From positions 1 through 64,000 of the forward strand of contig JACRNY010000005.1 of NCBI GenBank assembly GCA_016214695.1: 64,000 nt of DNA, written 5' to 3'. The stretch is from Nitrosomonadales bacterium. GTDB lineage: Bacteria > Pseudomonadota > Gammaproteobacteria > Burkholderiales > Gallionellaceae. The notes beneath the pieces are model-generated. The model did not search any database. It was given only the letters and a program-made list of their open reading frames with translations, and was not told the DNA's origin. Below are positions 1 to 64,000 of the stretch, piece after piece. A program made the translations under genes and the position numbers. The first letter of the stretch is position 1. Every line of letters starts with the position of its first letter.

Positions 1-135
1 CTTGGCTTCGCCACCGAACTTCTTCGACAGTACGGTCGTGATCGCCGCTGTCAGGGTGGTCTTGCCGTGGTCCACGTGGCCGATCGTGCCCACGTTCACG
101 TGCGGCTTCGTACGTTCAAATTTGCTCTTTGCCAT
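1..135 (-). CDS. tuf: Elongation factor Tu, N-terminal part (cut by window edge)
   Basis: This is the first 45 codons of EF-Tu, the GTPase that brings aminoacyl-tRNA to the ribosome. The ATG is at 135 and the frame runs off the left edge. The opening [17 protein letters not shown] and the P-loop [10 protein letters not shown] are diagnostic. It lies last in a run tRNA-Tyr, tRNA-Gly, tRNA-Thr, tuf, the same arrangement as the tufB operon of enterobacteria, so it is probably cotranscribed with the tRNAs. The rest of the gene is outside the window. Confidence 0.97.
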
Positions 136-177
136 GATTTATCCCCTATCAATGCCAAACGTTAATCATAAAAAACT

Positions 178-252
<75 letters not shown>

Positions 253-263
253 ATGCTAAAAAC

Positions 264-337
264 TGGAGCGGGTGAAGGGAATCGAACCCTCGTCATAAGC
301 TTGGAAGGCTTCTGCTCTACCATTGAGCTACACCCGC
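264..337 (-). tRNA. tRNA-Gly (TCC anticodon)
   Basis: The minus strand gives acceptor GCGGGTG/CACCCGC, a GCTC/GAGC D arm, anticodon loop CTTCCAA with anticodon TCC, a T loop TTCGATT and an encoded CCA. It is the middle member of the tRNA-tuf transcript. Confidence 0.96.
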
Positions 338-388
338 AAAACCCAACACCAGCCCGCTAAAACCTACTAAACAGCAACCTTCAAAATC

Positions 389-473
389 TGGTGGAGGGGG
401 AAGGATTCGAACCTTCGTACTCTAAGAGGGCAGATTTACAGTCTGCTGCCTTTAACCACTCGGCCACCCCTCC
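389..473 (-). tRNA. tRNA-Tyr (GTA anticodon)
   Basis: The gene is 85 nt with the long variable arm expected of a class II tRNA. The acceptor is GGAGGGG/CCCCTCC, the anticodon stem-loop GCAGA-CTGTAAA-TCTGC carries anticodon GTA, and CCA is encoded. It is the promoter-proximal tRNA of the tuf operon. Confidence 0.96.
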
Positions 474-487
474 GAAAAGAGCGCGCG

Positions 488-516
488 ATTATCCATACAA
501 CCGCAAACCTTGTCAA
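488..516 (-). promoter_or_regulatory. Sigma-70 promoter of the tRNA-tuf operon, stringent type
   Basis: On the minus strand a perfect -35 TTGACA (516-511) is followed after exactly 17 nt by GATAAT (493-488, five of six consensus bases). The discriminator just downstream is CGCGCGC. A GC-rich discriminator is known from ppGpp-inhibited stable RNA promoters, so stringent control is inferred. Transcription should start near 481-479, a few bases before tRNA-Tyr. Confidence 0.8.
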
Positions 517-753
517 AGGGAATCTACAGATATACAGCAAAAAACAGGCCATTCCCTGCCACAACTCGCTTTACGCGCGAGGCAACTCGGGCGGTGTCAC
601 TCGATTTCTCCAGGAGGCCTGTGGCGCCACGGCCAAGCTGCGCTTCTCTTTACTTCTGCCACGCCCTAAAGCCAGTGCATTTTCAGGGGTATCTGGGAGG
701 GTATATAGGCGCGAAGCGTCGTTACGGCGAACAACTCACCCGGGCGCCTGTCG
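517..753. other. Intergenic stretch between the tRNA promoter and radC
   Basis: About 240 nt without a credible gene. The overlapping ORFs here lack ribosome binding sites and recognisable domains. I see no clear intrinsic terminator for radC; the region may hold upstream activating sequence for the tRNA promoter, but no specific site can be named. Confidence 0.6.
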
Positions 754-1428
754 TCACAGCAACCCTCGCTCTGCAAACGACAGACAACCGGCACCAGCCA
801 CGATGAAATGATCCAGCACCCGCACATCGACCAGCGCAAGCGACTTCTTCAATTCCTCGGTCAGCAAACGGTCCGAATCGCTGGGTTCCGCGACGCCGCT
901 GGGATGATTGTGCGCGAAGATCACGGCAGCCGCATTGTGATGCAAGGCACGTTTCACCACTTCGCGCGGATACACGCTGGTCTGGGTCAAGGTACCGCGA
1001 AAGAGTTCTTCCGGCTCGATCACTCGGTGTTGCGCATCCAGAAAGATGGCAAGGAACACCTCCTGCTGGCGCGCTCGCAACAACAACTGCAGATAACTGC
1101 GCACCGCCCCCGGCGAGTTCAAGGCATCGCCCGTCCTTATCTCCTCATGCAGAGCCCGTCGCGCCATCTCCACGACAGCCTGTAACTGCACGAATTTCGC
1201 CCGCCCCATGCCGTGAATTTCACAGAATGCTTTTTCACTGGCCGCGAATAACTGCGTAAGGCTGCCAAATTGCGTCAGCAGTTCGCGCGCCAGATCGACC
1301 GCACTCTTGCCGACCACCCCGGTGCGCAGGAAGATAGCCAGCAATTCCGCATCGGAAAGCGCGGCAGCACCGCGCTCAACAAGCTTTTCTCTGGGCCGTT
1401 CGCCGGCAGGCCAATCCGTTATGCTCAT
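754..1428 (-). CDS. radC: RadC family JAB/MPN domain protein
   Basis: The 224-residue product has the usual RadC length and layout: an N-terminal helix-hairpin-helix part (opening around [12 protein letters not shown], with GMGRAKF near residue 74) and a C-terminal JAB1/MPN domain with the zinc-binding JAMM signature HNHPSG followed by SDSD near residues 173-184. The name is historical; a role in DNA repair was withdrawn for E. coli and the function is still unsettled. It is transcribed alone, towards the tRNA operon. In many genomes it sits beside coaBC and dut, which here lie about 600 nt away in the opposite orientation, with the hemerythrin gene between. Confidence 0.93.
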
Positions 1429-1498
1429 ACCACTTTCTCCAATCCCATAGATAGAGTGTTATAGCGCCCCGCATGAAGGTCCCCGGCCCGTATTGTCT

Positions 1499-1903
1499 TC
1501 AGGTTGCACCGGTGACTTTTCTCACTGACTCGATATAGTCCCGATCCTCGCCCTTGATATGGCTGACAAGCCAGCCTTTGAGCATGCTCAGCAATACCTG
1601 GGACACATCTTCGCCCGCATTGGAACGCCCCCTGAGTACGGCGATCTTTCTCATGAAGAACTCGTGGGTTTGCTGGTGCGCTTTGAGACCGGCGAATCCG
1701 GCTTGCTGCATCAACTCCTCCTCGAACTCAAAGTGAGTGACCGTGTAATTGAGCACCCCTTCGATCACATGCTTGATCGCTTCCGTGTTGCCGCTCTGGA
1801 TCGCCGCGTCCAGTTCGTTGATGAAATTGACTATTTGCCGATGCTGACTGTCAATCGCCTGTATACCTGTCTCCAGTTCCGCCGACCATTCCATGCTCGC
1901 CAT
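1499..1903 (-). CDS. Bacteriohemerythrin
   Basis: A 134-residue single-domain hemerythrin. The di-iron ligands are all visible: H21 (DSQH), H57 and E61 (THFEFEE), H76 and H80 (AHQQTH), and H115 with D120 (HIKGED). Such soluble proteins bind O2 reversibly and are thought to store, deliver or sense oxygen in microaerobic bacteria. No extra signalling domain is attached, so it is a carrier or scavenger rather than a receptor. It is divergent from coaBC with a 124-nt gap that must hold both promoters. Confidence 0.93.
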   Translation of the reverse strand: MASMEWSAELETGIQAIDSQHRQIVNFINELDAAIQSGNTEAIKHVIEGVLNYTVTHFEFEEELMQQAGFAGLKAHQQTHEFFMRKIAVLRGRSNAGEDVSQVLLSMLKGWLVSHIKGEDRDYIESVRKVTGAT

Positions 1904-2027
1904 CGCTCCTCCCCATGTTTACTTATAGTTCTAATACGCCTATCGAACACGCTCCCGTCATATGATCTGAAACCACTCCCTTGCTTCGATTACTCTCACC
2001 GCATCTTTCTAGTAAGATGCCGGCATT

Positions 2028-3224
2028 ATGGAACAAGCTCAGCAAAAGCGCATCGTGCTCGGCATCACCGGCGGTATCGCCGCCTACAAGGCCGCGGAAT
2101 TTGCTCGACTATTGGTGAAACAGGGGGTCGATGTACAGGTGGCGATGACCGAGGCGGCAACGCATTTCATCACACCCGCCACGATGCAGGCGCTCAGCGG
2201 ACATCCGGTACTGATCGACCAATGGCAGGACGACAAGGGAATGGCGCACATCCACTCCAGCCGCATCGCCGATGCCATCGTGATCGCTCCCGCCACCGCG
2301 GACTTCATCGCCAAACTGGCAACCGGCCTGGCCGATGATCTGCTCTCCACCCTGTGCCTGGCGCGCGACTGCCCCTTGCTGGTCGCCCCCGCGATGAACA
2401 AACAGATGTGGTCGAATGCCGCGACGCAACGCAACGTGCAGCAACTCGCCGCCGACGGTGTGACCCTGCTCGGCCCGGCGAGCGGCGCGCAGGCCTGCGG
2501 CGAAGAAGGCATGGGGCGCATGCTGGAAGCGGAAGAACTGGCAGATGGACTCCTCGCCATCCTGAACAGCAGCAAGACTGACGAACTGAAAGGCGTGAAG
2601 GTTCTCATCACCGCCGGGCCGACCTATGAACCCATCGACGCGGTGCGCGGCATCACCAATCGCAGCAGCGGCAAGATGGGCTATGCCATCGCGCAGGCGG
2701 CGCTGGAGATGGGGGCTCAGGTCACACTGGTCTCGGGTCCGACCGCGCTGAGCGCACCTGCAGGAGCACAACTGGTGAGCATCACCAGCGCCGCCGAGAT
2801 GTTCGAAGCGGTGAAGCGGGCGTCAGCACAGAACGACATGTTCATCGGCGTGGCCGCAGTGGCCGATTACAGGGTCGCACAGCCCAACGAGCAGAAGATC
2901 AAAAAGAGTGAAGCATCGCTGACGCTGGAACTCGTTCCCAACCCGGACATCCTCTCTTATGTCGCCAGCCTCCCCGCGCCCCCGTTCTGCGTGGGTTTTG
3001 CCGCTGAGAGCGAGAAACTGCGCGAACACGCGACAGAGAAACGCAAAAAGAAGAACATCCCGCTGCTGGCCGCCAATCTGGCACAAAGCGCCATCGGCGC
3101 GGACGATAACGAGATCATCCTGTTTGACGATGCCGGCGAGCATGTTTTGCCGCGTGCCGACAAACTCACTCTGGCACGAGCGTTGTTGCGCCATGCCGCC
3201 TCGCTTTACAAGAAAGGGAAATGA
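2028..3224 (+). CDS. coaBC: Bifunctional phosphopantothenoylcysteine decarboxylase / phosphopantothenate-cysteine ligase
   Basis: CoaBC makes 4'-phosphopantetheine in coenzyme A synthesis by coupling cysteine to phosphopantothenate (CoaB) and decarboxylating it (CoaC). The N-terminal flavoprotein half opens with [13 protein letters not shown] and carries the PxMNxxMW signature as APAMNKQMW near residue 122. The CoaB half starts near residue 190 with [18 protein letters not shown] and contains [10 protein letters not shown]. The 398-residue length is normal. The gene ends in TGA at 3222-3224, one base before the dut start codon, so the two are cotranscribed. Confidence 0.97.
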
Positions 3225-3225
3225 A

Positions 3226-3675
3226 ATGAAGAAAGTGGATGTGAAGGTACTTGACCCGCGCTTGCACGAACACCCGCCCGCCTATGCCACGCCCGGTTCC
3301 GCCGGTATCGACCTGCGCGCCTGCATCGACGGCAGCATGACCATCCAGCCCGGCCAATGCGAACTCATCCCCAGCGGTATCGCTCTGCATCTGAACGACC
3401 CACACTATGCCGCAATGATCCTGCCGCGCTCCGGCTTGGGCCACAAGCATGGCATCGTGCTGGGCAATCTGGTCGGGCTGATCGACTCGGACTACCAGGG
3501 CCAGATCTTCATCTCGATCTGGAACCGCGGCCACCATCCTTTCCAGCTCATGCCGATGGAGCGTATCGCGCAACTGGTCGTCGTCCCTGTGGCACAGGTG
3601 CAATTCAACATCGTCGAGGAGTTCCCGATGAGCCAGCGCGGATCGAACGGCTTCGGCAGTAGCGGCAAGCACTGA
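3226..3675 (+). CDS. dut: dUTP diphosphatase
   Basis: The 149-residue trimeric dUTPase hydrolyses dUTP to dUMP and PPi, limiting uracil in DNA and feeding dTMP synthesis. Conserved motifs appear in order: AGIDLRAC (motif 1), PRSGLG (motif 2), GLIDSDYQG (motif 3), RIAQLV (motif 4) and the P-loop-like tail [10 protein letters not shown] (motif 5). The ATG at 3226 is chosen because it begins [12 protein letters not shown] and directly follows the coaBC stop; the GGGAAATGAA overlapping that stop acts as its ribosome binding region. Confidence 0.97.
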
Positions 3676-3690
3676 GCTTTCTCACCCCGA

Positions 3691-3719
3691 TAAAAAGCCC
3701 GCTTCTGGCGGGCTTTTTA
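3691..3719. terminator. Bidirectional intrinsic terminator after dut
   Basis: The hairpin AAAAAGCCCGC-TTCTG-GCGGGCTTTTT has A and T tracts on both sides, so it can end coaBC-dut on the plus strand and the convergent lipoprotein gene on the minus strand. Confidence 0.92.
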
Positions 3720-3739
3720 TTTTTGCATCACTCCGCTGC

Positions 3740-4678
3740 TCACTTTTCCAGCTGCATTTCCAGTTCCGTCGTCTCGCCCTTGCGCACTGCGACCTTCTCC
3801 GTTGCGGTTGCATGACCTTTCAGCCTGGCCTGCAGAGTGTGGATGCCGGGAGTCGCCTCGACATGGATCGGGGACAGTCCGTAATACACACCATCGAGAT
3901 ATATCTTGGCGCGTGCGGGTTCGGTGCTCACCGACAACTGGCCATTGCTTGCTGCCGGCATCGTCGGTGTGGGCGTATTCGGCACTGGCGTGCGGATACC
4001 CGGGGTCGAGTAGACCGTCACTCCCGGGATCGCTTTGGTTCCCGGCGTCAGATTGAACAGATCGCTGCGCGATGCCATCAGCGTCGCACTGATCGCCTCC
4101 GTGGTCTTGCCCGACACGACATCGAGTTCATGGTGCAGATAGTTCGCGATGTCCTCCTTGTCGTTGCCGGAAACACCCGCAAAACGGTCACTCTTCTGCA
4201 CCACCTCGCCGGACCAGACCACTTTGCCGCTGGCGAGCTCTTTCAGTGTCGTTTCCACGGAGATCGACACATAGTCGCGTTCCTTGGCATCGATGCTGAG
4301 CTCCCTGACCACTCCGCTCAACTCGAACAAAGCCGCATTGTCGTCGCGCCCCAGCATCTGGAAGCCCGCATCGTCGAGACGCTTGGTGATCGAGTCGGCC
4401 ACAACCTCTTTGACATCGCGATCCAGCCGTATCTCCGTCCCGCTCAGGCCAGCCACCCTGACCTTCGCGACCCCGACCTTGCGGGCATCGCCGACCTTGC
4501 GTTCGTCGGTGTAACCCGCAACGCGTATCGACGCTGCGTACTTCACTTTGGGCGCATCCGGGTTCGGCTGCTGACTTTCGCGAATGCTGATCTCGTTGCT
4601 GCCATCCAGCATGCCGGAGCAGCCTGCCAGAAAAGCTCCCGCCACAACTGCAATCAGATATTTGGCCAAACGACTCAT
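3740..4678 (-). CDS. YajG-like / PEGA domain lipoprotein
   Basis: The product is a 312-residue lipoprotein. The ATG at 4678 gives a clean signal peptide MSRLAKYLIAVVAG followed by lipobox LAGC; the nine codons upstream in the frame are not needed, and GGGTGGGGGTG precedes the chosen start. Residues about 40-190 resemble YajG/FlgO-type lipoproteins (TKRLDDAGFQM, SVETTLKE, VVWSGEVVQKSDR). A Pro/Thr linker (PTPTMP) leads to a C-terminal PEGA domain with STEPARAKIYLDG and YGLSP. PEGA domains are usually surface or envelope binding modules. The function is unknown; an envelope structural or assembly role is inferred. Confidence 0.75.
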   Translation of the reverse strand: MSRLAKYLIAVVAGAFLAGCSGMLDGSNEISIRESQQPNPDAPKVKYAASIRVAGYTDERKVGDARKVGVAKVRVAGLSGTEIRLDRDVKEVVADSITKRLDDAGFQMLGRDDNAALFELSGVVRELSIDAKERDYVSISVETTLKELASGKVVWSGEVVQKSDRFAGVSGNDKEDIANYLHHELDVVSGKTTEAISATLMASRSDLFNLTPGTKAIPGVTVYSTPGIRTPVPNTPTPTMPAASNGQLSVSTEPARAKIYLDGVYYGLSPIHVEATPGIHTLQARLKGHATATEKVAVRKGETTELEMQLEK

Positions 4679-4744
4679 CACACCCCCACCCGGATTAGCA
4701 TTCACATGCCCATGCCCGCAACAGGCATGGGGCTCGATTACTTC

Positions 4745-5341
4745 TTACTTCGCGCGCACCTTGGCATCGATCGCGGCGAACACTTTTGCCACCTCGGTCG
4801 TGCCGATCTGGACACCCAGCTGTCGGGCGATCTGTGTGGCAGAGAACAAACCGCACACCGTCTGGCTTCCATCCGCATTGTTTTCAACCACCAGCGCGTG
4901 CTGGCGTCCGACGACCGTCAGCATGGCGAGGACATTTCCCACCTTGGACTTAAGCACATCTTCCAGCAGGGACGCCGACATCTCGCGGACCACCGACATC
5001 ACATCGCGCACCAGGATATCGGCGTGCGTTCCGCCCATCTGCTGCAGGAAACGTACGGGCCTGTCGCCCAATACATCGGTCGCCGTCAATACACCGCAAA
5101 CCTTGTCGGAGTCGTCCGTTACCAGCAGCATCCGGACGCCGTAACGGATCATCTTCGCATTCGCCTTATCCAGGGGGGTCTTGGCGCGCACATTGAGGAC
5201 CGAGACCTTGCGCAGGTCGGTCATCACGTTGACTGCGGGGTCCTCCAGGGTGACGTGCTCAGGCAACACCTGCGTCGGTCTGGCGATATCCGTACCGGAT
5301 TTGAACGGGTGACTGGTCAATGCTGTGAAACTCTTCGTCAT
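4745..5341 (-). CDS. CBS domain pair protein
   Basis: A 198-residue soluble protein made essentially of two CBS motifs (residues about 38-95 and 108-180: VMTDLRKVSVLNVRAKTPL, GVLTATDVLGDRPV, VRDVMSV, GLFSATQIARQLG). CBS pairs bind adenosine nucleotides and regulate partners. No catalytic domain is attached, so its partner is unknown. It starts three bases after the end of rppH on the same strand, with GGAGAG before the ATG, so the two are probably cotranscribed. Confidence 0.82.
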   Translation of the reverse strand: MTKSFTALTSHPFKSGTDIARPTQVLPEHVTLEDPAVNVMTDLRKVSVLNVRAKTPLDKANAKMIRYGVRMLLVTDDSDKVCGVLTATDVLGDRPVRFLQQMGGTHADILVRDVMSVVREMSASLLEDVLKSKVGNVLAMLTVVGRQHALVVENNADGSQTVCGLFSATQIARQLGVQIGTTEVAKVFAAIDAKVRAK

Positions 5342-5343
5342 TA

Positions 5344-5898
5344 TTACTCTCCTTGGATTGACTGCCTGGTTTCTTCCTTACTGCCTGAAGTCTTTCTGAT
5401 CGACTCCTTTTGCCCACCACTCTTCAGAGCCGGTAAAAAACGCACCAACTCGTTCAGAGCCATACGGTACACCTCACGCTTGAATTCGATCACCCCATCC
5501 AGCTCGACCCAATAATCGGTCCAGCGCCACGCATCGAACTCCGGATGTTCCGACGCCCGCAACGAGACATCGCAATCGCGGCCTACCAGTCGCAACAGGA
5601 ACCATATCTGCTTCTGCCCCTTGTAGTTTCCGCGCGATTCGCGCTTGACCCAAGTCTGCGGTACCTCATAACGCATCCAATCGCGGGTACGTCCCAATAT
5701 CTGGACGTGACAGGATTGCAACCCGACTTCCTCCTGCAACTCCCGGTACATCGCCTGTTCCGGTGTTTCTCCGTGCTGGATACCGCCCTGCGGAAACTGC
5801 CACGCATCCTGCCTGATGCGCTTACCCCAGAAAACCTGATTCTTTGCGTTAGTCAGAATGATACCGACGTTCGGGCGATAACCTTCTCGGTCAATCAT
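5344..5898 (-). CDS. rppH: RNA pyrophosphohydrolase (Nudix)
   Basis: RppH removes pyrophosphate from the 5' triphosphate end of mRNA, exposing it to RNase E. The Nudix box is complete: [17 protein letters not shown] followed by QEEVGL. The start at 5898 is preferred because it gives the family opening [15 protein letters not shown], with GGGGCG seven bases upstream; an upstream in-frame extension to 6036 is unlikely because it would run through the divergent proS promoter region. The product is 184 residues with a charged Lys/Ser-rich tail. Confidence 0.92.
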
Positions 5899-6034
5899 GA
5901 TTCGCCCCATACTGTTTTTCGATGGCCCGATTGTTCCATATTTCAGCACCCCTGAAAAGAACAAAGGCGGAAGCGGCGCGCCAGACGTGGATATTTCACT
6001 GTAAAATCCGCGCCTCATCAAACAAGGAAGCATC

Positions 6035-7744
6035 ATGCGCGTTTCTCAATTCTTCATCTCCACCCTCAAGGAAGCTCCTTCCGAAGCCGAGTTGCCCAGC
6101 CATCGCCTGATGCTGCGCGCCGGCTATATCCGCAAACTCGCCAGCGGCCTTTACACCTGGATGCCACTGGGCTTGCGCGCACTGCGCAAGGTCGAGGCAG
6201 TGGTGCGCGAAGAAATGGACAAGAGCGGCGGCATCGAACTGCTGATGCCAGCGGTGCAACCCGCCGAACTGTGGCAGGAGACCGGCCGCTGGGAAGTGTT
6301 CGGTCCGCAGATGCTGAAGATCAAAGACCGCCACGACAACCAGTTCTGCTTCGGCCCCACCCACGAAGAAGTCATCACCGACATCGCGCGCCGCGAGGTG
6401 AAGAGCTACCGCCAGTTGCCGCTGAACTTCTACCAGATCCAGACCAAGTTCCGCGACGAGGTACGCCCGCGCTTCGGCGTGATGCGCGCGCGCGAGTTCG
6501 TGATGAAGGACGCCTATTCCTTCCACAGCAGCTTCGACAGCCTGGAACAGACCTACCGCGTGATGTACGACACCTACTCGCGCATCTTCACCCGCCTTGG
6601 CCTGCAGTTCCGCGCTGTGGCAGCAGACACCGGCGCCATCGGCGGCTCCGGCTCGCATGAGTTCCATGTATTGGCCGACTCCGGCGAGGACGGCCTGGCG
6701 TTCTGTCCGAACTCGGATTACGCCGCCAACGTGGAACTGGCCGAAGCGCTCGCACCGACCACACCGCGCGCCGCCGCAAGCGAACCCATGCGCGATGTCT
6801 CCACCCCCAGCCAGACCACTTGCGAAGATGTGGCGGCTTTGCTCGGCATCCCGCTGCAGCGCACGGTCAAGCTGCTGGCGATCATCGCCGGGGAAAAACT
6901 CGTCATCCTGCTGATCCGCGGCGACCACAGCTTGAACGAGATCAAGGTCAACAAGCTGCCGGGACTGGCCGATTTCCGCTTCGCGCGTGAAGACGAGATC
7001 CGCGCTTTCTTCAACTGCCCGCCCGGCTTCCTCGGTCCGGTCGGGATAGACCGCAGCAGGACACGCGTGATTGCGGACCGCACTGTCGCGGCAATGAGCG
7101 ATTTCGTGGCCGGCAGCAACAAGCCCAAGTTCCACACCGCCGGCATCAACTGGGGTCGCGACCTGCCGGAACCCGATCTGGTCGCCGACATCCGCAACGT
7201 GGTTGCAGGCGATCCGTCGCCCGACGGCAAGGGCACGCTGGAACTGTGCCGCGGCATCGAAGTGGGACATATCTTCCAGTTGCGCACCAAGTATTCCGAA
7301 GCGCTGCAAGCCACCTATCTGGATGAGAACGGCAAGGCACAGATCATGGAGATGGGCTGTTACGGCATCGGCGTGTCGCGCATCGTGGCCGCCGCCATCG
7401 AGCAGAACTTCGACGAGCGCGGCATCGCGCTGCCCGCCGGCATGGCGCCGTTCCAGGTCGCCATCGCGCCCATCGGCTACAAGAAGAGCAAAGCGGTGAG
7501 ACAGGCGGCCGACAAGCTGTATGCAGAGTTGACCGCCGCCGGCGTCGAAGTGCTGCTGGACGACCGCGATGAACGCCCCGGCGTGATGTTCGCCGACCTC
7601 GAGCTGATCGGCATCCCGCACCGCATCGTGATCGGCGACCGCGGACTGAAGGAAGGCAATGTGGAATATCAGGGGCGCAAGGACGATGCGGCTCAGGTCA
7701 TCCCCTTGCAAGATGTCGCCAAGCTCGTACAATCCAAGCTATGA
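6035..7744 (+). CDS. proS: Prolyl-tRNA synthetase, bacterial type
   Basis: The 569-residue class II synthetase charges tRNA-Pro. It begins [20 protein letters not shown], has motif 2 around [19 protein letters not shown] and a GIGVSR motif 3 near residue 447. A YbaK-type editing domain is inserted between motifs 2 and 3 (about residues 240-380, with [13 protein letters not shown]), which hydrolyses Ala-tRNA-Pro. The C-terminal anticodon-binding domain follows ([16 protein letters not shown]). Its last bases overlap the next gene by four (ATGA), indicating an operon with the transglycosylase. Confidence 0.98.
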
Positions 7745-8379
7745 GATTGAAAACATTCCGCAAATCCATGTCCCTTCTGTCGCTTGCGGCAGCGGGGCTG
7801 TGTTTTGCCGCGAATGTGCAGGCCGGGGCACAAAAAGAAGAAAAGCTTTCCGCCAGCGTACGCAGCATGCTGCATCGCGCCGTGGCGGATCAGGCCGCAC
7901 CCAAGCTGGCCTTCTCCTCGCAGCAGGAAGCGCAATTGTGGCTGGACGAGATGTCGCAACGGCTGGCCAAGCGCATACCGGACGCGGCCTACCGTTTCGA
8001 TTTCCTCAGCACGGTCCATTACGAGGCGATGCGCGCCGGACTCGACCCGCATCTGGTGCTGGGTTTGATCGAGGTGGAAAGCGGATTCAGGAAGTATGCG
8101 GTGTCGAAGGTCGGCGCACGCGGCTATATGCAAGTGATGCCGTTCTGGACCAAGGCGATCGGCACCAAGGACCAGAACCTGTTCCACCTGCGCACCAACC
8201 TGCGCTATGGCTGCACCATCCTGCGCTACTACCTGGACAAGGAAAAGGGCGATCTCTACCGGGCACTGGGACGCTACAACGGCAGCCTCGGCAAACCAGA
8301 ATATCCGAATCTGGTCAAAGCTGCCTGGCACAAGCACTGGAACAAACCGCAGAGTCCCACCCCGCGCAGCACCAGCTGA
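7741..8379 (+). CDS. Lytic transglycosylase, SLT domain
   Basis: A 212-residue exported peptidoglycan lyase. It has a signal peptide ([20 protein letters not shown] near residues 10-29) and an SLT domain with the catalytic Glu in [15 protein letters not shown], followed by [12 protein letters not shown] and the C-terminal ALGRYNGS motif. Such enzymes cleave the MurNAc-GlcNAc bond to form anhydro ends during wall growth or assembly of envelope machines. Translationally coupled to proS through a four-base overlap. Confidence 0.9.
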
Positions 8380-8385
8380 ACGCCT

Positions 8386-8850
8386 CTATTTTTTGCTCTT
8401 GTTTTTGATGTAGGACTCGACGCTGGCCCGCGTCACCATCCCTTGCTGATAGCTCACCAGTTTTCCCGAAGGATCGTACAGATACGAAGTCGGCAAGGCT
8501 TCGACTTCGCCGACCTGGGTCGCCATGGCGTAATCGCCGAAGACGATAGGATAGCTGACATTTTTCCTGGCAACGAACTCGACCACCGATTCCCTGGTGG
8601 AATCCAGAGCCACGCCGATCACCACCAGATCCGTCTTGCGGTGGGCTTCATGCAGCGCGATCAGATCGGGCATCTCCTCCAGACAGGGCGGACACCAGGT
8701 CGCCCAGAAATTGACCAGCACCCATTTGCCGCGATAATCGGACAGGCGTTGCGCCTGTCCCTGCATGTCCTTGAAGACGAAGCCCTGCGCGCCAACACTG
8801 CCCGCTGCCAGCAACAGGATCGCCGCGGACAGTATATGACGCCATCCCAT
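8386..8850 (-). CDS. TlpA-like periplasmic thioredoxin
   Basis: A 154-residue protein with a cleavable or anchoring N-terminal segment (ILSAAILLLAAGSVGAQG) and a TlpA/ResA fold: NFWATWCPPCLEEMPDL carries the redox pair C-P-P-C near residue 52, and EALPTSYLYDPSG holds the conserved cis-Pro. Family members reduce periplasmic disulfides, often for cytochrome c or copper centre maturation. It is translationally coupled (one-base overlap, ATGA) to the yqhA-like gene upstream. Confidence 0.9.
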   Translation of the reverse strand: MGWRHILSAAILLLAAGSVGAQGFVFKDMQGQAQRLSDYRGKWVLVNFWATWCPPCLEEMPDLIALHEAHRKTDLVVIGVALDSTRESVVEFVARKNVSYPIVFGDYAMATQVGEVEALPTSYLYDPSGKLVSYQQGMVTRASVESYIKNKSKK

Positions 8851-9422
8851 CAGTGCTTTTCCTCTTCGTCAGAACCGTCCTTGTCGCCATGTCCAGAGCC
8901 GTCGGCGGCATGCGTCCAGTACAGCGCCAGTGCGATCAGCGCGATGGCCGCACCGAAATAGACCAGATCGATCGGGGCAGCGATATGCATGCTCAAGGCC
9001 TCTTCGAACAGTGTCACGATCATGATCATCAGGATCACCTTGGCCAGGCGCGACTTCAGGTCGTCCAGGTTGTTGATCACCAATATCTTGCTGGAAGCCT
9101 TGCTGCCGTGCGCCTGATTGATGTCGCTGATGAACAGCTCGTACAAGCCGAGCGAGAAGATCAGCATAACCGTCGCCAGCAGGTAGCCGTCCACCACTTC
9201 GACGATATGCGACACGGTGGAGTCATGCAGCGCCTTGCGCGCTTCTTCGGTCATACCGGCGTCGGCATAGTGCATGGCATGCTGGAACAGGATGAACACA
9301 TCCACCGTTGCCATGTAGAAGATGGCAAAACCGGCGAGCAAACTGCCGATCACCGCCGTCAGGATGACGAAGCGGCTGTTCCACAGTGCGCCTTCAAACA
9401 GGCCTTCGAATAACTTGATCAT
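8850..9422 (-). CDS. YqhA/UPF0114 family inner-membrane protein
   Basis: The 190-residue protein has four predicted membrane segments (near residues 17-40, 75-95, 128-150 and 152-168) and the family pattern LFEGALWNSRFVILTAVIG at the start and LYELFISDIN in the middle. The C-terminus is a charged His/Asp/Glu tail (GHGDKDGSDEEEKH). The function of UPF0114 is unknown. It leads a two-gene operon with the TlpA-like thioredoxin. Confidence 0.85.
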   Translation of the reverse strand: MIKLFEGLFEGALWNSRFVILTAVIGSLLAGFAIFYMATVDVFILFQHAMHYADAGMTEEARKALHDSTVSHIVEVVDGYLLATVMLIFSLGLYELFISDINQAHGSKASSKILVINNLDDLKSRLAKVILMIMIVTLFEEALSMHIAAPIDLVYFGAAIALIALALYWTHAADGSGHGDKDGSDEEEKH

Positions 9423-9489
9423 TTTTCCTCCGAATCAACCAACGTGAAAGGCGCGCATTAAAGCGTAAAAGCGCATGCACGGCAATATC

Positions 9490-10728
9490 TCAGGCCGTCT
9501 TATTCCACAGGTCGTACAAGGTCGTCCCGCGCGGCTCGTTCATGCGGTTCTCCAGTGCCGCGAACCATGCCTTGATATCGCCATCGCCACTGCGTTTGGG
9601 CAGGGTCGCAGTATCCAGCATGAAAAGTTTCAACAGGTCGCTCAGCTGCACCGCTTCCGGTGCGCGCACCATGCTCCAGCCCACCCCTGATAGTTTCCCC
9701 ACGATCCTGGCGTCGGTCAGCTTGTCCAGCAGGCGCTCGACATCGTCGTAGCCGATATGCAATTGCCGCGACAACCCCTGCAGCGTCTGCACCTCGCCCT
9801 TGCCCAGGCCCTTGTGCATGAGCTTTAGGATGCTCACTGCGTAATAGAGCCTGGCCGCCTGGTCCAGCCTCAGCGAATGCGTGCTGCGCCAGTGCGAAAG
9901 GGATGCCGTGATGATCGCGCCGAAGAGCACGGTCAGCCAGGAGAAATAGACCCACATCAGGAAGATCGGCACGCTGGCAAAGGCGCCGTATACCAGTTTA
10001 TAAGTGGGGAAATGCGAAATGTAGAAGGCGAATGCCCGGTTCATCGATTCGAACGCCACCGCCGCGATCAGACCACCGATGATGGCATGCCACATCGGTA
10101 CGAAGCGGTTTGGCACGACGCGGAAAAGCAGCGTGAATGCCGCCGTCGTCAGCAGGACCGGCATGAGCTTCAGCATGTCCATGCTGAACTTGGGTATCCG
10201 TTGCGCGTAATCGGAAGAGAATCCCACCAGCCAGGAGGTAAGCGAAAGGCTGCCACCGATCAGCAACGGTGCCAGCGTGATCACCGCCCAATACACCAGC
10301 ACGCGCTGCAGCAGGCTGCGCGGACGTGACACGCGCCAGATCATATTGAACGCGTTATCGATGGTCAGCATCAACAGCATCGCCGTGATGGCGAGGAACA
10401 CCAGACCGACCGCCGTGAGGCGTGACGCGCTCTCGGCGAACTGTTCCATGTAGCGCGTGATGATCCTGCCGCCGGTCTCCGGCATCATGTTGGTCAGGAT
10501 GAATTCCTTGATATGCGTGGAATACTCGCTGAACACCGGAAAGGCCGAAAGCAGGGTCAAAGCGATGGTGATGAGGGGCACCACCGACAGCAAGGTGGTA
10601 AAGGTCAGGCTCGCGGCCATCTGCGTGCAGCGGTCTTCCTGCAGACGCACGGTGACGTAGCGCAGGAAACGCAGGGCATCCATGATGCCGAGGTTGGGCA
10701 GTTTGAGCCTGAATTCAGGAAGTTTCAT
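9490..10728 (-). CDS. YihY/BrkB family membrane protein
   Basis: About 412 residues with six membrane helices in the first 300 and a soluble C-terminal winged-helix-like part (LSRQLHIGYDDVERLLDKL). Motifs MAASLTFTTLLSVVPL and YGAFASVPIFLMWVYFSWL are typical of the family once called RNase BN; the RNase assignment is an error and the function is unknown. The start at 10728 (MKLPEFRLKL) is preferred over the upstream extension, which is Cys-rich and would overlap the divergent HugZ-like gene. Confidence 0.88.
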   Translation of the reverse strand: MKLPEFRLKLPNLGIMDALRFLRYVTVRLQEDRCTQMAASLTFTTLLSVVPLITIALTLLSAFPVFSEYSTHIKEFILTNMMPETGGRIITRYMEQFAESASRLTAVGLVFLAITAMLLMLTIDNAFNMIWRVSRPRSLLQRVLVYWAVITLAPLLIGGSLSLTSWLVGFSSDYAQRIPKFSMDMLKLMPVLLTTAAFTLLFRVVPNRFVPMWHAIIGGLIAAVAFESMNRAFAFYISHFPTYKLVYGAFASVPIFLMWVYFSWLTVLFGAIITASLSHWRSTHSLRLDQAARLYYAVSILKLMHKGLGKGEVQTLQGLSRQLHIGYDDVERLLDKLTDARIVGKLSGVGWSMVRAPEAVQLSDLLKLFMLDTATLPKRSGDGDIKAWFAALENRMNEPRGTTLYDLWNKTA

Positions 10729-10757
10729 AAGTCCGGACAACTGAATACAATACCTGC

Positions 10758-11417
10758 ATGATAACCGACAACAGCACTCCGCCAACCACCGCGCTTGCCG
10801 CACGCCAGTTGCTGCGTGCGCACCGCTATGGCGCGCTCAGCACCCTGTCAAAGAAGTTCGACGGACATCCGTTCGGCTCCATCACCCCCTATCTGGTGGA
10901 CCACGACGGCAGCCTGCTCATTCTCATCAGCGCACTGGCCGAACACACCAAAAACATCCAACATGACCCGCGCGTCAGCCTGATCACGCACAACCAGGAA
11001 GACCCGCATATCCAGACCCAGGGCCGTCTCACCGTAGTCGGCACCGCCTCGCTCGACCCGGAACGTGCAGCCATCGGCAAACGCTACCTGCGCTATTTCC
11101 CGGAAGCCCATACCTATTACGACATGCCCGACTTCCAGTTCTACCGGATCGTGCCGCTGGCACTGCGCTACATCGGCGGCTTCGGCGACATCCACTGGAT
11201 AAAAGCCGATCGCTATCATGTCCCCGCCAATACATTGGCCGCGGAAGAGGATGCGCTGCTCGGCCAGCTCAATGCCGGACGCCCGCCCGGACAAGGGATG
11301 CTGATCGGGATAGACTGCGACGGCTACGACCTGCGCCTGGATGGCCGTACCATCCGGCACGATTTCCTCACTCCCGTGCCTGACGGCAGCCAGGCGCTGG
11401 CCTTGCTGAAGTCGTGA
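10758..11417 (+). CDS. HugZ-like pyridoxamine-phosphate-oxidase-fold protein
   Basis: A 219-residue cytosolic protein with an FMN-binding split-barrel domain (residues about 12-150; GALSTLSKKFDGHPFGSITPY, ALRYIGGFGDIHWI) and a short C-terminal DUF2470-like domain (IGIDCDGYDLRLDGRTIRHDF). HugZ proteins degrade or store haem, but many paralogues are uncharacterised, and the C-terminal His-rich haem tail of Campylobacter HugZ is not seen here. Divergent from the YihY gene with 29 nt between start codons. Confidence 0.8.
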   Translation: MITDNSTPPTTALAARQLLRAHRYGALSTLSKKFDGHPFGSITPYLVDHDGSLLILISALAEHTKNIQHDPRVSLITHNQEDPHIQTQGRLTVVGTASLDPERAAIGKRYLRYFPEAHTYYDMPDFQFYRIVPLALRYIGGFGDIHWIKADRYHVPANTLAAEEDALLGQLNAGRPPGQGMLIGIDCDGYDLRLDGRTIRHDFLTPVPDGSQALALLKS

Positions 11418-11420
11418 ACA

Positions 11421-11445
11421 GAAAAAAGGCATCGCGAACGATGCC
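11421..11445 (-). terminator. Intrinsic terminator after the small secreted-protein gene
   Basis: The seven-pair hairpin GGCATCG-CGAA-CGATGCC is followed on the minus strand by six T (11427-11422). It ends the leuA/small-protein transcript; on the plus strand the T tract is poor. Confidence 0.8.
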
Positions 11446-11472
11446 CTATTGGCCTGCTGAAAGACAGGGACG

Positions 11473-11778
11473 CTAGCCGCGCACGCCCTTGAGTTGAACC
11501 GATTGCTCGACCTGCTCCGCCGGGGCCTCCATTGCACCCTCCTGCTTCTCTTTCGCCAGCGGATCGTCTTTGGCTGGCTTGGCAGGCTTTGCCTTGGCGG
11601 CCGATTTTTTGCCATGGACCGTCTTCTGCTTCTTTGCTTCCGGCGCACCCTGCTGAACAGATGCAACCCTGTCCTGCCCTTTGTTCGGCGAGGATTGGAC
11701 GGCCGCGTCCTGTTCTCCTGCCTGGGCACTGCCTTGCAGCATCGCTCCGAGCACCACCACCCTCACCGCACGTTTCAT
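11473..11778 (-). CDS. Small exported Lys/Ala/Pro-rich protein
   Basis: A 101-residue protein with a signal peptide (MKRAVRVVVLGAMLQGSAQAG) and a low-complexity basic middle part (GKKSAAKAKPAKPAK) resembling histone-H1-like or envelope linker sequences. I recognise no domain. It has a good ribosome binding site (GGGAGACTTGAA before the ATG), starts 24 nt after leuA, and is followed by its own terminator, so it is very probably expressed, perhaps as the last gene of the leuA transcript. Function unknown. Confidence 0.6.
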   Translation of the reverse strand: MKRAVRVVVLGAMLQGSAQAGEQDAAVQSSPNKGQDRVASVQQGAPEAKKQKTVHGKKSAAKAKPAKPAKDDPLAKEKQEGAMEAPAEQVEQSVQLKGVRG

Positions 11779-11802
11779 TTCAAGTCTCCCAAAGACGTGG
11801 CT

Positions 11803-13338
11803 TCACAACTGCGGATGGGCCCGTACAGCACCGGCATCCAGTTTGTTCAGCGCATTCAGGTAGGCCTTGGCTGACGCCACCACGATGTCGGTATCCGCAC
11901 CCTGACCGTTGACCACACGCCCGCCCTTGGACAGGCGCACCGTCACCTCGCCCTGCGCATCGGTTCCGCTGGTGATGTTGTTCACCGAATACAGCAACAA
12001 CTCGGTATTGCTCTTCACCACCTGCTCGATCGCCTTGAACGTCGCATCCACCGGACCGCCGCCCTGGGCATCGGCCTGATGCTCCTTGCCGCCGACGCTC
12101 AGCACCACGCGCGCCACCGGCATCGCCCCGGTCTCGGAGTGCGCACCCATCGCCACCAGGCGGAAATGCTCGCTCACCTGTGTGGCTTCTTCGTCGCTCA
12201 CCAGCGCCTGCAGATCTTCGTCGAAGATCTCGTGTTTCTTGTCGGCCAGATCCTTGAAGCGCGCGAACGCGGCGTTCACCGCCTCTTCACCGTCCAGCAC
12301 GATACCCAGTTCCTGCAAACGCGCGCGGAAGGCCGCGCGCCCCGAGTGCTTGCCCATCACCATCTTGTTCGCGCCCCAGCCCACATCCTCGGCACGCATG
12401 ATCTCGTAGGTCTCGCGGTGCTTGAGCACGCCGTCCTGGTGGATGCCGGATTCATGCGCGAATGCGTTGGCACCGACGATGGACTTGTTCGGCTGCACCG
12501 GGTAGCCGGTGATGCTGGAAACCAGTTTGGAAGTCGGCACGATCTGCGCGGTATCGATGGTCGTGTCGCAGGTGAAGATATCGCGGCGCGTCTTGATCGC
12601 CATCACCACCTCTTCCAGCGCCGCATTGCCGGCTCGCTCGCCCAGACCGTTGATGGTGCATTCCACCTGGCGCGCGCCGTTCATCACCGCCGCCAGCGAA
12701 TTGGCCGAAGCCATGCCGAGGTCGTTGTGACAGTGGGTGGACCAGATGACCTTGTCGCTGTTCGGCACGCGCTCGATCAGCTGCTTGAAGCGCTCGCCCC
12801 ACAACACCGGGATGCTGTAGCCCACGGTATCCGGCACGTTCAGGGTCTTCGCGCCCGCCTTGATGACGGCATCGAAGATACGCACCAGAAAGTCCATCTC
12901 CGACCGCACCGCATCCTCGGCGGAGAACTCGACATCGTCGGTGTACTCGCGCGCCCATTTCACCGCCTGCACCGCGCGCTCGACCACCTGGTCCTCGCTC
13001 ATGCGCAACTTGTGCTGCATATGGATCGGCGAAGTGGCGATGAAGGTGTGGATGCGTCCGCGTTTGGCCGGCTTGATCGCCTCGCCCGCCGCACGCACAT
13101 CGCGCTCGTTGGCGCGCGCCAAAGAGCATACCGTGGAATGCTCGATGACCTTGGCGATGCTGTGGATGGCGTCGAAATCGCCGGGGCTGGCGGCGGCGAA
13201 ACCCGCCTCGATCACATCCACGCCCAATTTCTCCAGCTGGCGCGCGATGCGCAATTTCTCTTCCTTGGTCATGGAGGCGCCGGGGCTCTGTTCGCCGTCG
13301 CGCAAGGTGGTATCGAATATGATTAATTTGTCAGTCAT
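11803..13338 (-). CDS. leuA: 2-isopropylmalate synthase
   Basis: LeuA condenses acetyl-CoA with 2-ketoisovalerate, the committed step of leucine synthesis. The 511-residue product has the catalytic TIM barrel ([16 protein letters not shown] at the start, [11 protein letters not shown] with the metal-binding HxH near residue 200, [14 protein letters not shown]) and a C-terminal LeuA regulatory domain for leucine feedback from about residue 395. The ATG at 13338 ([11 protein letters not shown]) has GGAG nine bases upstream and is preferred over the start 12 codons further out. A possible leader peptide lies upstream. Confidence 0.96.
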
Positions 13339-13655
13339 GTTTTGCTCCATCGCAATTGTATATCCACGGCTCACACCAACCGAGCCGCCTGCTTTGATAC
13401 TTGTGGGGTGGGTTTAGTTTGCGCGCGAGCGCAGCTTCAGCGCCGCCAGCAGGCTGAAGGTGGAATGCAGTTGCGAGATGTGGCGAGAGAAGTGCATGGG
13501 CAGGAATATAACGGCTTTTATTGGGGTGCGCAACAACAGCAGCCTGTCCGGCGGTTCTGCGCCACGAAACTTTATCGTTTCCGTCCTGTCTTGGGATTTG
13601 TGCGTCCTGCTATCATCCGGCGCCACATATTCCATCAACCAGAAAGAGAGTCCCC
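13339..13655. other. Divergent intergenic region leuA / outer-membrane protein
   Basis: A 317-nt gap holding the promoters of two divergent genes. On the minus strand TTGCGC and TATATT (17-nt spacing, TATATT near 13505-13510) are a plausible leuA promoter. Downstream of it lies a 27-codon ORF and a GGCTCGGTTGGTGTGAGCC hairpin, which could be a leader region but lacks a T tract. Confidence 0.4.
13414..13497 (-). CDS. Possible leader peptide upstream of leuA
   Basis: A 27-codon ORF ends 75 nt before leuA. Five of its 27 residues are Leu, clustered in SLLAALKL near the end. It is placed where a leu attenuator leader would be, but there is no strong ribosome binding site and the following hairpin has no T run, so classical attenuation is not demonstrated. 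It could equally be chance. Confidence 0.2.
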   Translation of the reverse strand: MHFSRHISQLHSTFSLLAALKLRSRAN

Positions 13656-14375
13656 ATGAAGAAGCTGCTCCCCTTGTTCTGCGCTCTGGGCTTTGCCCAG
13701 CCTGCCCTGGCGGCGAACGACATCAACAACCTGCAAGCCCTCGCCCAAAGCGAATTCCGCGCCCTGTCCGAAGACCTGGGCTCCGCCCTGAGCTACAAGC
13801 CGATCACGCCAGCCGAACCCCTCGGCACCACCGGTTTCGACATGGGCATCGAAGTCACCAGCACCAAGATGATCAAGAGCGAGCAGGCCTGGAAGACAGC
13901 GACCAACAGCAGCAGCGGCCTCGGCACCATCTACGTGCCCAAGCTGCATATCGCCAAGGGACTGCCATTGAACATCGACGTGGCCGCGTTCTATTCAGCC
14001 ATCCCCACCACCAACGTCAAGCTGACCGGCTTCGAACTGCGCTATGCCGTACTGCCCGGCGGCGTGGCCACCCCGGCAGTCGCCATCCGCGGTTCCTACA
14101 CCAAGATGAGCGGCGTCGATCAACTGGCCTTCAACACCAGGGGGCTGGACGTCTCCGTCTCCAAGGGCTTCGCCATGTTCACACCCTATGCAGGCGTGGG
14201 CCAGGTCTGGGTCAACAGCAAGGCGAACGTCGGCACACTGACCGCCGAGAACTTCACCCAGAGCAAAGTCTTCGTCGGTATGAATATCAATCTGGGCATG
14301 ACCAACATCGCACTGGAAGGCGACAAGACCGGCGGCACTTCGTCCTACGGCCTCAAGCTGGGCTTCCGCTTCTAA
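13656..14375 (+). CDS. Outer-membrane beta-barrel protein
   Basis: A 239-residue exported protein with signal peptide MKKLLPLFCALGFAQPALA and alternating-hydrophobicity strands typical of a small barrel, closing with an aromatic C-terminal residue (GLKLGFRF), the signal for Bam-mediated insertion. The ATG at 13656 has AGAAAGAGAG upstream. I do not recognise a characterised family; the central PTTNVKLTGFELRYAV and GVGQVWVNSKA segments suggest strands. Its substrate or role is unknown. It is monocistronic, ending at a strong terminator. Confidence 0.7.
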   Translation: MKKLLPLFCALGFAQPALAANDINNLQALAQSEFRALSEDLGSALSYKPITPAEPLGTTGFDMGIEVTSTKMIKSEQAWKTATNSSSGLGTIYVPKLHIAKGLPLNIDVAAFYSAIPTTNVKLTGFELRYAVLPGGVATPAVAIRGSYTKMSGVDQLAFNTRGLDVSVSKGFAMFTPYAGVGQVWVNSKANVGTLTAENFTQSKVFVGMNINLGMTNIALEGDKTGGTSSYGLKLGFRF

Positions 14376-14390
14376 ACGAGCGTTCCCGGA

Positions 14391-14424
14391 AAAAGGGGCG
14401 ATGCCTTGCGGCATCGCCCCTTTT
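14391..14424. terminator. Bidirectional intrinsic terminator
   Basis: A 15-pair hairpin AAAAGGGGCGATGCC-TTGC-GGCATCGCCCCTTTT closes the outer-membrane protein gene (plus) and the convergent argB-nucleotidase-slmA operon (minus). Confidence 0.92.
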
Positions 14425-14447
14425 CAATTCCCGGTCGGGGATACGGC

Positions 14448-15035
14448 TTACTTGAACTGCGAGCGGATGATGCCCCACTGTTGCGGCCATTGCGCCATGG
14501 GATCGCGCGTGTAGCCGCTCTTGCCGAACTGGTTCCAGCGACCGACCACGAAACACAGCAACAGGCTGGCATGGGCACCGATGTCGTCACCGGTCGCCAA
14601 CCGCCCCTGCGTCTCGGCGATGCGCAAGGACTGCTTGAGCGTGGTCTCGATGCGGTCGAGGAACTGGTTGATGCGCTGTTGCAGGCGCTCATCCTCGTTC
14701 ACCAGCGCATCGCCGAGCAACACGCGGGTCATGCCGCGGTTCTTCTGCGCAAAACCAAGCAACAGTGCGAGGATGCCTTCGACTTGCTTCAGCCCGTCCT
14801 GCTCCTCGGTGGTGATCTTGTTGACCAGACCGAACACGGTCTGCTCGATGAACTCGATCAACCCCTCGAACATCTGCGCCTTGCTGGCGAAGTGGCGGTA
14901 TAACGCCGCCTCGGACAGCTCCAGCCGCGCCGCCAGTGCTGCCGTGGTGATCTTCTCGCCCTTGGGTTGTTCCAGCATCTCGGCGACGGTTTGCAGGATC
15001 TGCAGTTTTCTTTCGCCCGGTTGTTTGGTTGCCAT
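14448..15035 (-). CDS. slmA: Nucleoid occlusion factor SlmA (TetR family)
   Basis: The 195-residue TetR-fold protein matches SlmA, which binds chromosomal sites and blocks FtsZ ring formation over the nucleoid. The helix-turn-helix region ITTAALAARLELSEAALYRHF and following SKAQMFEGLIEFIEQ closely follow the enterobacterial SlmA pattern (VSEAALYRHFPSK, LIEFIE), as does LLLGFAQKNRGMTRVLLGDAL. It is the last gene of the argB operon, nine nucleotides after the nucleotidase gene. Confidence 0.9.
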   Translation of the reverse strand: MATKQPGERKLQILQTVAEMLEQPKGEKITTAALAARLELSEAALYRHFASKAQMFEGLIEFIEQTVFGLVNKITTEEQDGLKQVEGILALLLGFAQKNRGMTRVLLGDALVNEDERLQQRINQFLDRIETTLKQSLRIAETQGRLATGDDIGAHASLLLCFVVGRWNQFGKSGYTRDPMAQWPQQWGIIRSQFK

Positions 15036-15044
15036 ATCTCCCCC

Positions 15045-16640
<1,596 letters not shown>

Positions 16641-16657
16641 CACACAACAGTCAGCAC

Positions 16658-17080
16658 TTACTGGATGACCAGTTTCCTGGCCGAAGCTGCTTTCTTCTTG
16701 GGCAGGGTCAACTCCAGCACGCCGTCCTTGTACCTGGCCTGGGCGGCGGCCTCGTCCACGTCCTGGCCCAGGGCGAAGGTACGCGATACGCTGCCATAGT
16801 AGCGCTCGCTGCGCAGCAGCTTTTCACCCTCTTTCACTTCCTTTTCGTTCTTCACTTCCGCGCTGATCGACACCTGGTTGCCGTCGATGTTGACATGGAT
16901 ATCTTCCTTCTTCACGCCGGGGATCTCGGCATGAACGGTGTAAACCTTGTCGTCCTCGCTCACATCCATCTTGATCTGCATCTCGGGTTGCCCCTCGAAA
17001 CGCACAGGCTGCATGAAGAACCCCCGAAACAAATCGTCCAAGGCATCGTTGGTGGGTCTGAATCTGGTGATGTTGGCCAT
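16658..17080 (-). CDS. Small heat shock protein Hsp20
   Basis: A 140-residue alpha-crystallin domain chaperone that holds unfolding proteins. The domain spans about residues 32-125: MDVSEDDKVYTVHAEIPGV at its start and the conserved GVLELTLPKK near the end. The C-terminal dimer-docking I-x-I/V motif appears as KLVIQ. A strong ribosome binding site AAGGAG precedes the ATG, and a sigma32-like promoter is present upstream. Monocistronic between two terminators. Confidence 0.95.
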   Translation of the reverse strand: MANITRFRPTNDALDDLFRGFFMQPVRFEGQPEMQIKMDVSEDDKVYTVHAEIPGVKKEDIHVNIDGNQVSISAEVKNEKEVKEGEKLLRSERYYGSVSRTFALGQDVDEAAAQARYKDGVLELTLPKKKAASARKLVIQ

Positions 17081-17136
17081 TTATTTCTCCTTTCTTTTGA
17101 GCTTGGTACAGCGGGAACGCCCCGCCTGTCTTTCAA

Positions 17137-17163
17137 TGTTTGGGTTGCAGCGCCATTTTCAAG
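17137..17163 (-). promoter_or_regulatory. Possible sigma32 promoter of hsp20
   Basis: On the minus strand CTTGAAA (17163-17157) is followed after 12 nt by CCCAAACA (17144-17137). The -35 is a perfect match to the heat-shock consensus; the -10 matches CCCCATNT only partly. Its place upstream of a heat-shock gene supports it. Confidence 0.4.
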
Positions 17164-17172
17164 GGGCAAAGA

Positions 17173-17198
17173 AAAAGGGCGGCAACTGCCGCCCTTTT
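17173..17198 (-). terminator. Intrinsic terminator of the copper operon
   Basis: AAAAGGGCGGC-AACT-GCCGCCCTTTT is followed on the minus strand by more T (TTTTTCTTT), just past the last PCuAC gene. Confidence 0.9.
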
Positions 17199-17215
17199 CA
17201 CCGGAAGCACATCCT

Positions 17216-17695
17216 TTAGCGATGGTCTTTCACGTCATTCGGATTGTTGTAGTGCTGATAACTCAGTTCCAGCGCCTTCACCTCCGCCTGAACATTGATA
17301 GTGTGCTTATGCCCGGCCGCCTCGACCACCAGCGTGACCGGGATACGGTCGCCCACATTCAAAGGCCGCTTCAGACCGATCAGGGTCAGATACATGCCCC
17401 GAGTCCCGAAAAGGGTGGTGCTATGCGCTTGCAGCTTCATGCTATCGACGACCCCGGTCTGCGGTTTGCCGCGACGCATCACGACACCCTGGATCTCTCC
17501 CGCTTCAGCTGCCGGACTGCTCACCGACAGCAGGCGTGCAGGTTTGGTGACATAGAGATTCAATTGCACGGTGGCCGATGTCTGTCCGGGCACACTCTCG
17601 CGCATCCAGACCTTGTCCACCATCACGTCATTGGAGCCCGCCCAGACGTTCCCCGCCAACAACAGACTTGCCGCACAGAAGAGATTGCGCCACAT
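17216..17695 (-). CDS. PCuAC-fold protein lacking copper ligands
   Basis: A 159-residue exported protein (signal peptide MWRNLFCAASLLLAGNVWA) that aligns without gaps over 44 residues with its upstream neighbour, a canonical PCuAC copper chaperone. At the four positions of the copper motif H-x10-M-x21-H-x-M it has Q69, T80, Y102 and T104, so the normal Cu(I) site is absent. The fold signature TLIGLKRPLNVGDRIPVTL is intact. The C-terminus carries His residues (HKHTIN, YQHYNN, KDHR) that could bind metal otherwise. It is the last gene of the copper receptor operon. A structural partner role or altered ligand is inferred. Confidence 0.8.
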   Translation of the reverse strand: MWRNLFCAASLLLAGNVWAGSNDVMVDKVWMRESVPGQTSATVQLNLYVTKPARLLSVSSPAAEAGEIQGVVMRRGKPQTGVVDSMKLQAHSTTLFGTRGMYLTLIGLKRPLNVGDRIPVTLVVEAAGHKHTINVQAEVKALELSYQHYNNPNDVKDHR

Positions 17696-17704
17696 ATCGG
17701 CCTC

Positions 17705-18169
17705 CTAATGGTGGTGTTCATGCCCCTGATGGCTGGTGGTTTCCAGCGGCCTGACCAAAGCCTGCGTCTTTACGGTCGTCTTGCTACCGTCGGCGAACTT
17801 GATGGTGAGTGCCAGCGCCACATTATCGCCAGCCTTGAGCGGCTTTTTCAAGCCGATCAGCATGATATGGTTGCCGTCAGCGCCGAGCGACACGGCCGTC
17901 CTGGCCGGCAGCTGCAACTCCTCGATCGCACGCATTTTCATCATATTCCCATCCATGACCATGGTATGGAGCTCGACCGTCCTGGCGAACCCGCTGTCTG
18001 CGGCGACCAGCGCCCCGGCCTTGTTGCTGGTGATGACCATCTGCACCGACGCGCTATCCTGCCCCGGCGCGGTGGCGCGAGCCCATGCATCGGTCACTTT
18101 CACTTCTTCGGCGGAAACCGATGCCGCACAGAACAATGCCACCAGACCTGCCCACAGATACTTGCTCAT
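17705..18169 (-). CDS. PCuAC periplasmic copper chaperone
   Basis: The 154-residue exported protein (signal peptide ending ASVSA) carries the exact motif H68-x10-M79-x21-H101-x-M103 (ELHTM, MMKMR, GNHIM), known to bind Cu(I) and deliver it to the CuA site of cytochrome oxidase together with ScoI. The tail HQGHEHHH offers an additional Cu(II) site. It lies between the copper receptor and a ligand-less paralogue, nine nucleotides from the latter, so the three form one operon. Confidence 0.93.
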   Translation of the reverse strand: MSKYLWAGLVALFCAASVSAEEVKVTDAWARATAPGQDSASVQMVITSNKAGALVAADSGFARTVELHTMVMDGNMMKMRAIEELQLPARTAVSLGADGNHIMLIGLKKPLKAGDNVALALTIKFADGSKTTVKTQALVRPLETTSHQGHEHHH

Positions 18170-18241
18170 TTCAAATCCTCCAAATAAGAACGCGCCACAT
18201 CTTTTACGATATGGCGCGTCATTCTAGCCCAAAACAGTTGA

Positions 18242-20293
18242 TTAAAATTCGATGTTGGCCTTCATCCAGACATTGCGGCCCATTTCGTTGACGCGCGTGG
18301 TTTGTGTGTATCCGCTCACCATGGCGCCAGAACGGCTGATGTGCTCCGCATAGGTCTTGTTGAACACGTTATCCACACCGGCAGTGACTTGCACCGTCTT
18401 GTTGGCACGCCAGCCGCCGTTGACCGAGAACACGCTGAAACCACTCGATGCACCGATGTCCTGTCCGGCGATATTGCCCTGCTTCACCGCCACGCGCTTC
18501 TGCGCCGCAACAGCGCGCAGCAGGCCGCCGAACGACCACACCTTGTCGTCATAGTTGAGGCCGAGACGCGCCTCCAGCGGCGGGATCTGCCCGAGTGCCG
18601 TGCCATCGGTATCGTTGTTGCCATGCACATACGCCAGGCTGCCATCCATCTTCCAGCTATCCGCCAGCTGCCATGCCATGCCGGCTTCGGCACCGTAGGT
18701 GGTTGCATCCACGTTGCGGGTGACAGTGATGGTCCGCGTCGTCGGGACGGTCTTGACGACACCCGACTGGATCAGGATGAAATCCTTGACCTTGCTGTAG
18801 AACGCCGAGACCGATCCGGAAACCGCACCTTCACTGAAGTGCAGCCCCGCATCCAGTTGGGTGGTCTTTTCCGGATTGGTATTGAAAGCGCTGGTCGTGG
18901 TCAGGCTTTCCTTGTTCGCCGAGATCAGCTCCCAATAATCGGGGAAGCGTTCGGTGTGACCGATGCCGGCATAGACGGTGGCTGGTGTGGCTGACATGTC
19001 GCGCTCAAGACGCACAAAACCGCTGTTCAACATTTTGTCGCGGCTTTGCCCGGAGGTCGGATTGGCAACCGTGTATGCCACGTTGTTTGCATCCCGAGCC
19101 ATCAACATGGCGGCGCGCTTGTCTTCCGCATGCCAGCTATCGACGCGCAGACCACCGACGACCCGACTGCTGTCGCTCGTGTCGTAGGTCGCTTCGCCGA
19201 ACACGCCGTAATTGCGGAAGTTGGCATCCTCGGTGCGCGCCATCAGTTCATAGGGGGTCGTTGTCTGGTTCATGGTCGAACGCAGCGTATGCTTGTTGCT
19301 CTGGTAATCCACACCCACCTTGGCACGAGTGGTATCGCTCATGGCCAGACCGAACACCGAACGCAGCCCCATGGTCTCGCGATCAGGGTTGCTGACCATC
19401 TTCGTCATGGCGGTCTGCGTGCGCAGGCTGTAGTTATCCATCACATGGTCGACGTAGTTGTAATACACCTGCGCCTCGACGCTATCCAGCGTCCCGCCCA
19501 TGTGCTGCTTGTCGAGCTTCAGACCGACGTTGTCGCGTGCGAACTTGACGCCATCCATGCTGCGATCCGCGTAGGCTGCATGTCCGTCGCTCCTGGCTGC
19601 CGTCATTTCCAGACGGGTATTGTCATCCGGCGTCCAGCCCACCGCGCCATTGGCGCTCCAGCGGGTATACGCAGAGTGCACAGCCTTGCCGTTGCCGTCC
19701 TCGTAGTCGTTGGAATCGGTTCTTGTCGCGCCCGCGCGCAGGTAGTAATTCGCATTGCCTGTCTTTACGTCCAGCATTTCATCATTGCGGCCAAAGCTGC
19801 CGAGCATGAGCGAACCCTGAGCTTGGGTTCCAACCTGACCGGCGCGATCGACGACGCGCTCGAACAGCACAGCAGCGGCCGAGTTACCCGGCCCGTACAG
19901 CACGGTTTGCGGCCCTTTCAGCAAGGTGATGCGATCGTAGGATGCGGGGAAAACGTAAGCTGTCGGCGGATCCATGCGCATTCCGCATCCGCCCAGGATC
20001 TGCTCGCCATCCAGCAGGATGTTCAGACGCGAACCGGCCATGCCGCGGAACACGGGGTCGCCATCGGTGCCGCCCTTGCGGATGACCGAAAAACCCGGGA
20101 TGGTTTTGAGATAGTCCGCACCGTCATGGGCGGGTACCGGCTGGCGCGGCTTCTTGGGGTCGGTCTTCACCGTCAGGGGTTCCGTGCTCTGCGGGGCAGT
20201 CACCACCACCTCGTCCAGCGACTCTGCTGCCTGCGCCAGATTGCTCATCGCCAATGCGACCGCGACTGCACTCAACTTCAACTTCATACTCAT
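18242..20293 (-). CDS. TonB-dependent copper receptor, OprC/NosA family
   Basis: A 683-residue outer-membrane receptor. It has a signal peptide (AVAVALAMSNLAQA), a TonB box (DEVVVTAP), a plug domain and a 22-strand barrel ending in Phe (KANIEF). The copper-binding residues of OprC are matched: C103 and M107 in GGCGMRMDPP of the plug, and H283-x-M285 in VDHVMDNY of the barrel. It should import copper. The start at 20293 has GGAG nine bases before it. The gene heads the operon with both PCuAC genes and diverges from regB. Confidence 0.93.
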   Translation of the reverse strand: MSMKLKLSAVAVALAMSNLAQAAESLDEVVVTAPQSTEPLTVKTDPKKPRQPVPAHDGADYLKTIPGFSVIRKGGTDGDPVFRGMAGSRLNILLDGEQILGGCGMRMDPPTAYVFPASYDRITLLKGPQTVLYGPGNSAAAVLFERVVDRAGQVGTQAQGSLMLGSFGRNDEMLDVKTGNANYYLRAGATRTDSNDYEDGNGKAVHSAYTRWSANGAVGWTPDDNTRLEMTAARSDGHAAYADRSMDGVKFARDNVGLKLDKQHMGGTLDSVEAQVYYNYVDHVMDNYSLRTQTAMTKMVSNPDRETMGLRSVFGLAMSDTTRAKVGVDYQSNKHTLRSTMNQTTTPYELMARTEDANFRNYGVFGEATYDTSDSSRVVGGLRVDSWHAEDKRAAMLMARDANNVAYTVANPTSGQSRDKMLNSGFVRLERDMSATPATVYAGIGHTERFPDYWELISANKESLTTTSAFNTNPEKTTQLDAGLHFSEGAVSGSVSAFYSKVKDFILIQSGVVKTVPTTRTITVTRNVDATTYGAEAGMAWQLADSWKMDGSLAYVHGNNDTDGTALGQIPPLEARLGLNYDDKVWSFGGLLRAVAAQKRVAVKQGNIAGQDIGASSGFSVFSVNGGWRANKTVQVTAGVDNVFNKTYAEHISRSGAMVSGYTQTTRVNEMGRNVWMKANIEF

Positions 20294-20367
20294 CTCAATA
20301 CTCTCCAATGAATTGACCGGGGGTAAAATCCGTCACGGATTGTATGGAAATATTCCGGCCCGACCCT

Positions 20368-20382
20368 GCGACATATTGCCGC
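20368..20382. promoter_or_regulatory. RegA/RegR-like binding box between copper operon and regB
   Basis: The sequence GCGACATATTGCCGC fits the RegR-type consensus GNGRCRTTNNGNCGC, as I recall it, at 14 of 15 positions, and equally on the opposite strand since it is an imperfect palindrome. It sits 75 nt upstream of the receptor start and 39 nt upstream of regB, the sensor of the RegA family regulator encoded next to it. Autoregulation and control of the copper operon are inferred. Confidence 0.5.
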
Positions 20383-20420
20383 ACCCTTTGCCGCATGCGA
20401 CTCCGGTAGAATCCCCGCCC

Positions 20421-21752
20421 ATGAATTCATCCCTGCTCGCCACCCAGACCGGTCATTCGCATCTGCGCCGATTGTTCCTGTTGCGCTGCGGAGCCGTCAT
20501 TGCGCAGTTCGCCACGCTGATCCTGATCCACCGCTTCCTCAGCCACGACTTCGCCTGGGGACCGATGCTGGGCGCGGTCGGCTTCCTCACCGCGGTGAAC
20601 GTCCTGACCTGGTGGCGGCTGTCGCTCGACCTGCCGGTGGGCAATCTGGAGCTGTTCCTGCAGCTGAGCGTGGACGTGCTGGTGCTGACCGTGCTGCTCT
20701 ACTACGGCGGCGGCTCGACCAACCCCTTCGTCTCGCTCTATCTGCTGCCGCTGGTGATCGCCGCCGCAACGCTGACGCGCCGCCACACCTGGGGCATGGC
20801 CGCACTGACGCTGGCCTGCTACAGCCTGCTGATGGTGTGGTATGTGCCGTTGCCGAACCCGCCGACGCAAGACGCCGCCGCAATGCAGGGCATGGACCAC
20901 TCGCACCACGACATGAGCGCGATGACAGCCCCGGCCGCGACCGCATCCCCGCTGGAAGATGCCTTCAACACCCATGTACTCGGCATGTGGCTGGGCTTCG
21001 TCATCAGCGCCGTGGTGGTGGCTTACTTCGCCGCGGAGATGGCGCGGGCCGTGCGCATACGCGATGCACAACTCACCCGGGTGCGCGAAGAGACCTTGCG
21101 CAACGAGCGCATCGTCGCCCTGGGTACGCAGGCCGCGGGCGCCGCCCACGAACTCGGCACACCGCTGGCCACCATGTCGGTCGTCATCGGCGAGATGCGC
21201 CACGACTGCACTTCGCCGGAACAGAAGGAGAACCTGACCATCCTCGACGAGCAGGTGAAGAGCTGCAAACGCATCCTCGATTCGCTGCTCTCGCACGCGC
21301 AGGAAACCAGCGACGAACTGTCGCTGGAGGAATACATCCGCAACGTTCTCGACGAGTGGCAGCTGCTGCGTCCGACCGTGCGCTACCGCTTCAAACTCGA
21401 GGGCATCCAGCCGTCGCCGCGCTTGCGTGCCGACCCCGCGCTCCGCTCGGCACTGCTGAACCTGCTGAACAATGCAGCCGATGCCTCGCCGGAAGAGATG
21501 TCCATCCTGCTGCGCTGGGATGAAGACCGAATCGTGCTGGAGATCCACGATCACGGTCCCGGACTCACGCCCGAAGCCGCCGCGCGTGCCGGATCGGCAT
21601 TCTTCACCACCAAGCAGGAAGGGCGCGGACTCGGCCTGTTCCTCGCCAATGCCACACTGGAGCGGATGGGCGGAAGCGTGCGTCTCTACAACCGCGAAGG
21701 CGGCGGCGCCACCACCGAAGTGATCATCCCCTTGCGCAGGAGAAGCGCGTGA
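20421..21752 (+). CDS. regB: RegB/PrrB-type redox sensor histidine kinase
   Basis: A 443-residue membrane kinase. Six membrane segments span residues about 18-205, with the ubiquinone-site heptapeptide GGGSTNPF at 96-103. The H box contains H243 (GAAHELGTPLA), a cysteine C282 lies in the dimerisation helix at the place of the redox-active Cys of RegB, and the ATPase has NAADASPE (N box) and GRGLGLFLAN (G box). Unusual is the periplasmic loop before the last helix: residues 155-168 hold four Met and three His (MQGMDHSHHDMSAM), a possible metal site. It overlaps regA by four bases. Confidence 0.92.
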   Translation: MNSSLLATQTGHSHLRRLFLLRCGAVIAQFATLILIHRFLSHDFAWGPMLGAVGFLTAVNVLTWWRLSLDLPVGNLELFLQLSVDVLVLTVLLYYGGGSTNPFVSLYLLPLVIAAATLTRRHTWGMAALTLACYSLLMVWYVPLPNPPTQDAAAMQGMDHSHHDMSAMTAPAATASPLEDAFNTHVLGMWLGFVISAVVVAYFAAEMARAVRIRDAQLTRVREETLRNERIVALGTQAAGAAHELGTPLATMSVVIGEMRHDCTSPEQKENLTILDEQVKSCKRILDSLLSHAQETSDELSLEEYIRNVLDEWQLLRPTVRYRFKLEGIQPSPRLRADPALRSALLNLLNNAADASPEEMSILLRWDEDRIVLEIHDHGPGLTPEAAARAGSAFFTTKQEGRGLGLFLANATLERMGGSVRLYNREGGGATTEVIIPLRRRSA

Positions 21753-22288
21753 ACCCGCAAGAGCGCCCCTCTCTGCTGCTGGTGGACGACGATGCGACGT
21801 TCCGCACGGTACTGTCGCGCGCGCTGGAGAAACGCGGCTTCGCAGTGGTCACGGCCAGCAGCGTGGAACAGGCCCTGCCCCTGGCGATCGCCAATCCGCC
21901 CGAGTATGCCGTACTCGACCTGAAGATGGATGGCGCCTCCGGCCTGGTGCTGGTGCAGAAACTGCACGAACTCGATCCCGCCACCCGCATCGTGATGCTC
22001 ACCGGCTATGCCAGCATCGCCACCGCAGTGGAAGCGATCAAACTGGGGGCGACGCAATACCTCTCCAAACCGGCGAATGCCGACGAGATCGTCGCCGCCT
22101 TCGGCCACCACGCCAGCACCGATGTCCGCTTCGAGGCGCAGCCGGCCACGGTGGAACGGCTGGAATGGGAACACATCCAGCGCGTGCTGCACGAGAATGG
22201 CGACAACATCTCTGCCACCGCGCGCGTACTCAACATGCACCGCCGCACCCTGCAACGAAAACTGTCGAAACGCCCGGCAGGCCTTTGA
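21749..22288 (+). CDS. regA: RegA/PrrA-type response regulator
   Basis: The 179-residue regulator starts with GTG in a GTGA overlap with the regB stop. Its receiver domain has the acidic pair VDDD at residues 12-15, the phospho-acceptor D57 (VLDLKMDG) and K109 region SKPANADE. The short Fis-like DNA-binding domain reads NISATARVLNMHRRTLQRKL, nearly invariant in RegA, PrrA and ActR proteins. Such regulators control respiration, energy generation and oxidase genes in response to quinone redox state. Confidence 0.93.
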   Translation: MNPQERPSLLLVDDDATFRTVLSRALEKRGFAVVTASSVEQALPLAIANPPEYAVLDLKMDGASGLVLVQKLHELDPATRIVMLTGYASIATAVEAIKLGATQYLSKPANADEIVAAFGHHASTDVRFEAQPATVERLEWEHIQRVLHENGDNISATARVLNMHRRTLQRKLSKRPAGL

Positions 22289-22377
22289 ACAGCATCAACT
22301 CCCGCAACTGGTTCGTCGAAGTTCGAGTTAGAATCCGCCCATAACGCGAGCCAACACCGAACCATATCGAGGGAACA

Positions 22378-23244
22378 ATGAGCGACCAGCACGTCAACCT
22401 GAAAGCAGCCGTCCGCAATCTGAACAGCCTGCCCGCGATGCCGGTGATCGCGCAAAAACTGCTGGCGCTCAAACTGGACAGCGAAGAAGGCGAACGGCAG
22501 ATGATGATGCTGATCTCGCAGGATCCGACGATCTCCGCCAAGATCATCGGTCTGGCGAATTCGCCGTTGCTCGGCGCCACCCGCAAGATCGCGGCGATCA
22601 AGGATGCCGCCATGCTGCTGGGCCTGACCCGCGTGAAGTCTGTCGCCACCGGCATCGCCGTCATGTCGCTGGTGAACAAACCCATTGGCCGCTTCGATCC
22701 TCAGGAGCTGTGGATGCATAACCTGGGTGTGGCCTTCGCCATGCTGCCGGTGGTGCGGGCCATGCCTGCCAGAAGCCGCCCGCAGGATGACATGATCTTC
22801 CTCGCCGGCATGCTGCACGACATCGGCTACCTTGCACTTGCCCATCTGGATGTGCAGCGCAGCGATGACCTGCATACCCGTTTTGTCATCGAACCGGAAA
22901 GGTCGTGCATCGAGATCGAACGCGAGCTGCTGGAAGTGACGCACGATGAACTGGGTGCGGAACTGGCAAAACACTGGAACCTGCCCGAGGAGATCGTTGC
23001 TGTGATCCGCTACCACCACACGCCGGATGTCGAGGAAGCCAGCAACGCCCAACCGCTGGTGCGCATCGTCAACATCACCGAAAGGCTGATCCCTTCATTT
23101 GGAATGCGAGAGTTCGTTGGCGACAGCGTCGCTCCCGAAGAGTGGGCAGCGCTGGGGATCGACCCCGAGCGCGCCGAAGACATAACCGCTCAGGCGGTAG
23201 AGCAGGCAGAGCAGGCGACACAGTTCGCCAGTTCGTTCAACTGA
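22378..23244 (+). CDS. HDOD domain protein
   Basis: A 288-residue soluble protein with one HDOD domain over residues about 17-215 (LNSLPAMPVIAQKLLALKL, DPTISAKIIGLANSP, MLHDIGYLAL, HWNLPEEIVAVIRYHH). HDOD proteins lack the full HD metal site and act as scaffolds in two-component, motility or c-di-GMP signalling. There is no effector domain. Its stop overlaps the end of the convergent CZB protein gene by eight bases. Confidence 0.9.
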   Translation: MSDQHVNLKAAVRNLNSLPAMPVIAQKLLALKLDSEEGERQMMMLISQDPTISAKIIGLANSPLLGATRKIAAIKDAAMLLGLTRVKSVATGIAVMSLVNKPIGRFDPQELWMHNLGVAFAMLPVVRAMPARSRPQDDMIFLAGMLHDIGYLALAHLDVQRSDDLHTRFVIEPERSCIEIERELLEVTHDELGAELAKHWNLPEEIVAVIRYHHTPDVEEASNAQPLVRIVNITERLIPSFGMREFVGDSVAPEEWAALGIDPERAEDITAQAVEQAEQATQFASSFN

Positions 23245-23692
23245 CGCTCCAGACCTGCTTGTTGATCGACTCGTTCAACTCGGTGATGGCGATCAGCACG
23301 CGCCGCAACGACTGGGACAATTCATCCTTGCGCATGCGCTCGGCAGAGATCCAGCTGCCGGCCTGAATCATCGCCAGGACTTCGGAAGCCAGAAGGTGGA
23401 ATTCGGTGTGAGCCTCCTGCAAACGCGCGAAAGCGCGCAACTGGCCGAAGCGGGATATGCCGACGCCTTTCAGCCACCGCTCCAATTCGCAACATTGCCC
23501 CAACTCGGTGAGATCCGAGATCGACTGCGGCAATTCACCGTGTACAAAATCCTTCACGCGGCCGAAGAACAGCACATGCGACTCCGCGACACTGACGAAA
23601 TCGATCCCAGCCGGCGTGGTGGCGCGAGTCGGTTCGGTATGCACCGGCAGTCTGCCGATCTCTTGTACCATTCCTGCGCTGACGAGTTGCAT
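23237..23692 (-). CDS. Stand-alone CZB (chemoreceptor zinc-binding) domain protein
   Basis: A 151-residue protein. The CZB ligand pattern is visible: H39 (ESHVLFFGRVKDF), C68 (QCCELERWLKG) and H95 with H99 (EAHTEFHLL). CZB domains bind zinc with three His and one Cys and sense zinc or hypochlorous acid, normally attached to chemoreceptors or diguanylate cyclases. Here it stands alone with a short N-terminal segment. AAGGAG precedes the ATG. It is convergent with the HDOD gene, sharing eight bases. Confidence 0.8.
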   Translation of the reverse strand: MQLVSAGMVQEIGRLPVHTEPTRATTPAGIDFVSVAESHVLFFGRVKDFVHGELPQSISDLTELGQCCELERWLKGVGISRFGQLRAFARLQEAHTEFHLLASEVLAMIQAGSWISAERMRKDELSQSLRRVLIAITELNESINKQVWSVS

Positions 23693-23842
23693 GACGATCT
23701 CCTTGAATTTCGTTTCCAGATGCCCGCATTGTCTGCTTGCGCATGGTGGTGAAACAATATGCCGTACGTACTAGACCGTGCCTATACCTCCGCCCTGCAT
23801 ATCTATACCTTATCTAGTCCGCAGACCGCCAAGTCACATGCC

Positions 23843-23851
23843 TGTTATAAT
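23843..23851 (+). promoter_or_regulatory. Extended -10 promoter before the dacC-like operon
   Basis: TGTTATAAT gives a TG extension plus a perfect TATAAT, about 70 nt before the start codon. No good -35 is seen at 17 nt, which an extended -10 can tolerate. Confidence 0.5.
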
Positions 23852-23922
23852 TCGCATGCCGCAGTTCAAGTTCCACAAGATCCGCGCAAAGCCGACTTTC
23901 ACCACCAACCTGTTGATCCAAT

Positions 23923-25050
23923 ATGAAGTTCTTTCAGATACTGCTTTTCTCCCTGTTTCCCGCACTGGCATTCTCCCAACCGCAAACCCCACCCGCCCCT
24001 GCAGCCAATTCGTATGCGCTGTATGACTACACCAGCGGACAATTCCTGGTCGAGCAGAATGGGAATGGACATATCCCTCCCGCGCACCTGACCAAACTGA
24101 TGACGGCCTATGTCGTGTTCGGCGCGATCAAGCAGGGCAAACTGTCGCTCACCCAGCGCCTCATGCCCTCGGCCTATGCGACGCGCCTGCAAACCGAAGA
24201 ATCGCGCATGTTCCTGGGGGCCGGCAAGGAAGTGACCGTGGAAGAGCTGCTGCGTGGGTTGATCGTCCAGTCCGCCAACGACGCGGCACGCGTGCTGGCC
24301 GAGGCGATCGCCAATCACGAGATGGCGCTGGCCGACACGATGAACAGCGAGGCCCAGCGACTGGGGCTCAAGGACACACACTTCGTCAACGCCACCGGCC
24401 TGCCCGATGCGCAGCACTACAGCAGCGCGCATGACCTGGCCCTGATCGCCGCCGCACTGATCCGCGATTTCCCCGAGTTCTATTACATCTACGCCCAGCG
24501 CGAGTACCAGTACAACGGCATCAACCAGTTCAACCGCAACCGTCTGCTCTGGCTCGATCCCTTCGTGGACGGTCTGGCGACGGGCCACACCGCGACCGAT
24601 GACTTCTACCTGATCGCCTCGGCCAAGCGCGACGAGCGCCGCCTGATCTCGGTGGTGCTCGGCACCACCACCGAAAAGCTGCGCAACAGCGAAAGCCAGC
24701 GCCTGCTGAACCACGGCTTCCAGAACTTCGAGGCCATCAAGCTCTATCCCAAGGAACAGGTCGTCAACACCAAGCGCATCTGGAAAGGCACCTCCAGCAA
24801 CCTGAACATCGGCTTCCGCACGGATCGCTACATCACCATTCCCAAGGGCCAGCGTGATGCACTCAAAGCCACACTGGAGACCCGGCAGCCCATCCTCGCC
24901 CCGGTCAACCGCGGCCAGCAGATCGGCATCCTGCACCTCAAGCTGAACGATGAACCGTATCTCGACCTGCCGCTCGTTGCACTGGACGATATCCGCCTGG
25001 CGAATGTATTCTCACGGGGCGTGGACAACATCCGGTTGCTGTTCCAATAA
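23923..25050 (+). CDS. PBP5/DacC-like protein with two catalytic residues lost (pseudoenzyme)
   Basis: The 375-residue exported protein aligns along its whole length with the D-Ala-D-Ala carboxypeptidases PBP5/PBP6 (S11 family), including the C-terminal PBP5 domain (TIPKGQRDALKATL). The active site is altered: the nucleophile of SxxK is H55 (PAHLTK, codon CAC at 24085) and the Lys of KTG is A219 (DGLATGHT, codon GCG at 24577). SxN is intact (S117-A-N). Known S11 enzymes need both residues, so catalysis is very unlikely. The terminal amphipathic anchor is also short. It is first in an operon with D-amino acid transaminase, ybeD and lipB. Confidence 0.88.
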   Translation: MKFFQILLFSLFPALAFSQPQTPPAPAANSYALYDYTSGQFLVEQNGNGHIPPAHLTKLMTAYVVFGAIKQGKLSLTQRLMPSAYATRLQTEESRMFLGAGKEVTVEELLRGLIVQSANDAARVLAEAIANHEMALADTMNSEAQRLGLKDTHFVNATGLPDAQHYSSAHDLALIAAALIRDFPEFYYIYAQREYQYNGINQFNRNRLLWLDPFVDGLATGHTATDDFYLIASAKRDERRLISVVLGTTTEKLRNSESQRLLNHGFQNFEAIKLYPKEQVVNTKRIWKGTSSNLNIGFRTDRYITIPKGQRDALKATLETRQPILAPVNRGQQIGILHLKLNDEPYLDLPLVALDDIRLANVFSRGVDNIRLLFQ

Positions 25051-25060
25051 GGAGCAAGGC

Positions 25061-25915
25061 ATGGCCATCTATCTCAACGGTTCCTTCATGCCCATCGAGG
25101 ACGCGAAGGTATCGGTGCTGGATCGTGGCTTCATCTTCGGCGACGGCGTGTATGAGGTCATCCCCGTCTATTCGCGCCGCGCCTTTCGTATGGCCGAACA
25201 CCTCAAGCGCCTGCAACACAGCCTGGACGGCATCAAGCTGGCGAACCCGCACAGCGAGAGCGAGTGGAGCGACATCCTCAATGAACTCATCCAGCGCAAC
25301 GAACCCGAAGACCAATACCTCTATCTGCACATCACGCGCGGCGTCGCCAAGCGCGACCATGCGTTTCCCGTGCCGCCGGTAGCGCCCACCGTGTTCGTGC
25401 TCAGCAACCCGCTCACCACACCGCCGCCCGAATTGCTGCAAAGCGGCATCGCCTGCATCACCGTGCAGGACAACCGCTGGCTGCGCTGCGACATCAAGTC
25501 CATCGCGCTGCTGCCCAACGTGCTGCTGCGCCAGGCCGCGGTCGAAGCCGGCTGCGCCGAAGCCATCCTCATCCGCGACGATGCCTTCCTCACCGAAGGT
25601 GCGGCCAGCAACATCTTTGTGGTGAAAGACGGCAAGCTGCTTGCCCCGCCCAAGGACAACCTCATGCTGCCCGGCATCACCTACGACGTCATCCTCGAAC
25701 TCGCCGCTGCCAACGGCATCCCGCATGAAGTGCGGCGCGTGTCGAAGGCTGAAGTGTTCAATGCCGACGAATTGCTGCTGACCTCTTCCACCAGGGAAGT
25801 GCTGGCCATCACCACGCTCGACGGCAAGCCCGTGGGCAACGGCAAGCCCGGCGCGATGTTCGCCAGGCTGCATAAGCTGTATCAAACCTTCAAACGCGAA
25901 GTGATGCGCAAATGA
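25061..25915 (+). CDS. dat: D-amino acid aminotransferase (class IV PLP enzyme)
   Basis: A 284-residue enzyme interconverting D-alanine/pyruvate and D-glutamate/2-oxoglutarate. [17 protein letters not shown], the PLP Lys K146 ([13 protein letters not shown]) and [10 protein letters not shown] are class IV signatures and the spacing suits D-AAT better than branched-chain transaminases. AAGGAG sits seven bases before the ATG at 25061, ten bases after the dacC-like stop. Its place beside a D,D-carboxypeptidase homologue points to D-alanine recycling for the wall. Confidence 0.9.
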
Positions 25916-26181
25916 TCGATCCGAAAGACTCCCTCATCGAGTACCCCTGCGACTTCCCGCTCAAGGTCTTCGGCGAAGCCAAGCCGGATTTTGCCCGGGC
26001 CATCGCCACCGTCGTGCAGGTGCACGCACCGGATTTCGATGCTGCCAGCATCGAGATGCGCAGCAGCACAGGCGCGAAATACCTCAGCCTCACCTGCACC
26101 ATCCGCGCCACCTCGCGCGAACAGCTCGACAACCTGTACCGCGACTTGAGCAGTCATCCGATGGTAAAGATGGTGCTATGA
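25912..26181 (+). CDS. ybeD: YbeD/DUF493 family protein
   Basis: An 89-residue alpha-beta protein: [16 protein letters not shown] at the start and [15 protein letters not shown] at the end are typical. YbeD proteins are small regulatory-fold proteins almost always encoded next to lipB, and are thought to influence lipoate metabolism, though no activity is proven. The gene overlaps both neighbours by four bases. Confidence 0.92.
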
Positions 26182-26825
26182 CTCCCCACCTGCACGTGCG
26201 CGCGATCGGCATGGTCGACTACGAGCCGACCTGGCGCGACATGCAGCGCTTCACTGCCGAACGCACCCCCGACACTGTGGACGAGATATGGCTGGTGCAG
26301 CACCCGCCCACCTACACGCAAGGCCAGGCCGGCAAACCGGAGCACCTGCTCAACCCTACCTCCATCCCTGTCGTGAAGATAGACCGCGGCGGCCAGATCA
26401 CCTACCACGGCCCCGGCCAGATCGTCGCCTACCTGCTGCTCGACCTGCGCCGCTGGAAGATCAACGTGCGCGAACTGGTGCGCCTGATGGAACAGGCCGT
26501 CATCGACCTGCTCGCCGAATATGGCGTGAAAGCCGAAGGCCGCGAGGATGCGCCCGGCGTGTATGTGAACGACGCCAAGATCGCCGCGCTGGGCCTGAAG
26601 ATAAAGAACGGCTGCAGCTATCACGGCCTCTCGTTCAACGTCGACATGGACCTCAGCCCGTTCGCCAACATCAACCCCTGCGGCTATCAGGGGCTGAAGG
26701 TCACACAGTGCGTAGGACTCGGCATCACCGTGCCGCTGGAAGAACTGCAAGCCGAACTCACGCAGAACCTGGTGCACGGCCTGCAGCATCACTTCGAAAG
26801 AAAGCGCCAGCTCGAACAGCAATGA
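26178..26825 (+). CDS. lipB: Octanoyl-(lipoyl carrier protein) transferase
   Basis: LipB moves octanoate from ACP to lipoyl domains, the first step of lipoate synthesis. The 215-residue product shows [15 protein letters not shown], the Lys of [12 protein letters not shown] and the acyl-thioester cysteine C168 in INPCGYQGL. Overlap ATGA with ybeD. The lipoyl synthase gene lipA, which usually follows, is not here; a different small gene takes its place. Confidence 0.96.
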
Positions 26826-27169
26826 CGGATGTTGCTGCCAATCCTTTCACCGCCAAATGGTCGGCATCAGGCACCAATCTCTGCCTCGGCCAGTGGGAGA
26901 TCTCCTATCTCGGGAAGCCGCTTGAACTCGATGCGGAACACCGCGAGCACGACATGGGCACCCATGCCATCTACAGCTTCATCTTCCCCGACGATGAGAT
27001 GTACGCCGAAGGCCTGCCCGAAGACGAATGGATCGTCGCCAACCTCGACTGGCTGACCCACCTCTTCATCGCGAACGACATCCCGACCGACGAGGCGAAT
27101 TTCCGTTTCTTCTATCAGGCGGTGAACAGACAGGACTGGCGGTGCGGGAGTTGCGGGGGATGTATCTGA
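26822..27169 (+). CDS. Small protein with CxxCxxC tail, beside lipB
   Basis: A 115-residue protein of no family I recognise. It overlaps the lipB stop by four bases (ATGA), so it is translationally coupled. Most of it is an acidic globular sequence ([30 protein letters not shown]). The striking part is the extreme C-terminus, [10 protein letters not shown], which places C108, C111 and C114 as CxxCxxC on a flexible glycine-rich end; a further Cys is C21. Such tails bind Fe-S clusters or zinc or relay thiols. A role in lipoate assembly is only suggested by position. Confidence 0.65.
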
Positions 27170-27185
27170 AGCATCCTGCTCGGGA

Positions 27186-30100
27186 TCATTGCACCTCGCT
27201 GAACACTCCATCAGCAAACAGTAGCGCACACCTGACCGCTCTGCCCGCATACACCGCCTGCATCGCCGCCCGGTATTCCTGCATCTGCGCACGATATCGT
27301 GCCGCATCTTCCGAATCGCCCAGCTTGTAATCCAGCACCCACACTTCGTCATCGAACTCGACCAAGCGGTCGATGCGTTTCAGTTCGCCCTGGGCGTTGA
27401 CGTAGGGCATCTCGTTGCAGGCGGCGCGGTATTGCGCCGTGTCGAAGAAGCGGGCGAGTTGCGGTGAGACGAGTAGGCCTTGCGCCTGCTGCCAGAGGAT
27501 TTCGATCTCGTCGGCGGGGATGGCGAGACGGTGCTGCAGTTCGGTCTTGTCGCGCGCCCCTTCCGTCAGGTGTTGCAGCAGGGCGTGCAGCCAGATGCCG
27601 CGCTGTTGCTGAGCGGTGTTGCGGGCGGCGCGTTTGCCGGTGGGGGTGATGGGGGGTAATACGACTTCCGTTCGCCTTGCTCCTGCGGCTGCACTCAGGG
27701 CTGAAGGCGATGTCGAATCCTGCTTTGAGTCACTTGGACATTCACCCTTCGACGGGCCTGTCCTGAGCCCAGTCGAAGGGCTCAGGGCGAATGGTTCTTT
27801 TTGATCATGTATCACCGCCGCGATGCGCGCGTACCAGGTGACCTGTTTAGCCTCCCTCGCCCCCTGATTACCGCTGACGATGAGCGCCTGCTGTGCGCGG
27901 GTCATGGCGACGTAGAGCAGGTTCATCTCTTCGCGCGCCTGTTCGGCGGCGTCCTGCTCGAACAGCGGCACGCGTTTCTTGCCGCGCGAGGCTTGATCGG
28001 TGTAGAGCGAGAAGTGCAGCGGCTGCGCTTCGTGCGTCGGCCAATCCAGCAGCACGTCGCTGCCGTCGCGATTTTTCTTTTCCGCGTTCGCGTCCAGCAG
28101 CCAGACGATGGGCGCTTCCAGACCTTTCGATTCATGTACGGTATAGATACGCACCGCATCCCCTGCGGTGCCGAGCTTGCCCTCATCCGGCGCATCGTCG
28201 CTGCTGTCGCGCAGTTCGCGCAACTCCTGCAGAAAGCGCGGCAGGCTGGGGTAGCGGCCGGCATCCACACTCAGTGCGATCTCCATGAAGGCGTGCAGGT
28301 TGGCGGTGACCTTGGCGCGCAACTCGGGCGGCAGCACGGCGCTGTAGCGCGCGATCACATCGCCCTCGAAATAGATGCGGTCGAGCAGATCGTGCACGGG
28401 GAGCTTGTCGGCGAGGGCGAGCCAGTTCTTCAGTAAAGTGGCGGCGCGCTGAAGTGCGGGCGATGGTTCTGGCAGTTGTTGCAGGCGGGACCACCAGGAA
28501 AGGCGAGTGCCGAGTACTGAGTGCTGAGCCTCTGCGCCCCCCTCGCTACTCGACACTCCGCACTCGACACTGGTTTGCGCCAGCTGTATCAGGTCTTCAT
28601 CGCTGCACGCAAAGATGGGCGTGCGCAGTACCTGCGCCAGCGCAAGATCGGCGAAGGGCGTGATGAGGAACATCAGCAGGGCCTGCACGTCTTCCGCCTC
28701 CAGCGTATCGAGCAGACCGCCGCGCCGCGAGCTGATGAAGGGGAGGTGTCGCGCGCGCAGGGCTTCTTCGTATACCGCAAGGTGGGTGCGGCCTCGCACC
28801 AACACCATGATGTCGCCGTAACGGGCGCGGCGGGTTTCGCCTTCGTCGTTCACCGACCATTCGCTGACGATGGTTTGCAGTTGTTCGGCGAATTGTTCGG
28901 CTTCCTTTTGGCGCGCGCCTTCTTCGGTCTCGGGTCTGGCTGTTGTGATGGGATCGCGCAGAACGAGCGAAACGGTTTCCCCCTCACCCCCATCCCCTCT
29001 CCCAGAGGGCGAGGGGAGCAAAGCATCGGCGATGCACAGCGGCAGCACCAGCACATGGCCGGGCAATTCTTTCTGGTGCGTCTGGTGCTCGACGAACTCG
29101 AAGCCGTCCGGCTGCTCGCGAAACACGGCGTTCACCGCATCGACGATGGGCTGGGCGTTACGGCGCGTGAGGCTGTTGCCCAGGGTCGCGGCATCAAAAT
29201 GTTCCTGCAGGTATTCGCGCGCCACACCGAACAGGCGCGCGTCGGCGCGGCGGAAACGGTAGATGGATTGTTTGGGGTCGCCGACGATGAACACGGTGGG
29301 TTGCGATTCCACCGCGACGGCCGCATCGAACCACGCGCGCAGGATCTGCCACTGCAGCGGGTTGGTGTCCTGGAACTCGTCGAGCAGCACATGGCGATAG
29401 CGGCTGTCGAGCTTGTACTGCATGGTCTCGGCGTGTTCGCTCTGCTGCAGCAGACGGCACAACTGCCATTCGAGGTCGGAGAAATCCATCTGCTGTTTCT
29501 GTGCCTTGAGCGCTTGGTAGCGGTCAAGGAAGGCGATACCGCAATGCAGCACCGCTTCGTTCAGACGCCAGGCCTGCTGTTCTGCATGCCAATCCTGCGC
29601 AGCCTGCAGGCTATCCTGCAATGCGGAGAGCGTGGCAGCGAAGGCTGCCTCGTTCTGGTTCTTGGTCGACTTCAGCTTGCGCGGCTCTCCCGCCAGCGTG
29701 AACAGCTGGCCCCACACCGCGCTGAAACGCAGCCCGGGCTCGGTATCCGTCCAGGAGCGCTCCAGTTCCGAGGCCTTTTCCTTCTGTTTGTCTGTGCCGT
29801 TGCTCGCATATTGCAGCACGAAGGCGAAGAACACTTCTTCGCTGTTGCCGCACATGCCCCAATCCTCAAGCGCATCGACATCCATATCCACCGCCAGATC
29901 AGCGCGCAGCTTGTCCAGTGCGAACACCAGGGCATCCTGTCGCCCCTGGGTATACGCCCACCATTCGGCACGCTTGCCGAGGAAGTTGAACAGCAGCTTG
30001 CGTGCGGTGAACAGGCCGCATTCGCCGAACAGCCATTGCATGCGCGTGGCTTCGACACTGTCCGGCTGCTTGCGCATCTGCTCCAGCAGTTCTTCCCAGG

Positions 30101-30545
30101 CTTCTTCCTGCTCGCTGCCTGCACGTTCCAGCAGACTCATGCCCTGCATCACGTCGGCATTCAGCGGTGCGCGCTGCATGACCTGCATGAACCAGCCGTG
30201 GAAGGTGCTGATGGTGATGGCCGGCTGCGCCAGCAACACGCTGCTGTAGAGGCTGCGGGCGCGCAGGAGCTGTTCATCGCTCAGTTCCGGGATGCCGCGC
30301 TCGGCGCAGAATTGGCGCACGAATTCCTCGTCCTTCATCGCCAGATCGCGCAACCACTGCTGCAGGCGCGCCTGCATCTCCTGCGCTGCCTTGCGTGTGA
30401 AGGTGATGGCGAGGATCTGCGAGGGCTGTGCGCCGTCCAGCAGCAGACGCACGATGCGTGACACCAGCAGCCAGGTCTTGCCGCTGCCGGCGCAGGCTTC
30501 GACGACGACACTGCGCTTGGGATCGAGGGCGATATGGTTGGTCAT
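27186..30545 (-). CDS. addA: AddA-type helicase-nuclease (UvrD superfamily)
   Basis: The 1119-residue product resembles AddA of the AddAB double-strand-break resection complex. It has Walker A ACAGSGKTWLLVSR, Ia TFTRKAAQEMQ, motif II LLDEFQDTN, motif III/IV region VGDPKQSIYRFR, motif VI NLLYVAMTRAQQAL and a C-terminal PD-(D/E)xK nuclease core VWVLDYKLG. The start at 30545 ([12 protein letters not shown]) follows GGGGGAATGGGT and overlaps the addB stop. Two interspersed palindromic repeats are inserted in frame, giving the low-complexity stretches ALSPSTGLRTGPSKGE and PSPSGRGDGGEGE. Confidence 0.9.
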   Translation of the reverse strand: MTNHIALDPKRSVVVEACAGSGKTWLLVSRIVRLLLDGAQPSQILAITFTRKAAQEMQARLQQWLRDLAMKDEEFVRQFCAERGIPELSDEQLLRARSLYSSVLLAQPAITISTFHGWFMQVMQRAPLNADVMQGMSLLERAGSEQEEAWEELLEQMRKQPDSVEATRMQWLFGECGLFTARKLLFNFLGKRAEWWAYTQGRQDALVFALDKLRADLAVDMDVDALEDWGMCGNSEEVFFAFVLQYASNGTDKQKEKASELERSWTDTEPGLRFSAVWGQLFTLAGEPRKLKSTKNQNEAAFAATLSALQDSLQAAQDWHAEQQAWRLNEAVLHCGIAFLDRYQALKAQKQQMDFSDLEWQLCRLLQQSEHAETMQYKLDSRYRHVLLDEFQDTNPLQWQILRAWFDAAVAVESQPTVFIVGDPKQSIYRFRRADARLFGVAREYLQEHFDAATLGNSLTRRNAQPIVDAVNAVFREQPDGFEFVEHQTHQKELPGHVLVLPLCIADALLPSPSGRGDGGEGETVSLVLRDPITTARPETEEGARQKEAEQFAEQLQTIVSEWSVNDEGETRRARYGDIMVLVRGRTHLAVYEEALRARHLPFISSRRGGLLDTLEAEDVQALLMFLITPFADLALAQVLRTPIFACSDEDLIQLAQTSVECGVSSSEGGAEAQHSVLGTRLSWWSRLQQLPEPSPALQRAATLLKNWLALADKLPVHDLLDRIYFEGDVIARYSAVLPPELRAKVTANLHAFMEIALSVDAGRYPSLPRFLQELRELRDSSDDAPDEGKLGTAGDAVRIYTVHESKGLEAPIVWLLDANAEKKNRDGSDVLLDWPTHEAQPLHFSLYTDQASRGKKRVPLFEQDAAEQAREEMNLLYVAMTRAQQALIVSGNQGAREAKQVTWYARIAAVIHDQKEPFALSPSTGLRTGPSKGECPSDSKQDSTSPSALSAAAGARRTEVVLPPITPTGKRAARNTAQQQRGIWLHALLQHLTEGARDKTELQHRLAIPADEIEILWQQAQGLLVSPQLARFFDTAQYRAACNEMPYVNAQGELKRIDRLVEFDDEVWVLDYKLGDSEDAARYRAQMQEYRAAMQAVYAGRAVRCALLFADGVFSEVQ
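27739..27793. repeat. REP-like palindrome inside addA, CTTCGAC type
   Basis: Nested inverted repeats CATTC/GAATG, CCCTTCGAC/GTCGAAGGG and CCTGAG/CTCAGG lie within the addA reading frame near its nuclease domain. The CCTTCGAC..CTCAGG words are those of interspersed repeats found in many proteobacterial genomes. It encodes a Ser/Gly/Pro-rich loop without breaking the frame. Confidence 0.75.
28980..29018. repeat. REP-like palindrome inside addA, CCCCTCTCCC type
   Basis: CCCCTC-t-CCC pairs with GGG-c-GAGGGG across a three-base loop, preceded by CCCTCACCCC. It lies in the addA frame between helicase motifs and encodes SPSGRGDGGEGE. The same word family recurs in addB and before htpG. Confidence 0.75.
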
Positions 30546-33181
30546 ACCCATTCCCCCTTGCGGCACACGCCGCGAATCTCGCAGTGCATGCATGCTGCAT
30601 CGACTCCGTTCGCCGGCATCCCGGCGCCGCCGCGGATCTGTTCCATCACCGTCACCAGGCGTTCGGCATTGAGTTGCGCCAGCAACGGCACATCATCCTT
30701 GGGCGCGACCAGCTTCACCTTGCCGTTCTCGATGCTGACGAAGGCGGCATCCGCCGCTTCGTGCGCATAGGCATAACAGGCGAGCTGCACATCTTCGCCG
30801 GGGTCCTTCAATTTGTTGGCCAGTTTCTGCGCGTCCTGTGTCTTGTAGTCCAGTACCAGCTTCTCTTCCCCGCGCACATCCAGCCGGTCGATGCGGCCGC
30901 GCAGGCGGATGCCTTCCAGTTGCCAGTCGAAGGCGCTCTCGGACTCGGCATAGCGCCAGCCCTGCGCCTCGTTCTCCGCCTGCCATTCGAGATAGGCCGG
31001 CAACGACAGGTACCAGCGCGCCAGCCATGCGCGCGCGGCGAAGTCCTGCGCCAGCAGGTCGGCGAACTCCGCTTCACTGATGCGACGCAGGGCAGCTTCC
31101 ATCTCGGCCGCATCGCGCCCGCTCACCTGCGGATACTGTTCGTGGAAGCGCTGCAGGATGCCGTGCACGCGCTCGCCGTAGTCGCGCTTCTCGATGGCTT
31201 CCTGCACTTCATCGAGTTCGTTCAGGCGCAGGATGTGGCGCGCATAGAACTGGTAGGGGCAGGCGACCAGCGAGTTGTAGCCGCTGATGGAAACGCTTGC
31301 GGGCACGGCTTCCGCAACCACGATGGGCGCGGGCTGCGCGGACTGCGGCATATCCGGACAATGCGCCGCTTCCAATTCCAGTAAGGCCAACAACTCACCC
31401 TCATCCCCTCCCCCTTGCAGGGGGAGGGTTAGGGTGGGGGTAGAGTCGTTCTGTACCTCAGCTTCTCCCCCCATCCCAGCCTTCCCCCTGCATGGGGGAA
31501 GGAGTAAGGACGACGCAGCGAGTTCATCACGCAATATCTGCAGGAACGGACTCAACAGCCGCGCCTCGCCGTCCTTGTCCTTCTGCCAGGTGACCAGCAC
31601 ACAGTCGTTCATGGCCAGCAGTGCCAGCAGGTCGTGGTGCTGGCGCGTGGCATGGGTGGCGCGCGTGGGCAGGTTCAGCGCTGAGCGCACCGCATCGTTG
31701 AACCAGCGCCCGCCATCCGCCGCGCTGGGCAGATGGTCGGCATCGCAACCGAGCAGCAGCACGGCATCGAAAGCGCGCCAGCGCGTGGCTGCCAGGTGGG
31801 TGAAGCGCACGGGACTGTCGATGCTGCTGTCGCGGAAGGTCTCAGTATCCAGTTGCTGCGCCAGCCAGCGCCGCCATTCGGCGAAACGATAGCGCCCCGT
31901 GTCGTCCTGCAGCTCCTGACGCCAGCCATCGAGTGCGCGCAGCAATTGCTGGCCCGCATCGTCCTGCTGCAGACCCTTGTCGATACCCAGTACGTCCATG
32001 CTCTGCTGCAATGCGGCCAGCCATTCGGCCAGGGTCTTCTTCCGGCCCTGCTCCAGCGATGCAGCCGCCTGACGCAAACGCGCCAGCGGCTGGTGCAATG
32101 TCACTTCGTGTTCGGCCAGCGCCAGGAATTTCTCCAGCCCGGCGACCACACCCTGCTTGCGCAGCAGTTGCTCCAGTTGATACACCGCCGACTTGCGTTC
32201 GCCCGCCGTCATATCGGCGAAGATGAACGGCGACTTGAGCAGGTCGAGCAGGTCGTGATGGTAGAAGTCGCTCTGCAGCGCGGTGAGCCAGCGGTCGAGC
32301 ACGGTGCTCACCGACAGCGTGGCGAAAGTCCAGCCGGTCTCGTCCGCCACCAGCACCTCGGCGCGCTCCAGCAAGGCGCGCGTCCGGCGCGCCACCACGC
32401 GATCCTGCGCGACGATGGCGATGTCGCGCTTGCCCTCTGCGAGCCAGAGGCGTACCTGCATGGCGGCGGCACGCGCTTCCTGCTCCAGCGAAGTGGCAGC
32501 GAAGAATCGCGGAGCAGAAAGCAGCGCTTCCATCTCGCGCAAGTCGAACACCTTCACGACGGCGTGTTGTTCATACTCTTCGAGGAAACGTTGCTCCAGT
32601 GCATCCCACTCCGAAGCGCGCAACACATATAAAGGACTGTCCGCCCCGGCCGCCAGTTTCGCCAGCTGCTGCTGGTAGGCGCGCGCGCCATCCAGCTCCG
32701 CACCGACCTGCATGGCGTGCCACAATTCGAACACGAGGCGCGCTTCCAGTTGCAGCGTGGCGTTCTGCCTTGCTGCGTAGGCCTGCTGCACAGCGGCGGC
32801 GAACGATTCAGCATCGCCCGGCAGCTCGCCCAGCGAGTGGGTGAGTTCATCGAACAGCTTGAGCAGTTCCTGCGTCATGCTCCACAGGTCGGCGTGCTCG
32901 AACCATTGCAGCTTGCGCAGTTGCTGGTACAGCAAGGCGCTGCGCTGGCTGTCGGTGGCGACCGCAGCTTCCAGCGGCACGCTTTGCGCCCATTCGTTCA
33001 GCGTGACCATCTGCGGCAGCAGCAGTGCCGGACGCTGCGCAGCGCGCATCAGTGCCTGTGCCAGCGGCTGGGCGGCATGCATGTTGGGAAGGAGGATGGT
33101 GATGCCGCGCAGGTCGGGCGCGGGGTGCGCGGCAAGGATGCGCTGGGCGACGCGGTCGAAGAGAACGTTGGCGCTGCTCAC
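30542..33181 (-). CDS. addB: AddB-type nuclease subunit
   Basis: The 879-residue partner of AddA. The inactivated-helicase part fills the first 650 residues; the C-terminal PD-(D/E)xK nuclease has [21 protein letters not shown]. Four cysteines typical of the AddB iron-sulphur staple are visible: one in [13 protein letters not shown] and three in [10 protein letters not shown] at the very end. The GTG at 33181 is chosen because it overlaps the fdxA stop (GTGA); longer frames would overlap fdxA extensively. Two palindromic repeats are inserted in frame ([26 protein letters not shown]). Confidence 0.85.
31396..31436. repeat. REP-like palindrome inside addB, first copy
   Basis: CCCTCCCCC-TTGCA-GGGGGAGGG is nested in an outer CACCCT/AGGGTG pair. 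It is in the addB frame and encodes [14 protein letters not shown] on the minus strand. Confidence 0.75.
31480..31502. repeat. REP-like palindrome inside addB, second copy
   Basis: CCTTCCCCC-TGCAT-GGGGGAAGG, 44 nt from the first copy and flanked by CCCCCCATCCC, also in the addB frame ([11 protein letters not shown]). Confidence 0.75.
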
Positions 33182-33501
33182 CGCTGCAACAGATGAAGTT
33201 TGTCTTTCACGTTGAGCCACTCGTCCGCATCGGCCGGGGCGCCTTTCTTCTCGACGATGGGCTTCCATTTTTTGGCAAGCTCGACGTTCAGCGCAGTGAA
33301 TCGTTTCTGGTCTTCCGGCAGATCCTGTTCGGCATAGATCGCAGCAGCCGGACATTCAGGCACGCACAGCGCGCAATCGATGCATTCATCCGGATCGATC
33401 ACCAGGAAGTTCTCGCCTTCGCGGAAACAGTCCACCGGACACACAGCGACACAGTCGGTGTATTTGCAGCGGATACAGTTTTCAGCGACGACGTAGGCCA
33501 T
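33178..33501 (-). CDS. fdxA: Seven-iron ferredoxin FdxA
   Basis: A 107-residue ferredoxin of the Azotobacter FdI type. The N-terminal cysteines [17 protein letters not shown] and the second set [12 protein letters not shown] fit one 3Fe-4S and one 4Fe-4S cluster, followed by the long C-terminal extension ([19 protein letters not shown]) typical of FdxA. It transfers electrons at low potential. It overlaps addB by a GTGA junction, so the AddB iron-sulphur protein is cotranscribed with it. Confidence 0.95.
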
Positions 33502-33508
33502 GCGTTTT

Positions 33509-33793
33509 TTAAACCGTTGCGTGCAGCTTCAAGCCCAGCGCCTTCACCACTTTCAGTACGGTAGCGAATTCAGGGTTGCCGTCGCTTGAGAGTGCCTTGT
33601 ATAAACCTTCGCGGCTGATTCCCGCATCGCGGGCGACCTGACTCATGCCCTTGGCTCGTGCGATGTCGCCCAGTGCGGCAGCAATAAGTGCGGGATCATC
33701 TTCTTCCAGACATGCCTCAAGGTAGGCCGCCATGTCAGCGTCCGTTTTCAGATGTTCGACCACATCCCATTTGCGTAATTTGACTGCACTCAT
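33509..33793 (-). CDS. Antitoxin of HigA/COG3636 type
   Basis: A 94-residue helix-turn-helix protein. The Cro-type HTH reads [19 protein letters not shown], followed by the family ending [18 protein letters not shown]. These antidotes neutralise a RelE-fold toxin and repress their own promoter. It overlaps the toxin gene by four bases, downstream of it, as is usual for this inverted toxin-first pair. Confidence 0.9.
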
Positions 33794-34092
33794 GTCGCCT
33801 CCTTCAGTTTGCGCGCCAGTTGCAGCGCGGTCTTGATGTCTTTCGCTTGAGTGGATTTATCGCCACCCGCAAGCAGGATGAATATCTCCTGCCCTCTTTG
33901 CACCCAATAGACCCGATAGCCAGGCCCATGATGAATGCGCATTTCCGAAACACCCTCACCTACAGGTTCGCAATCTCCGAAGTTGCCCAACTCGGCGCGA
34001 CGCAAGCGGGCATTGATCCGCGCCTTGGCTTGCACATCGCGCAGTGAGACAAACCAATCACTGTAATCATCGGTTGCGATGAACTGATTCAT
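33790..34092 (-). CDS. RelE/HigB-fold toxin (COG3657)
   Basis: A 100-residue small basic protein: DWFVSLRDVQAKARINARLRR, then SEMRIHHGPGYRVYW and LLAGGDKSTQAKDI are the family marks. Such toxins cleave ribosome-bound mRNA or are predicted to. The ATG at 34092 (MNQFIATDDYSDW) is preferred because family members start there and it leaves the palindrome at 34105-34114 in the promoter; an ATG at 34110 is also possible. Confidence 0.88.
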   Translation of the reverse strand: MNQFIATDDYSDWFVSLRDVQAKARINARLRRAELGNFGDCEPVGEGVSEMRIHHGPGYRVYWVQRGQEIFILLAGGDKSTQAKDIKTALQLARKLKEAT

Positions 34093-34104
34093 GCTTATAT
34101 CGTA

Positions 34105-34114
34105 AACCATGGTT
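34105..34114. promoter_or_regulatory. Palindromic operator candidate of the toxin-antitoxin pair
   Basis: AACCATGGTT is a perfect ten-base palindrome immediately upstream of the toxin start, where the antitoxin would be expected to bind for autorepression. No independent copy was noticed. Confidence 0.35.
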
Positions 34115-34169
34115 CACAAAACAACAAGGGGCACAAAGCGCCCTTTATTGATCCGTGTCTATTGAATCC

Positions 34170-34880
34170 TTATCTGGGTGCTATGCCGTGCAGCCAGTGG
34201 CGATATAGCTGCTCGGCGACGCTATGCAATTGCGGCAACTTGTCGTGCATCTGCGCCTGCATGACCTCGGCGGTCTGCACGGCGGGACTGTTCAGATTGG
34301 CCGCGATCTCGTCCGCCCCGACCCGGCACCAGTCGCGGATCATCGGCTCGATCATCTCGACATGGCACTGCATCGCGAGATGCTTGCCGATGGCATAGGC
34401 CTGATTGGCGCAATGGGGACTGGAGAGCAGTAGTTCTGCGCCCGGCGGCAGCGAGAAGGTCTCGCCGTGCCAGTGGAAGGAATCAAACTCGCGGATATCG
34501 CCGAACCACTCGCGCGCGACCGCACTCTCCGCCACCGTCACCCCGCCCCAGCCCAGCTCCTTCAGCGGATTCTTCGCCACCACCCCGCCCAGCGCCTTCG
34601 ACATCAGCTGCCCGCCGAGGCAGTGTCCGAGCAAAGGAATGTCCTTCGCATAAGCATCGCGGATCAGCGCCAGCACCTTGGGTATCCACGGCAAGTCGTC
34701 GTTCACGCTCATCGGCCCGCCCATGAACACCAGCCCGTTGAAGGCACTGGCATCCGCAGGCACTGCCTCGCCCTGGTCGATGTGGATCATCTGCCAGGGA
34801 ATGGCGTGCTGGGTGAGGAACAGCGCGAAGTGGCCTGCGCCTTCGGTGGGGGAGTGGCGGAAGATGGCGATGGGTTTCAT
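34170..34880 (-). CDS. Class I glutamine amidotransferase-like protein
   Basis: A 236-residue GATase1 domain protein, related to the GMP synthase glutaminase-like hydrolases. The nucleophile elbow LLGHCLGGQLM gives the catalytic Cys, followed by FHWHGETF with a conserved His and a C-terminal acidic partner region. The domain stands alone, so a gamma-glutamyl hydrolase or unknown amide hydrolase role is likely. AGGAAA is seven bases before the ATG at 34880. Confidence 0.83.
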   Translation of the reverse strand: MKPIAIFRHSPTEGAGHFALFLTQHAIPWQMIHIDQGEAVPADASAFNGLVFMGGPMSVNDDLPWIPKVLALIRDAYAKDIPLLGHCLGGQLMSKALGGVVAKNPLKELGWGGVTVAESAVAREWFGDIREFDSFHWHGETFSLPPGAELLLSSPHCANQAYAIGKHLAMQCHVEMIEPMIRDWCRVGADEIAANLNSPAVQTAEVMQAQMHDKLPQLHSVAEQLYRHWLHGIAPR

Positions 34881-34910
34881 GTGCATTTCCTGTAGAGAGT
34901 TGCCCAGCCG

Positions 34911-34932
34911 CCCCTCTCCCGCGGGAGAGGGG
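34911..34932. repeat. REP-like perfect palindrome between amidotransferase and htpG
   Basis: CCCCTCTCCC-GC-GGGAGAGGGG is a perfect 22-base palindrome, extended by TGCCCA/TGGGCA flanks. It shares the CCCCTCTCCC word with the repeat in addA. It could slow transcript decay or terminate weakly after htpG, though no T run follows. Confidence 0.7.
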
Positions 34933-34947
34933 AGATGGATTGGGCAG

Positions 34948-36849
34948 TTATTTCCCCATCTCGAGCATGAGCTGGTTGATGCGTTTGACGAATCCGGCCG
35001 GATCATCAAGCTGACCGCCTTCGGCCAGCATGGCCTGATCGAACAGTACCGCCGCCCAGTCGTCGAAGTGTGCATCCTCGTTCTGCAGGCGCAACACCAC
35101 CGGATGCGCGGGGTTGATCTCGAGGATGGGCTGCGCGTTCGGCGCTTTCTGACCGGCGGCCTTCATCAGGCGCGCGAGGTTGCCGCTGATGTCGTGCTCG
35201 CCCGCCACCAGGCAGGCGGGGGAATCGGTGAGGCGGTGGGTGACTCGCACTTCCTTCACTTTGTCTCCGAGGCTGCCCTTGATCCTGTCGGTCAGGCCCT
35301 TGAATTCACCGGCCTGCTTCTCCTGCTCCTGTTTTTCGGTGGCGTCTTCCAACGCGCCCAGGTCGAGGCCGCCCTTGGCGACGGAGACAAGTTGCTTGCC
35401 CTCGAACTCGTGCAGGTTGCTCACCACCCACTCGTCCACGCGGTCGGAGAGCAGCAGCACTTCGATGCCTTTCTTGCGGAAGACTTCGAGGTGCGGGCTG
35501 TTCTTGGCGGCGTTGAAGCTGTCGGCGGTGACGTAGTAGATCTTTTCCTGACCGTCTTTCATGCGCGCGATGTAGTCCTTGAGCGAGACGTTCTGCTCTG
35601 CATTATCGGCCTTGGTGGTGGCGAAGCGCATCAGTGCGGCGATCTTGTCCTTGTTGGCGAAGTCTTCGCCCACGCCTTCTTTCAGCACCTGACCGAACTC
35701 GCCCCAGAATTTTGCGTACTTGTCCTTGTCGTTCTCGGCCATGTCGGCCAGCAGGCCCAGCACCTTGCCGGTACAGCCCTTGCGGATGGCTTCGATGTCC
35801 TTTGACTCTTGCAGGATCTCGCGCGACACATTCAGCGGCAGGTCGGCGCTATCCACCACGCCGCGCACGAAGCGCATGTATTGCGGCATCAGCTGCTCGG
35901 CGTCGTCCATGATGAACACGCGGCGCACATAGAGCTTGATGCCGTGGCGTGCCTGGCGGTCGTACATATCGAACGGTGCGTGACCGGGGATGTACAGCAG
36001 CTGCGTGTATTCCTGCTTGCCTTCCACGCGCGCGTGCGACCACGCCAGCGGATCGTCGAAGTCGTGACCGACGTGTTTGTAGAACTCTTTATATTGCTCT
36101 TCGGTGATCTCGTTCTTGGAACGCGCCCACAACGCCGAGGCCTGGTTGACGGTCTCGTCCTCGTCCAGCGTCTCGTACTTGCCGTCCTTCCACTCTTCCT
36201 TCTGCATCAGGATGGGTTGCACGATGTGGTTGGAGTATTTCCTGATGATCTCGCGCAGTTTGTAGCCTGCCAGCAGGTCGTCCTGCCCTTCGCGCAGATG
36301 CAACGTGATCTCGGTGCCGCGCGCGGCCTTGTCCACCATCTCGATGGAGAACTCGCCGCCGCCATCGGATTCCCAGCGCACGCCCTGGTCGACCTTCTCG
36401 CCCGCGCGGCGGGTGAGCACCGAGACCTTGTCGGCCACGATGAAGGCGGAATAGAAACCCACGCCGAACTGGCCGATGAGGTGCGCGTCCTTCTGCTGGT
36501 CGCCGGAGAGCTTGCCGAAGAATTCGCGCGTGCCGGACTTTGCAATGGTGCCGAGATTGGCGATCACTTCGTCGCGGCTCATGCCGATGCCGCTGTCGGC
36601 GATGGTCAGCATGCGCGCCTCCTTGTCGAAGCTGACGCGGATGTTGAGATCGGATGCGTTCTCGTACAGAGCATCGTTGTGCAAAGCCTCGAAGCGCAGC
36701 TTGTCGCAGGCGTCGGACGCGTTGGAAATGAGTTCTCTCAGGAAAATCTCGCGGTTGGAATACAGCGAGTGGATCATCAGGTGCAGCAGCTGTTTGACTT
36801 CGGTCTGGAAACCCAATGTTTCGCGGCTGGCGGTGGTGCTGTCGGTCAT
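34948..36849 (-). CDS. htpG: Chaperone protein HtpG (Hsp90)
   Basis: The 633-residue bacterial Hsp90. The GHKL ATPase domain shows [23 protein letters not shown] and the [11 protein letters not shown] lid segment; the middle domain has [10 protein letters not shown]; the C-terminal dimerisation domain follows. It refolds and matures client proteins with DnaK. GGAGAT precedes the ATG, and a sigma32-like promoter lies 43-71 nt upstream. Confidence 0.98.
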
Positions 36850-36891
36850 TTCTTATCTCCTGTTGCTAGGGTTGGTACAAGACGACGCAGG

Positions 36892-36920
36892 AGGTGGGGA
36901 TGGGTTGCGGGGATTTCAAG
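36892..36920 (-). promoter_or_regulatory. Sigma32-like promoter of htpG
   Basis: On the minus strand CTTGAAA (36920-36914) is followed after 14 nt by CCCCACCT (36899-36892), close to the heat-shock consensus CTTGAAA-N11-16-CCCCATNT. It lies directly upstream of a known heat-shock gene. Confidence 0.6.
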
Positions 36921-36939
36921 GGGGCGGGGCCGCCCCCTT
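36918..36939. terminator. GC-rich hairpin between folE2 and htpG
   Basis: AAGGGGGCGG and CCGCCCCCTT form a ten-pair stem with almost no loop. It follows the folE2 stop, but no T tract follows on the minus strand, so it may be a weak terminator or a folding element; it touches the htpG -35. Confidence 0.4.
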
Positions 36940-36945
36940 GTCTGT

Positions 36946-37743
36946 TTAATCCTTGGTCTTGTCGCGCTCGATCAGTGCGTATGCGGAATGGTTATGGATG
37001 GACTCGAAGTTCTCCGACTCGACGATATACGCTTCGATGCGGTCGTCCGCATTCAGCACCGCCGCCACATCGCGCACCATGTCCTCGACGAACTTGGGGT
37101 TGTCGTAGGCGCGCTCGGTGACGAACTTCTCGTCCGGACGCTTGAGCAGGCCGTACAGCTCACTCGATGCCTGCTCTTCGGCGAAACGTACCACTTCCTC
37201 GATCCACACCGAGCTGCGAGTACGCACAGTGAGGGTGACATGCGAACGCTGGTTGTGTGCACCGCGCTCGGAGATCTCCTTCGAGCAAGGGCACAGGCTG
37301 GTCACCGGGATCAACACCTTCATGGTGAAGCGGTATGCGCCTTCAACCACTTCGCCGATGAAGGTCACGTCATAATCCAGCATGCTCTGCACGCCGGAGA
37401 TCGGTGCGGTCTTGTTGACGAAATAGGGGAAGGACATCTCGATGTAGCCGGATTTCGCTTCCAGCTTCTCCACCATCTCGCGCAGGATGCTCTCGAACGA
37501 TTCCACCGAGATCTCGCGGCCGTGCTGGTTCAGGATCTGCACGAAGCGTGACATGTGCGTGCCCTTGAAGTTGTGCGGCAGGTGCACATACATATTGAAG
37601 GTGGCGATGGTGTGCTGCACGCCCAGGCTCTTGTCCTTGACCTGGATGGGATGGCGGATGCTCTTGATGCCGACCTTGTTGATCGCCAGCTGGCGGGTAT
37701 CGGCACTGCTTTGTACGTCGGCGATGGGCTTGGCGGGAGTCAT
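36946..37743 (-). CDS. folE2: GTP cyclohydrolase IB (FolE2)
   Basis: The 265-residue type IB enzyme makes dihydroneopterin triphosphate from GTP for folate (and queuosine) synthesis, using metals other than zinc. [12 protein letters not shown], the catalytic Cys region [10 protein letters not shown] and the acidic [10 protein letters not shown] are characteristic. The ATG at 37743 follows an identifiable promoter with a perfect -10. No classical folE is in this window. Confidence 0.96.
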
Positions 37744-37774
37744 ATCGAATCTCTATAGTGGTGTCTGTTGTTGG

Positions 37775-37805
37775 ATTATACCCATTGTCCGACTATTTTT
37801 GTCAG
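37775..37805 (-). promoter_or_regulatory. Sigma-70 promoter of folE2
   Basis: On the minus strand CTGACA (37805-37800) and a perfect TATAAT (37780-37775) are 19 nt apart, two more than optimal. Transcription would start about 25 nt before the folE2 ATG. Confidence 0.5.
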
Positions 37806-37811
37806 GCAATA

Positions 37812-39659
37812 TCAGCCCTGCTTTCTTTCTCGTATGGAGCGGGCGATTCCCGCCGCATCCAGGCCGCAGTCGGCCAGCATCTGTGCCGGGTCGCCCTGCT
37901 CCAGGAACACGTCGGGTAAACCCAGATGCAGCATGGGCACATGGATGCCATGCTGCGCCAGGCATTCTGCCACGGCACTGCCGGCACCGCCCTGTATGGT
38001 GTTCTCTTCCACCGTCACCAGCAGGTCGTGAGTACGCGCCAACTGCAGCACCAGCTCCTCGTCCAGCGGTTTGACGAAACGCATGTTGGCGACCGTCGCA
38101 TCGAGTTGCTCGGCAGCCTGCAGTGCGGGCGCCAGCATGGAGCCGAAAGACAGGATGGCGATGGTACGGCCCTGGCGGCGCACCTCACCCTTGCCGACCA
38201 GGACAGTATGCAGATTCTTCTGCACCGTCACGCCGGGACCGCTGCCGCGCGGATAACGCACGGCACTCGGCGTGTCGAGTTTCAACGCGGTTGAGAGCAT
38301 CTGGCGGCATTCGTTCTCGTCGGCGGGCGCCATCACCGTCATGTTGGGGATGCTGCGCAGATAACTCAGATCGAAACTGCCGGTGTGCGTCGCGCCGTCC
38401 GCGCCGACCAGTCCGCCGCGGTCGATGGCCAGCACCACCGGCAGGTTCTGGATGGCGACGTCGTGGATGAGCTGGTCGTAGGCGCGTTGCAGGAAGGTGG
38501 AATAGATCGCCACCACCGGCTTGAAGCCGTCGCAGGCCAGGCCCGCGGCAAAGGTGAGTGCATGCTGCTCGGCGATGCCGACATCGAAATAGCGCTGCGG
38601 GAATTTCTCGGCGAACTCGACCATGCCGGAACCTTCGCACATCGCCGGGGTGATGCCGACCAGGCGCGTGTCCGCCGCCGCCGCATCGCACAACCAGTCG
38701 CCGAACACTTGCGTGTAGCTCACCTTGCCGCCGGGTTTCGGCGTGATGCCGTGATCGGGATCGAACTTGCCGACACCGTGATACAGCACGCAGTCCTCTT
38801 CGGCATGGGCATAACCCTTGCCCTTCTGCGTGACGATGTGCAGGAACTGCGGGCCTTCGAGTTTGCGGATGTTGCCCAGCGTCTCCACCAGCACATCCAG
38901 ATCGTGTCCGTCGATGGGGCCGATATAGTTGAAGCCGAACTCCTCGAACATCGTGCCGGGTATGACCATGCCCTTGACGTGCTCCTCGGCGCGCTTGGCG
39001 AACTCCAGCACCGGCGGCATGCCTTTGAGCATCTTCTCGCTGCTGCGCCGCATCGCCGCGTAGAAACGGCCGGACATCAGTTTCGCCAGGTAATTGTTGA
39101 GCGCGCCGACCGGGCGCGAGATCGACATATCGTTGTCGTTGAGGATGACCAGCAGGTTCGCGTCCATCGCTCCCGCGTTGTTGAGCGCCTCGAACGCCAT
39201 GCCGCCGGTGAGCGCGCCATCGCCGATGATGGCGACGGAACGGTTGTCGTTCCCCGCCAGGCGCGACGCCACTGCCATGCCCAATGCCGCCGAGATGGAA
39301 GTACTGGAGTGGCCGGTGCCGAAAGCGTCATACGGACTTTCGTTGCGTTTGGGAAATCCGGAGATGCCGCCCGCCATGCGCAGGCCGCTCATCGCGGCAC
39401 GGCGTCCGGTCAGGATCTTGTGCGCATAGGTCTGGTGTCCCACGTCCCACACCAGCCGGTCATCCGGCGTATTGAAGATGTAATGCAGGGCGACAGTGAG
39501 TTCTATCGTGCCGAGATTGGAGGAGAGATGCCCGCCGGTCTTGCTCACCGATTCGATCAGGAAAGCGCGCAGCTCGTCTGCCAGTTGCGGCAACTTATCG
39601 CGCTCCAGTTTGCGCAGATCGTCCGGCGTGGCTATGGTTTGCAGTAGTGGGTACATCAA
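37812..39659 (-). CDS. dxs: 1-deoxy-D-xylulose-5-phosphate synthase
   Basis: DXS condenses pyruvate and glyceraldehyde 3-phosphate, the first step of the MEP isoprenoid pathway and of thiamine/pyridoxal precursors. The 615-residue transketolase-like enzyme has the TPP-binding [18 protein letters not shown], the conserved His in [10 protein letters not shown] and the pyrimidine-domain segment [15 protein letters not shown]. It overlaps ispA by four bases; xseB-ispA-dxs is the common bacterial order. Confidence 0.98.
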
Positions 39660-40546
39660 TACTTTCTCATCACGATGAAGTCGGCCAACTCGCGTAGACG
39701 CTGCGCCGGAGCGCCGAACCCGGCCAGCGAATCCATCGCCTCCTGGCGCAGTTCAGCCGCCATCTTCTTCGCGGCTTGTACCCCGAGCAGGGTCACATAG
39801 GTCGGTTTGTCATTGTCGGCATCCTTGCCGGCGGTCTTGCCCAGCGTGGCGGTGTCGGCTTCGCTGTCGAGCACATCGTCCACCACCTGGAAGGCGAGGC
39901 CGATGCATTTGCCGTAATGGTCGAGCTTGTCGAGTTGCGCCTGCTGCAGATCGCCACAATGTGCACCGAGCAGGATGGCCGCGCGGATCAGCGCGCCGGT
40001 CTTGTGGATGTGCATCTGCTCCAGTTCCGGCACGGTCAGTTGCTTGCCGACACTGGCGAGGTCGATGGCCTGCCCGCCTGCCATGCCGCGCGAACCGGAA
40101 GCCACGGCCAGCAACTTCACCATTTGCAGCTGTTTCCCTGCATCGTCGTTCAGGCGATGTTCGGACAGCAGTTGAAAAGCCAGGCTCTGCAAGGCATCGC
40201 CCACCAGCAAGGCAGTGGCCTCGTCGAATTCGACATGGCAGGTCGGCTTGCCGCGACGCAGCACGTCGTCGTCCATGCACGGCATGTCGTCATGCACCAG
40301 AGAATAGGCGTGGATGAGTTCGACCGCGGCGCCGGCGATCTCGACGCGTTCGACCGGCGCGCCAGCGAGTTCACCTGCGGCGTAAGCCAGCAGCGGGCGC
40401 ACACGCTTGCCGCCGTCCAGCACGCTGTAGCGCATCGCGGCATGCAGGCGCTGCGGCGTCGCATCGGCCTGCGGCAGCAGCCGCTTCAGTACATCTTCAA
40501 AACGGGATTGTCGGGCGGATACCCAGGAGGAAAAATCGGACATCAT
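39656..40546 (-). CDS. ispA: Farnesyl diphosphate synthase (IspA)
   Basis: A 296-residue short-chain prenyltransferase making C15 prenyl diphosphate. The first Asp-rich motif DDMPCMDDD (in [20 protein letters not shown]) and the second region VVDDVLD are present, and GGKRVRP binds IPP. The ATG at 40546 overlaps the xseB stop (TGATG); the next in-frame ATG at 40543 is possible. Confidence 0.96.
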
Positions 40547-40788
40547 CAATCTTTGTTCGCAACGTTCGACGCGGCGAGATCCTTGAGCGTCTCTTCTTCC
40601 AGCACGCGCACCTGCTGTTGCGCATCGTCCAGCCGGGAACGGCAGAACCCCAGCAGTTCCGCACCGCGCTTGTAGGCCGCGAGCGAATCTTCCAGCGTCA
40701 GTTTGCCCGACTCCATATCCGCCACCACCTGTTCCAACTCGGACAGTGCCGCTTCGAAACTCTGTGTTTTACTGGATTTAGCCGCCAT
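40546..40788 (-). CDS. xseB: Exodeoxyribonuclease VII small subunit
   Basis: An 80-residue helical subunit: SFEAALSELEQVVADMESG, LEDSLAAYKRGAELL and CRSRLDDAQQQV match XseB. It assembles with XseA, encoded elsewhere, to degrade single-stranded DNA. The start at 40788 (MAAKSSKTQ) is chosen for length and because GGAAATCGAG precedes it; an ATG at 40806 is in frame. It heads the isoprenoid operon. Confidence 0.93.
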   Translation of the reverse strand: MAAKSSKTQSFEAALSELEQVVADMESGKLTLEDSLAAYKRGAELLGFCRSRLDDAQQQVRVLEEETLKDLAASNVANKD

Positions 40789-40942
40789 CTCGATTTCCAT
40801 GTGCATCCAAAACTGCGTAAGGGACGCATTTTACCCAACGCCATGGTGCAGGGCCAATTTTTATTGCCCCCCCTTCTGATTTCGGGGACAATCCCCGCTC
40901 CCTTATTCGTCAATATTTCTTCATTCAGCAAAGGGTGGGGGC

Positions 40943-42046
40943 ATGTCCGAGATCGCCAAACTCAAGCAATTCAATCCCGTTTCAGCACAGCCGCCGTTGC
41001 GCTGGTTCTTCGATCCGAAAGTATTGGAGATCGAGCAGCGCGTGCTGTTCGACGCCGGTCCCAAATACGTCGGGCATGAACTGATGGTGCCGAACCTCGG
41101 CGATTATCATGTGATCGAATGGATGGACAAGGCCAAGATGCTGGTGCGCAACGAAAGCGGCGTGGAACTGCTCTCCAACATCTGCCGCCACCGCCAGGCC
41201 ACCATGCTGGAGGGTCGCGGCAATGCCAAGAACATCGTGTGCCCGCTGCACCGCTGGACCTACAAGACCGACGGCGAACTGCTGGGCGCACCGCATTTCC
41301 CGCAAAACCCCTGCCTGCACCTGAACAAGACCCCGCTGCAAAGCTGGAACGGCCTGCTGTTCGCGGGACAGCGCGACATCGCTAGGGATCTGGCGACCGT
41401 GCCCGCCTTCAAGGAGATCGACTTCACCGGTTACATGCTCGACCGCGTGGAGGTGGATGAATACAACTTCAACTGGAAGACCTTCATCGAGGTCTACCAG
41501 GAGGACTACCACGTCGTTCCTTTCCATCCCGGCCTCGGCCAGATGGTCGATTGCGACAAACTGAAGTGGGAGTTCGGCGAGAACTACAGCGTGCAGACCG
41601 TGGGCATCCATGACCTGCGCAAGGCCGGCAGCCCGGTCTACCAGCAGTGGTCGGAACAGGTGCTGCGCTACAACAAGGGCGAGCTGCCCAAGTACGGCGC
41701 GATCTGGCTGACCTATTACCCCAACATCATGGTCGAGTGGTATCCGAACACCCTGGTGGTCAGCACCATCGTGCCGCGCGGCACCGACGCCTGCACCAAC
41801 ATCGTGGAGTTCTATTACCCCGAAGACATCGTGCTGTTCGAGCGCGACTACGTCGAGGCCGAGAAGAAGGCTTACCGCGAAACGGCAGTGGAAGACGACA
41901 TCATCTGTCTGCGCATGCAACAGGGCCGCCAGGCTCTGTACAAGCAGGGCGTGGAAGAAATCGGCCCATACCAGTCGCCGACCGAAGACGGCATGCTGCA
42001 CTTCCATGAGTTCCTGCGCCGCAACCTTGAGCCGCACCTGAAGTAA
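40943..42046 (+). CDS. Rieske non-haem iron oxygenase, alpha subunit
   Basis: A 367-residue ring-hydroxylating-type oxygenase. The Rieske cluster motif is C81-x-H83 and C100-x2-H103 (NICRHRQA, IVCPLHRW); the mononuclear iron site is E187-x2-H190-x4-H195 in EDYHVVPFH. The C-terminal domain carries YYPNIMVEWYPN. The substrate is unknown; relatives demethylate or hydroxylate choline-like, carnitine-like or aromatic compounds. No reductase or beta subunit is adjacent, so it must borrow electrons. It opens a four-gene operon. Confidence 0.88.
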   Translation: MSEIAKLKQFNPVSAQPPLRWFFDPKVLEIEQRVLFDAGPKYVGHELMVPNLGDYHVIEWMDKAKMLVRNESGVELLSNICRHRQATMLEGRGNAKNIVCPLHRWTYKTDGELLGAPHFPQNPCLHLNKTPLQSWNGLLFAGQRDIARDLATVPAFKEIDFTGYMLDRVEVDEYNFNWKTFIEVYQEDYHVVPFHPGLGQMVDCDKLKWEFGENYSVQTVGIHDLRKAGSPVYQQWSEQVLRYNKGELPKYGAIWLTYYPNIMVEWYPNTLVVSTIVPRGTDACTNIVEFYYPEDIVLFERDYVEAEKKAYRETAVEDDIICLRMQQGRQALYKQGVEEIGPYQSPTEDGMLHFHEFLRRNLEPHLK

Positions 42047-42050
42047 CACA

Positions 42051-42905
42051 GTGGGCTCGTTATGGATGCTGGTCGCCGGGCTGATGTTCGCCTGCATGGG
42101 AGTGCTGGTCAAAATCGGCGCGACCCAATTCTCCAGTAACGAGCTGGTCTTCTATCGTTCTCTCTTCAGCCTGCTCATCGTGTATGCGATGTTGCATCGC
42201 GCGAAAGTCAGACTCTCCACACGGCACTGGCAGGGCCACCTGTGGCGCGGCCTTTCCGGCACGGTCGCGATGCTGCTGTTCTTCTACTGCATCACCGTGT
42301 TGCCGCTGGCCACCGCCATCACGCTCAACTACACCTCGTCGCTGTTCATCTCTGCGTTGACCGTGCTGGTGTTGAAGGAGAAATTCCATATCCCGCTCAG
42401 CAGCGCACTGGTGATCGGCTTCGTCGGCGTGGTACTGCTGCTGCACCCCACTCTGGAGCAGGAACAGTTCGCCGGCGGCCTGCTGGGACTGGCCTCCGGT
42501 TTCCTCGCCGCCATCGCCCTGCTGAATGTGCGCCAGCTGGGCGTGCTGGGCGAACCGGGCATGCGCGTGGTGTTCTATTTCAACCTGATCGCCACCGTTG
42601 CCAGCGGTGCATGGATGTTGCAGGACACGCTGCATCCGCTCGCCTTCGCCGACCTGCCTTTGCTCATCGCCATCGGCGCTTCCGCCACCGTCGCACAGCT
42701 GGCCATGACACGCGCCTACCGCATCGGCCAGACGCTGGTGGTCGGCAGCCTGGCCTACAGCACCATCGTGTTCTCTGCGCTGTTCGGCCTGCTGTTCTGG
42801 CAAGAGACGCTCAGCGCGAGCGCATGGTTCGGCATCGCGCTCATCATCGCCAGCAGCATGTTAAGCTTGCGCCTAGCACCAACCAACACTGAGGTAAGCA
42901 AATGA
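42051..42905 (+). CDS. EamA/DMT superfamily transporter
   Basis: A 284-residue membrane protein with about ten helices in two EamA repeats (first around residues 3-130, second 145-275; repeated patterns AITLNYTSSLFISALTVL and ATVAQLAMTRAYRIGQTL). Translation starts at GTG 42051, four nucleotides after the Rieske gene stop; it ends in an ATGA overlap with the next gene. Family members export metabolites or amino acids; here possibly a product or substrate of the oxygenase, by position only. Confidence 0.85.
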   Translation: MGSLWMLVAGLMFACMGVLVKIGATQFSSNELVFYRSLFSLLIVYAMLHRAKVRLSTRHWQGHLWRGLSGTVAMLLFFYCITVLPLATAITLNYTSSLFISALTVLVLKEKFHIPLSSALVIGFVGVVLLLHPTLEQEQFAGGLLGLASGFLAAIALLNVRQLGVLGEPGMRVVFYFNLIATVASGAWMLQDTLHPLAFADLPLLIAIGASATVAQLAMTRAYRIGQTLVVGSLAYSTIVFSALFGLLFWQETLSASAWFGIALIIASSMLSLRLAPTNTEVSK

Positions 42906-43249
42906 TCACCATCGAAGAAAAGAACAATCTCGTCAACATCGCCGTCATGGGCGAGTTCACCATCGCCGACTTCAAACAGTTCGAGGAGCATGCGCTGTAC
43001 AAACTCAAGGGCGGCGGCAAAACGAACCTGCTGTTCGACCTGCGCGGCATGCTGTCCTACACCCCGGACGTGGCATGGGAAGAGATCAAGTTCTTCAGCC
43101 GTGAGCACAACCACGATTTCAGCAAGATCGCCGTCGTCACCGACGACCAGTGGCTGACTTGGCAAGCCTGGTTGTCGCGCCTGTTCGTGGACGCGGACAT
43201 CCGCGCCTTCGGGGATTACACTACCGCACAGGACTGGGCGCAGAAATAA
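42902..43249 (+). CDS. SpoIIAA-like STAS domain protein
   Basis: A 115-residue single-domain protein: VNIAVMGEFTIADFKQFEE, LLFDLRGMLSYTPDVAWEEI and SRLFVDADIRAFGDYTTAQDW match the DUF3478/SpoIIAA-like family. These lack the phosphorylatable Ser of true anti-anti-sigma factors and are thought to associate with membranes or lipids. Translationally coupled to the transporter by four bases. Confidence 0.85.
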   Translation: MITIEEKNNLVNIAVMGEFTIADFKQFEEHALYKLKGGGKTNLLFDLRGMLSYTPDVAWEEIKFFSREHNHDFSKIAVVTDDQWLTWQAWLSRLFVDADIRAFGDYTTAQDWAQK

Positions 43250-43273
43250 GCATCCCCCGCGGAATACAGCGAG

Positions 43274-43648
43274 ATGACGATGCGAAAACCGCTTGCGGCC
43301 GTCTCGCTGGCCTTGGCCTTGTCAGCCTGCGTCGTGGTACCCGTTGAAGACAGAGACGCCACCGCCGCATCCGACTGCGATACCTACACCAAAAGCATGA
43401 CCCTCGAACAGGCCAGGTTGGATTATGGCCGGCTGAGCTGCCACGACGAGGCCTGTCTCGCCGTGATACTCGCGGTATCCGCGGGCAGCCTGATCGTCTC
43501 CGGCAGCATCGTGCTGACCAACAACACCGTGCACTGGCTGGAATACCAGGGTACGTGCAGCGATGGCTTCCTGAACAACACCAAACAGCGCTTCCTCGAC
43601 TCGCTGGACGATCCCGAACCGCTCTCGGCCGAACGGTTGGCAAAATAA
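43274..43648 (+). CDS. Small lipoprotein of unknown function
   Basis: A 124-residue lipoprotein: signal peptide MRKPLAAVSLALAL with lipobox LSAC near residue 19. After the anchor four further Cys (SDCDTYTK, LSCHDEAC, GTCSDG) suggest disulfides, and a hydrophobic central segment (AVILAVSAGSLIVSGSIVL) could be a second membrane contact. No family recognised. It ends the Rieske operon, directly at a terminator. Confidence 0.7.
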   Translation: MTMRKPLAAVSLALALSACVVVPVEDRDATAASDCDTYTKSMTLEQARLDYGRLSCHDEACLAVILAVSAGSLIVSGSIVLTNNTVHWLEYQGTCSDGFLNNTKQRFLDSLDDPEPLSAERLAK

Positions 43649-43676
43649 AAAAGCCCGCAGCGATGCGGGCTTTTTT
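43647..43676. terminator. Bidirectional intrinsic terminator
   Basis: AAAAAAGCCCGC-AGCGAT-GCGGGCTTTTTT overlaps the lipoprotein stop codon (plus) and also follows rpmG (minus). Confidence 0.93.
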
Positions 43677-43694
43677 GATTCCACCAGAACCGAA

Positions 43695-43865
43695 TCACTT
43701 CAGCTTGGTTTCCTTGTATGCGACGTGCTTGCGTGCCACCGGGTCGAATTTCATGAATTCGAGCTTTTCGGGAGTGGTGCGCTTGTTCTTGTTGGTGGTG
43801 TAGAAATGCCCCGTACCTGCCGAGGATTCCAATTTGATCTTTTCGCGTCCGCCTTTGGCTGCCAT
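43695..43865 (-). CDS. rpmG: Ribosomal protein bL33
   Basis: A 56-residue 50S protein, opening [19 protein letters not shown] and ending [10 protein letters not shown], a close match to the E. coli sequence. It lacks the CxxC pairs of zinc-binding L33 forms. It follows rpmB by 12 nt, the conserved rpmB-rpmG pair, and ends at a bidirectional terminator. Confidence 0.97.
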
Positions 43866-43877
43866 GTTGCTTCTCCT

Positions 43878-44114
43878 TTATACCTTCTCGCCGCGGGCAC
43901 GCATCTCGAACAGGACGGCGTCGATGCCGTTCTTGTCGATGGTGCGCAGTGCAGCATTGGTCAGGCGCAAAGACACCCAACGATTTTCAGATTCAACCCA
44001 CAAGCGGCGACGTTGCAAATTCGGCAAGAAACGGCGCTTGGTTTTGTTGTTCGCGTGGGAGATGTTGTTGCCCACCATTGGGGCTTTTCCCGTTACTTGA
44101 CAGACGCGTGCCAT
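43878..44114 (-). CDS. rpmB: Ribosomal protein bL28
   Basis: A 78-residue 50S protein: [20 protein letters not shown] at the start and [14 protein letters not shown] in the middle. The ATG at 44114 has GGAGTGATTGTC upstream; three extra codons in the frame are not part of the family sequence. Confidence 0.97.
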
Positions 44115-44180
44115 GACAATCACTCCAACCAGTTTTTCAAAGAGGCGCGATTCTACCTAAAGCACCCCGATTACACAACC

Positions 44181-45479
44181 CTACTTTCCTTTTCTGTAGA
44201 GCGCCGACTGTGCGTGGGCCTGCAAACCCTCGCCAAAAGCCAGAATCGAGGCGATTTCGCCCAAATTTTGAGCACCCTGGGCGGAAACCTGGATCAGGCT
44301 GCTGCGTTTCTGGAAGTCGTACACCCCCAGCGGCGAGGAAAACCGCGCCGTACCGGAGGTCGGCAGCACATGGTTTGGCCCGGCACAGTAGTCGCCCAGC
44401 GATTCGGAGGTGTAACGCCCCATGAAGATCGCCCCGGCATGCTTGAGCTTGGGCAACCAGGTTTGCGGGTCGCCGACCGACAGTTCCAGGTGTTCGGGGG
44501 CGATGCGGTTGCTGATGCGACAGGCCTCGTCCATATCGGCTACATGGATCAGCGCCCCGCGGTTCTCCAGCGCGGTCTTGATGATGTCCTTGCGCGGCAT
44601 CTGCTCCAGCAGTTTGTCGGCGCTGGCGGCCACCGCCTCGATGAAGGCCGCATCGGGCGACAGCAGGATGGCCTGCGCCAGTTCGTCGTGCTCGGCCTGC
44701 GAGAACAGGTCCATCGCCACCCAGTCGGGATCGGTCTTGCCGTCGCAGATGACCAGGATCTCGGAAGGACCGGCGATCATGTCGATGCCGCAGACGCCGA
44801 ACACGCGGCGCTTGGCGGAAGCGACGTAGGCATTGCCCGGACCGACGACCTTGTCCACCTTGGGGATCGTCTCCGTACCATACGCCAGCGCTGCCACGGC
44901 CTGTGCGCCGCCGATGGTGAACACGCGATCCACGCCGGACAGGTGGGCGGCTGCCAGCACCAGCTGGTTCTTCACGCCATCCGGCGTGGGTACGACCATG
45001 ATGAGCTCGGCAACACCCGCCACCTTGGCAGGCAATGCATTCATCAGTACGGAAGAAGGATAGGCCGCCTTGCCGCCGGGCACGTACAGGCCGACGCGAT
45101 CCAGCGGGGTGACCTGCTGGCCGAGCATGGTGCCGTCCTCATCCAGATAGTTCCAGGAGACCTGAATCTGTTTCTTGTGGTACGAGGTGACGCGCTGCGC
45201 CGCCTGCTCCAGCGCTTTCCTCTGGTCTGCAGGAAGACCGTCGAACGCCGCCTTCAGTTCCGATTTCGGCAATTCCATCGCGGCGCTATCCAGCAGCGGC
45301 AGGCGGTCGAACTTGCGCGTGTATTCGAGCACGGCAGCATCGCCGCGCAGCTTGACGTCGGCCAGGATGGCGGCGACGGTCGCCTCCAGTTTCTCGTCGG
45401 CGGTCTCTTCGAAAGCCAGCAGCTTGCTCAACCTGGCATCGAAATCGGCCTTCTGGGTCGAGAGTCGGGTGATGTTCAT
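44181..45479 (-). CDS. hisD: Histidinol dehydrogenase
   Basis: HisD oxidises L-histidinol to L-histidine in two NAD-dependent steps. The 432-residue product carries [14 protein letters not shown] with the Zn/catalytic residues, [11 protein letters not shown] and the late [13 protein letters not shown] and GHPFAL-equivalent region RIAPEHLEL. The ATG at 45479 overlaps the hisG stop (ATGA), so the long N-terminal extension of the open frame is not real. Confidence 0.97.
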
Positions 45480-46111
45480 TTGATGGCTCCGGCAAAAGCA
45501 TCCAGCATGGGTTGTATGGTCGCGCGCTTGAGTTTCAGCGAAGCCTGGTTCACCACCAGGCGCGAGGATATCTGCACGATCTCCTCGACCGCCTTGAGGT
45601 CGTTGGCCTTCAGGGTCGCGCCGCTGCTCACCAGGTCGACGATGGCATCGGACAGCCCCACCAGAGGTGCCAGCTCCATCGAACCGTACAGCTTGATGAG
45701 ATCGACATGCACGCCCTTGGAGGCGAAGTGCTCGCGCGCGGTCTTCACGTACTTGGTGGCGACGCGCAAGCGCGCACCCTGCTTCACCGCCGATTCGTAA
45801 TCGAAGCCGTTGCGTACCGCGACCATCATGCGGCACTTGGCGATATTGAGATCGATCGGCTGGTACAAGCCCTCGCCGCCATGTTCGTTGAGCACGTCCT
45901 TGCCTGCCACGCCGAGGTCGGCGGCACCGTACTGCACATAGGTCGGCACATCGGAGGCGCGCACGATGATCAGGCGCACATCGGCGCGGTTGGTCGGCAG
46001 GATGAGCTTGCGCGAAGACTCCGGGTCTTCCAGCGGCGTGATCCCCGCGGCTTTGAGCAGCGGCAGGGTCTCTTCGAAGATGCGGCCTTTGGATAAGGCG
46101 ATGGTGATCAT
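45476..46111 (-). CDS. hisG: ATP phosphoribosyltransferase, short form
   Basis: The first enzyme of histidine synthesis, joining ATP and PRPP. At 211 residues it is the short form that lacks the C-terminal regulatory domain and needs HisZ, which is not in the window. [29 protein letters not shown] and the PRPP loop [19 protein letters not shown] are characteristic. Confidence 0.97.
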
Positions 46112-46124
46112 TTGCTGCTTTCTC

Positions 46125-47405
<1,281 letters not shown>

Positions 47406-47699
47406 TTAACGTGGTGACTGGTTCAATGGCAACGCATCCGCCACACCATACAGGCCGGCGAGACTGCGCAGATTGTCGGGGACATTGACGAGATTCAACT
47501 TGGCATCGTGGCGTTGCGCGTTGCGCAGCCAGCCCAGCAGCAAACTGACTGCGGCGGAATCCGCCACTTCGACCTGGGACAGGTCGATTGTCCAGGCCTT
47601 CCCTTCCAGCGGCTGCATGGCTTCGGCGAACGAAGTGCCGATGGTGTCCATCGTCAAACGGCCGGACACCTTCAGGAGGTCACCCTCGCGCTGGATCAT
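47406..47699 (-). CDS. mlaB: MlaB STAS protein of the lipid transport complex
   Basis: A 97-residue STAS domain protein: VSGRLTMDTIGTSF, TIDLSQVEVADSAAVSLLLGWL (with the conserved Ser after DS). MlaB binds the MlaF ATPase and stabilises the MlaFEDB complex. It overlaps mlaC by four bases. Confidence 0.92.
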   Translation of the reverse strand: MIQREGDLLKVSGRLTMDTIGTSFAEAMQPLEGKAWTIDLSQVEVADSAAVSLLLGWLRNAQRHDAKLNLVNVPDNLRSLAGLYGVADALPLNQSPR

Positions 47700-48343
47700 T
47701 TCGACTCCGCTTTCTCGGCCGATGCAGCATTGGTTGCAGCTGTCCGGTTCTTGTCGACCAGTGTCTTGATCAATCCGTCGATGCCGATCTGCTGGACCTG
47801 GTCGGCGAAGGTGCCGCGATAGCTGGTCACCAGACTGACGCCCTCGACCGTCAGGTCGAACACCTTCCAGCCGTCGGGTGTCTTTTCCAGATCGTAGTCC
47901 ACCAGGATGGGCTGCTGCGCACCGGGCTTGATGATCTCGGTCTTGACGGTCACCTCATCCATGGCGGCATCGAGCTTGAGCGGCTTGACCTCGATGATCT
48001 GGTCGCGATACGAGGTGAAAGCCTTGGTATAGGTACGCACCAGCAGGATGCGGAACTCCGACTGCAGGGCCTTCTTCTGCTCGGGTGTGGCGCTGCGCCA
48101 GGCCTTGCCCACGGCCAATTTGGTCATGCGCTCGAAATTGAAGTGCGGCAACACCTTGGCATCCACCAGCTCCAGCATCTTCTTCTGGTTGCCGGCGCGC
48201 AGTTCCTTGTCGGCGCGCACGATGTCGAGCACCTCGCGCACCGTGCTCTTGATCAGCACATCCGGATCCGGGATATCGGCGCGCGCCACCGACACCGCGC
48301 ACGACAGCCACACACCGCACAGCAAAGCAAACGTCTTCTTCAT
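47696..48343 (-). CDS. mlaC: MlaC periplasmic phospholipid-binding protein
   Basis: A 215-residue exported protein (signal peptide MKKTFALLCGVWLSCAVSVARA) of the Tgt2/MlaC family: HFNFERMTKLAVGKAWR and TYTKAFTSYRDQ are conserved. It carries phospholipids between MlaA in the outer membrane and MlaFEDB. Confidence 0.94.
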   Translation of the reverse strand: MKKTFALLCGVWLSCAVSVARADIPDPDVLIKSTVREVLDIVRADKELRAGNQKKMLELVDAKVLPHFNFERMTKLAVGKAWRSATPEQKKALQSEFRILLVRTYTKAFTSYRDQIIEVKPLKLDAAMDEVTVKTEIIKPGAQQPILVDYDLEKTPDGWKVFDLTVEGVSLVTSYRGTFADQVQQIGIDGLIKTLVDKNRTAATNAASAEKAESK

Positions 48344-48362
48344 TTCTCAGTTCTTCCGTATA

Positions 48363-48830
48363 TCACTTCGCATCGACACTCGATGTGAAGAACTTGCCGA
48401 TCAGGTCTTCCAGCACCACCGCCGACTGCGTCTTCTTGAATTCGTCGCCGCTCTTCAGCATCACGTCGTCGCCGCCCGGCATCAGCCCGATGTATTGCTC
48501 GCCCAGCAGGCCGGAGGTCAGGATGTTGGCGAAGGTGTCCTTGGGGAACTGGTAACGCTTGTCGATGCTCATGGTCACCTTGGCTTCATAGCGCTCAGTA
48601 TCCAGCACGATGCTGGTCACCCGCCCCACCAGCACACCGGAACTACGCACCGAGGCAGTCGGCTTCAGGCCGCCCACGTTGGTGAAATGCGCCTGCAACT
48701 CGTATGACTCCGATACGTTATAAGTACTCAAGTTCCCGACCTTGAGCGCCAGCACCACCAGCGCGGCGAGACCCGCCACCACGAAAGCGCCCACCCACAG
48801 ATCCAATGTCGTACGTTCCATAATGCTCAC
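48363..48830 (-). CDS. mlaD: MlaD MCE-domain protein
   Basis: A 155-residue inner-membrane-anchored protein: N-terminal helix WVGAFVVAGLAALVVLALKVG and one MCE domain (AHFTNVGGLKPTASVRSSGV, GLLGEQYIGL). MlaD forms the hexameric periplasmic ring through which lipids pass. A 141-nt AT-rich gap separates it from mlaE. Confidence 0.95.
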   Translation of the reverse strand: MSIMERTTLDLWVGAFVVAGLAALVVLALKVGNLSTYNVSESYELQAHFTNVGGLKPTASVRSSGVLVGRVTSIVLDTERYEAKVTMSIDKRYQFPKDTFANILTSGLLGEQYIGLMPGGDDVMLKSGDEFKKTQSAVVLEDLIGKFFTSSVDAK

Positions 48831-48971
48831 CTCTAAAAATCCAAATTTTGTCGTAATACTGCGTTGCTCACAAAAAATTACTCCTTACATATCCCCCATA
48901 TGCCGCGTCGCAATTTTTTGCTCGCGTCTTGTCTTACTTAAAACTTCGAACTTTTAGAAGCGAGCATATCC
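48831..48971. other. AT-rich non-coding gap inside the mla operon
   Basis: This stretch is much richer in A and T than its surroundings and separates mlaE from mlaD, which normally abut. It has the inverted pair CAAAAAATT/AATTTTTTG (about 48871-48928) and an AAAACTTCGAACTTTT near-palindrome at the right. No ORF is seen. It could be a small non-autonomous element or a regulatory insert. Confidence 0.5.
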
Positions 48972-49760
48972 TCAAGCTCCTTGAAACATGAATGCGGTCA
49001 AAATGAAATCCAGCATCAATATCGCCAGCGACGATTGCACCACCGTGCGTGTGGTCGCCCCCGAGACACCCTCTGCCGTAGGCGGAGCATCGTAGCCCTC
49101 GAACAACGCGATGGCCGTGACCGCCAGGCCGAACACGAAACTCTTGATCACACCGTTCAGTATGTCATGCTGGAAATCCACCGATGCCTGCATCTGCGAC
49201 CAGAACGAGCCCTCATCCACGCCGATGTTCACCACGCCGACCACATAGCCGCCGAACACGCCCATCGCCGAGAACAGCGCCGCCAGCAACGGCATGGAGA
49301 TCACACCCGCCCAGAAACGCGGAGCAACCACGCGCGCGATCGGGTTGACCGCCATCATCTCCATCGCGGCGATCTGCTCGGTCGCTTTCATCAAACCGAT
49401 CTCTGCAGTCATCGCCGAACCGGCGCGACTGGCGAACAGCAACGCCGCCAGCACCGGCCCCAGTTCGCGCACCAGACTGAGCGCCACCAGCGAACCCAGC
49501 GCCGATTCCGAGCCGTAGCGCTTCAGCGTTTCATAGCCCTGCAACCCCAGCACCATACCGACAAACATCCCCGCCACCAGGATGATGATGAGCGACATCA
49601 CCCCGCTGGAGAACATCTCTTTCACCGTCAATTGGAAACGGCGGAAACTGAGACCGGAATAGAACAGCGTCATACCGAAGAAACGCGTCGCATAGCCGAT
49701 ACGCCAGACCGCATTGATGCTGCGGCGACCGATGGTCCTCAGACTCTTCACGATAGGCAT
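48972..49760 (-). CDS. mlaE: MlaE ABC permease
   Basis: A 262-residue permease with about five or six membrane segments. FSSGVMSLIIILVAGMFVGMV, VRELGPVLAALLFASRAGSA and EQIAAMEMMAVNPIARVV are the MlaE/TtgI2 signature. It shares one base with mlaF. Confidence 0.96.
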   Translation of the reverse strand: MPIVKSLRTIGRRSINAVWRIGYATRFFGMTLFYSGLSFRRFQLTVKEMFSSGVMSLIIILVAGMFVGMVLGLQGYETLKRYGSESALGSLVALSLVRELGPVLAALLFASRAGSAMTAEIGLMKATEQIAAMEMMAVNPIARVVAPRFWAGVISMPLLAALFSAMGVFGGYVVGVVNIGVDEGSFWSQMQASVDFQHDILNGVIKSFVFGLAVTAIALFEGYDAPPTAEGVSGATTRTVVQSSLAILMLDFILTAFMFQGA

Positions 49761-50560
49761 CAGGCACTCACTCCCAGATCTTTGCGATAATCCCCGCCGG
49801 GATAATGGAACGGCACCGGGCCGTCCATCTCGCCGTGCACGAACTGGTGCACGAACGACTTGTCGGAAGCGCGGATCTCTTCCGGCGTGCCCTCCGCGAC
49901 GATCACGCCATCGGCGATGAAATAGATGTAATCGACGATCTTCATCGACTCCTGCACGTCGTGCGTCACGATCACCGAGGTCGCGCCCAGCGCGTCGTTC
50001 AGCCTGCGGATCAACTGCCCCACCACCGTGAGCGAGATCGGGTCCAGCCCGGCGAACGGCTCATCGTACAGGATCAGCATCGGATCGAGCGCCACGGTGC
50101 GCGCCAGCGCTACACGCCGCGCCATGCCGCCGGACAGTTCGGCGGGCATCAGATCGTGGGTGCCGCGCAAGCCGACCGCATGCAGCTTCATCATCACCAG
50201 ATCGCGGATGACCTCTTCCGGCAGGTTCGTATGCTCGCGCATCTGGAACGCAACATTGTCGAACACCGACATATCCGTGAACAGCGCGCCGAACTGGAAC
50301 AGCACCCCCATCTTGCGGCGCATTTCATACAACCCTTGCCGGTCCAGCGCGTGCATATCCTGCCCGTCTATCCTGATCTCGCCCTTTGTGGGCTTGATCG
50401 CGCCGCCGATCAGCCGGAACAGCGTGGTCTTGCCGCAGCCGCTCCCGCCCATGATGGCGATGAGCTTGCCTTTCGGAAAGGACATATTGATGCCTTTCAG
50501 AATAGGACGGCTGTCGTAGGCAAAATTGACGTCGCGGACTTCTACCAGAGGTGCGGACAC
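49760..50560 (-). CDS. mlaF: MlaF ABC ATPase
   Basis: The 266-residue ATPase of the lipid transporter. Walker A GGSGCGKTTLF, the signature LSGGMARRVALART, Walker B LILYDEPFAGLDP and the H-loop VTHD are visible. It is the first gene of the mlaFEDCB-murA-hisG-hisD run. Confidence 0.96.
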   Translation of the reverse strand: MSAPLVEVRDVNFAYDSRPILKGINMSFPKGKLIAIMGGSGCGKTTLFRLIGGAIKPTKGEIRIDGQDMHALDRQGLYEMRRKMGVLFQFGALFTDMSVFDNVAFQMREHTNLPEEVIRDLVMMKLHAVGLRGTHDLMPAELSGGMARRVALARTVALDPMLILYDEPFAGLDPISLTVVGQLIRRLNDALGATSVIVTHDVQESMKIVDYIYFIADGVIVAEGTPEEIRASDKSFVHQFVHGEMDGPVPFHYPGGDYRKDLGVSA

Positions 50561-50706
50561 TTATGAACCTATCGCGGGTTGAAGAGGCGCGCATTCTAAA
50601 CTACGCCACGATAACTTGGAAATCGGCGATTACTTGAGCTTGACGCGATTGCGGGCTATCCTGCGCGACGTTACACATATCTCGTGCTTACTTTCAGGAT
50701 AACAGC

Positions 50707-52122
50707 GTGACACTCCCATCCCTGCTCATCGTCGATGACGATCCGCTCATCCGCGATTCCCTGCGCCTGATCCTGGGGGACGATTTCGACATCCACCTCG
50801 CCGAAGACCGCCCGCACGCCATCCGTCTGCTGCGCGACATGGACAGCCCGCCACAACTGGCACTGGTCGACCTGGGACTGCCGCCCACACCGCACCGCCC
50901 GGAAGAAGGTTTCAAACTCATCACCGAGCTGCTGGCGCACTCGCCCAACATCAAGGTCATCACACTCTCCGGCCAGAACGAGGAAAGCAATGCGCGGCAT
51001 GCACGCACGCTCGGCGCCATCGAATTCGTCGCCAAACCCTGCGGCCCGGAAACCTTGCGCACCCTGCTGCAGGATGCCCTGCGCATCCAGCAGAGCGAAC
51101 AGGCCGGCTTCAGCGACAGCCAGTCGCTGTTCGGCATCATCGGCAACAGCCAGCCCATCCAGGCGATGCGCAGCCAGATCGAGCTGTATGCCAAGACCCC
51201 CTACCCGGTGATGATCGAGGGTGAGTCGGGCAGCGGCAAGGAACTGGTCGCCACCGCCCTGCAACGTCTGAGCGGCAAACCAGACACATCTTACGTCGTG
51301 CTCAACTGTGCCGCCATCTCGCCCAACCTGCTCGAATCCACCCTGTTCGGCCACGCCAAGGGGGCTTTCACCGGCGCGACCAGCGCTCAGAGCGGCTTCT
51401 TCGAGCGCGCCGAGAACGGCACGTTGTTCCTCGACGAGATCGGCGAGATGCCACAGGAGCTGCAAGCCAAACTGCTGCGCGTGCTGGAGAACGGCGAATA
51501 CCAGCGCGTCGGCGAAGCCGTCACCCGCAAGAGCAACGCGCGCATCATCGCCGCCACCAACCGCGACCTGAAACTGGCCGTACGCGGCGGCACTTTCCGC
51601 ACCGACCTCTATCACCGCCTGAGCATCTTCACCATCCAGGTGCCGCCGCTGCGTACGCTGGGCGAGGACAAAATCCTGCTGCTGGAGCATTTCAAGAAGT
51701 TCTACGCGGCACAGGCACAGCGCCCGCCGTTCGATCTCGATCCGGCCGCGCTCGATGCCTGGAAGAGCTACCCCTTCCCCGGCAACACGCGCGAGTTGCG
51801 CAACATCGTCATCCGCCTGACCACCAAATATCCCGGCCTCAAGGTGAATGCAAAACAGCTGGAAGCCGAGTTCGACCCGCAACCGGATGCGACCGGCGCC
51901 GCGCCGACCGATCTGACTGCCGATGCCAAGCAAGTGTTGCAGCAGGGCAATTTCGATCTGGATGAACTATTGATAGGCTATACTGCCCGTTATATAGACG
52001 CCGCCATGGAGCTGGCGCACGGCAACGTCAGCGAAGCCGCCAAGCTGCTGGGCATCGCGCGCACCACGCTATACAGCCGCATGGAAGCGGTACAAAAACA
52101 CAAAGCGCAGAAAGTTCAGTAA
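50707..52122 (+). CDS. NtrC-family response regulator (PrsR-like)
   Basis: A 471-residue sigma54-dependent regulator. Receiver: LIVDDDP, phospho-acceptor D55 (ALVDLGLPP). AAA domain: Walker A GESGSGKE, the sigma54 contact loop GAFTGA and LFLDEIGEM. C-terminal Fis-type HTH: NVSEAAKLLGIARTTLYSRM. It starts at GTG 50707. It resembles regulators near exopolysaccharide/PEP-CTERM and pilus loci. No histidine kinase is adjacent. It lies 11 nt before the mshM-like gene, so it is probably the first gene of the pilus operon. Confidence 0.88.
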   Translation: MTLPSLLIVDDDPLIRDSLRLILGDDFDIHLAEDRPHAIRLLRDMDSPPQLALVDLGLPPTPHRPEEGFKLITELLAHSPNIKVITLSGQNEESNARHARTLGAIEFVAKPCGPETLRTLLQDALRIQQSEQAGFSDSQSLFGIIGNSQPIQAMRSQIELYAKTPYPVMIEGESGSGKELVATALQRLSGKPDTSYVVLNCAAISPNLLESTLFGHAKGAFTGATSAQSGFFERAENGTLFLDEIGEMPQELQAKLLRVLENGEYQRVGEAVTRKSNARIIAATNRDLKLAVRGGTFRTDLYHRLSIFTIQVPPLRTLGEDKILLLEHFKKFYAAQAQRPPFDLDPAALDAWKSYPFPGNTRELRNIVIRLTTKYPGLKVNAKQLEAEFDPQPDATGAAPTDLTADAKQVLQQGNFDLDELLIGYTARYIDAAMELAHGNVSEAAKLLGIARTTLYSRMEAVQKHKAQKVQ

Positions 52123-52133
52123 AGGGGAAGCAG

Positions 52134-53639
52134 ATGTATCTGGAGCATTTCGGCCTGACCGAGCCACCGTTCAAGATCACTCCGGTCACCGAATTCTTCT
52201 TTTCCGGAGCCAACCGGGGCGAGATCCTCGATGCACTGATCTACGCCATCACCGACGGCGAAGGCATCGTCAAGATCAGCGGCGAGGTCGGTAGCGGCAA
52301 GACCATGCTGTGCCGCATGCTGCTGGACCGCCTGCCCTCCAACATCAAGGCGATCTACCTCGCCAACCCCAGCATGTCGCGCGACGAGCTGCTGTATGCC
52401 ATCGCCGACAGGCTCGATCTCGACCTCGAAGGCAAACGCGTCAACATCATCCTGCAGACCCTGCAGAACCATCTGGAAGCGATGTACGAACGCGGCGAAC
52501 GCTGCGTGGTGCTGGTGGACGAAGCCCATGCCATGCCGCTGGAAACTTTGGAAGAATTGCGCCTGCTCTACAACCTGCAGGTCGGCAAACACAAACTGAT
52601 CCAGATCGTGCTGTTCGGCCAGCCCGAACTGGATGTGAAGCTGGAGCAGACCAATATGCGCCAGCTGAAGGACCGCATCGTCCATCACTTCAGCATCCTG
52701 CCCATTTCGCGCAAGGTGATCGACGATTACCTGATGTTCCGCATGCGCGCCGCCGGTTACAAGGGGCCGGACATCTTCTCGCCAGCCGCCGTGCAACTCA
52801 TCGGCAAGGCCTCGCAAGGCCTGATGCGCCGCGTCAACATCCTTGCCGACAAATCGCTGCTCGCCGCCTTCGTCGAGAACACGCACAACATCGAATCGCG
52901 CCATGTGCTCGCCGCCATCCGCGACAGCGAAATGACCCCCAACCGCAATCTGCTCAACCGCAAGAGCTTCGCGATGGCGGGCGGCGTCGCCCTGTTCGCC
53001 GCGACCCTGGCCGGTGCCGGCTGGTTCATGGGACAGGAGAAAGTGCACAGCCCGCCCCAGATGGCCACGCAATCGATCAATGTGGCACAAGCCGCAAACA
53101 TCGACGCTGCAGCCATCCCGGCTTCCCAGCCTGCCGCCTCCGAAGTCGTGGCAGCCGCCCCGGAGCCGCTTGCCGCCGCCGTTTCCGCCGTCCCGGCGGC
53201 GCCTGTCGAACAAGCCGCAGAACCGGTCGCAGCAAGCAAGCCGGTTGCAAAAGCCGCCCCGGCAAAACCTGCCGCTGCTTCAGCACCGACACCCGCCCCG
53301 GCATCGCAGGCCACCCTGTTGCAACAGCGACTGGACGCCACCAGCGCGATGATCTCCATGCCCGGACGAGGCAACGTCAGCATCCAGCTGTTCTACACCG
53401 ACGATATCCGCCCTGAACGCATGGAGCGTTTCCTCGGCCGGGCTCAAAGATTGGGCAAACTTGCCGAGATATATATCGTACCGATCAAGTTGAACGGAAA
53501 AGACGGCTACCGCGTGCTGTTTGGCGTCTATCCCAATAGCGACGCGGCCCGCACAGGGATCCAGGAGCTGCCGCAACGCTACAAGGACGCTTTTGCGCCC
53601 ACCCTGCACATGCTAGATGGCTCGCAGAATCCGCTATAA
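52134..53639 (+). CDS. mshM: MshM/ExeA-type AAA ATPase fused to a SPOR domain
   Basis: A 501-residue three-part protein. Residues 1-270 are an ExeA/MshM AAA ATPase (HFGLTEPPFKITP, Walker A GEVGSGKT at 50-57, Walker B CVVLVDEAH near 128). A membrane helix follows (about 281-300, VALFAATLAGAGWF), then an Ala/Pro-rich periplasmic linker of about 120 residues, then a C-terminal SPOR-like domain (SIQLFYTDDI, YRVLFGVYPNSDAA). SPOR domains bind denuded peptidoglycan. The ATPase is expected to help secretin or pilus assembly through the wall. Confidence 0.85.
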   Translation: MYLEHFGLTEPPFKITPVTEFFFSGANRGEILDALIYAITDGEGIVKISGEVGSGKTMLCRMLLDRLPSNIKAIYLANPSMSRDELLYAIADRLDLDLEGKRVNIILQTLQNHLEAMYERGERCVVLVDEAHAMPLETLEELRLLYNLQVGKHKLIQIVLFGQPELDVKLEQTNMRQLKDRIVHHFSILPISRKVIDDYLMFRMRAAGYKGPDIFSPAAVQLIGKASQGLMRRVNILADKSLLAAFVENTHNIESRHVLAAIRDSEMTPNRNLLNRKSFAMAGGVALFAATLAGAGWFMGQEKVHSPPQMATQSINVAQAANIDAAAIPASQPAASEVVAAAPEPLAAAVSAVPAAPVEQAAEPVAASKPVAKAAPAKPAAASAPTPAPASQATLLQQRLDATSAMISMPGRGNVSIQLFYTDDIRPERMERFLGRAQRLGKLAEIYIVPIKLNGKDGYRVLFGVYPNSDAARTGIQELPQRYKDAFAPTLHMLDGSQNPL

Positions 53640-53731
53640 GCGATTGAAGGAAAAAGTATATAGGCCAAACGACATATTGCCGATGTCGGGAAATGATGTT
53701 ACCTTGCGCCGAAACAAAGGGGGAAAAGGGA

Positions 53732-55492
53732 ATGAGGTTCACTCACATATTGCTGTGTTCGGCTTGTGTCTCGCTGGCCGCATGTGGCACCAAGCAGCTT
53801 ACGCCGTCTGACAAGCATCTCCAGCAGAGCAGCCTGGAATCCCCCCAGGCAACCGGAACCATCCCGCAACCCAGCAAACGCGCCGTCGTCCTTCCCCCGC
53901 CGAAGCCCGCAACCAAAGTCGAAACTTATAGTGTCGTCGTCTCCAGCCTTCCGGTACGCGAGATACTGTTCGCACTGGCACGCGATGCCAAGGTCAACAT
54001 CGACATCCATCAGGGCATAGAAGGCACCGTCACCCTCAACGCCATCAACCAGACCCTGCCGCAGATCCTCGACCGCATCTCCAAGCAAGTGGACATGCGT
54101 TACGAACTGGAGAACGGCAACCTGATCGTGATGCCGGACCTGCCCTTCCTGAGAAGTTACAAGATCGATTATGTGAACATGACTCGCGATGCTGAAGGTG
54201 GTATCGCTAACACCACTCAAGTCGGCGGCGCTGCCACTGGCGGATCCGGTGGCAACAATTCCCAACTTTCCATCAAGAACTCTTCCAAAAATCGTTTCTG
54301 GGAGACGCTGGAAAAGAACGTCAAAGACATTCTGAGAGAAACTGACAAGGAGGTCGTGGTTTCCCGCCGCGTCGCGTCCACTGAAGAATCCACAACAAAA
54401 GAGAAAGATGAAAAGTCAAACAACAAGGACACGAGCGGCGAGAGTGTCCGTGCTGCCGGAGGCGCAGAACGTGCGGGGAAGAGCAGCGATCAGGATTACA
54501 AGGATTACCAAACGCTGCAAGCTGCGTCGGTGATCTCCAGCCCGGAAGCCGGCATCATTACCGTACGGGCTACAGGCAAACAGCATGCGAAGATTCAAGA
54601 CTTCATCTCACAAGTCATGCGTACTGCGCGTCGTCAGGTACTTATCGAAGCGACCATCGCGGAAGTGCGCCTGAACAGCAATTATCAACAAGGCATCGAT
54701 TGGAAGCGGTTGCGTTTGGGGTCGAAGGGTTTTGCGATTTCTCAAAATGCCACGAACTTGGGAACTGGTAATGCCTTGAGCGCAACACAAACAGGCCAGA
54801 TGCTACTTCTGAACTATGTCAATCCAACTTCAAAATTTGGGGATTTGACATCAAATGTTTCACTGCTCGAGACTTTCGGCGATGTGAAGGTACTCTCCAG
54901 CCCAAAAATCAGCGTGATGAACAACCAGACTGCGATGCTGCGCGTCGTGGACAATCTGGTGTACTTCACCATCAAGGCGGACACCGTAACAAACCAGACA
55001 ACGACCACAACTACATACACAACGACCGCTGTCACCGTACCAACCGGTTTCACTATGAGCGTGACGCCGCAGATCAATGATAGTGACAGTGTATTGCTTA
55101 ACTTGCGTCCTTCCATAACACGCCTTCTCCGTTACGTCCCAGATCCTAATCCCGCTTTAAAAATTGCTGGCGTCACCAGCAGCATCCCGGAAATGCAAAC
55201 GCGCGAGATGGAGTCGGTGCTTAAGATCGAGAACAACCAGATCGCCATCCTCGGCGGTTTGATGCAGGATGAAATAAACAATACGACGGATTCAGTTCCT
55301 CTGCTGGGTGACATTCCAATTGCTGGTGAGGCCTTCAAGAACCGCAACGACAAGAAGAGCAAAACCGAACTGGTGATCTTCCTGCGCCCGGTGGTGATCA
55401 AGGATGCCAGCATCAATGGCGACTACAGCGATTACAAGGACAATCTGCCGGATGCCGACTTCCTCAAGCCGGAGAATGAGAAGAAGCCATGA
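53732..55492 (+). CDS. mshL: MSHA pilus secretin MshL
   Basis: A 586-residue lipoprotein secretin. The ATG at 53732 gives a signal MRFTHILLCSACVSLAAC with lipobox LAAC and follows GGGGGAAAAGGGA. An STN-type domain (VREILFALARDAKVNIDI) precedes a secretin N domain, and the C-terminal secretin domain has VLSSPKISVMNNQTA, EMESVLKIENNQIAILGG and VPLLGDIPIAG. A charged Ser/Lys/Glu insert (about residues 205-260) and AT-richer stretches around 54190-54480 and 54690-55190 stand out from the neighbours. It forms the outer-membrane channel of the pilus. Confidence 0.93.
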   Translation: MRFTHILLCSACVSLAACGTKQLTPSDKHLQQSSLESPQATGTIPQPSKRAVVLPPPKPATKVETYSVVVSSLPVREILFALARDAKVNIDIHQGIEGTVTLNAINQTLPQILDRISKQVDMRYELENGNLIVMPDLPFLRSYKIDYVNMTRDAEGGIANTTQVGGAATGGSGGNNSQLSIKNSSKNRFWETLEKNVKDILRETDKEVVVSRRVASTEESTTKEKDEKSNNKDTSGESVRAAGGAERAGKSSDQDYKDYQTLQAASVISSPEAGIITVRATGKQHAKIQDFISQVMRTARRQVLIEATIAEVRLNSNYQQGIDWKRLRLGSKGFAISQNATNLGTGNALSATQTGQMLLLNYVNPTSKFGDLTSNVSLLETFGDVKVLSSPKISVMNNQTAMLRVVDNLVYFTIKADTVTNQTTTTTTYTTTAVTVPTGFTMSVTPQINDSDSVLLNLRPSITRLLRYVPDPNPALKIAGVTSSIPEMQTREMESVLKIENNQIAILGGLMQDEINNTTDSVPLLGDIPIAGEAFKNRNDKKSKTELVIFLRPVVIKDASINGDYSDYKDNLPDADFLKPENEKKP

Positions 55493-56610
55493 GCCTGTTA
55501 CTCGATGCCCTTAAAAAGTCTGGCGACAGCCCGCAGAAGGGCACCGGGCTATCCGACCTGACACTGGAAGAACACACCCCGTCACCCCGCACCGCTTCGT
55601 CCGCGCCTGAAACACCTTCACCATCGCGCACCGCCGGAGAAACGTTGTTCGCAGCAAAAAAGAAAAAGGCCTCTTCTACCATGCGCTGGAAACTTGGATT
55701 GGTCCCCACCACCCTGATCATCTGCTCAGTCATCGGTGCCGGCTACGGTTATTACGTCTGGCTGGAACTGCAACCGCCGAGCCGCCCCGTGGTGGCGCAA
55801 CGCACCGCTCCGCCGCCCCCGGCGCCTGTTGCCGTTGCCACGTTGCCGCTCGTTCCGCTGGTGCCGCCGCCTGTGGAGGCCGTCGCCCCGCAACCGGTCG
55901 CAGTGCAACCGGAACAGCAGCCCGTGGTCACGGAACAAGCCGAGGATTTCGATACCCCGCGCAGCAAACCCAGAGCCGCCAAAGCGCGCAGCCGCGCTGC
56001 CGGCTCCAATGTCGCGATCCAGCGCAATCCGGAAGGCGATGGCATCAACTCCGCTTTGCTCGAAGCCTGGCAGGCCTATCAGCGCGGCGACTACGTGACT
56101 GCCTCCCAGGGATACCGCCAGGTGCTGGGCAAAGACCCGAACAATCGCGATGCCCTGCTCGGCATGGCGGCGACCGCACAGCAACAGGGCATGGATGAAG
56201 CGGCGCAACGCTATTATCGCCAGCTGCTGGTACTCGATCCTCGCGACCCGGTGGCGCATGCCGCCTTGTCGACTTACACACCGGGAGATGCGGCAGACAG
56301 CGAAAGCCGCCTCAAGCAGCTGCTGGCCGAGCAGCCCCGCTCCGGCGCACTGCATTTTGCCTTGGGCAACCTGTACGCGGAGCAATCGAGCTGGGGCGAC
56401 GCACAGCAGTATTATTTCAATGCCTATTCGCTGGAGCCCACCAACGCACAGTTCGCCTTCAATCTGGCGGTGAGCCTGGATCATCTCGGACAGCGCAAGC
56501 TCGCTGCCCAGCATTACCAGCAGGCTTTGCAGCTCGATGCTTCAAGCAATTCCGGCTTCGACCACGCACAAGCACAACAACGCTTGAATGAACTGACAAC
56601 CGCTCGCTGA
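55489..56610 (+). CDS. mshN: MshN-like TPR membrane protein
   Basis: A 373-residue bitopic protein: a short cytoplasmic N-terminus opening MSLLLDALKK, a membrane helix near residues 68-87 (VPTTLIICSVIGAGYGYYVW), a Pro/Val-rich linker and a C-terminal set of tetratricopeptide repeats (AWQAYQRGDYVTASQGYRQ, ALLGMAATAQQQGMDEAA, FALGNLYAEQSSWGDAQQYY). It corresponds to MshN in order and layout. Four-base overlap with mshL. Confidence 0.85.
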   Translation: MSLLLDALKKSGDSPQKGTGLSDLTLEEHTPSPRTASSAPETPSPSRTAGETLFAAKKKKASSTMRWKLGLVPTTLIICSVIGAGYGYYVWLELQPPSRPVVAQRTAPPPPAPVAVATLPLVPLVPPPVEAVAPQPVAVQPEQQPVVTEQAEDFDTPRSKPRAAKARSRAAGSNVAIQRNPEGDGINSALLEAWQAYQRGDYVTASQGYRQVLGKDPNNRDALLGMAATAQQQGMDEAAQRYYRQLLVLDPRDPVAHAALSTYTPGDAADSESRLKQLLAEQPRSGALHFALGNLYAEQSSWGDAQQYYFNAYSLEPTNAQFAFNLAVSLDHLGQRKLAAQHYQQALQLDASSNSGFDHAQAQQRLNELTTAR

Positions 56611-56617
56611 GGACACG

Positions 56618-58324
56618 ATGGCTGCACCGCAAGCACAGAGCCAGCAGCCCATCGGGCACTTGCTGATAGCCAAGGGAGTGATCAGCGAAGACCAGCTTCG
56701 CATCGCCACCCAGGAACAGAACAAGTCCCCGCAGCCCCTGGGACGCCTGCTGGTACGCCTCGGCTTCCTGTCCGAAGCGACCATCCGCGACGTGCTGTCC
56801 GAGAACCTCGGACAGGAGAGCGTCGACCTGTCCAACGTCATCGTCGACCCCGCCGCGATCGTGCTGGTCCCGAAAGAGATCGCCCGCCGCTACATCCTGC
56901 TGCCGCTGTCGGTCGATGCCGTCAACAAGAACCTGACCATCGCGATCGCCGATCCGGACAACATCATCGCGCTCGACCAGGTGCGTGCGTTGTTGCGCGA
57001 CGAGTACCGTCTGGTCACCCAGCTCGCCAGCGAATCGGACATCCTGCGCGCCATCGACCAGTACTACGGCTTCGAGCTCTCCATCGACGGCATCCTGCAC
57101 GAGATCGAGCCGGGCGAGATGGAGCACCAGAACCTCCAGCAGGGGGTGAACGAATTCAGCCAGCCGGTGGTGCGCCTGATCGACGCGCTGCTCACCGAGG
57201 CGGTGCAGCAAGGCGCATCGGACATCCACTTCGAACCGGAAAGCAGCTTCCTGCGTATCCGCTACCGCGTCGACGGCGTGCTGCGCCAGGTTCGCAGCCT
57301 GCACAAGAGTTTCTGGCCGGCCATGGTGGTGCGCATGAAGGTGATGAGCGGCATGAACATCGCCGAGACGCGCGCGCCGCAGGACGGCCGCATCTCGCTG
57401 CGCCTGTCCGGCCGCCCCATCGACTTCCGCGTCGCTTCGCACCCGACCTCGTACGGCGAGAACCTGGTGCTGCGTATCCTGGACCGCCAGAAAGGCATCG
57501 TGCCGATCAACCAGATCGGCCTCGACGACGCGGCGCTCAACACGCTCAAGACCATCATCGCCAAGCCGGAAGGCATCGTGCTGGTGACTGGTCCGACCGG
57601 CTCCGGCAAAACGACCACGCTGTATTCGGTGCTGAACCACGTCAACACCGAGTCGGTCAACATCATGACCCTGGAAGACCCGGTGGAATACCCCATCCCG
57701 CTGATCCGCCAGAGCTCGGTGAACGAGGCGGCGAAACTGGACTTCGCCAGCGGTATCCGCTCCCTGATGCGCCAGGACCCGGACATCATCCTGGTCGGCG
57801 AGATCCGCGACCATCCGACCGCCGAGATGGCGTTCCGCGCCGCCATGACCGGCCACCAGGTGTATTCGACGTTGCACACCAACTCGGCCATCGGCGCGAT
57901 CCCGCGCTTGCTCGACATCGGCATCCTGCCCGACATCATGGCCGGCAACATCATCGGCATCGTCGCCCAGCGACTGGTGCGGGTACTGTGCCGCCATTGC
58001 AAATACCCGTACCACCCCGATCATTCCGAATGCAAGATGCTCGGCGTGCGCCATGACGAGAACATCACCATCTATCGCGCCGCCGGCTGCGATGCCTGTC
58101 ATCACCAGGGCTACACCGGACGCCAGGCGATCATGGAGATCCTCAAGATGGACAGCGACATGGATGACCTGATCGCGCGTCGCGCCAGCATCCGCGACCT
58201 CAAGAACAGCGCGCTGGAACACGGCTTCCGCCCGCTGGCACAAGACGGCATCCGCCGCATCCTGCAGGGCGTCACCTCCATCGCCGAGGTCTCGCGCGTG
58301 GTCGACCTGAGCGACCGGATGTAA
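56618..58324 (+). CDS. mshE: MshE pilus extension ATPase
   Basis: A 568-residue GspE/PilB ATPase. The N-terminal MshEN-type domain (GHLLIAKGVISEDQLRIA, LGRLLVRLGFLSEATI) belongs to the group known to bind cyclic di-GMP. The ATPase has GPTGSGKTTTLY, the Asp box LEDPVEYPI and LVGEIRD, plus the zinc CxxC pairs CRHCKYPY and CDACHHQG. It powers pilin polymerisation; c-di-GMP control is inferred from the domain. Confidence 0.95.
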   Translation: MAAPQAQSQQPIGHLLIAKGVISEDQLRIATQEQNKSPQPLGRLLVRLGFLSEATIRDVLSENLGQESVDLSNVIVDPAAIVLVPKEIARRYILLPLSVDAVNKNLTIAIADPDNIIALDQVRALLRDEYRLVTQLASESDILRAIDQYYGFELSIDGILHEIEPGEMEHQNLQQGVNEFSQPVVRLIDALLTEAVQQGASDIHFEPESSFLRIRYRVDGVLRQVRSLHKSFWPAMVVRMKVMSGMNIAETRAPQDGRISLRLSGRPIDFRVASHPTSYGENLVLRILDRQKGIVPINQIGLDDAALNTLKTIIAKPEGIVLVTGPTGSGKTTTLYSVLNHVNTESVNIMTLEDPVEYPIPLIRQSSVNEAAKLDFASGIRSLMRQDPDIILVGEIRDHPTAEMAFRAAMTGHQVYSTLHTNSAIGAIPRLLDIGILPDIMAGNIIGIVAQRLVRVLCRHCKYPYHPDHSECKMLGVRHDENITIYRAAGCDACHHQGYTGRQAIMEILKMDSDMDDLIARRASIRDLKNSALEHGFRPLAQDGIRRILQGVTSIAEVSRVVDLSDRM

Positions 58325-58334
58325 GCAGGCTGCC

Positions 58335-59537
58335 ATGGCACTCTATTCTTACAAGGCCATCGATAGCGCCGGCAAGACCGCCAAAGGCCTGCAGGACGCC
58401 GGCAATCTGATCGACCTCGAGATGCGCCTGAAGCGCGGGGGGCTCGACCTCATCAGCGCCAAGGAAGAAGAGAACGCGATCGCCTTCGGCAGCAGCAAGA
58501 TCAAGCGCACCGACCTCATCACCTTCTTCTTCAACCTCGAACAACTCGTCCGTGCCGGCGTACCGCTGCTGGAGTGTCTGGGCGACCTGCGCGACAGCAT
58601 GGAAGAAGCCTCCTTCCGCGAAATCATCGCCAGCTTGGTCGAATCCATCGAGAGCGGCAAGAAACTCTCGCAGGCCATGGCCGAACACCCCAACGCCTTC
58701 GACAAGATCACCGTCAGCCTCACCCGCGCCGGCGAGGACAGCGGACGCCTGGTCGAAGTGTTCGCCCACCTCACCGAGTCGCTCAAGTGGCAGGACGAGA
58801 TGGCCTCGCAGACCAAGAGCATGATGATCTATCCGCTCTTCGTCGGCACCGTGGTATTGGCCATCACCTTCTTCCTGATGATCTATCTGGTGCCGCAACT
58901 GGTCGGCTTCATCAAGGGCATGGGTCAGGAGATACCGATCCAGACGCGCATCCTGCTGGCGACATCGTCCTTCTTCGTCAATTACTGGTATGTCCTGTTG
59001 CTGACCCCGCCGGTGCTGTTCGGCGTCTACAAGGTCGCGCTGATCAGCAAGCCGGAGCTGCAATACCACGTGGACAACCTCAAGCTGCATATCTGGCCCA
59101 CCGGCCCCATCCTGCGCAAGATCATCCTGGCGCGTTTCGCAAACACCTTCGCCATGATGTACAGCTCGGGCATCACCATCCTCGACTGCATCGCCAACTC
59201 GCGCGATCTGGTGAATAATCAGGTTCTCGCGAAAAGTTTGCAGAACGTGATGCACGATATCGAAGCGGGCAAGAACCTCACGCAAAGCTTCCAGCAGGCG
59301 GCCATCTTCCCGCCGCTGGTTGTGCGCATGCTGAAAGTGGGCGAAGCCACCGGCCAGCTCGATCAGGCCCTGCTCAACGTCAGCTATTTCTATGACCGCG
59401 ATGTGAAAGAATCGATCAAACGAGTGCAGGCGCTGATCGAACCGACCATGACCATCGTGCTTGGCGCGCTGCTGGGCTGGGTGATGCTGTCGGTTCTGTC
59501 GCCGATCTACGACCTCATCAGCAAGGTGAAAATCTAA
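58335..59537 (+). CDS. mshG: MshG inner-membrane platform protein
   Basis: A 400-residue GspF/PilC family protein with two GspF domains (LEQLVRAGVPLLECLGDL and FANTFAMMYSSGITILDCI) and three membrane helices around residues 165-190, 210-230 and 370-392. It connects the ATPase to the pilus assembly platform. Ten nucleotides after mshE. Confidence 0.95.
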   Translation: MALYSYKAIDSAGKTAKGLQDAGNLIDLEMRLKRGGLDLISAKEEENAIAFGSSKIKRTDLITFFFNLEQLVRAGVPLLECLGDLRDSMEEASFREIIASLVESIESGKKLSQAMAEHPNAFDKITVSLTRAGEDSGRLVEVFAHLTESLKWQDEMASQTKSMMIYPLFVGTVVLAITFFLMIYLVPQLVGFIKGMGQEIPIQTRILLATSSFFVNYWYVLLLTPPVLFGVYKVALISKPELQYHVDNLKLHIWPTGPILRKIILARFANTFAMMYSSGITILDCIANSRDLVNNQVLAKSLQNVMHDIEAGKNLTQSFQQAAIFPPLVVRMLKVGEATGQLDQALLNVSYFYDRDVKESIKRVQALIEPTMTIVLGALLGWVMLSVLSPIYDLISKVKI

Positions 59538-61018
59538 TGGCCCGCACCCTGTTATTCCTCAGCGCAGACTCCTTCCACGCCTCCATCTGGAACGGCGGCA
59601 AGCTGGGTGCGCCGCAATATTTCTCCAACGATTCCGATGGCCGCGAACAGTTCTCCGTTTTCCTGAAAAGGCATCGCAACCAGGCCTACCTGCTGGTTGA
59701 CGTCATCGAAGAGGACTTCCGCCTCGAGACCGTACCGCACCTGATCGGACCGGCCCGCAGGGATCTGCTGGAGAGAAAATTCGAGCAGTTCTACCGCGGA
59801 TCGCCGTTCCGCCAGGCCACCCTGCTGCACCGCCAGGAAGAAGGCCGCCGCGACGACGAGATGCTGTTCTCGGCGCTCACCAACCCGCAGCGCATCTCGC
59901 CCTGGCTGGATGCCCTGCTGGCGAACCAGATCCCGCTGGTCGGCATCTACTCGCTGCCCAACATCAGCACACCGCTGATCAAGAGCATCGATTCCGACCA
60001 TGTTCTGCTGCTGACCTGGGAAAAAGACGCCGGCCTGCGCCAGACCTACTTCAACAACAAGCGTCTGCATTTCTCGCGCCTGATCCCGATCAACGGCGAC
60101 AGCGACGCATTCAGCCAATCGGTCGCCACCGAGACACCGCGCACCCAGCAGTACCTGAAGAGCCTGAGCCTGCCCCCGCCGGGCGAAGTGCTGGACGTGT
60201 ACATCATCTGCCATGCGAACGACCGCGCCGGACTGCAGGCGCATCTCGAAGTCAACAGCGACCTGCGCTACACCTACCTGGACATCGAGGAGCTGGCCAG
60301 GCGCATCAAGTCCAAAAACGAGTACGCCAGCTCGGATGCCACACCGCTGCTGCTGCACCTGCTCGCCGCCACCCCGCCAAAGAGCCATTACGCGAATTCT
60401 GAGCACACGCACTTCCATACGATGTGCCAGCTGCGCCGCATCCTGTTCGGCATCGCAGCAACGATCGCCCTCGTCAGCGGACTGTGGGCAGGCCTCGCCA
60501 TCATGCAAGGTCGCGATTCCGTCGCGGAAACCGAACCGATCCGCATGCAGACCGAACGCGTCCAGCAGCAGACCCAGCAGATCCAGCGCAGCTTCGCCAA
60601 CACCACGGTTCCCGCAGCTGACATGAAGACGGCCGTGCTGCTTGCGCGCAAACTGAGCCAATACACCCCGCCGCCGGAAGACCTCCTGCGCGGGTTGTCG
60701 CACGTGCTGGACAAGTACAGCCAGATCGAGGTGGACAAGCTCGGCTGGCAACCCAGCGCAGCGGATGCCGCCCCCTCTGCCTATCCGGCGCATGTCATCA
60801 CCTTCGAAGGCAGCCTCGCGGACTTTGGCACCGACGTCCGCAGGGCGCTCGACTACCTTGACCGCTTCCAGCAAGCGCTCGTGCTGCAGGGGTATACTGT
60901 CAAGGCGGAAAAGCTGCCGTTCGATGTCAGTTCGCAGGGCAGCATCAGCGACGACATCAAGAGCAAGGGCCGTTCCGCACAGTTCACGCTAAAGATCATC
61001 TGGAGACAGAAAGAATGA
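59537..61018 (+). CDS. MshI/GspL-like assembly protein
   Basis: A 493-residue protein starting within the mshG stop. The first 280 residues look like a degenerate actin-fold (PilM/GspL-like) cytoplasmic domain; one membrane helix lies near residues 304-325 (FGIAATIALVSGLWAGLAIM), and a PilN-like periplasmic coiled/ferredoxin part follows. This PilM+PilN arrangement fits MshI by order and topology. Sequence similarity to named MshI is not evident to me, so the name is inferred. Confidence 0.65.
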   Translation: MARTLLFLSADSFHASIWNGGKLGAPQYFSNDSDGREQFSVFLKRHRNQAYLLVDVIEEDFRLETVPHLIGPARRDLLERKFEQFYRGSPFRQATLLHRQEEGRRDDEMLFSALTNPQRISPWLDALLANQIPLVGIYSLPNISTPLIKSIDSDHVLLLTWEKDAGLRQTYFNNKRLHFSRLIPINGDSDAFSQSVATETPRTQQYLKSLSLPPPGEVLDVYIICHANDRAGLQAHLEVNSDLRYTYLDIEELARRIKSKNEYASSDATPLLLHLLAATPPKSHYANSEHTHFHTMCQLRRILFGIAATIALVSGLWAGLAIMQGRDSVAETEPIRMQTERVQQQTQQIQRSFANTTVPAADMKTAVLLARKLSQYTPPPEDLLRGLSHVLDKYSQIEVDKLGWQPSAADAAPSAYPAHVITFEGSLADFGTDVRRALDYLDRFQQALVLQGYTVKAEKLPFDVSSQGSISDDIKSKGRSAQFTLKIIWRQKE

Positions 61019-61611
61019 GCTTCTCCAAAAACGACCTGCCTTTCCTCAAATGGAGCCTGGGCGCCCTGGCGCTCAGCATCGCGCTGGCCGGCGGCATGAT
61101 CACCTACAGCGACAGCTATCGGGAGCAATCGCAGAAAGCCCGTCTGGAAGCGCAGCAGCAATTGACCAACGCGCGTACCCAGCTCATCGCAGCGCAAGGC
61201 GACCTGGAGAACATGTCGGCGTACTCGCTCGAATATGTGGCGCTGCAGGACCAGAAGGTCATCGGCAGTGAACAGCGCCTGGACTGGATAGAAGGCATGG
61301 AAAGATTGCGCCAGCAAAGCCTCGTGCTCGACTTCAAGTACACCATCGCCCCGCAGCAGGCATATGCCCCCAATCCTCCGCTGGATGCAGGCAACTTCGC
61401 ACTCAACCGCAGCAACATGTCGTTGCAGATCGACCTGTTGCATGAAGAGCAGTTGCTGAAGTTCGTCTCTGCCTTGCGCGCCCAGCTGAAAGGCTGGTTC
61501 ATGCTCGACGGGTGCAATCTCAGCCGCGCGATCCCAGGCAGCGAGGCTTCTCCACTCAAGGCTGAATGTACGGGCGGCTTGTTCACCATGAAGAACAGGA
61601 ACATCCCATGA
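61015..61611 (+). CDS. MshJ/PilO-like assembly protein
   Basis: A 198-residue bitopic protein: membrane helix near residues 13-30 (SLGALALSIALAGGMITY), then a coiled coil rich in Gln/Glu/Leu (EAQQQLTNARTQLIAAQGDL), then a PilO-like periplasmic domain. It overlaps both neighbours by four bases. By order and shape it is the PilO/MshJ component pairing with the upstream protein. Confidence 0.65.
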   Translation: MSFSKNDLPFLKWSLGALALSIALAGGMITYSDSYREQSQKARLEAQQQLTNARTQLIAAQGDLENMSAYSLEYVALQDQKVIGSEQRLDWIEGMERLRQQSLVLDFKYTIAPQQAYAPNPPLDAGNFALNRSNMSLQIDLLHEEQLLKFVSALRAQLKGWFMLDGCNLSRAIPGSEASPLKAECTGGLFTMKNRNIP

Positions 61612-61974
61612 ACAAGCACCTGATAGCACTGACCATACTGGCTCTGCTCCCCACCGCGCACGCGGGCGAGTTGGGACGCCTGTTCAACACCCCGCAACAG
61701 CGCCAGCAACTGGAATACCAGGAAGCGAGCGACTACAAGGAAGACGCGGGGGGGCAACACTATCCGCAACCACATCATCGTCAACGGCGTCGTGCAGAAA
61801 CAGGGCGGCAACCGCATCATCTGGGTCAATGGCAATCCCCAGGCTGCGGGACGTGGCAACGACAACACGCCAGCTGCCGTCGCCGTCACCGTGCCAGGCA
61901 AGGACCGGCCGGTACATACCAAGGTCGGGCAGAAAATCCTGCTTGAGCAACCTCCGGCTCAGCCCACAGAGTAA
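61608..61974 (+). pseudogene. MshK-like gene interrupted by a frameshift in a G7 run
   Basis: The gene starts at ATG 61608 (overlap with mshJ-like stop) with a signal peptide MNKHLIALTILALLPTAHAG. After YKEDAGG the frame runs into low-complexity nonsense. Removing one base from the seven consecutive G at 61748-61754 restores a continuous 121-residue frame that continues NTIRNHIIVNGVVQKQGG and RIIWVNG, then ends at the TAA at 61972-61974. The restored C-terminal half looks like a small MshK/PilP-type periplasmic protein. It may be a real pseudogene, a slippage switch or a sequencing error. Confidence 0.75.
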
Positions 61975-61985
61975 GCGAGCAAATC

Positions 61986-63569
61986 ATGCACTCCCGCGGA
62001 TCGAACCGACACAAGCAACAGGGTGGCGCTTTCATCGTGATGCTGGTCATCATGGTCCTCGGCTTCGCCGCCGTAATGGTCGGCTCGCTCACGGGAGTGG
62101 GCCAGATGGCCGCCAATAACATGAAGTCTGGTGAAACGCTGCAGCAGGCCAAGGACGCACTGATCGCCTATGCGGTGAGCGACGAAAATCGCCCGGGCGA
62201 GTTGCCCTGCCCGGATGTGGACAACGATGGCTCGTTGACGCTTAACGTCGATTACACAGGCGGTGCTGGCAATCCCTGCACAAGCCTTGTAGGCAGACTG
62301 CCCTGGAAGGCCCTGGGTATCCCCGACCTGCGCGACCCCTCCGGGGAACGTCTCTGGTATGCCGTTTCCGACCCGTTCCATGCCGGCGCTTCGGCGACGC
62401 TGAACAGCGAAACCACAGGCACCATCACCCTCACCGGCACCGCCAGCAACCTGATTGCCATCGTGTTCGCTCCAGGGCGCCCCTTGTCCGGCCAGAGCCG
62501 CATCACCGCGAACGAAAACAACTACAGCCATTACCTTGAGAGTGTCGACACACCGGCCACCATCTTTCACCAGTCGACACCGAACGACCACGAGGGCGGT
62601 GCATACACCTATAACGACCACCTGGTATACATCACCCACAACAATCTGCTGCCGCTCGTTGAGAAGCGCATCGCGCGTGAAACGAAAAAATGCCTGGACA
62701 CCTATGCGGCAAGTTCCTTCAACAAGTACCCCTGGCCGGCCCTCGTCTCCACCGGTGCTTACGTCGCCACCTCCGGCACACTGTTCGGCAGGGTCCCGAC
62801 CATACCGACGCTGAACTCCACCTATACACCGACCGACCCTTGGATCATCGACATGCTCGATTATCTGGTCGACTTGCAGACCGCCCTGGATGCCTTCGCT
62901 GCGAATAACAACGCGACCACGCGGAGCAACCTTGATAACGTCGGGAACAATCTCAACAACGTCGCAGACGATATCGTCGACGCCACCTCGCCGGCATACC
63001 CGGCAAATGTGGTGGCAGTCGCGACACCCGCCAAATCCGCCGGCAGCCGCGCAGAACACCTGGCAAATGGCGACGTCCACTGGGACGGCACGCCTTACAC
63101 CGTCGCCGATGTTCAATACCGCATCGACCAGGCCAATGCCGCACTAAGTTCGCTCTCCACCACGCCAGAGGACCCGCAATTGCAACCCACGTGGCCGAGT
63201 GGATGCTTCACCGCCTCGTATTGGAGCTCATGGAAGAGCCAGGTCTTCTATCAGGTCGCCAGCGGCTACAAGCCCGGCACGGTGTCTCCTGCATGCGGCG
63301 GTTCCTGCCTCAGCGTCTCCACCAACGGTGTTGCCAATACCGGCTCGGGCAGCTATCGGGCCGTGGTAGTCGTCGCGGGGAAGAAAGTCGGCACCCAGAC
63401 CCGGGCGGCCCAGACTGTCGACCAGTACCTTGAGGGCGGCAACCAGAACAACCGCGACGTCGCGCCGTTCAGCAACCTGTCGTTCGTAACTTATCGTTCG
63501 TCCGATACCGGCTTCTCAACCTTGAATGACCAGACAGCATGTCTGGATGGGAACATCAATTGCAATTAA
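61986..63569 (+). CDS. Large PilX-like minor pilin / pilin-like protein
   Basis: A 527-residue protein with a short basic leader, RHKQQGG then one hydrophobic helix (AFIVMLVIMVLGFAAVMVG, residues about 15-33), like PilX/GspK-type pilins; the Glu at position five of the mature pilin is absent. The large ectodomain has a module GELPCPDVDNDGS, GRLPWKALGIPDLRD and RLWYAVSDPF that recurs in the next gene, and several Cys pairs (SPACGGSCLS). A tip or adhesive minor pilin is inferred. Confidence 0.7.
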   Translation: MHSRGSNRHKQQGGAFIVMLVIMVLGFAAVMVGSLTGVGQMAANNMKSGETLQQAKDALIAYAVSDENRPGELPCPDVDNDGSLTLNVDYTGGAGNPCTSLVGRLPWKALGIPDLRDPSGERLWYAVSDPFHAGASATLNSETTGTITLTGTASNLIAIVFAPGRPLSGQSRITANENNYSHYLESVDTPATIFHQSTPNDHEGGAYTYNDHLVYITHNNLLPLVEKRIARETKKCLDTYAASSFNKYPWPALVSTGAYVATSGTLFGRVPTIPTLNSTYTPTDPWIIDMLDYLVDLQTALDAFAANNNATTRSNLDNVGNNLNNVADDIVDATSPAYPANVVAVATPAKSAGSRAEHLANGDVHWDGTPYTVADVQYRIDQANAALSSLSTTPEDPQLQPTWPSGCFTASYWSSWKSQVFYQVASGYKPGTVSPACGGSCLSVSTNGVANTGSGSYRAVVVVAGKKVGTQTRAAQTVDQYLEGGNQNNRDVAPFSNLSFVTYRSSDTGFSTLNDQTACLDGNINCN

Positions 63570-64000
63570 GACCTCCGAACCGCCACAACGGCTTCAGCCT
63601 GGTTGAGATGGCCGTCGTGCTGGCCATCGTCTCTCTGCTGATGGCAGGACTGCTCCCGATGCTGTCCAGTCAGCAGGAACGGGCGCAACGCAATGAGACA
63701 CGCCAGCAACTTGAAGACATTCGACAGGCACTGATCGGCTTCGCCGTCATCAACGGCCGCCTGCCCTGCCCGACCGACCCGACCATCACCGACCCAGCCG
63801 ACGCCAGCTATGGGGTCGAGAATCCGCTCGGGTGCAGCACGGCTCCGACCCAAGAGGGCTATCTGCCGTGGAAAACGCTGGGAGTGAACGAGGTCGATGC
63901 CTGGGGAACCAAGCGTAGTGCCGCTGCGAACCCGTGGAACGGCTACTGGCGTTACCGGGTTGATAGAAATTTTGCCAGCGCGGCAATTACCATGACAACC
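63539..64000 (+). CDS. Type IV pseudopilin, partial at the window edge
   Basis: The first 154 codons of a pilin-like protein. A 18-residue leader ends in HNG, followed by the processing site G/FSLVEMAVVLAIVSLLMAG, with the conserved mature F1 and E5. The ectodomain module GRLPCPTDPT, GYLPWKTLG and WGTKRSA-NPWNGYWRYRV repeats that of the preceding protein. The ATG at 63539 overlaps the preceding gene by 31 bases. The C-terminus lies beyond the window. Confidence 0.85.
   Translation, partial: MSGWEHQLQLRPPNRHNGFSLVEMAVVLAIVSLLMAGLLPMLSSQQERAQRNETRQQLEDIRQALIGFAVINGRLPCPTDPTITDPADASYGVENPLGCSTAPTQEGYLPWKTLGVNEVDAWGTKRSAAANPWNGYWRYRVDRNFASAAITMTT

Follow-up and report, generated by a model that had tools for sequence, protein, structure and literature searches.

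A PBP5-type protein without its nucleophile serine and KTG lysine, a probable old pseudoenzyme of a Sideroxydans-like genus

A PBP5-type gene with two catalytic residues replaced

Can a lineage keep a D,D-carboxypeptidase of the PBP5 type after its catalytic residues have gone? The question is raised by an open reading frame of 375 codons, with no internal stop, at 23923-25050 (+ strand) of the 64,000-nucleotide stretch of DNA analysed here (the window). A preliminary description had read HLTK in place of SxxK, ATG in place of KTG, and an unchanged SAN motif, and translation confirmed this: H55 is encoded by CAC (24085-24087, context PPAHLTKLM) and A219 by GCG (24577-24579, context VDGLATGHT). 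The same description had called the gene intact and PBP5/DacC-like, in agreement with Pfam matches to Peptidase_S11 (5.2e-66, residues 22-249) and PBP5_C (1.2e-18, residues 269-357). Residues 18-357 align to the solved PBP5-type carboxypeptidase 4k91, the catalytic columns reading S to H and K to A, and the best-matching solved sequences were D-Ala-D-Ala carboxypeptidases of the PBP5/PBP6 kind. Residue 118 is alanine, where 125 of 128 active rows of our alignment carry glycine (SGN). Judged by sequence, the protein is a PBP5/DacC-type S11 protein by descent which fails two defining features of a D,D-carboxypeptidase, the SxxK serine and the KTG lysine, and has K58 and SAN in place. Features of the locus are collected in Table 1.

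Table 1. Features of the locus and the evidence for each
Feature	Coordinates	Strand	Basis
Pseudo-DacC, S11/PBP5-type, without catalytic Ser and KTG Lys	23923..25050	+	Translation, Pfam, alignments
Probable signal peptide, hydrophobic N terminus, about residues 1-18	23923..23976	+	Sequence reading alone
SxxK motif, here HLTK, H55-K58	24085..24096	+	Translation, homologue alignment
SxN motif, SAN, residues 117-119, retained	24271..24279	+	Homologue alignment
KTG motif, here ATG, residues 219-221	24577..24585	+	Translation, homologue alignment
PBP5_C domain, residues 269-357	24727..24993	+	Pfam
C-terminal helix, residues 362-374, conserved, probable membrane anchor	25006..25044	+	Predicted model; anchoring inferred from PBP5
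Class IV aminotransferase, D-amino acid transaminase-like (dat), next gene	25061..25915	+	ORF list, domain match
DUF493 (YbeD-like) gene	25912..26181	+	ORF list, domain match
LplA/B catalytic-domain gene, LipB-like	26178..26825	+	ORF list, domain match

A structure prediction had been proposed in the preliminary description. The AlphaFold model, built on 61 aligned sequences, has a mean pLDDT of 91.4, and Foldseek placed it on PBP5/PBP6 structures, among them Pseudomonas aeruginosa PBP5 (4k91_B; TM 0.86 query-normalised, 0.94 otherwise; 45% identity). The predicted structure has a PBP5 fold; it bears on the fold, not on the binding of ligands. Domain order, predicted fold, SxN motif, SxxK lysine and a predicted C-terminal helix are shared with PBP5 and PBP6 (DacA/DacC), from which the protein differs in having no nucleophile serine, no KTG lysine and further changes in the active site. 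The same two residues are lost in the E. coli variants PBP5(S44G) and DacA(K242R), each of which alone abolishes carboxypeptidase activity. In passages of PMC2909392, S44G abolishes activity and penicillin binding and is reported not to complement cell shape; in passages of PMC9430164, K242R, referred there to a paper on lysine-213, has no carboxypeptidase activity, still binds penicillin G and is reported not to complement ampicillin sensitivity. Those variants are laboratory-made, whereas the losses described below are natural, old and common to the species of a genus.

The preliminary description had also linked the gene to a D-amino acid transaminase, and the linkage was found throughout: a same-strand dat gene lies downstream in 27/27 loci tested (26 genomes of the genus and L153; L013, L020, L033, L039 and L050 were not part of this check), and in 25 of them it starts 10-15 bases past the gene by the script's measure. 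The divergent upstream gene (23240-23692, - strand) encodes a short protein whose domain is of the chemoreceptor zinc-binding (CZB) type. A search for plasmid relatives of 23000-27000 gave no match, and a promoter and terminator scan of 23600-27500 gave nothing above chance.

Catalytic positions and the order of their loss

The window genome (2.66 Mb, nine contigs, 99.97% complete) belongs to a genus, g1, that by sequence is a Sideroxydans-like genus of Gallionellaceae, since its locus L026 is identical over residues 100-210 to L058 of Sideroxydans sp. DeMMO3_12. Over the same residues L135 of the neighbouring genus g37 is identical to L057 of Gallionellaceae bacterium palsa_1006; named loci were taken from the best 80 among the matches listed. 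Sideroxydans and Palsa-1006 are treated under iron-oxidiser genomes in a passage of PMC10734482. We found the gene in 31 of the 34 genomes of the genus. No match at 1e-30 was obtained in G003, G018 and G024 (89, 62 and 79% complete), so some members may have lost it.

Residue 219 was never lysine in the 30 readable copies out of 31, being Gln in 17, Ala in 12 and Ser in one. Residue 55 was Ser in 17 of the 31 copies, His in eight (the G027 copy among them, in which this part lies in a separate frame upstream), Gln in four and Ala in two. The preliminary description had asked whether H55 and A219 are conserved among relatives; neither is, as such. It had also named near relatives that keep both serine and lysine as evidence for a recent mutation or sequence error, and here the KTG lysine was present in 0/30 copies and the nucleophile was gone from 14/31. 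An error of sequencing or assembly, or a mutation confined to one strain, has next to no chance of accounting for the losses and is rejected, since they appear in one genome after another of the genus, the single-contig G004, G023 and G028 among them. The frames that could be read were open, except at contig ends and at one break in G027; a frameshift there is unsupported, the change of frame falling at an unread base.

K58, S117 and N119 were retained in at least 29/30 or 30/31 readable copies, their codons varying synonymously, and K58 and N119 were replaced in a single genome (G002; ALTQ, SAR). One alternative is an altered enzyme, with S117 or H55 as new nucleophile or base for some other hydrolase activity, or with the copies carrying Gln219 acting as a slow, penicillin-binding acyl-enzyme. 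In its favour, Ser55 is present in 17 genomes, and E. coli DacA K242R binds penicillin while lacking carboxypeptidase activity (passages of PMC9430164). Residual or altered acylation is possible in the Gln subclade defined below, because, of its 17 copies in which both sites could be read, 15 have Ser55, K58, S117 and N119 together. However, no single new residue has been fixed: position 55 is H, Q, A or S and position 219 is A, Q or S across the genus. This variation rules out a fixed new catalytic pair H55/A219 and argues for loss of catalysis, and we consider an altered enzyme unlikely.

Beyond the genus, Ser55, Lys58, Ser117, Asn119 and Lys219 were all present in 123 of 131 distinct rows, the exceptions being L023, L049 (truncated), L052, L069 (the same as L165), L151, L159, L162 and L170. 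Eight pairs of rows, the same or nearly so over residues 100-210, were reduced for the 131 rows and kept in the 128 active rows; L002, L003, L053, L054 and L175-L184 were left out of the alignment. The KTG lysine was retained in 39 of 42 family copies fetched from outside the genus (L023, L031, L049, L135-L152, L154 and L155-L174, picked among the matches listed to cover genera; L049, without its 5' half, was counted only from residue 119 onward), and was missing from L023 (GTG), L165 and L170. In g37 both Ser55 and Lys219 were present in 8/8 copies (L135-L139, L171, L172, and L057 as a duplicate of L135).

Several of these outside copies merit a remark of their own. L165/L069 (G162, genus g36) is an independent degenerate DacC with ALTK, SAD and EIG motifs, a long branch and an extended loop before RMFL, in a genome whose best short-S11 match is just 3e-26. 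Scattered motif changes (MSS with SAS; SxS; MSG) occur in L170 (G062, g29), L159 and L162 (g32), L151 (g39) and L052 (G058, another family). G135 of g32 holds an active DacC (L154, on C124) together with a serine-less, g1-like copy (L153, on C109) that is 83% identical to the window protein; assembly contamination and transfer are both possible origins of the latter.

A maximum-likelihood tree was inferred from 78 rows with the motif columns excluded and without L163, a divergent second copy of G168; the row L020 includes an out-of-frame upstream part, which lengthens its branch. The genus formed one clade (support 100/99, bootstrap/SH-aLRT) adjoining the active clade of g37 with L023, and split into an Ala/Ser subclade of 14 rows and a Gln subclade of 18 rows. 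Ser55 is kept in most Gln-subclade rows and in L012 (SLTK/STS), which branches first within the Ala/Ser subclade. Parsimony requires at least four changes from Lys and three from Ser over the whole tree. Read on the tree, lysine was lost at the base of the genus, in L023, in L165 and in L170, and serine in the Ala/Ser subclade after L012, in the pair L032/L033 and in L165. Because serine persists in L012 and most Gln-subclade rows while the loss of lysine maps to the base of the genus, the tree shows that loss of the KTG lysine preceded that of the nucleophile, which happened twice within the genus. By parsimony a single change at the base removed the lysine, leaving what is now Gln in one subclade and Ala or Ser in the other; the SxxK serine was then lost in the Ala/Ser subclade (to His or Gln) and separately in a Gln-subclade pair (to Ala), and the remainder of the protein was kept under purifying selection.

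Constraint on the protein and on its emptied site

Constraint was estimated with a codon model over residues 28-374, leaving out L013, L020, L032, L033, L039 and L050. Omega was 0.081 for the Ala/Ser subclade (12 rows including L153; 0.075 for its 11 serine-less rows) and 0.088 for the Gln subclade (14 rows), against 0.071, 0.088 and 0.114 in the active clades g37, g32 and g36, values that are approximate because synonymous sites are probably near saturation (several substitutions per codon in the trees). The neighbouring dat gene gave 0.065 (11 rows) and 0.071 (14 rows). By these estimates, overall constraint on the genus copies equals that on active enzymes.

Constraint is not even along the protein. 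In the 128 active rows, 103 positions reach 90% conservation or more. Of these, 14 differ in one subclade of the genus or in both, 12 among the 27 within motif regions versus 2 of 76 elsewhere (Fisher p 7e-7; 3e-4 and 0.011 at stricter cut-offs), p-values that are descriptive because the motif regions (around the three motifs, with loop 92-96) were drawn after the list of changed positions was known. R50, E52, G118, T223 and G227 are among the residues altered in one or both subclades. The active control genera showed three (g37), two (g32) and five (g36) changes among 107-109 conserved positions, with one in the SxxK region in g37 (position 52) and one in g36 (position 56). The lost conserved positions cluster at the catalytic site. 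The earlier statement that the protein shows no other decay was too strong, although 12 of the 14 changes lie in motif regions.

In active clades the KTG segment (residues 216-229) has a mean pairwise identity of 0.83-0.95; in the Gln subclade the figure was 0.71, and in the Ala/Ser subclade 0.58, which made it the most relaxed of the segments measured there. Strand 230-236, which follows, reached 0.75 (Ala/Ser) and 0.69 (Gln) against 0.88-1.00. The SxN region (113-122) stood at 1.00 and 0.93 against 0.93-0.97, and was fully identical in the 12 Ala/Ser-subclade rows despite synonymous codon changes. PBP5_C gave 0.75 and 0.69 against 0.66-0.85, and the last 18 residues (358-375) 0.94 and 0.87 against 0.80-0.98. 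On these identities, one wall of the active site has been released; conservation roughly matches that of active enzymes at the SxN wall, SxxK lysine, C-terminal domain and end helix. Some positions vary among active rows and show a single residue throughout the genus, but no clear gain of constraint was seen outside the site: PBP5_C and the C-terminal end stay within the active-clade range of conservation and so carry no mark of a new contact role.

The main rival to a non-catalytic partner role is that the dead site serves as a decoy or sensor, binding D-Ala-D-Ala stems uncut, either to protect them for use by transpeptidases or to signal their abundance. The retention of K58, S117 and N119 points in this direction, as does the mostly polar character of position 55 (S, H or Q, with Ala in 2/31). 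A comparable protective role, for the fifth D-Ala, has been proposed for E. coli PBP6a in part of PMC5596342. The relaxation of the KTG strand in the Ala/Ser subclade and the changes at R50, E52, G118, T223 and G227 speak against such binding. In PBP structures the KTG strand holds the substrate carboxylate. We regard a pentapeptide decoy or sensor as rather unlikely. Of the earlier suggestion of a selected pseudoenzyme, perhaps a muropeptide-binding regulator, the first half is supported by clade-wide loss and by omega values like those of active clades; the second is the weaker, given the KTG segment (0.58 versus 0.83-0.95), and a protein-protein role may fit better.

Other carboxypeptidases and a possible role as partner

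A search for a second active DacC in the window genome had been suggested. It yielded no second PBP5_C-bearing S11 protein; it did yield a short S11 paralogue and an S13 protein, both with intact motifs. The two further S11 proteins have 266 and 305 amino acids. The shorter (L002/L175, G000:C2:571630-572427) shares the Peptidase_S11 domain with the window protein and differs in its length, its intact SLTK, SAN and KTG motifs, and the lack of a PBP5_C match; by its sequence it is a probable second carboxypeptidase. The longer, with SITK, SEN and KTG, we take to be PbpG-like. The genome also has one S13 protein with STMK, SNN and KTG, and one PF00144 match.

By best match per genome, the short S11 protein was intact in length in 16 of 21 genomes of the genus that are at least 90% complete, was in two pieces in G033, and was not seen in near-complete G004, G014, G019 and G023, each of which has just two S11 matches, one of them the pseudo-DacC. 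Genera whose DacC is active can carry the short protein as well (for example G173 of g37). Full compensation by this paralogue is thus not general. Some of the work may fall to it, but the two proteins are not strictly paired, because the paralogue is unseen in four near-complete genomes that keep the pseudo-DacC. Across the family its distribution is patchy (L002, L176-L184), and G019 (99% complete) showed no S13 match either.

The presence of this paralogue, together with the relaxed KTG segment and strand 230-236, might suggest a gene that is simply decaying after other carboxypeptidases took over, and that is kept for polar effects on the dacC-dat-DUF493-lipB row, which it heads. Yet omega lies inside the active-clade range, frames are open apart from contig ends and the G027 break, and the four genomes without a visible short paralogue keep the gene. 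Moreover, scattered motif-loss copies elsewhere (L162, L165, L170 and L159) have the long branches expected of decay, and the genus lacks them (as does L151; L052 is outside the tree). Relaxed decay is, in our view, very unlikely.

In the reading we favour, the protein has long been a pseudoenzyme; it is probably anchored in the membrane and acts, without catalysis, as a partner of peptidoglycan synthases or of other carboxypeptidases. The clade-wide loss of catalytic residues, its order, the purifying selection and the fold are shown by the sequences and the model; the serine-less copies are very likely inactive, and export, anchoring and partner binding are putative. A membrane-anchored partner is preferred because the parts held in the genus include those for contact and anchoring. 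The one PBP5_C-bearing S11 protein of the window genome would thus have turned into a pseudoenzyme, with pentapeptide trimming left to the short S11 paralogue, where present, and to S13 DacB. The continued conservation of K58, S117 and N119 may mean that the emptied pocket still binds a ligand weakly or has a structural part to play.

By analogy with E. coli DacA, the window protein may act as a scaffold for penicillin-binding proteins: DacA pulls down PBP1a, 1b, 2 and 3 only with its C-terminal domain (passages of PMC9430164), and inactive PBP5 exerts an effect that is absent on deletion (passages of PMC5596342). LytM-domain regulators (EnvC, NlpD, ActS, DipM) are likewise wall-hydrolase folds without catalysis which regulate other hydrolases, according to parts of PMC8416486, PMC10336132 and PMC8360153, but they have an unrelated metallopeptidase fold and known partners, whereas any partner of the window protein is putative. 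Some observations weigh against a partner role. The role of DacA in beta-lactam resistance requires both activity and the C-terminal domain (passages of PMC9430164); dead PBP5 in E. coli is mislocalised and causes bulging (passages of PMC2909392 and PMC5596342); and the conserved K58, S117 and N119 could signal a remaining catalytic or binding role.

It is an old question why cells retain more than one D,D-carboxypeptidase, given their apparent redundancy, and whether PBP5 does more than cut. Searches of the open-licence PMC literature listed no natural S11 pseudoenzyme, and the match joining Sideroxydans with a penicillin-binding protein concerned PBP1c. We suggest, tentatively and at somewhat less than even odds, that a non-catalytic function of PBP5, the placing of peptidoglycan synthases through its C-terminal domain, became its only function across the whole genus. 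If so, the genus would be a natural separation-of-function experiment, in which the KTG lysine and then the nucleophile were stripped away and a partner-binding protein retained. The intermediate subclade, with serine present and KTG lysine gone, reveals the order of loss. The clade makes a non-cutting role of PBP5 testable, as the remaining function of the serine-less protein can hardly be the removal of D-Ala.
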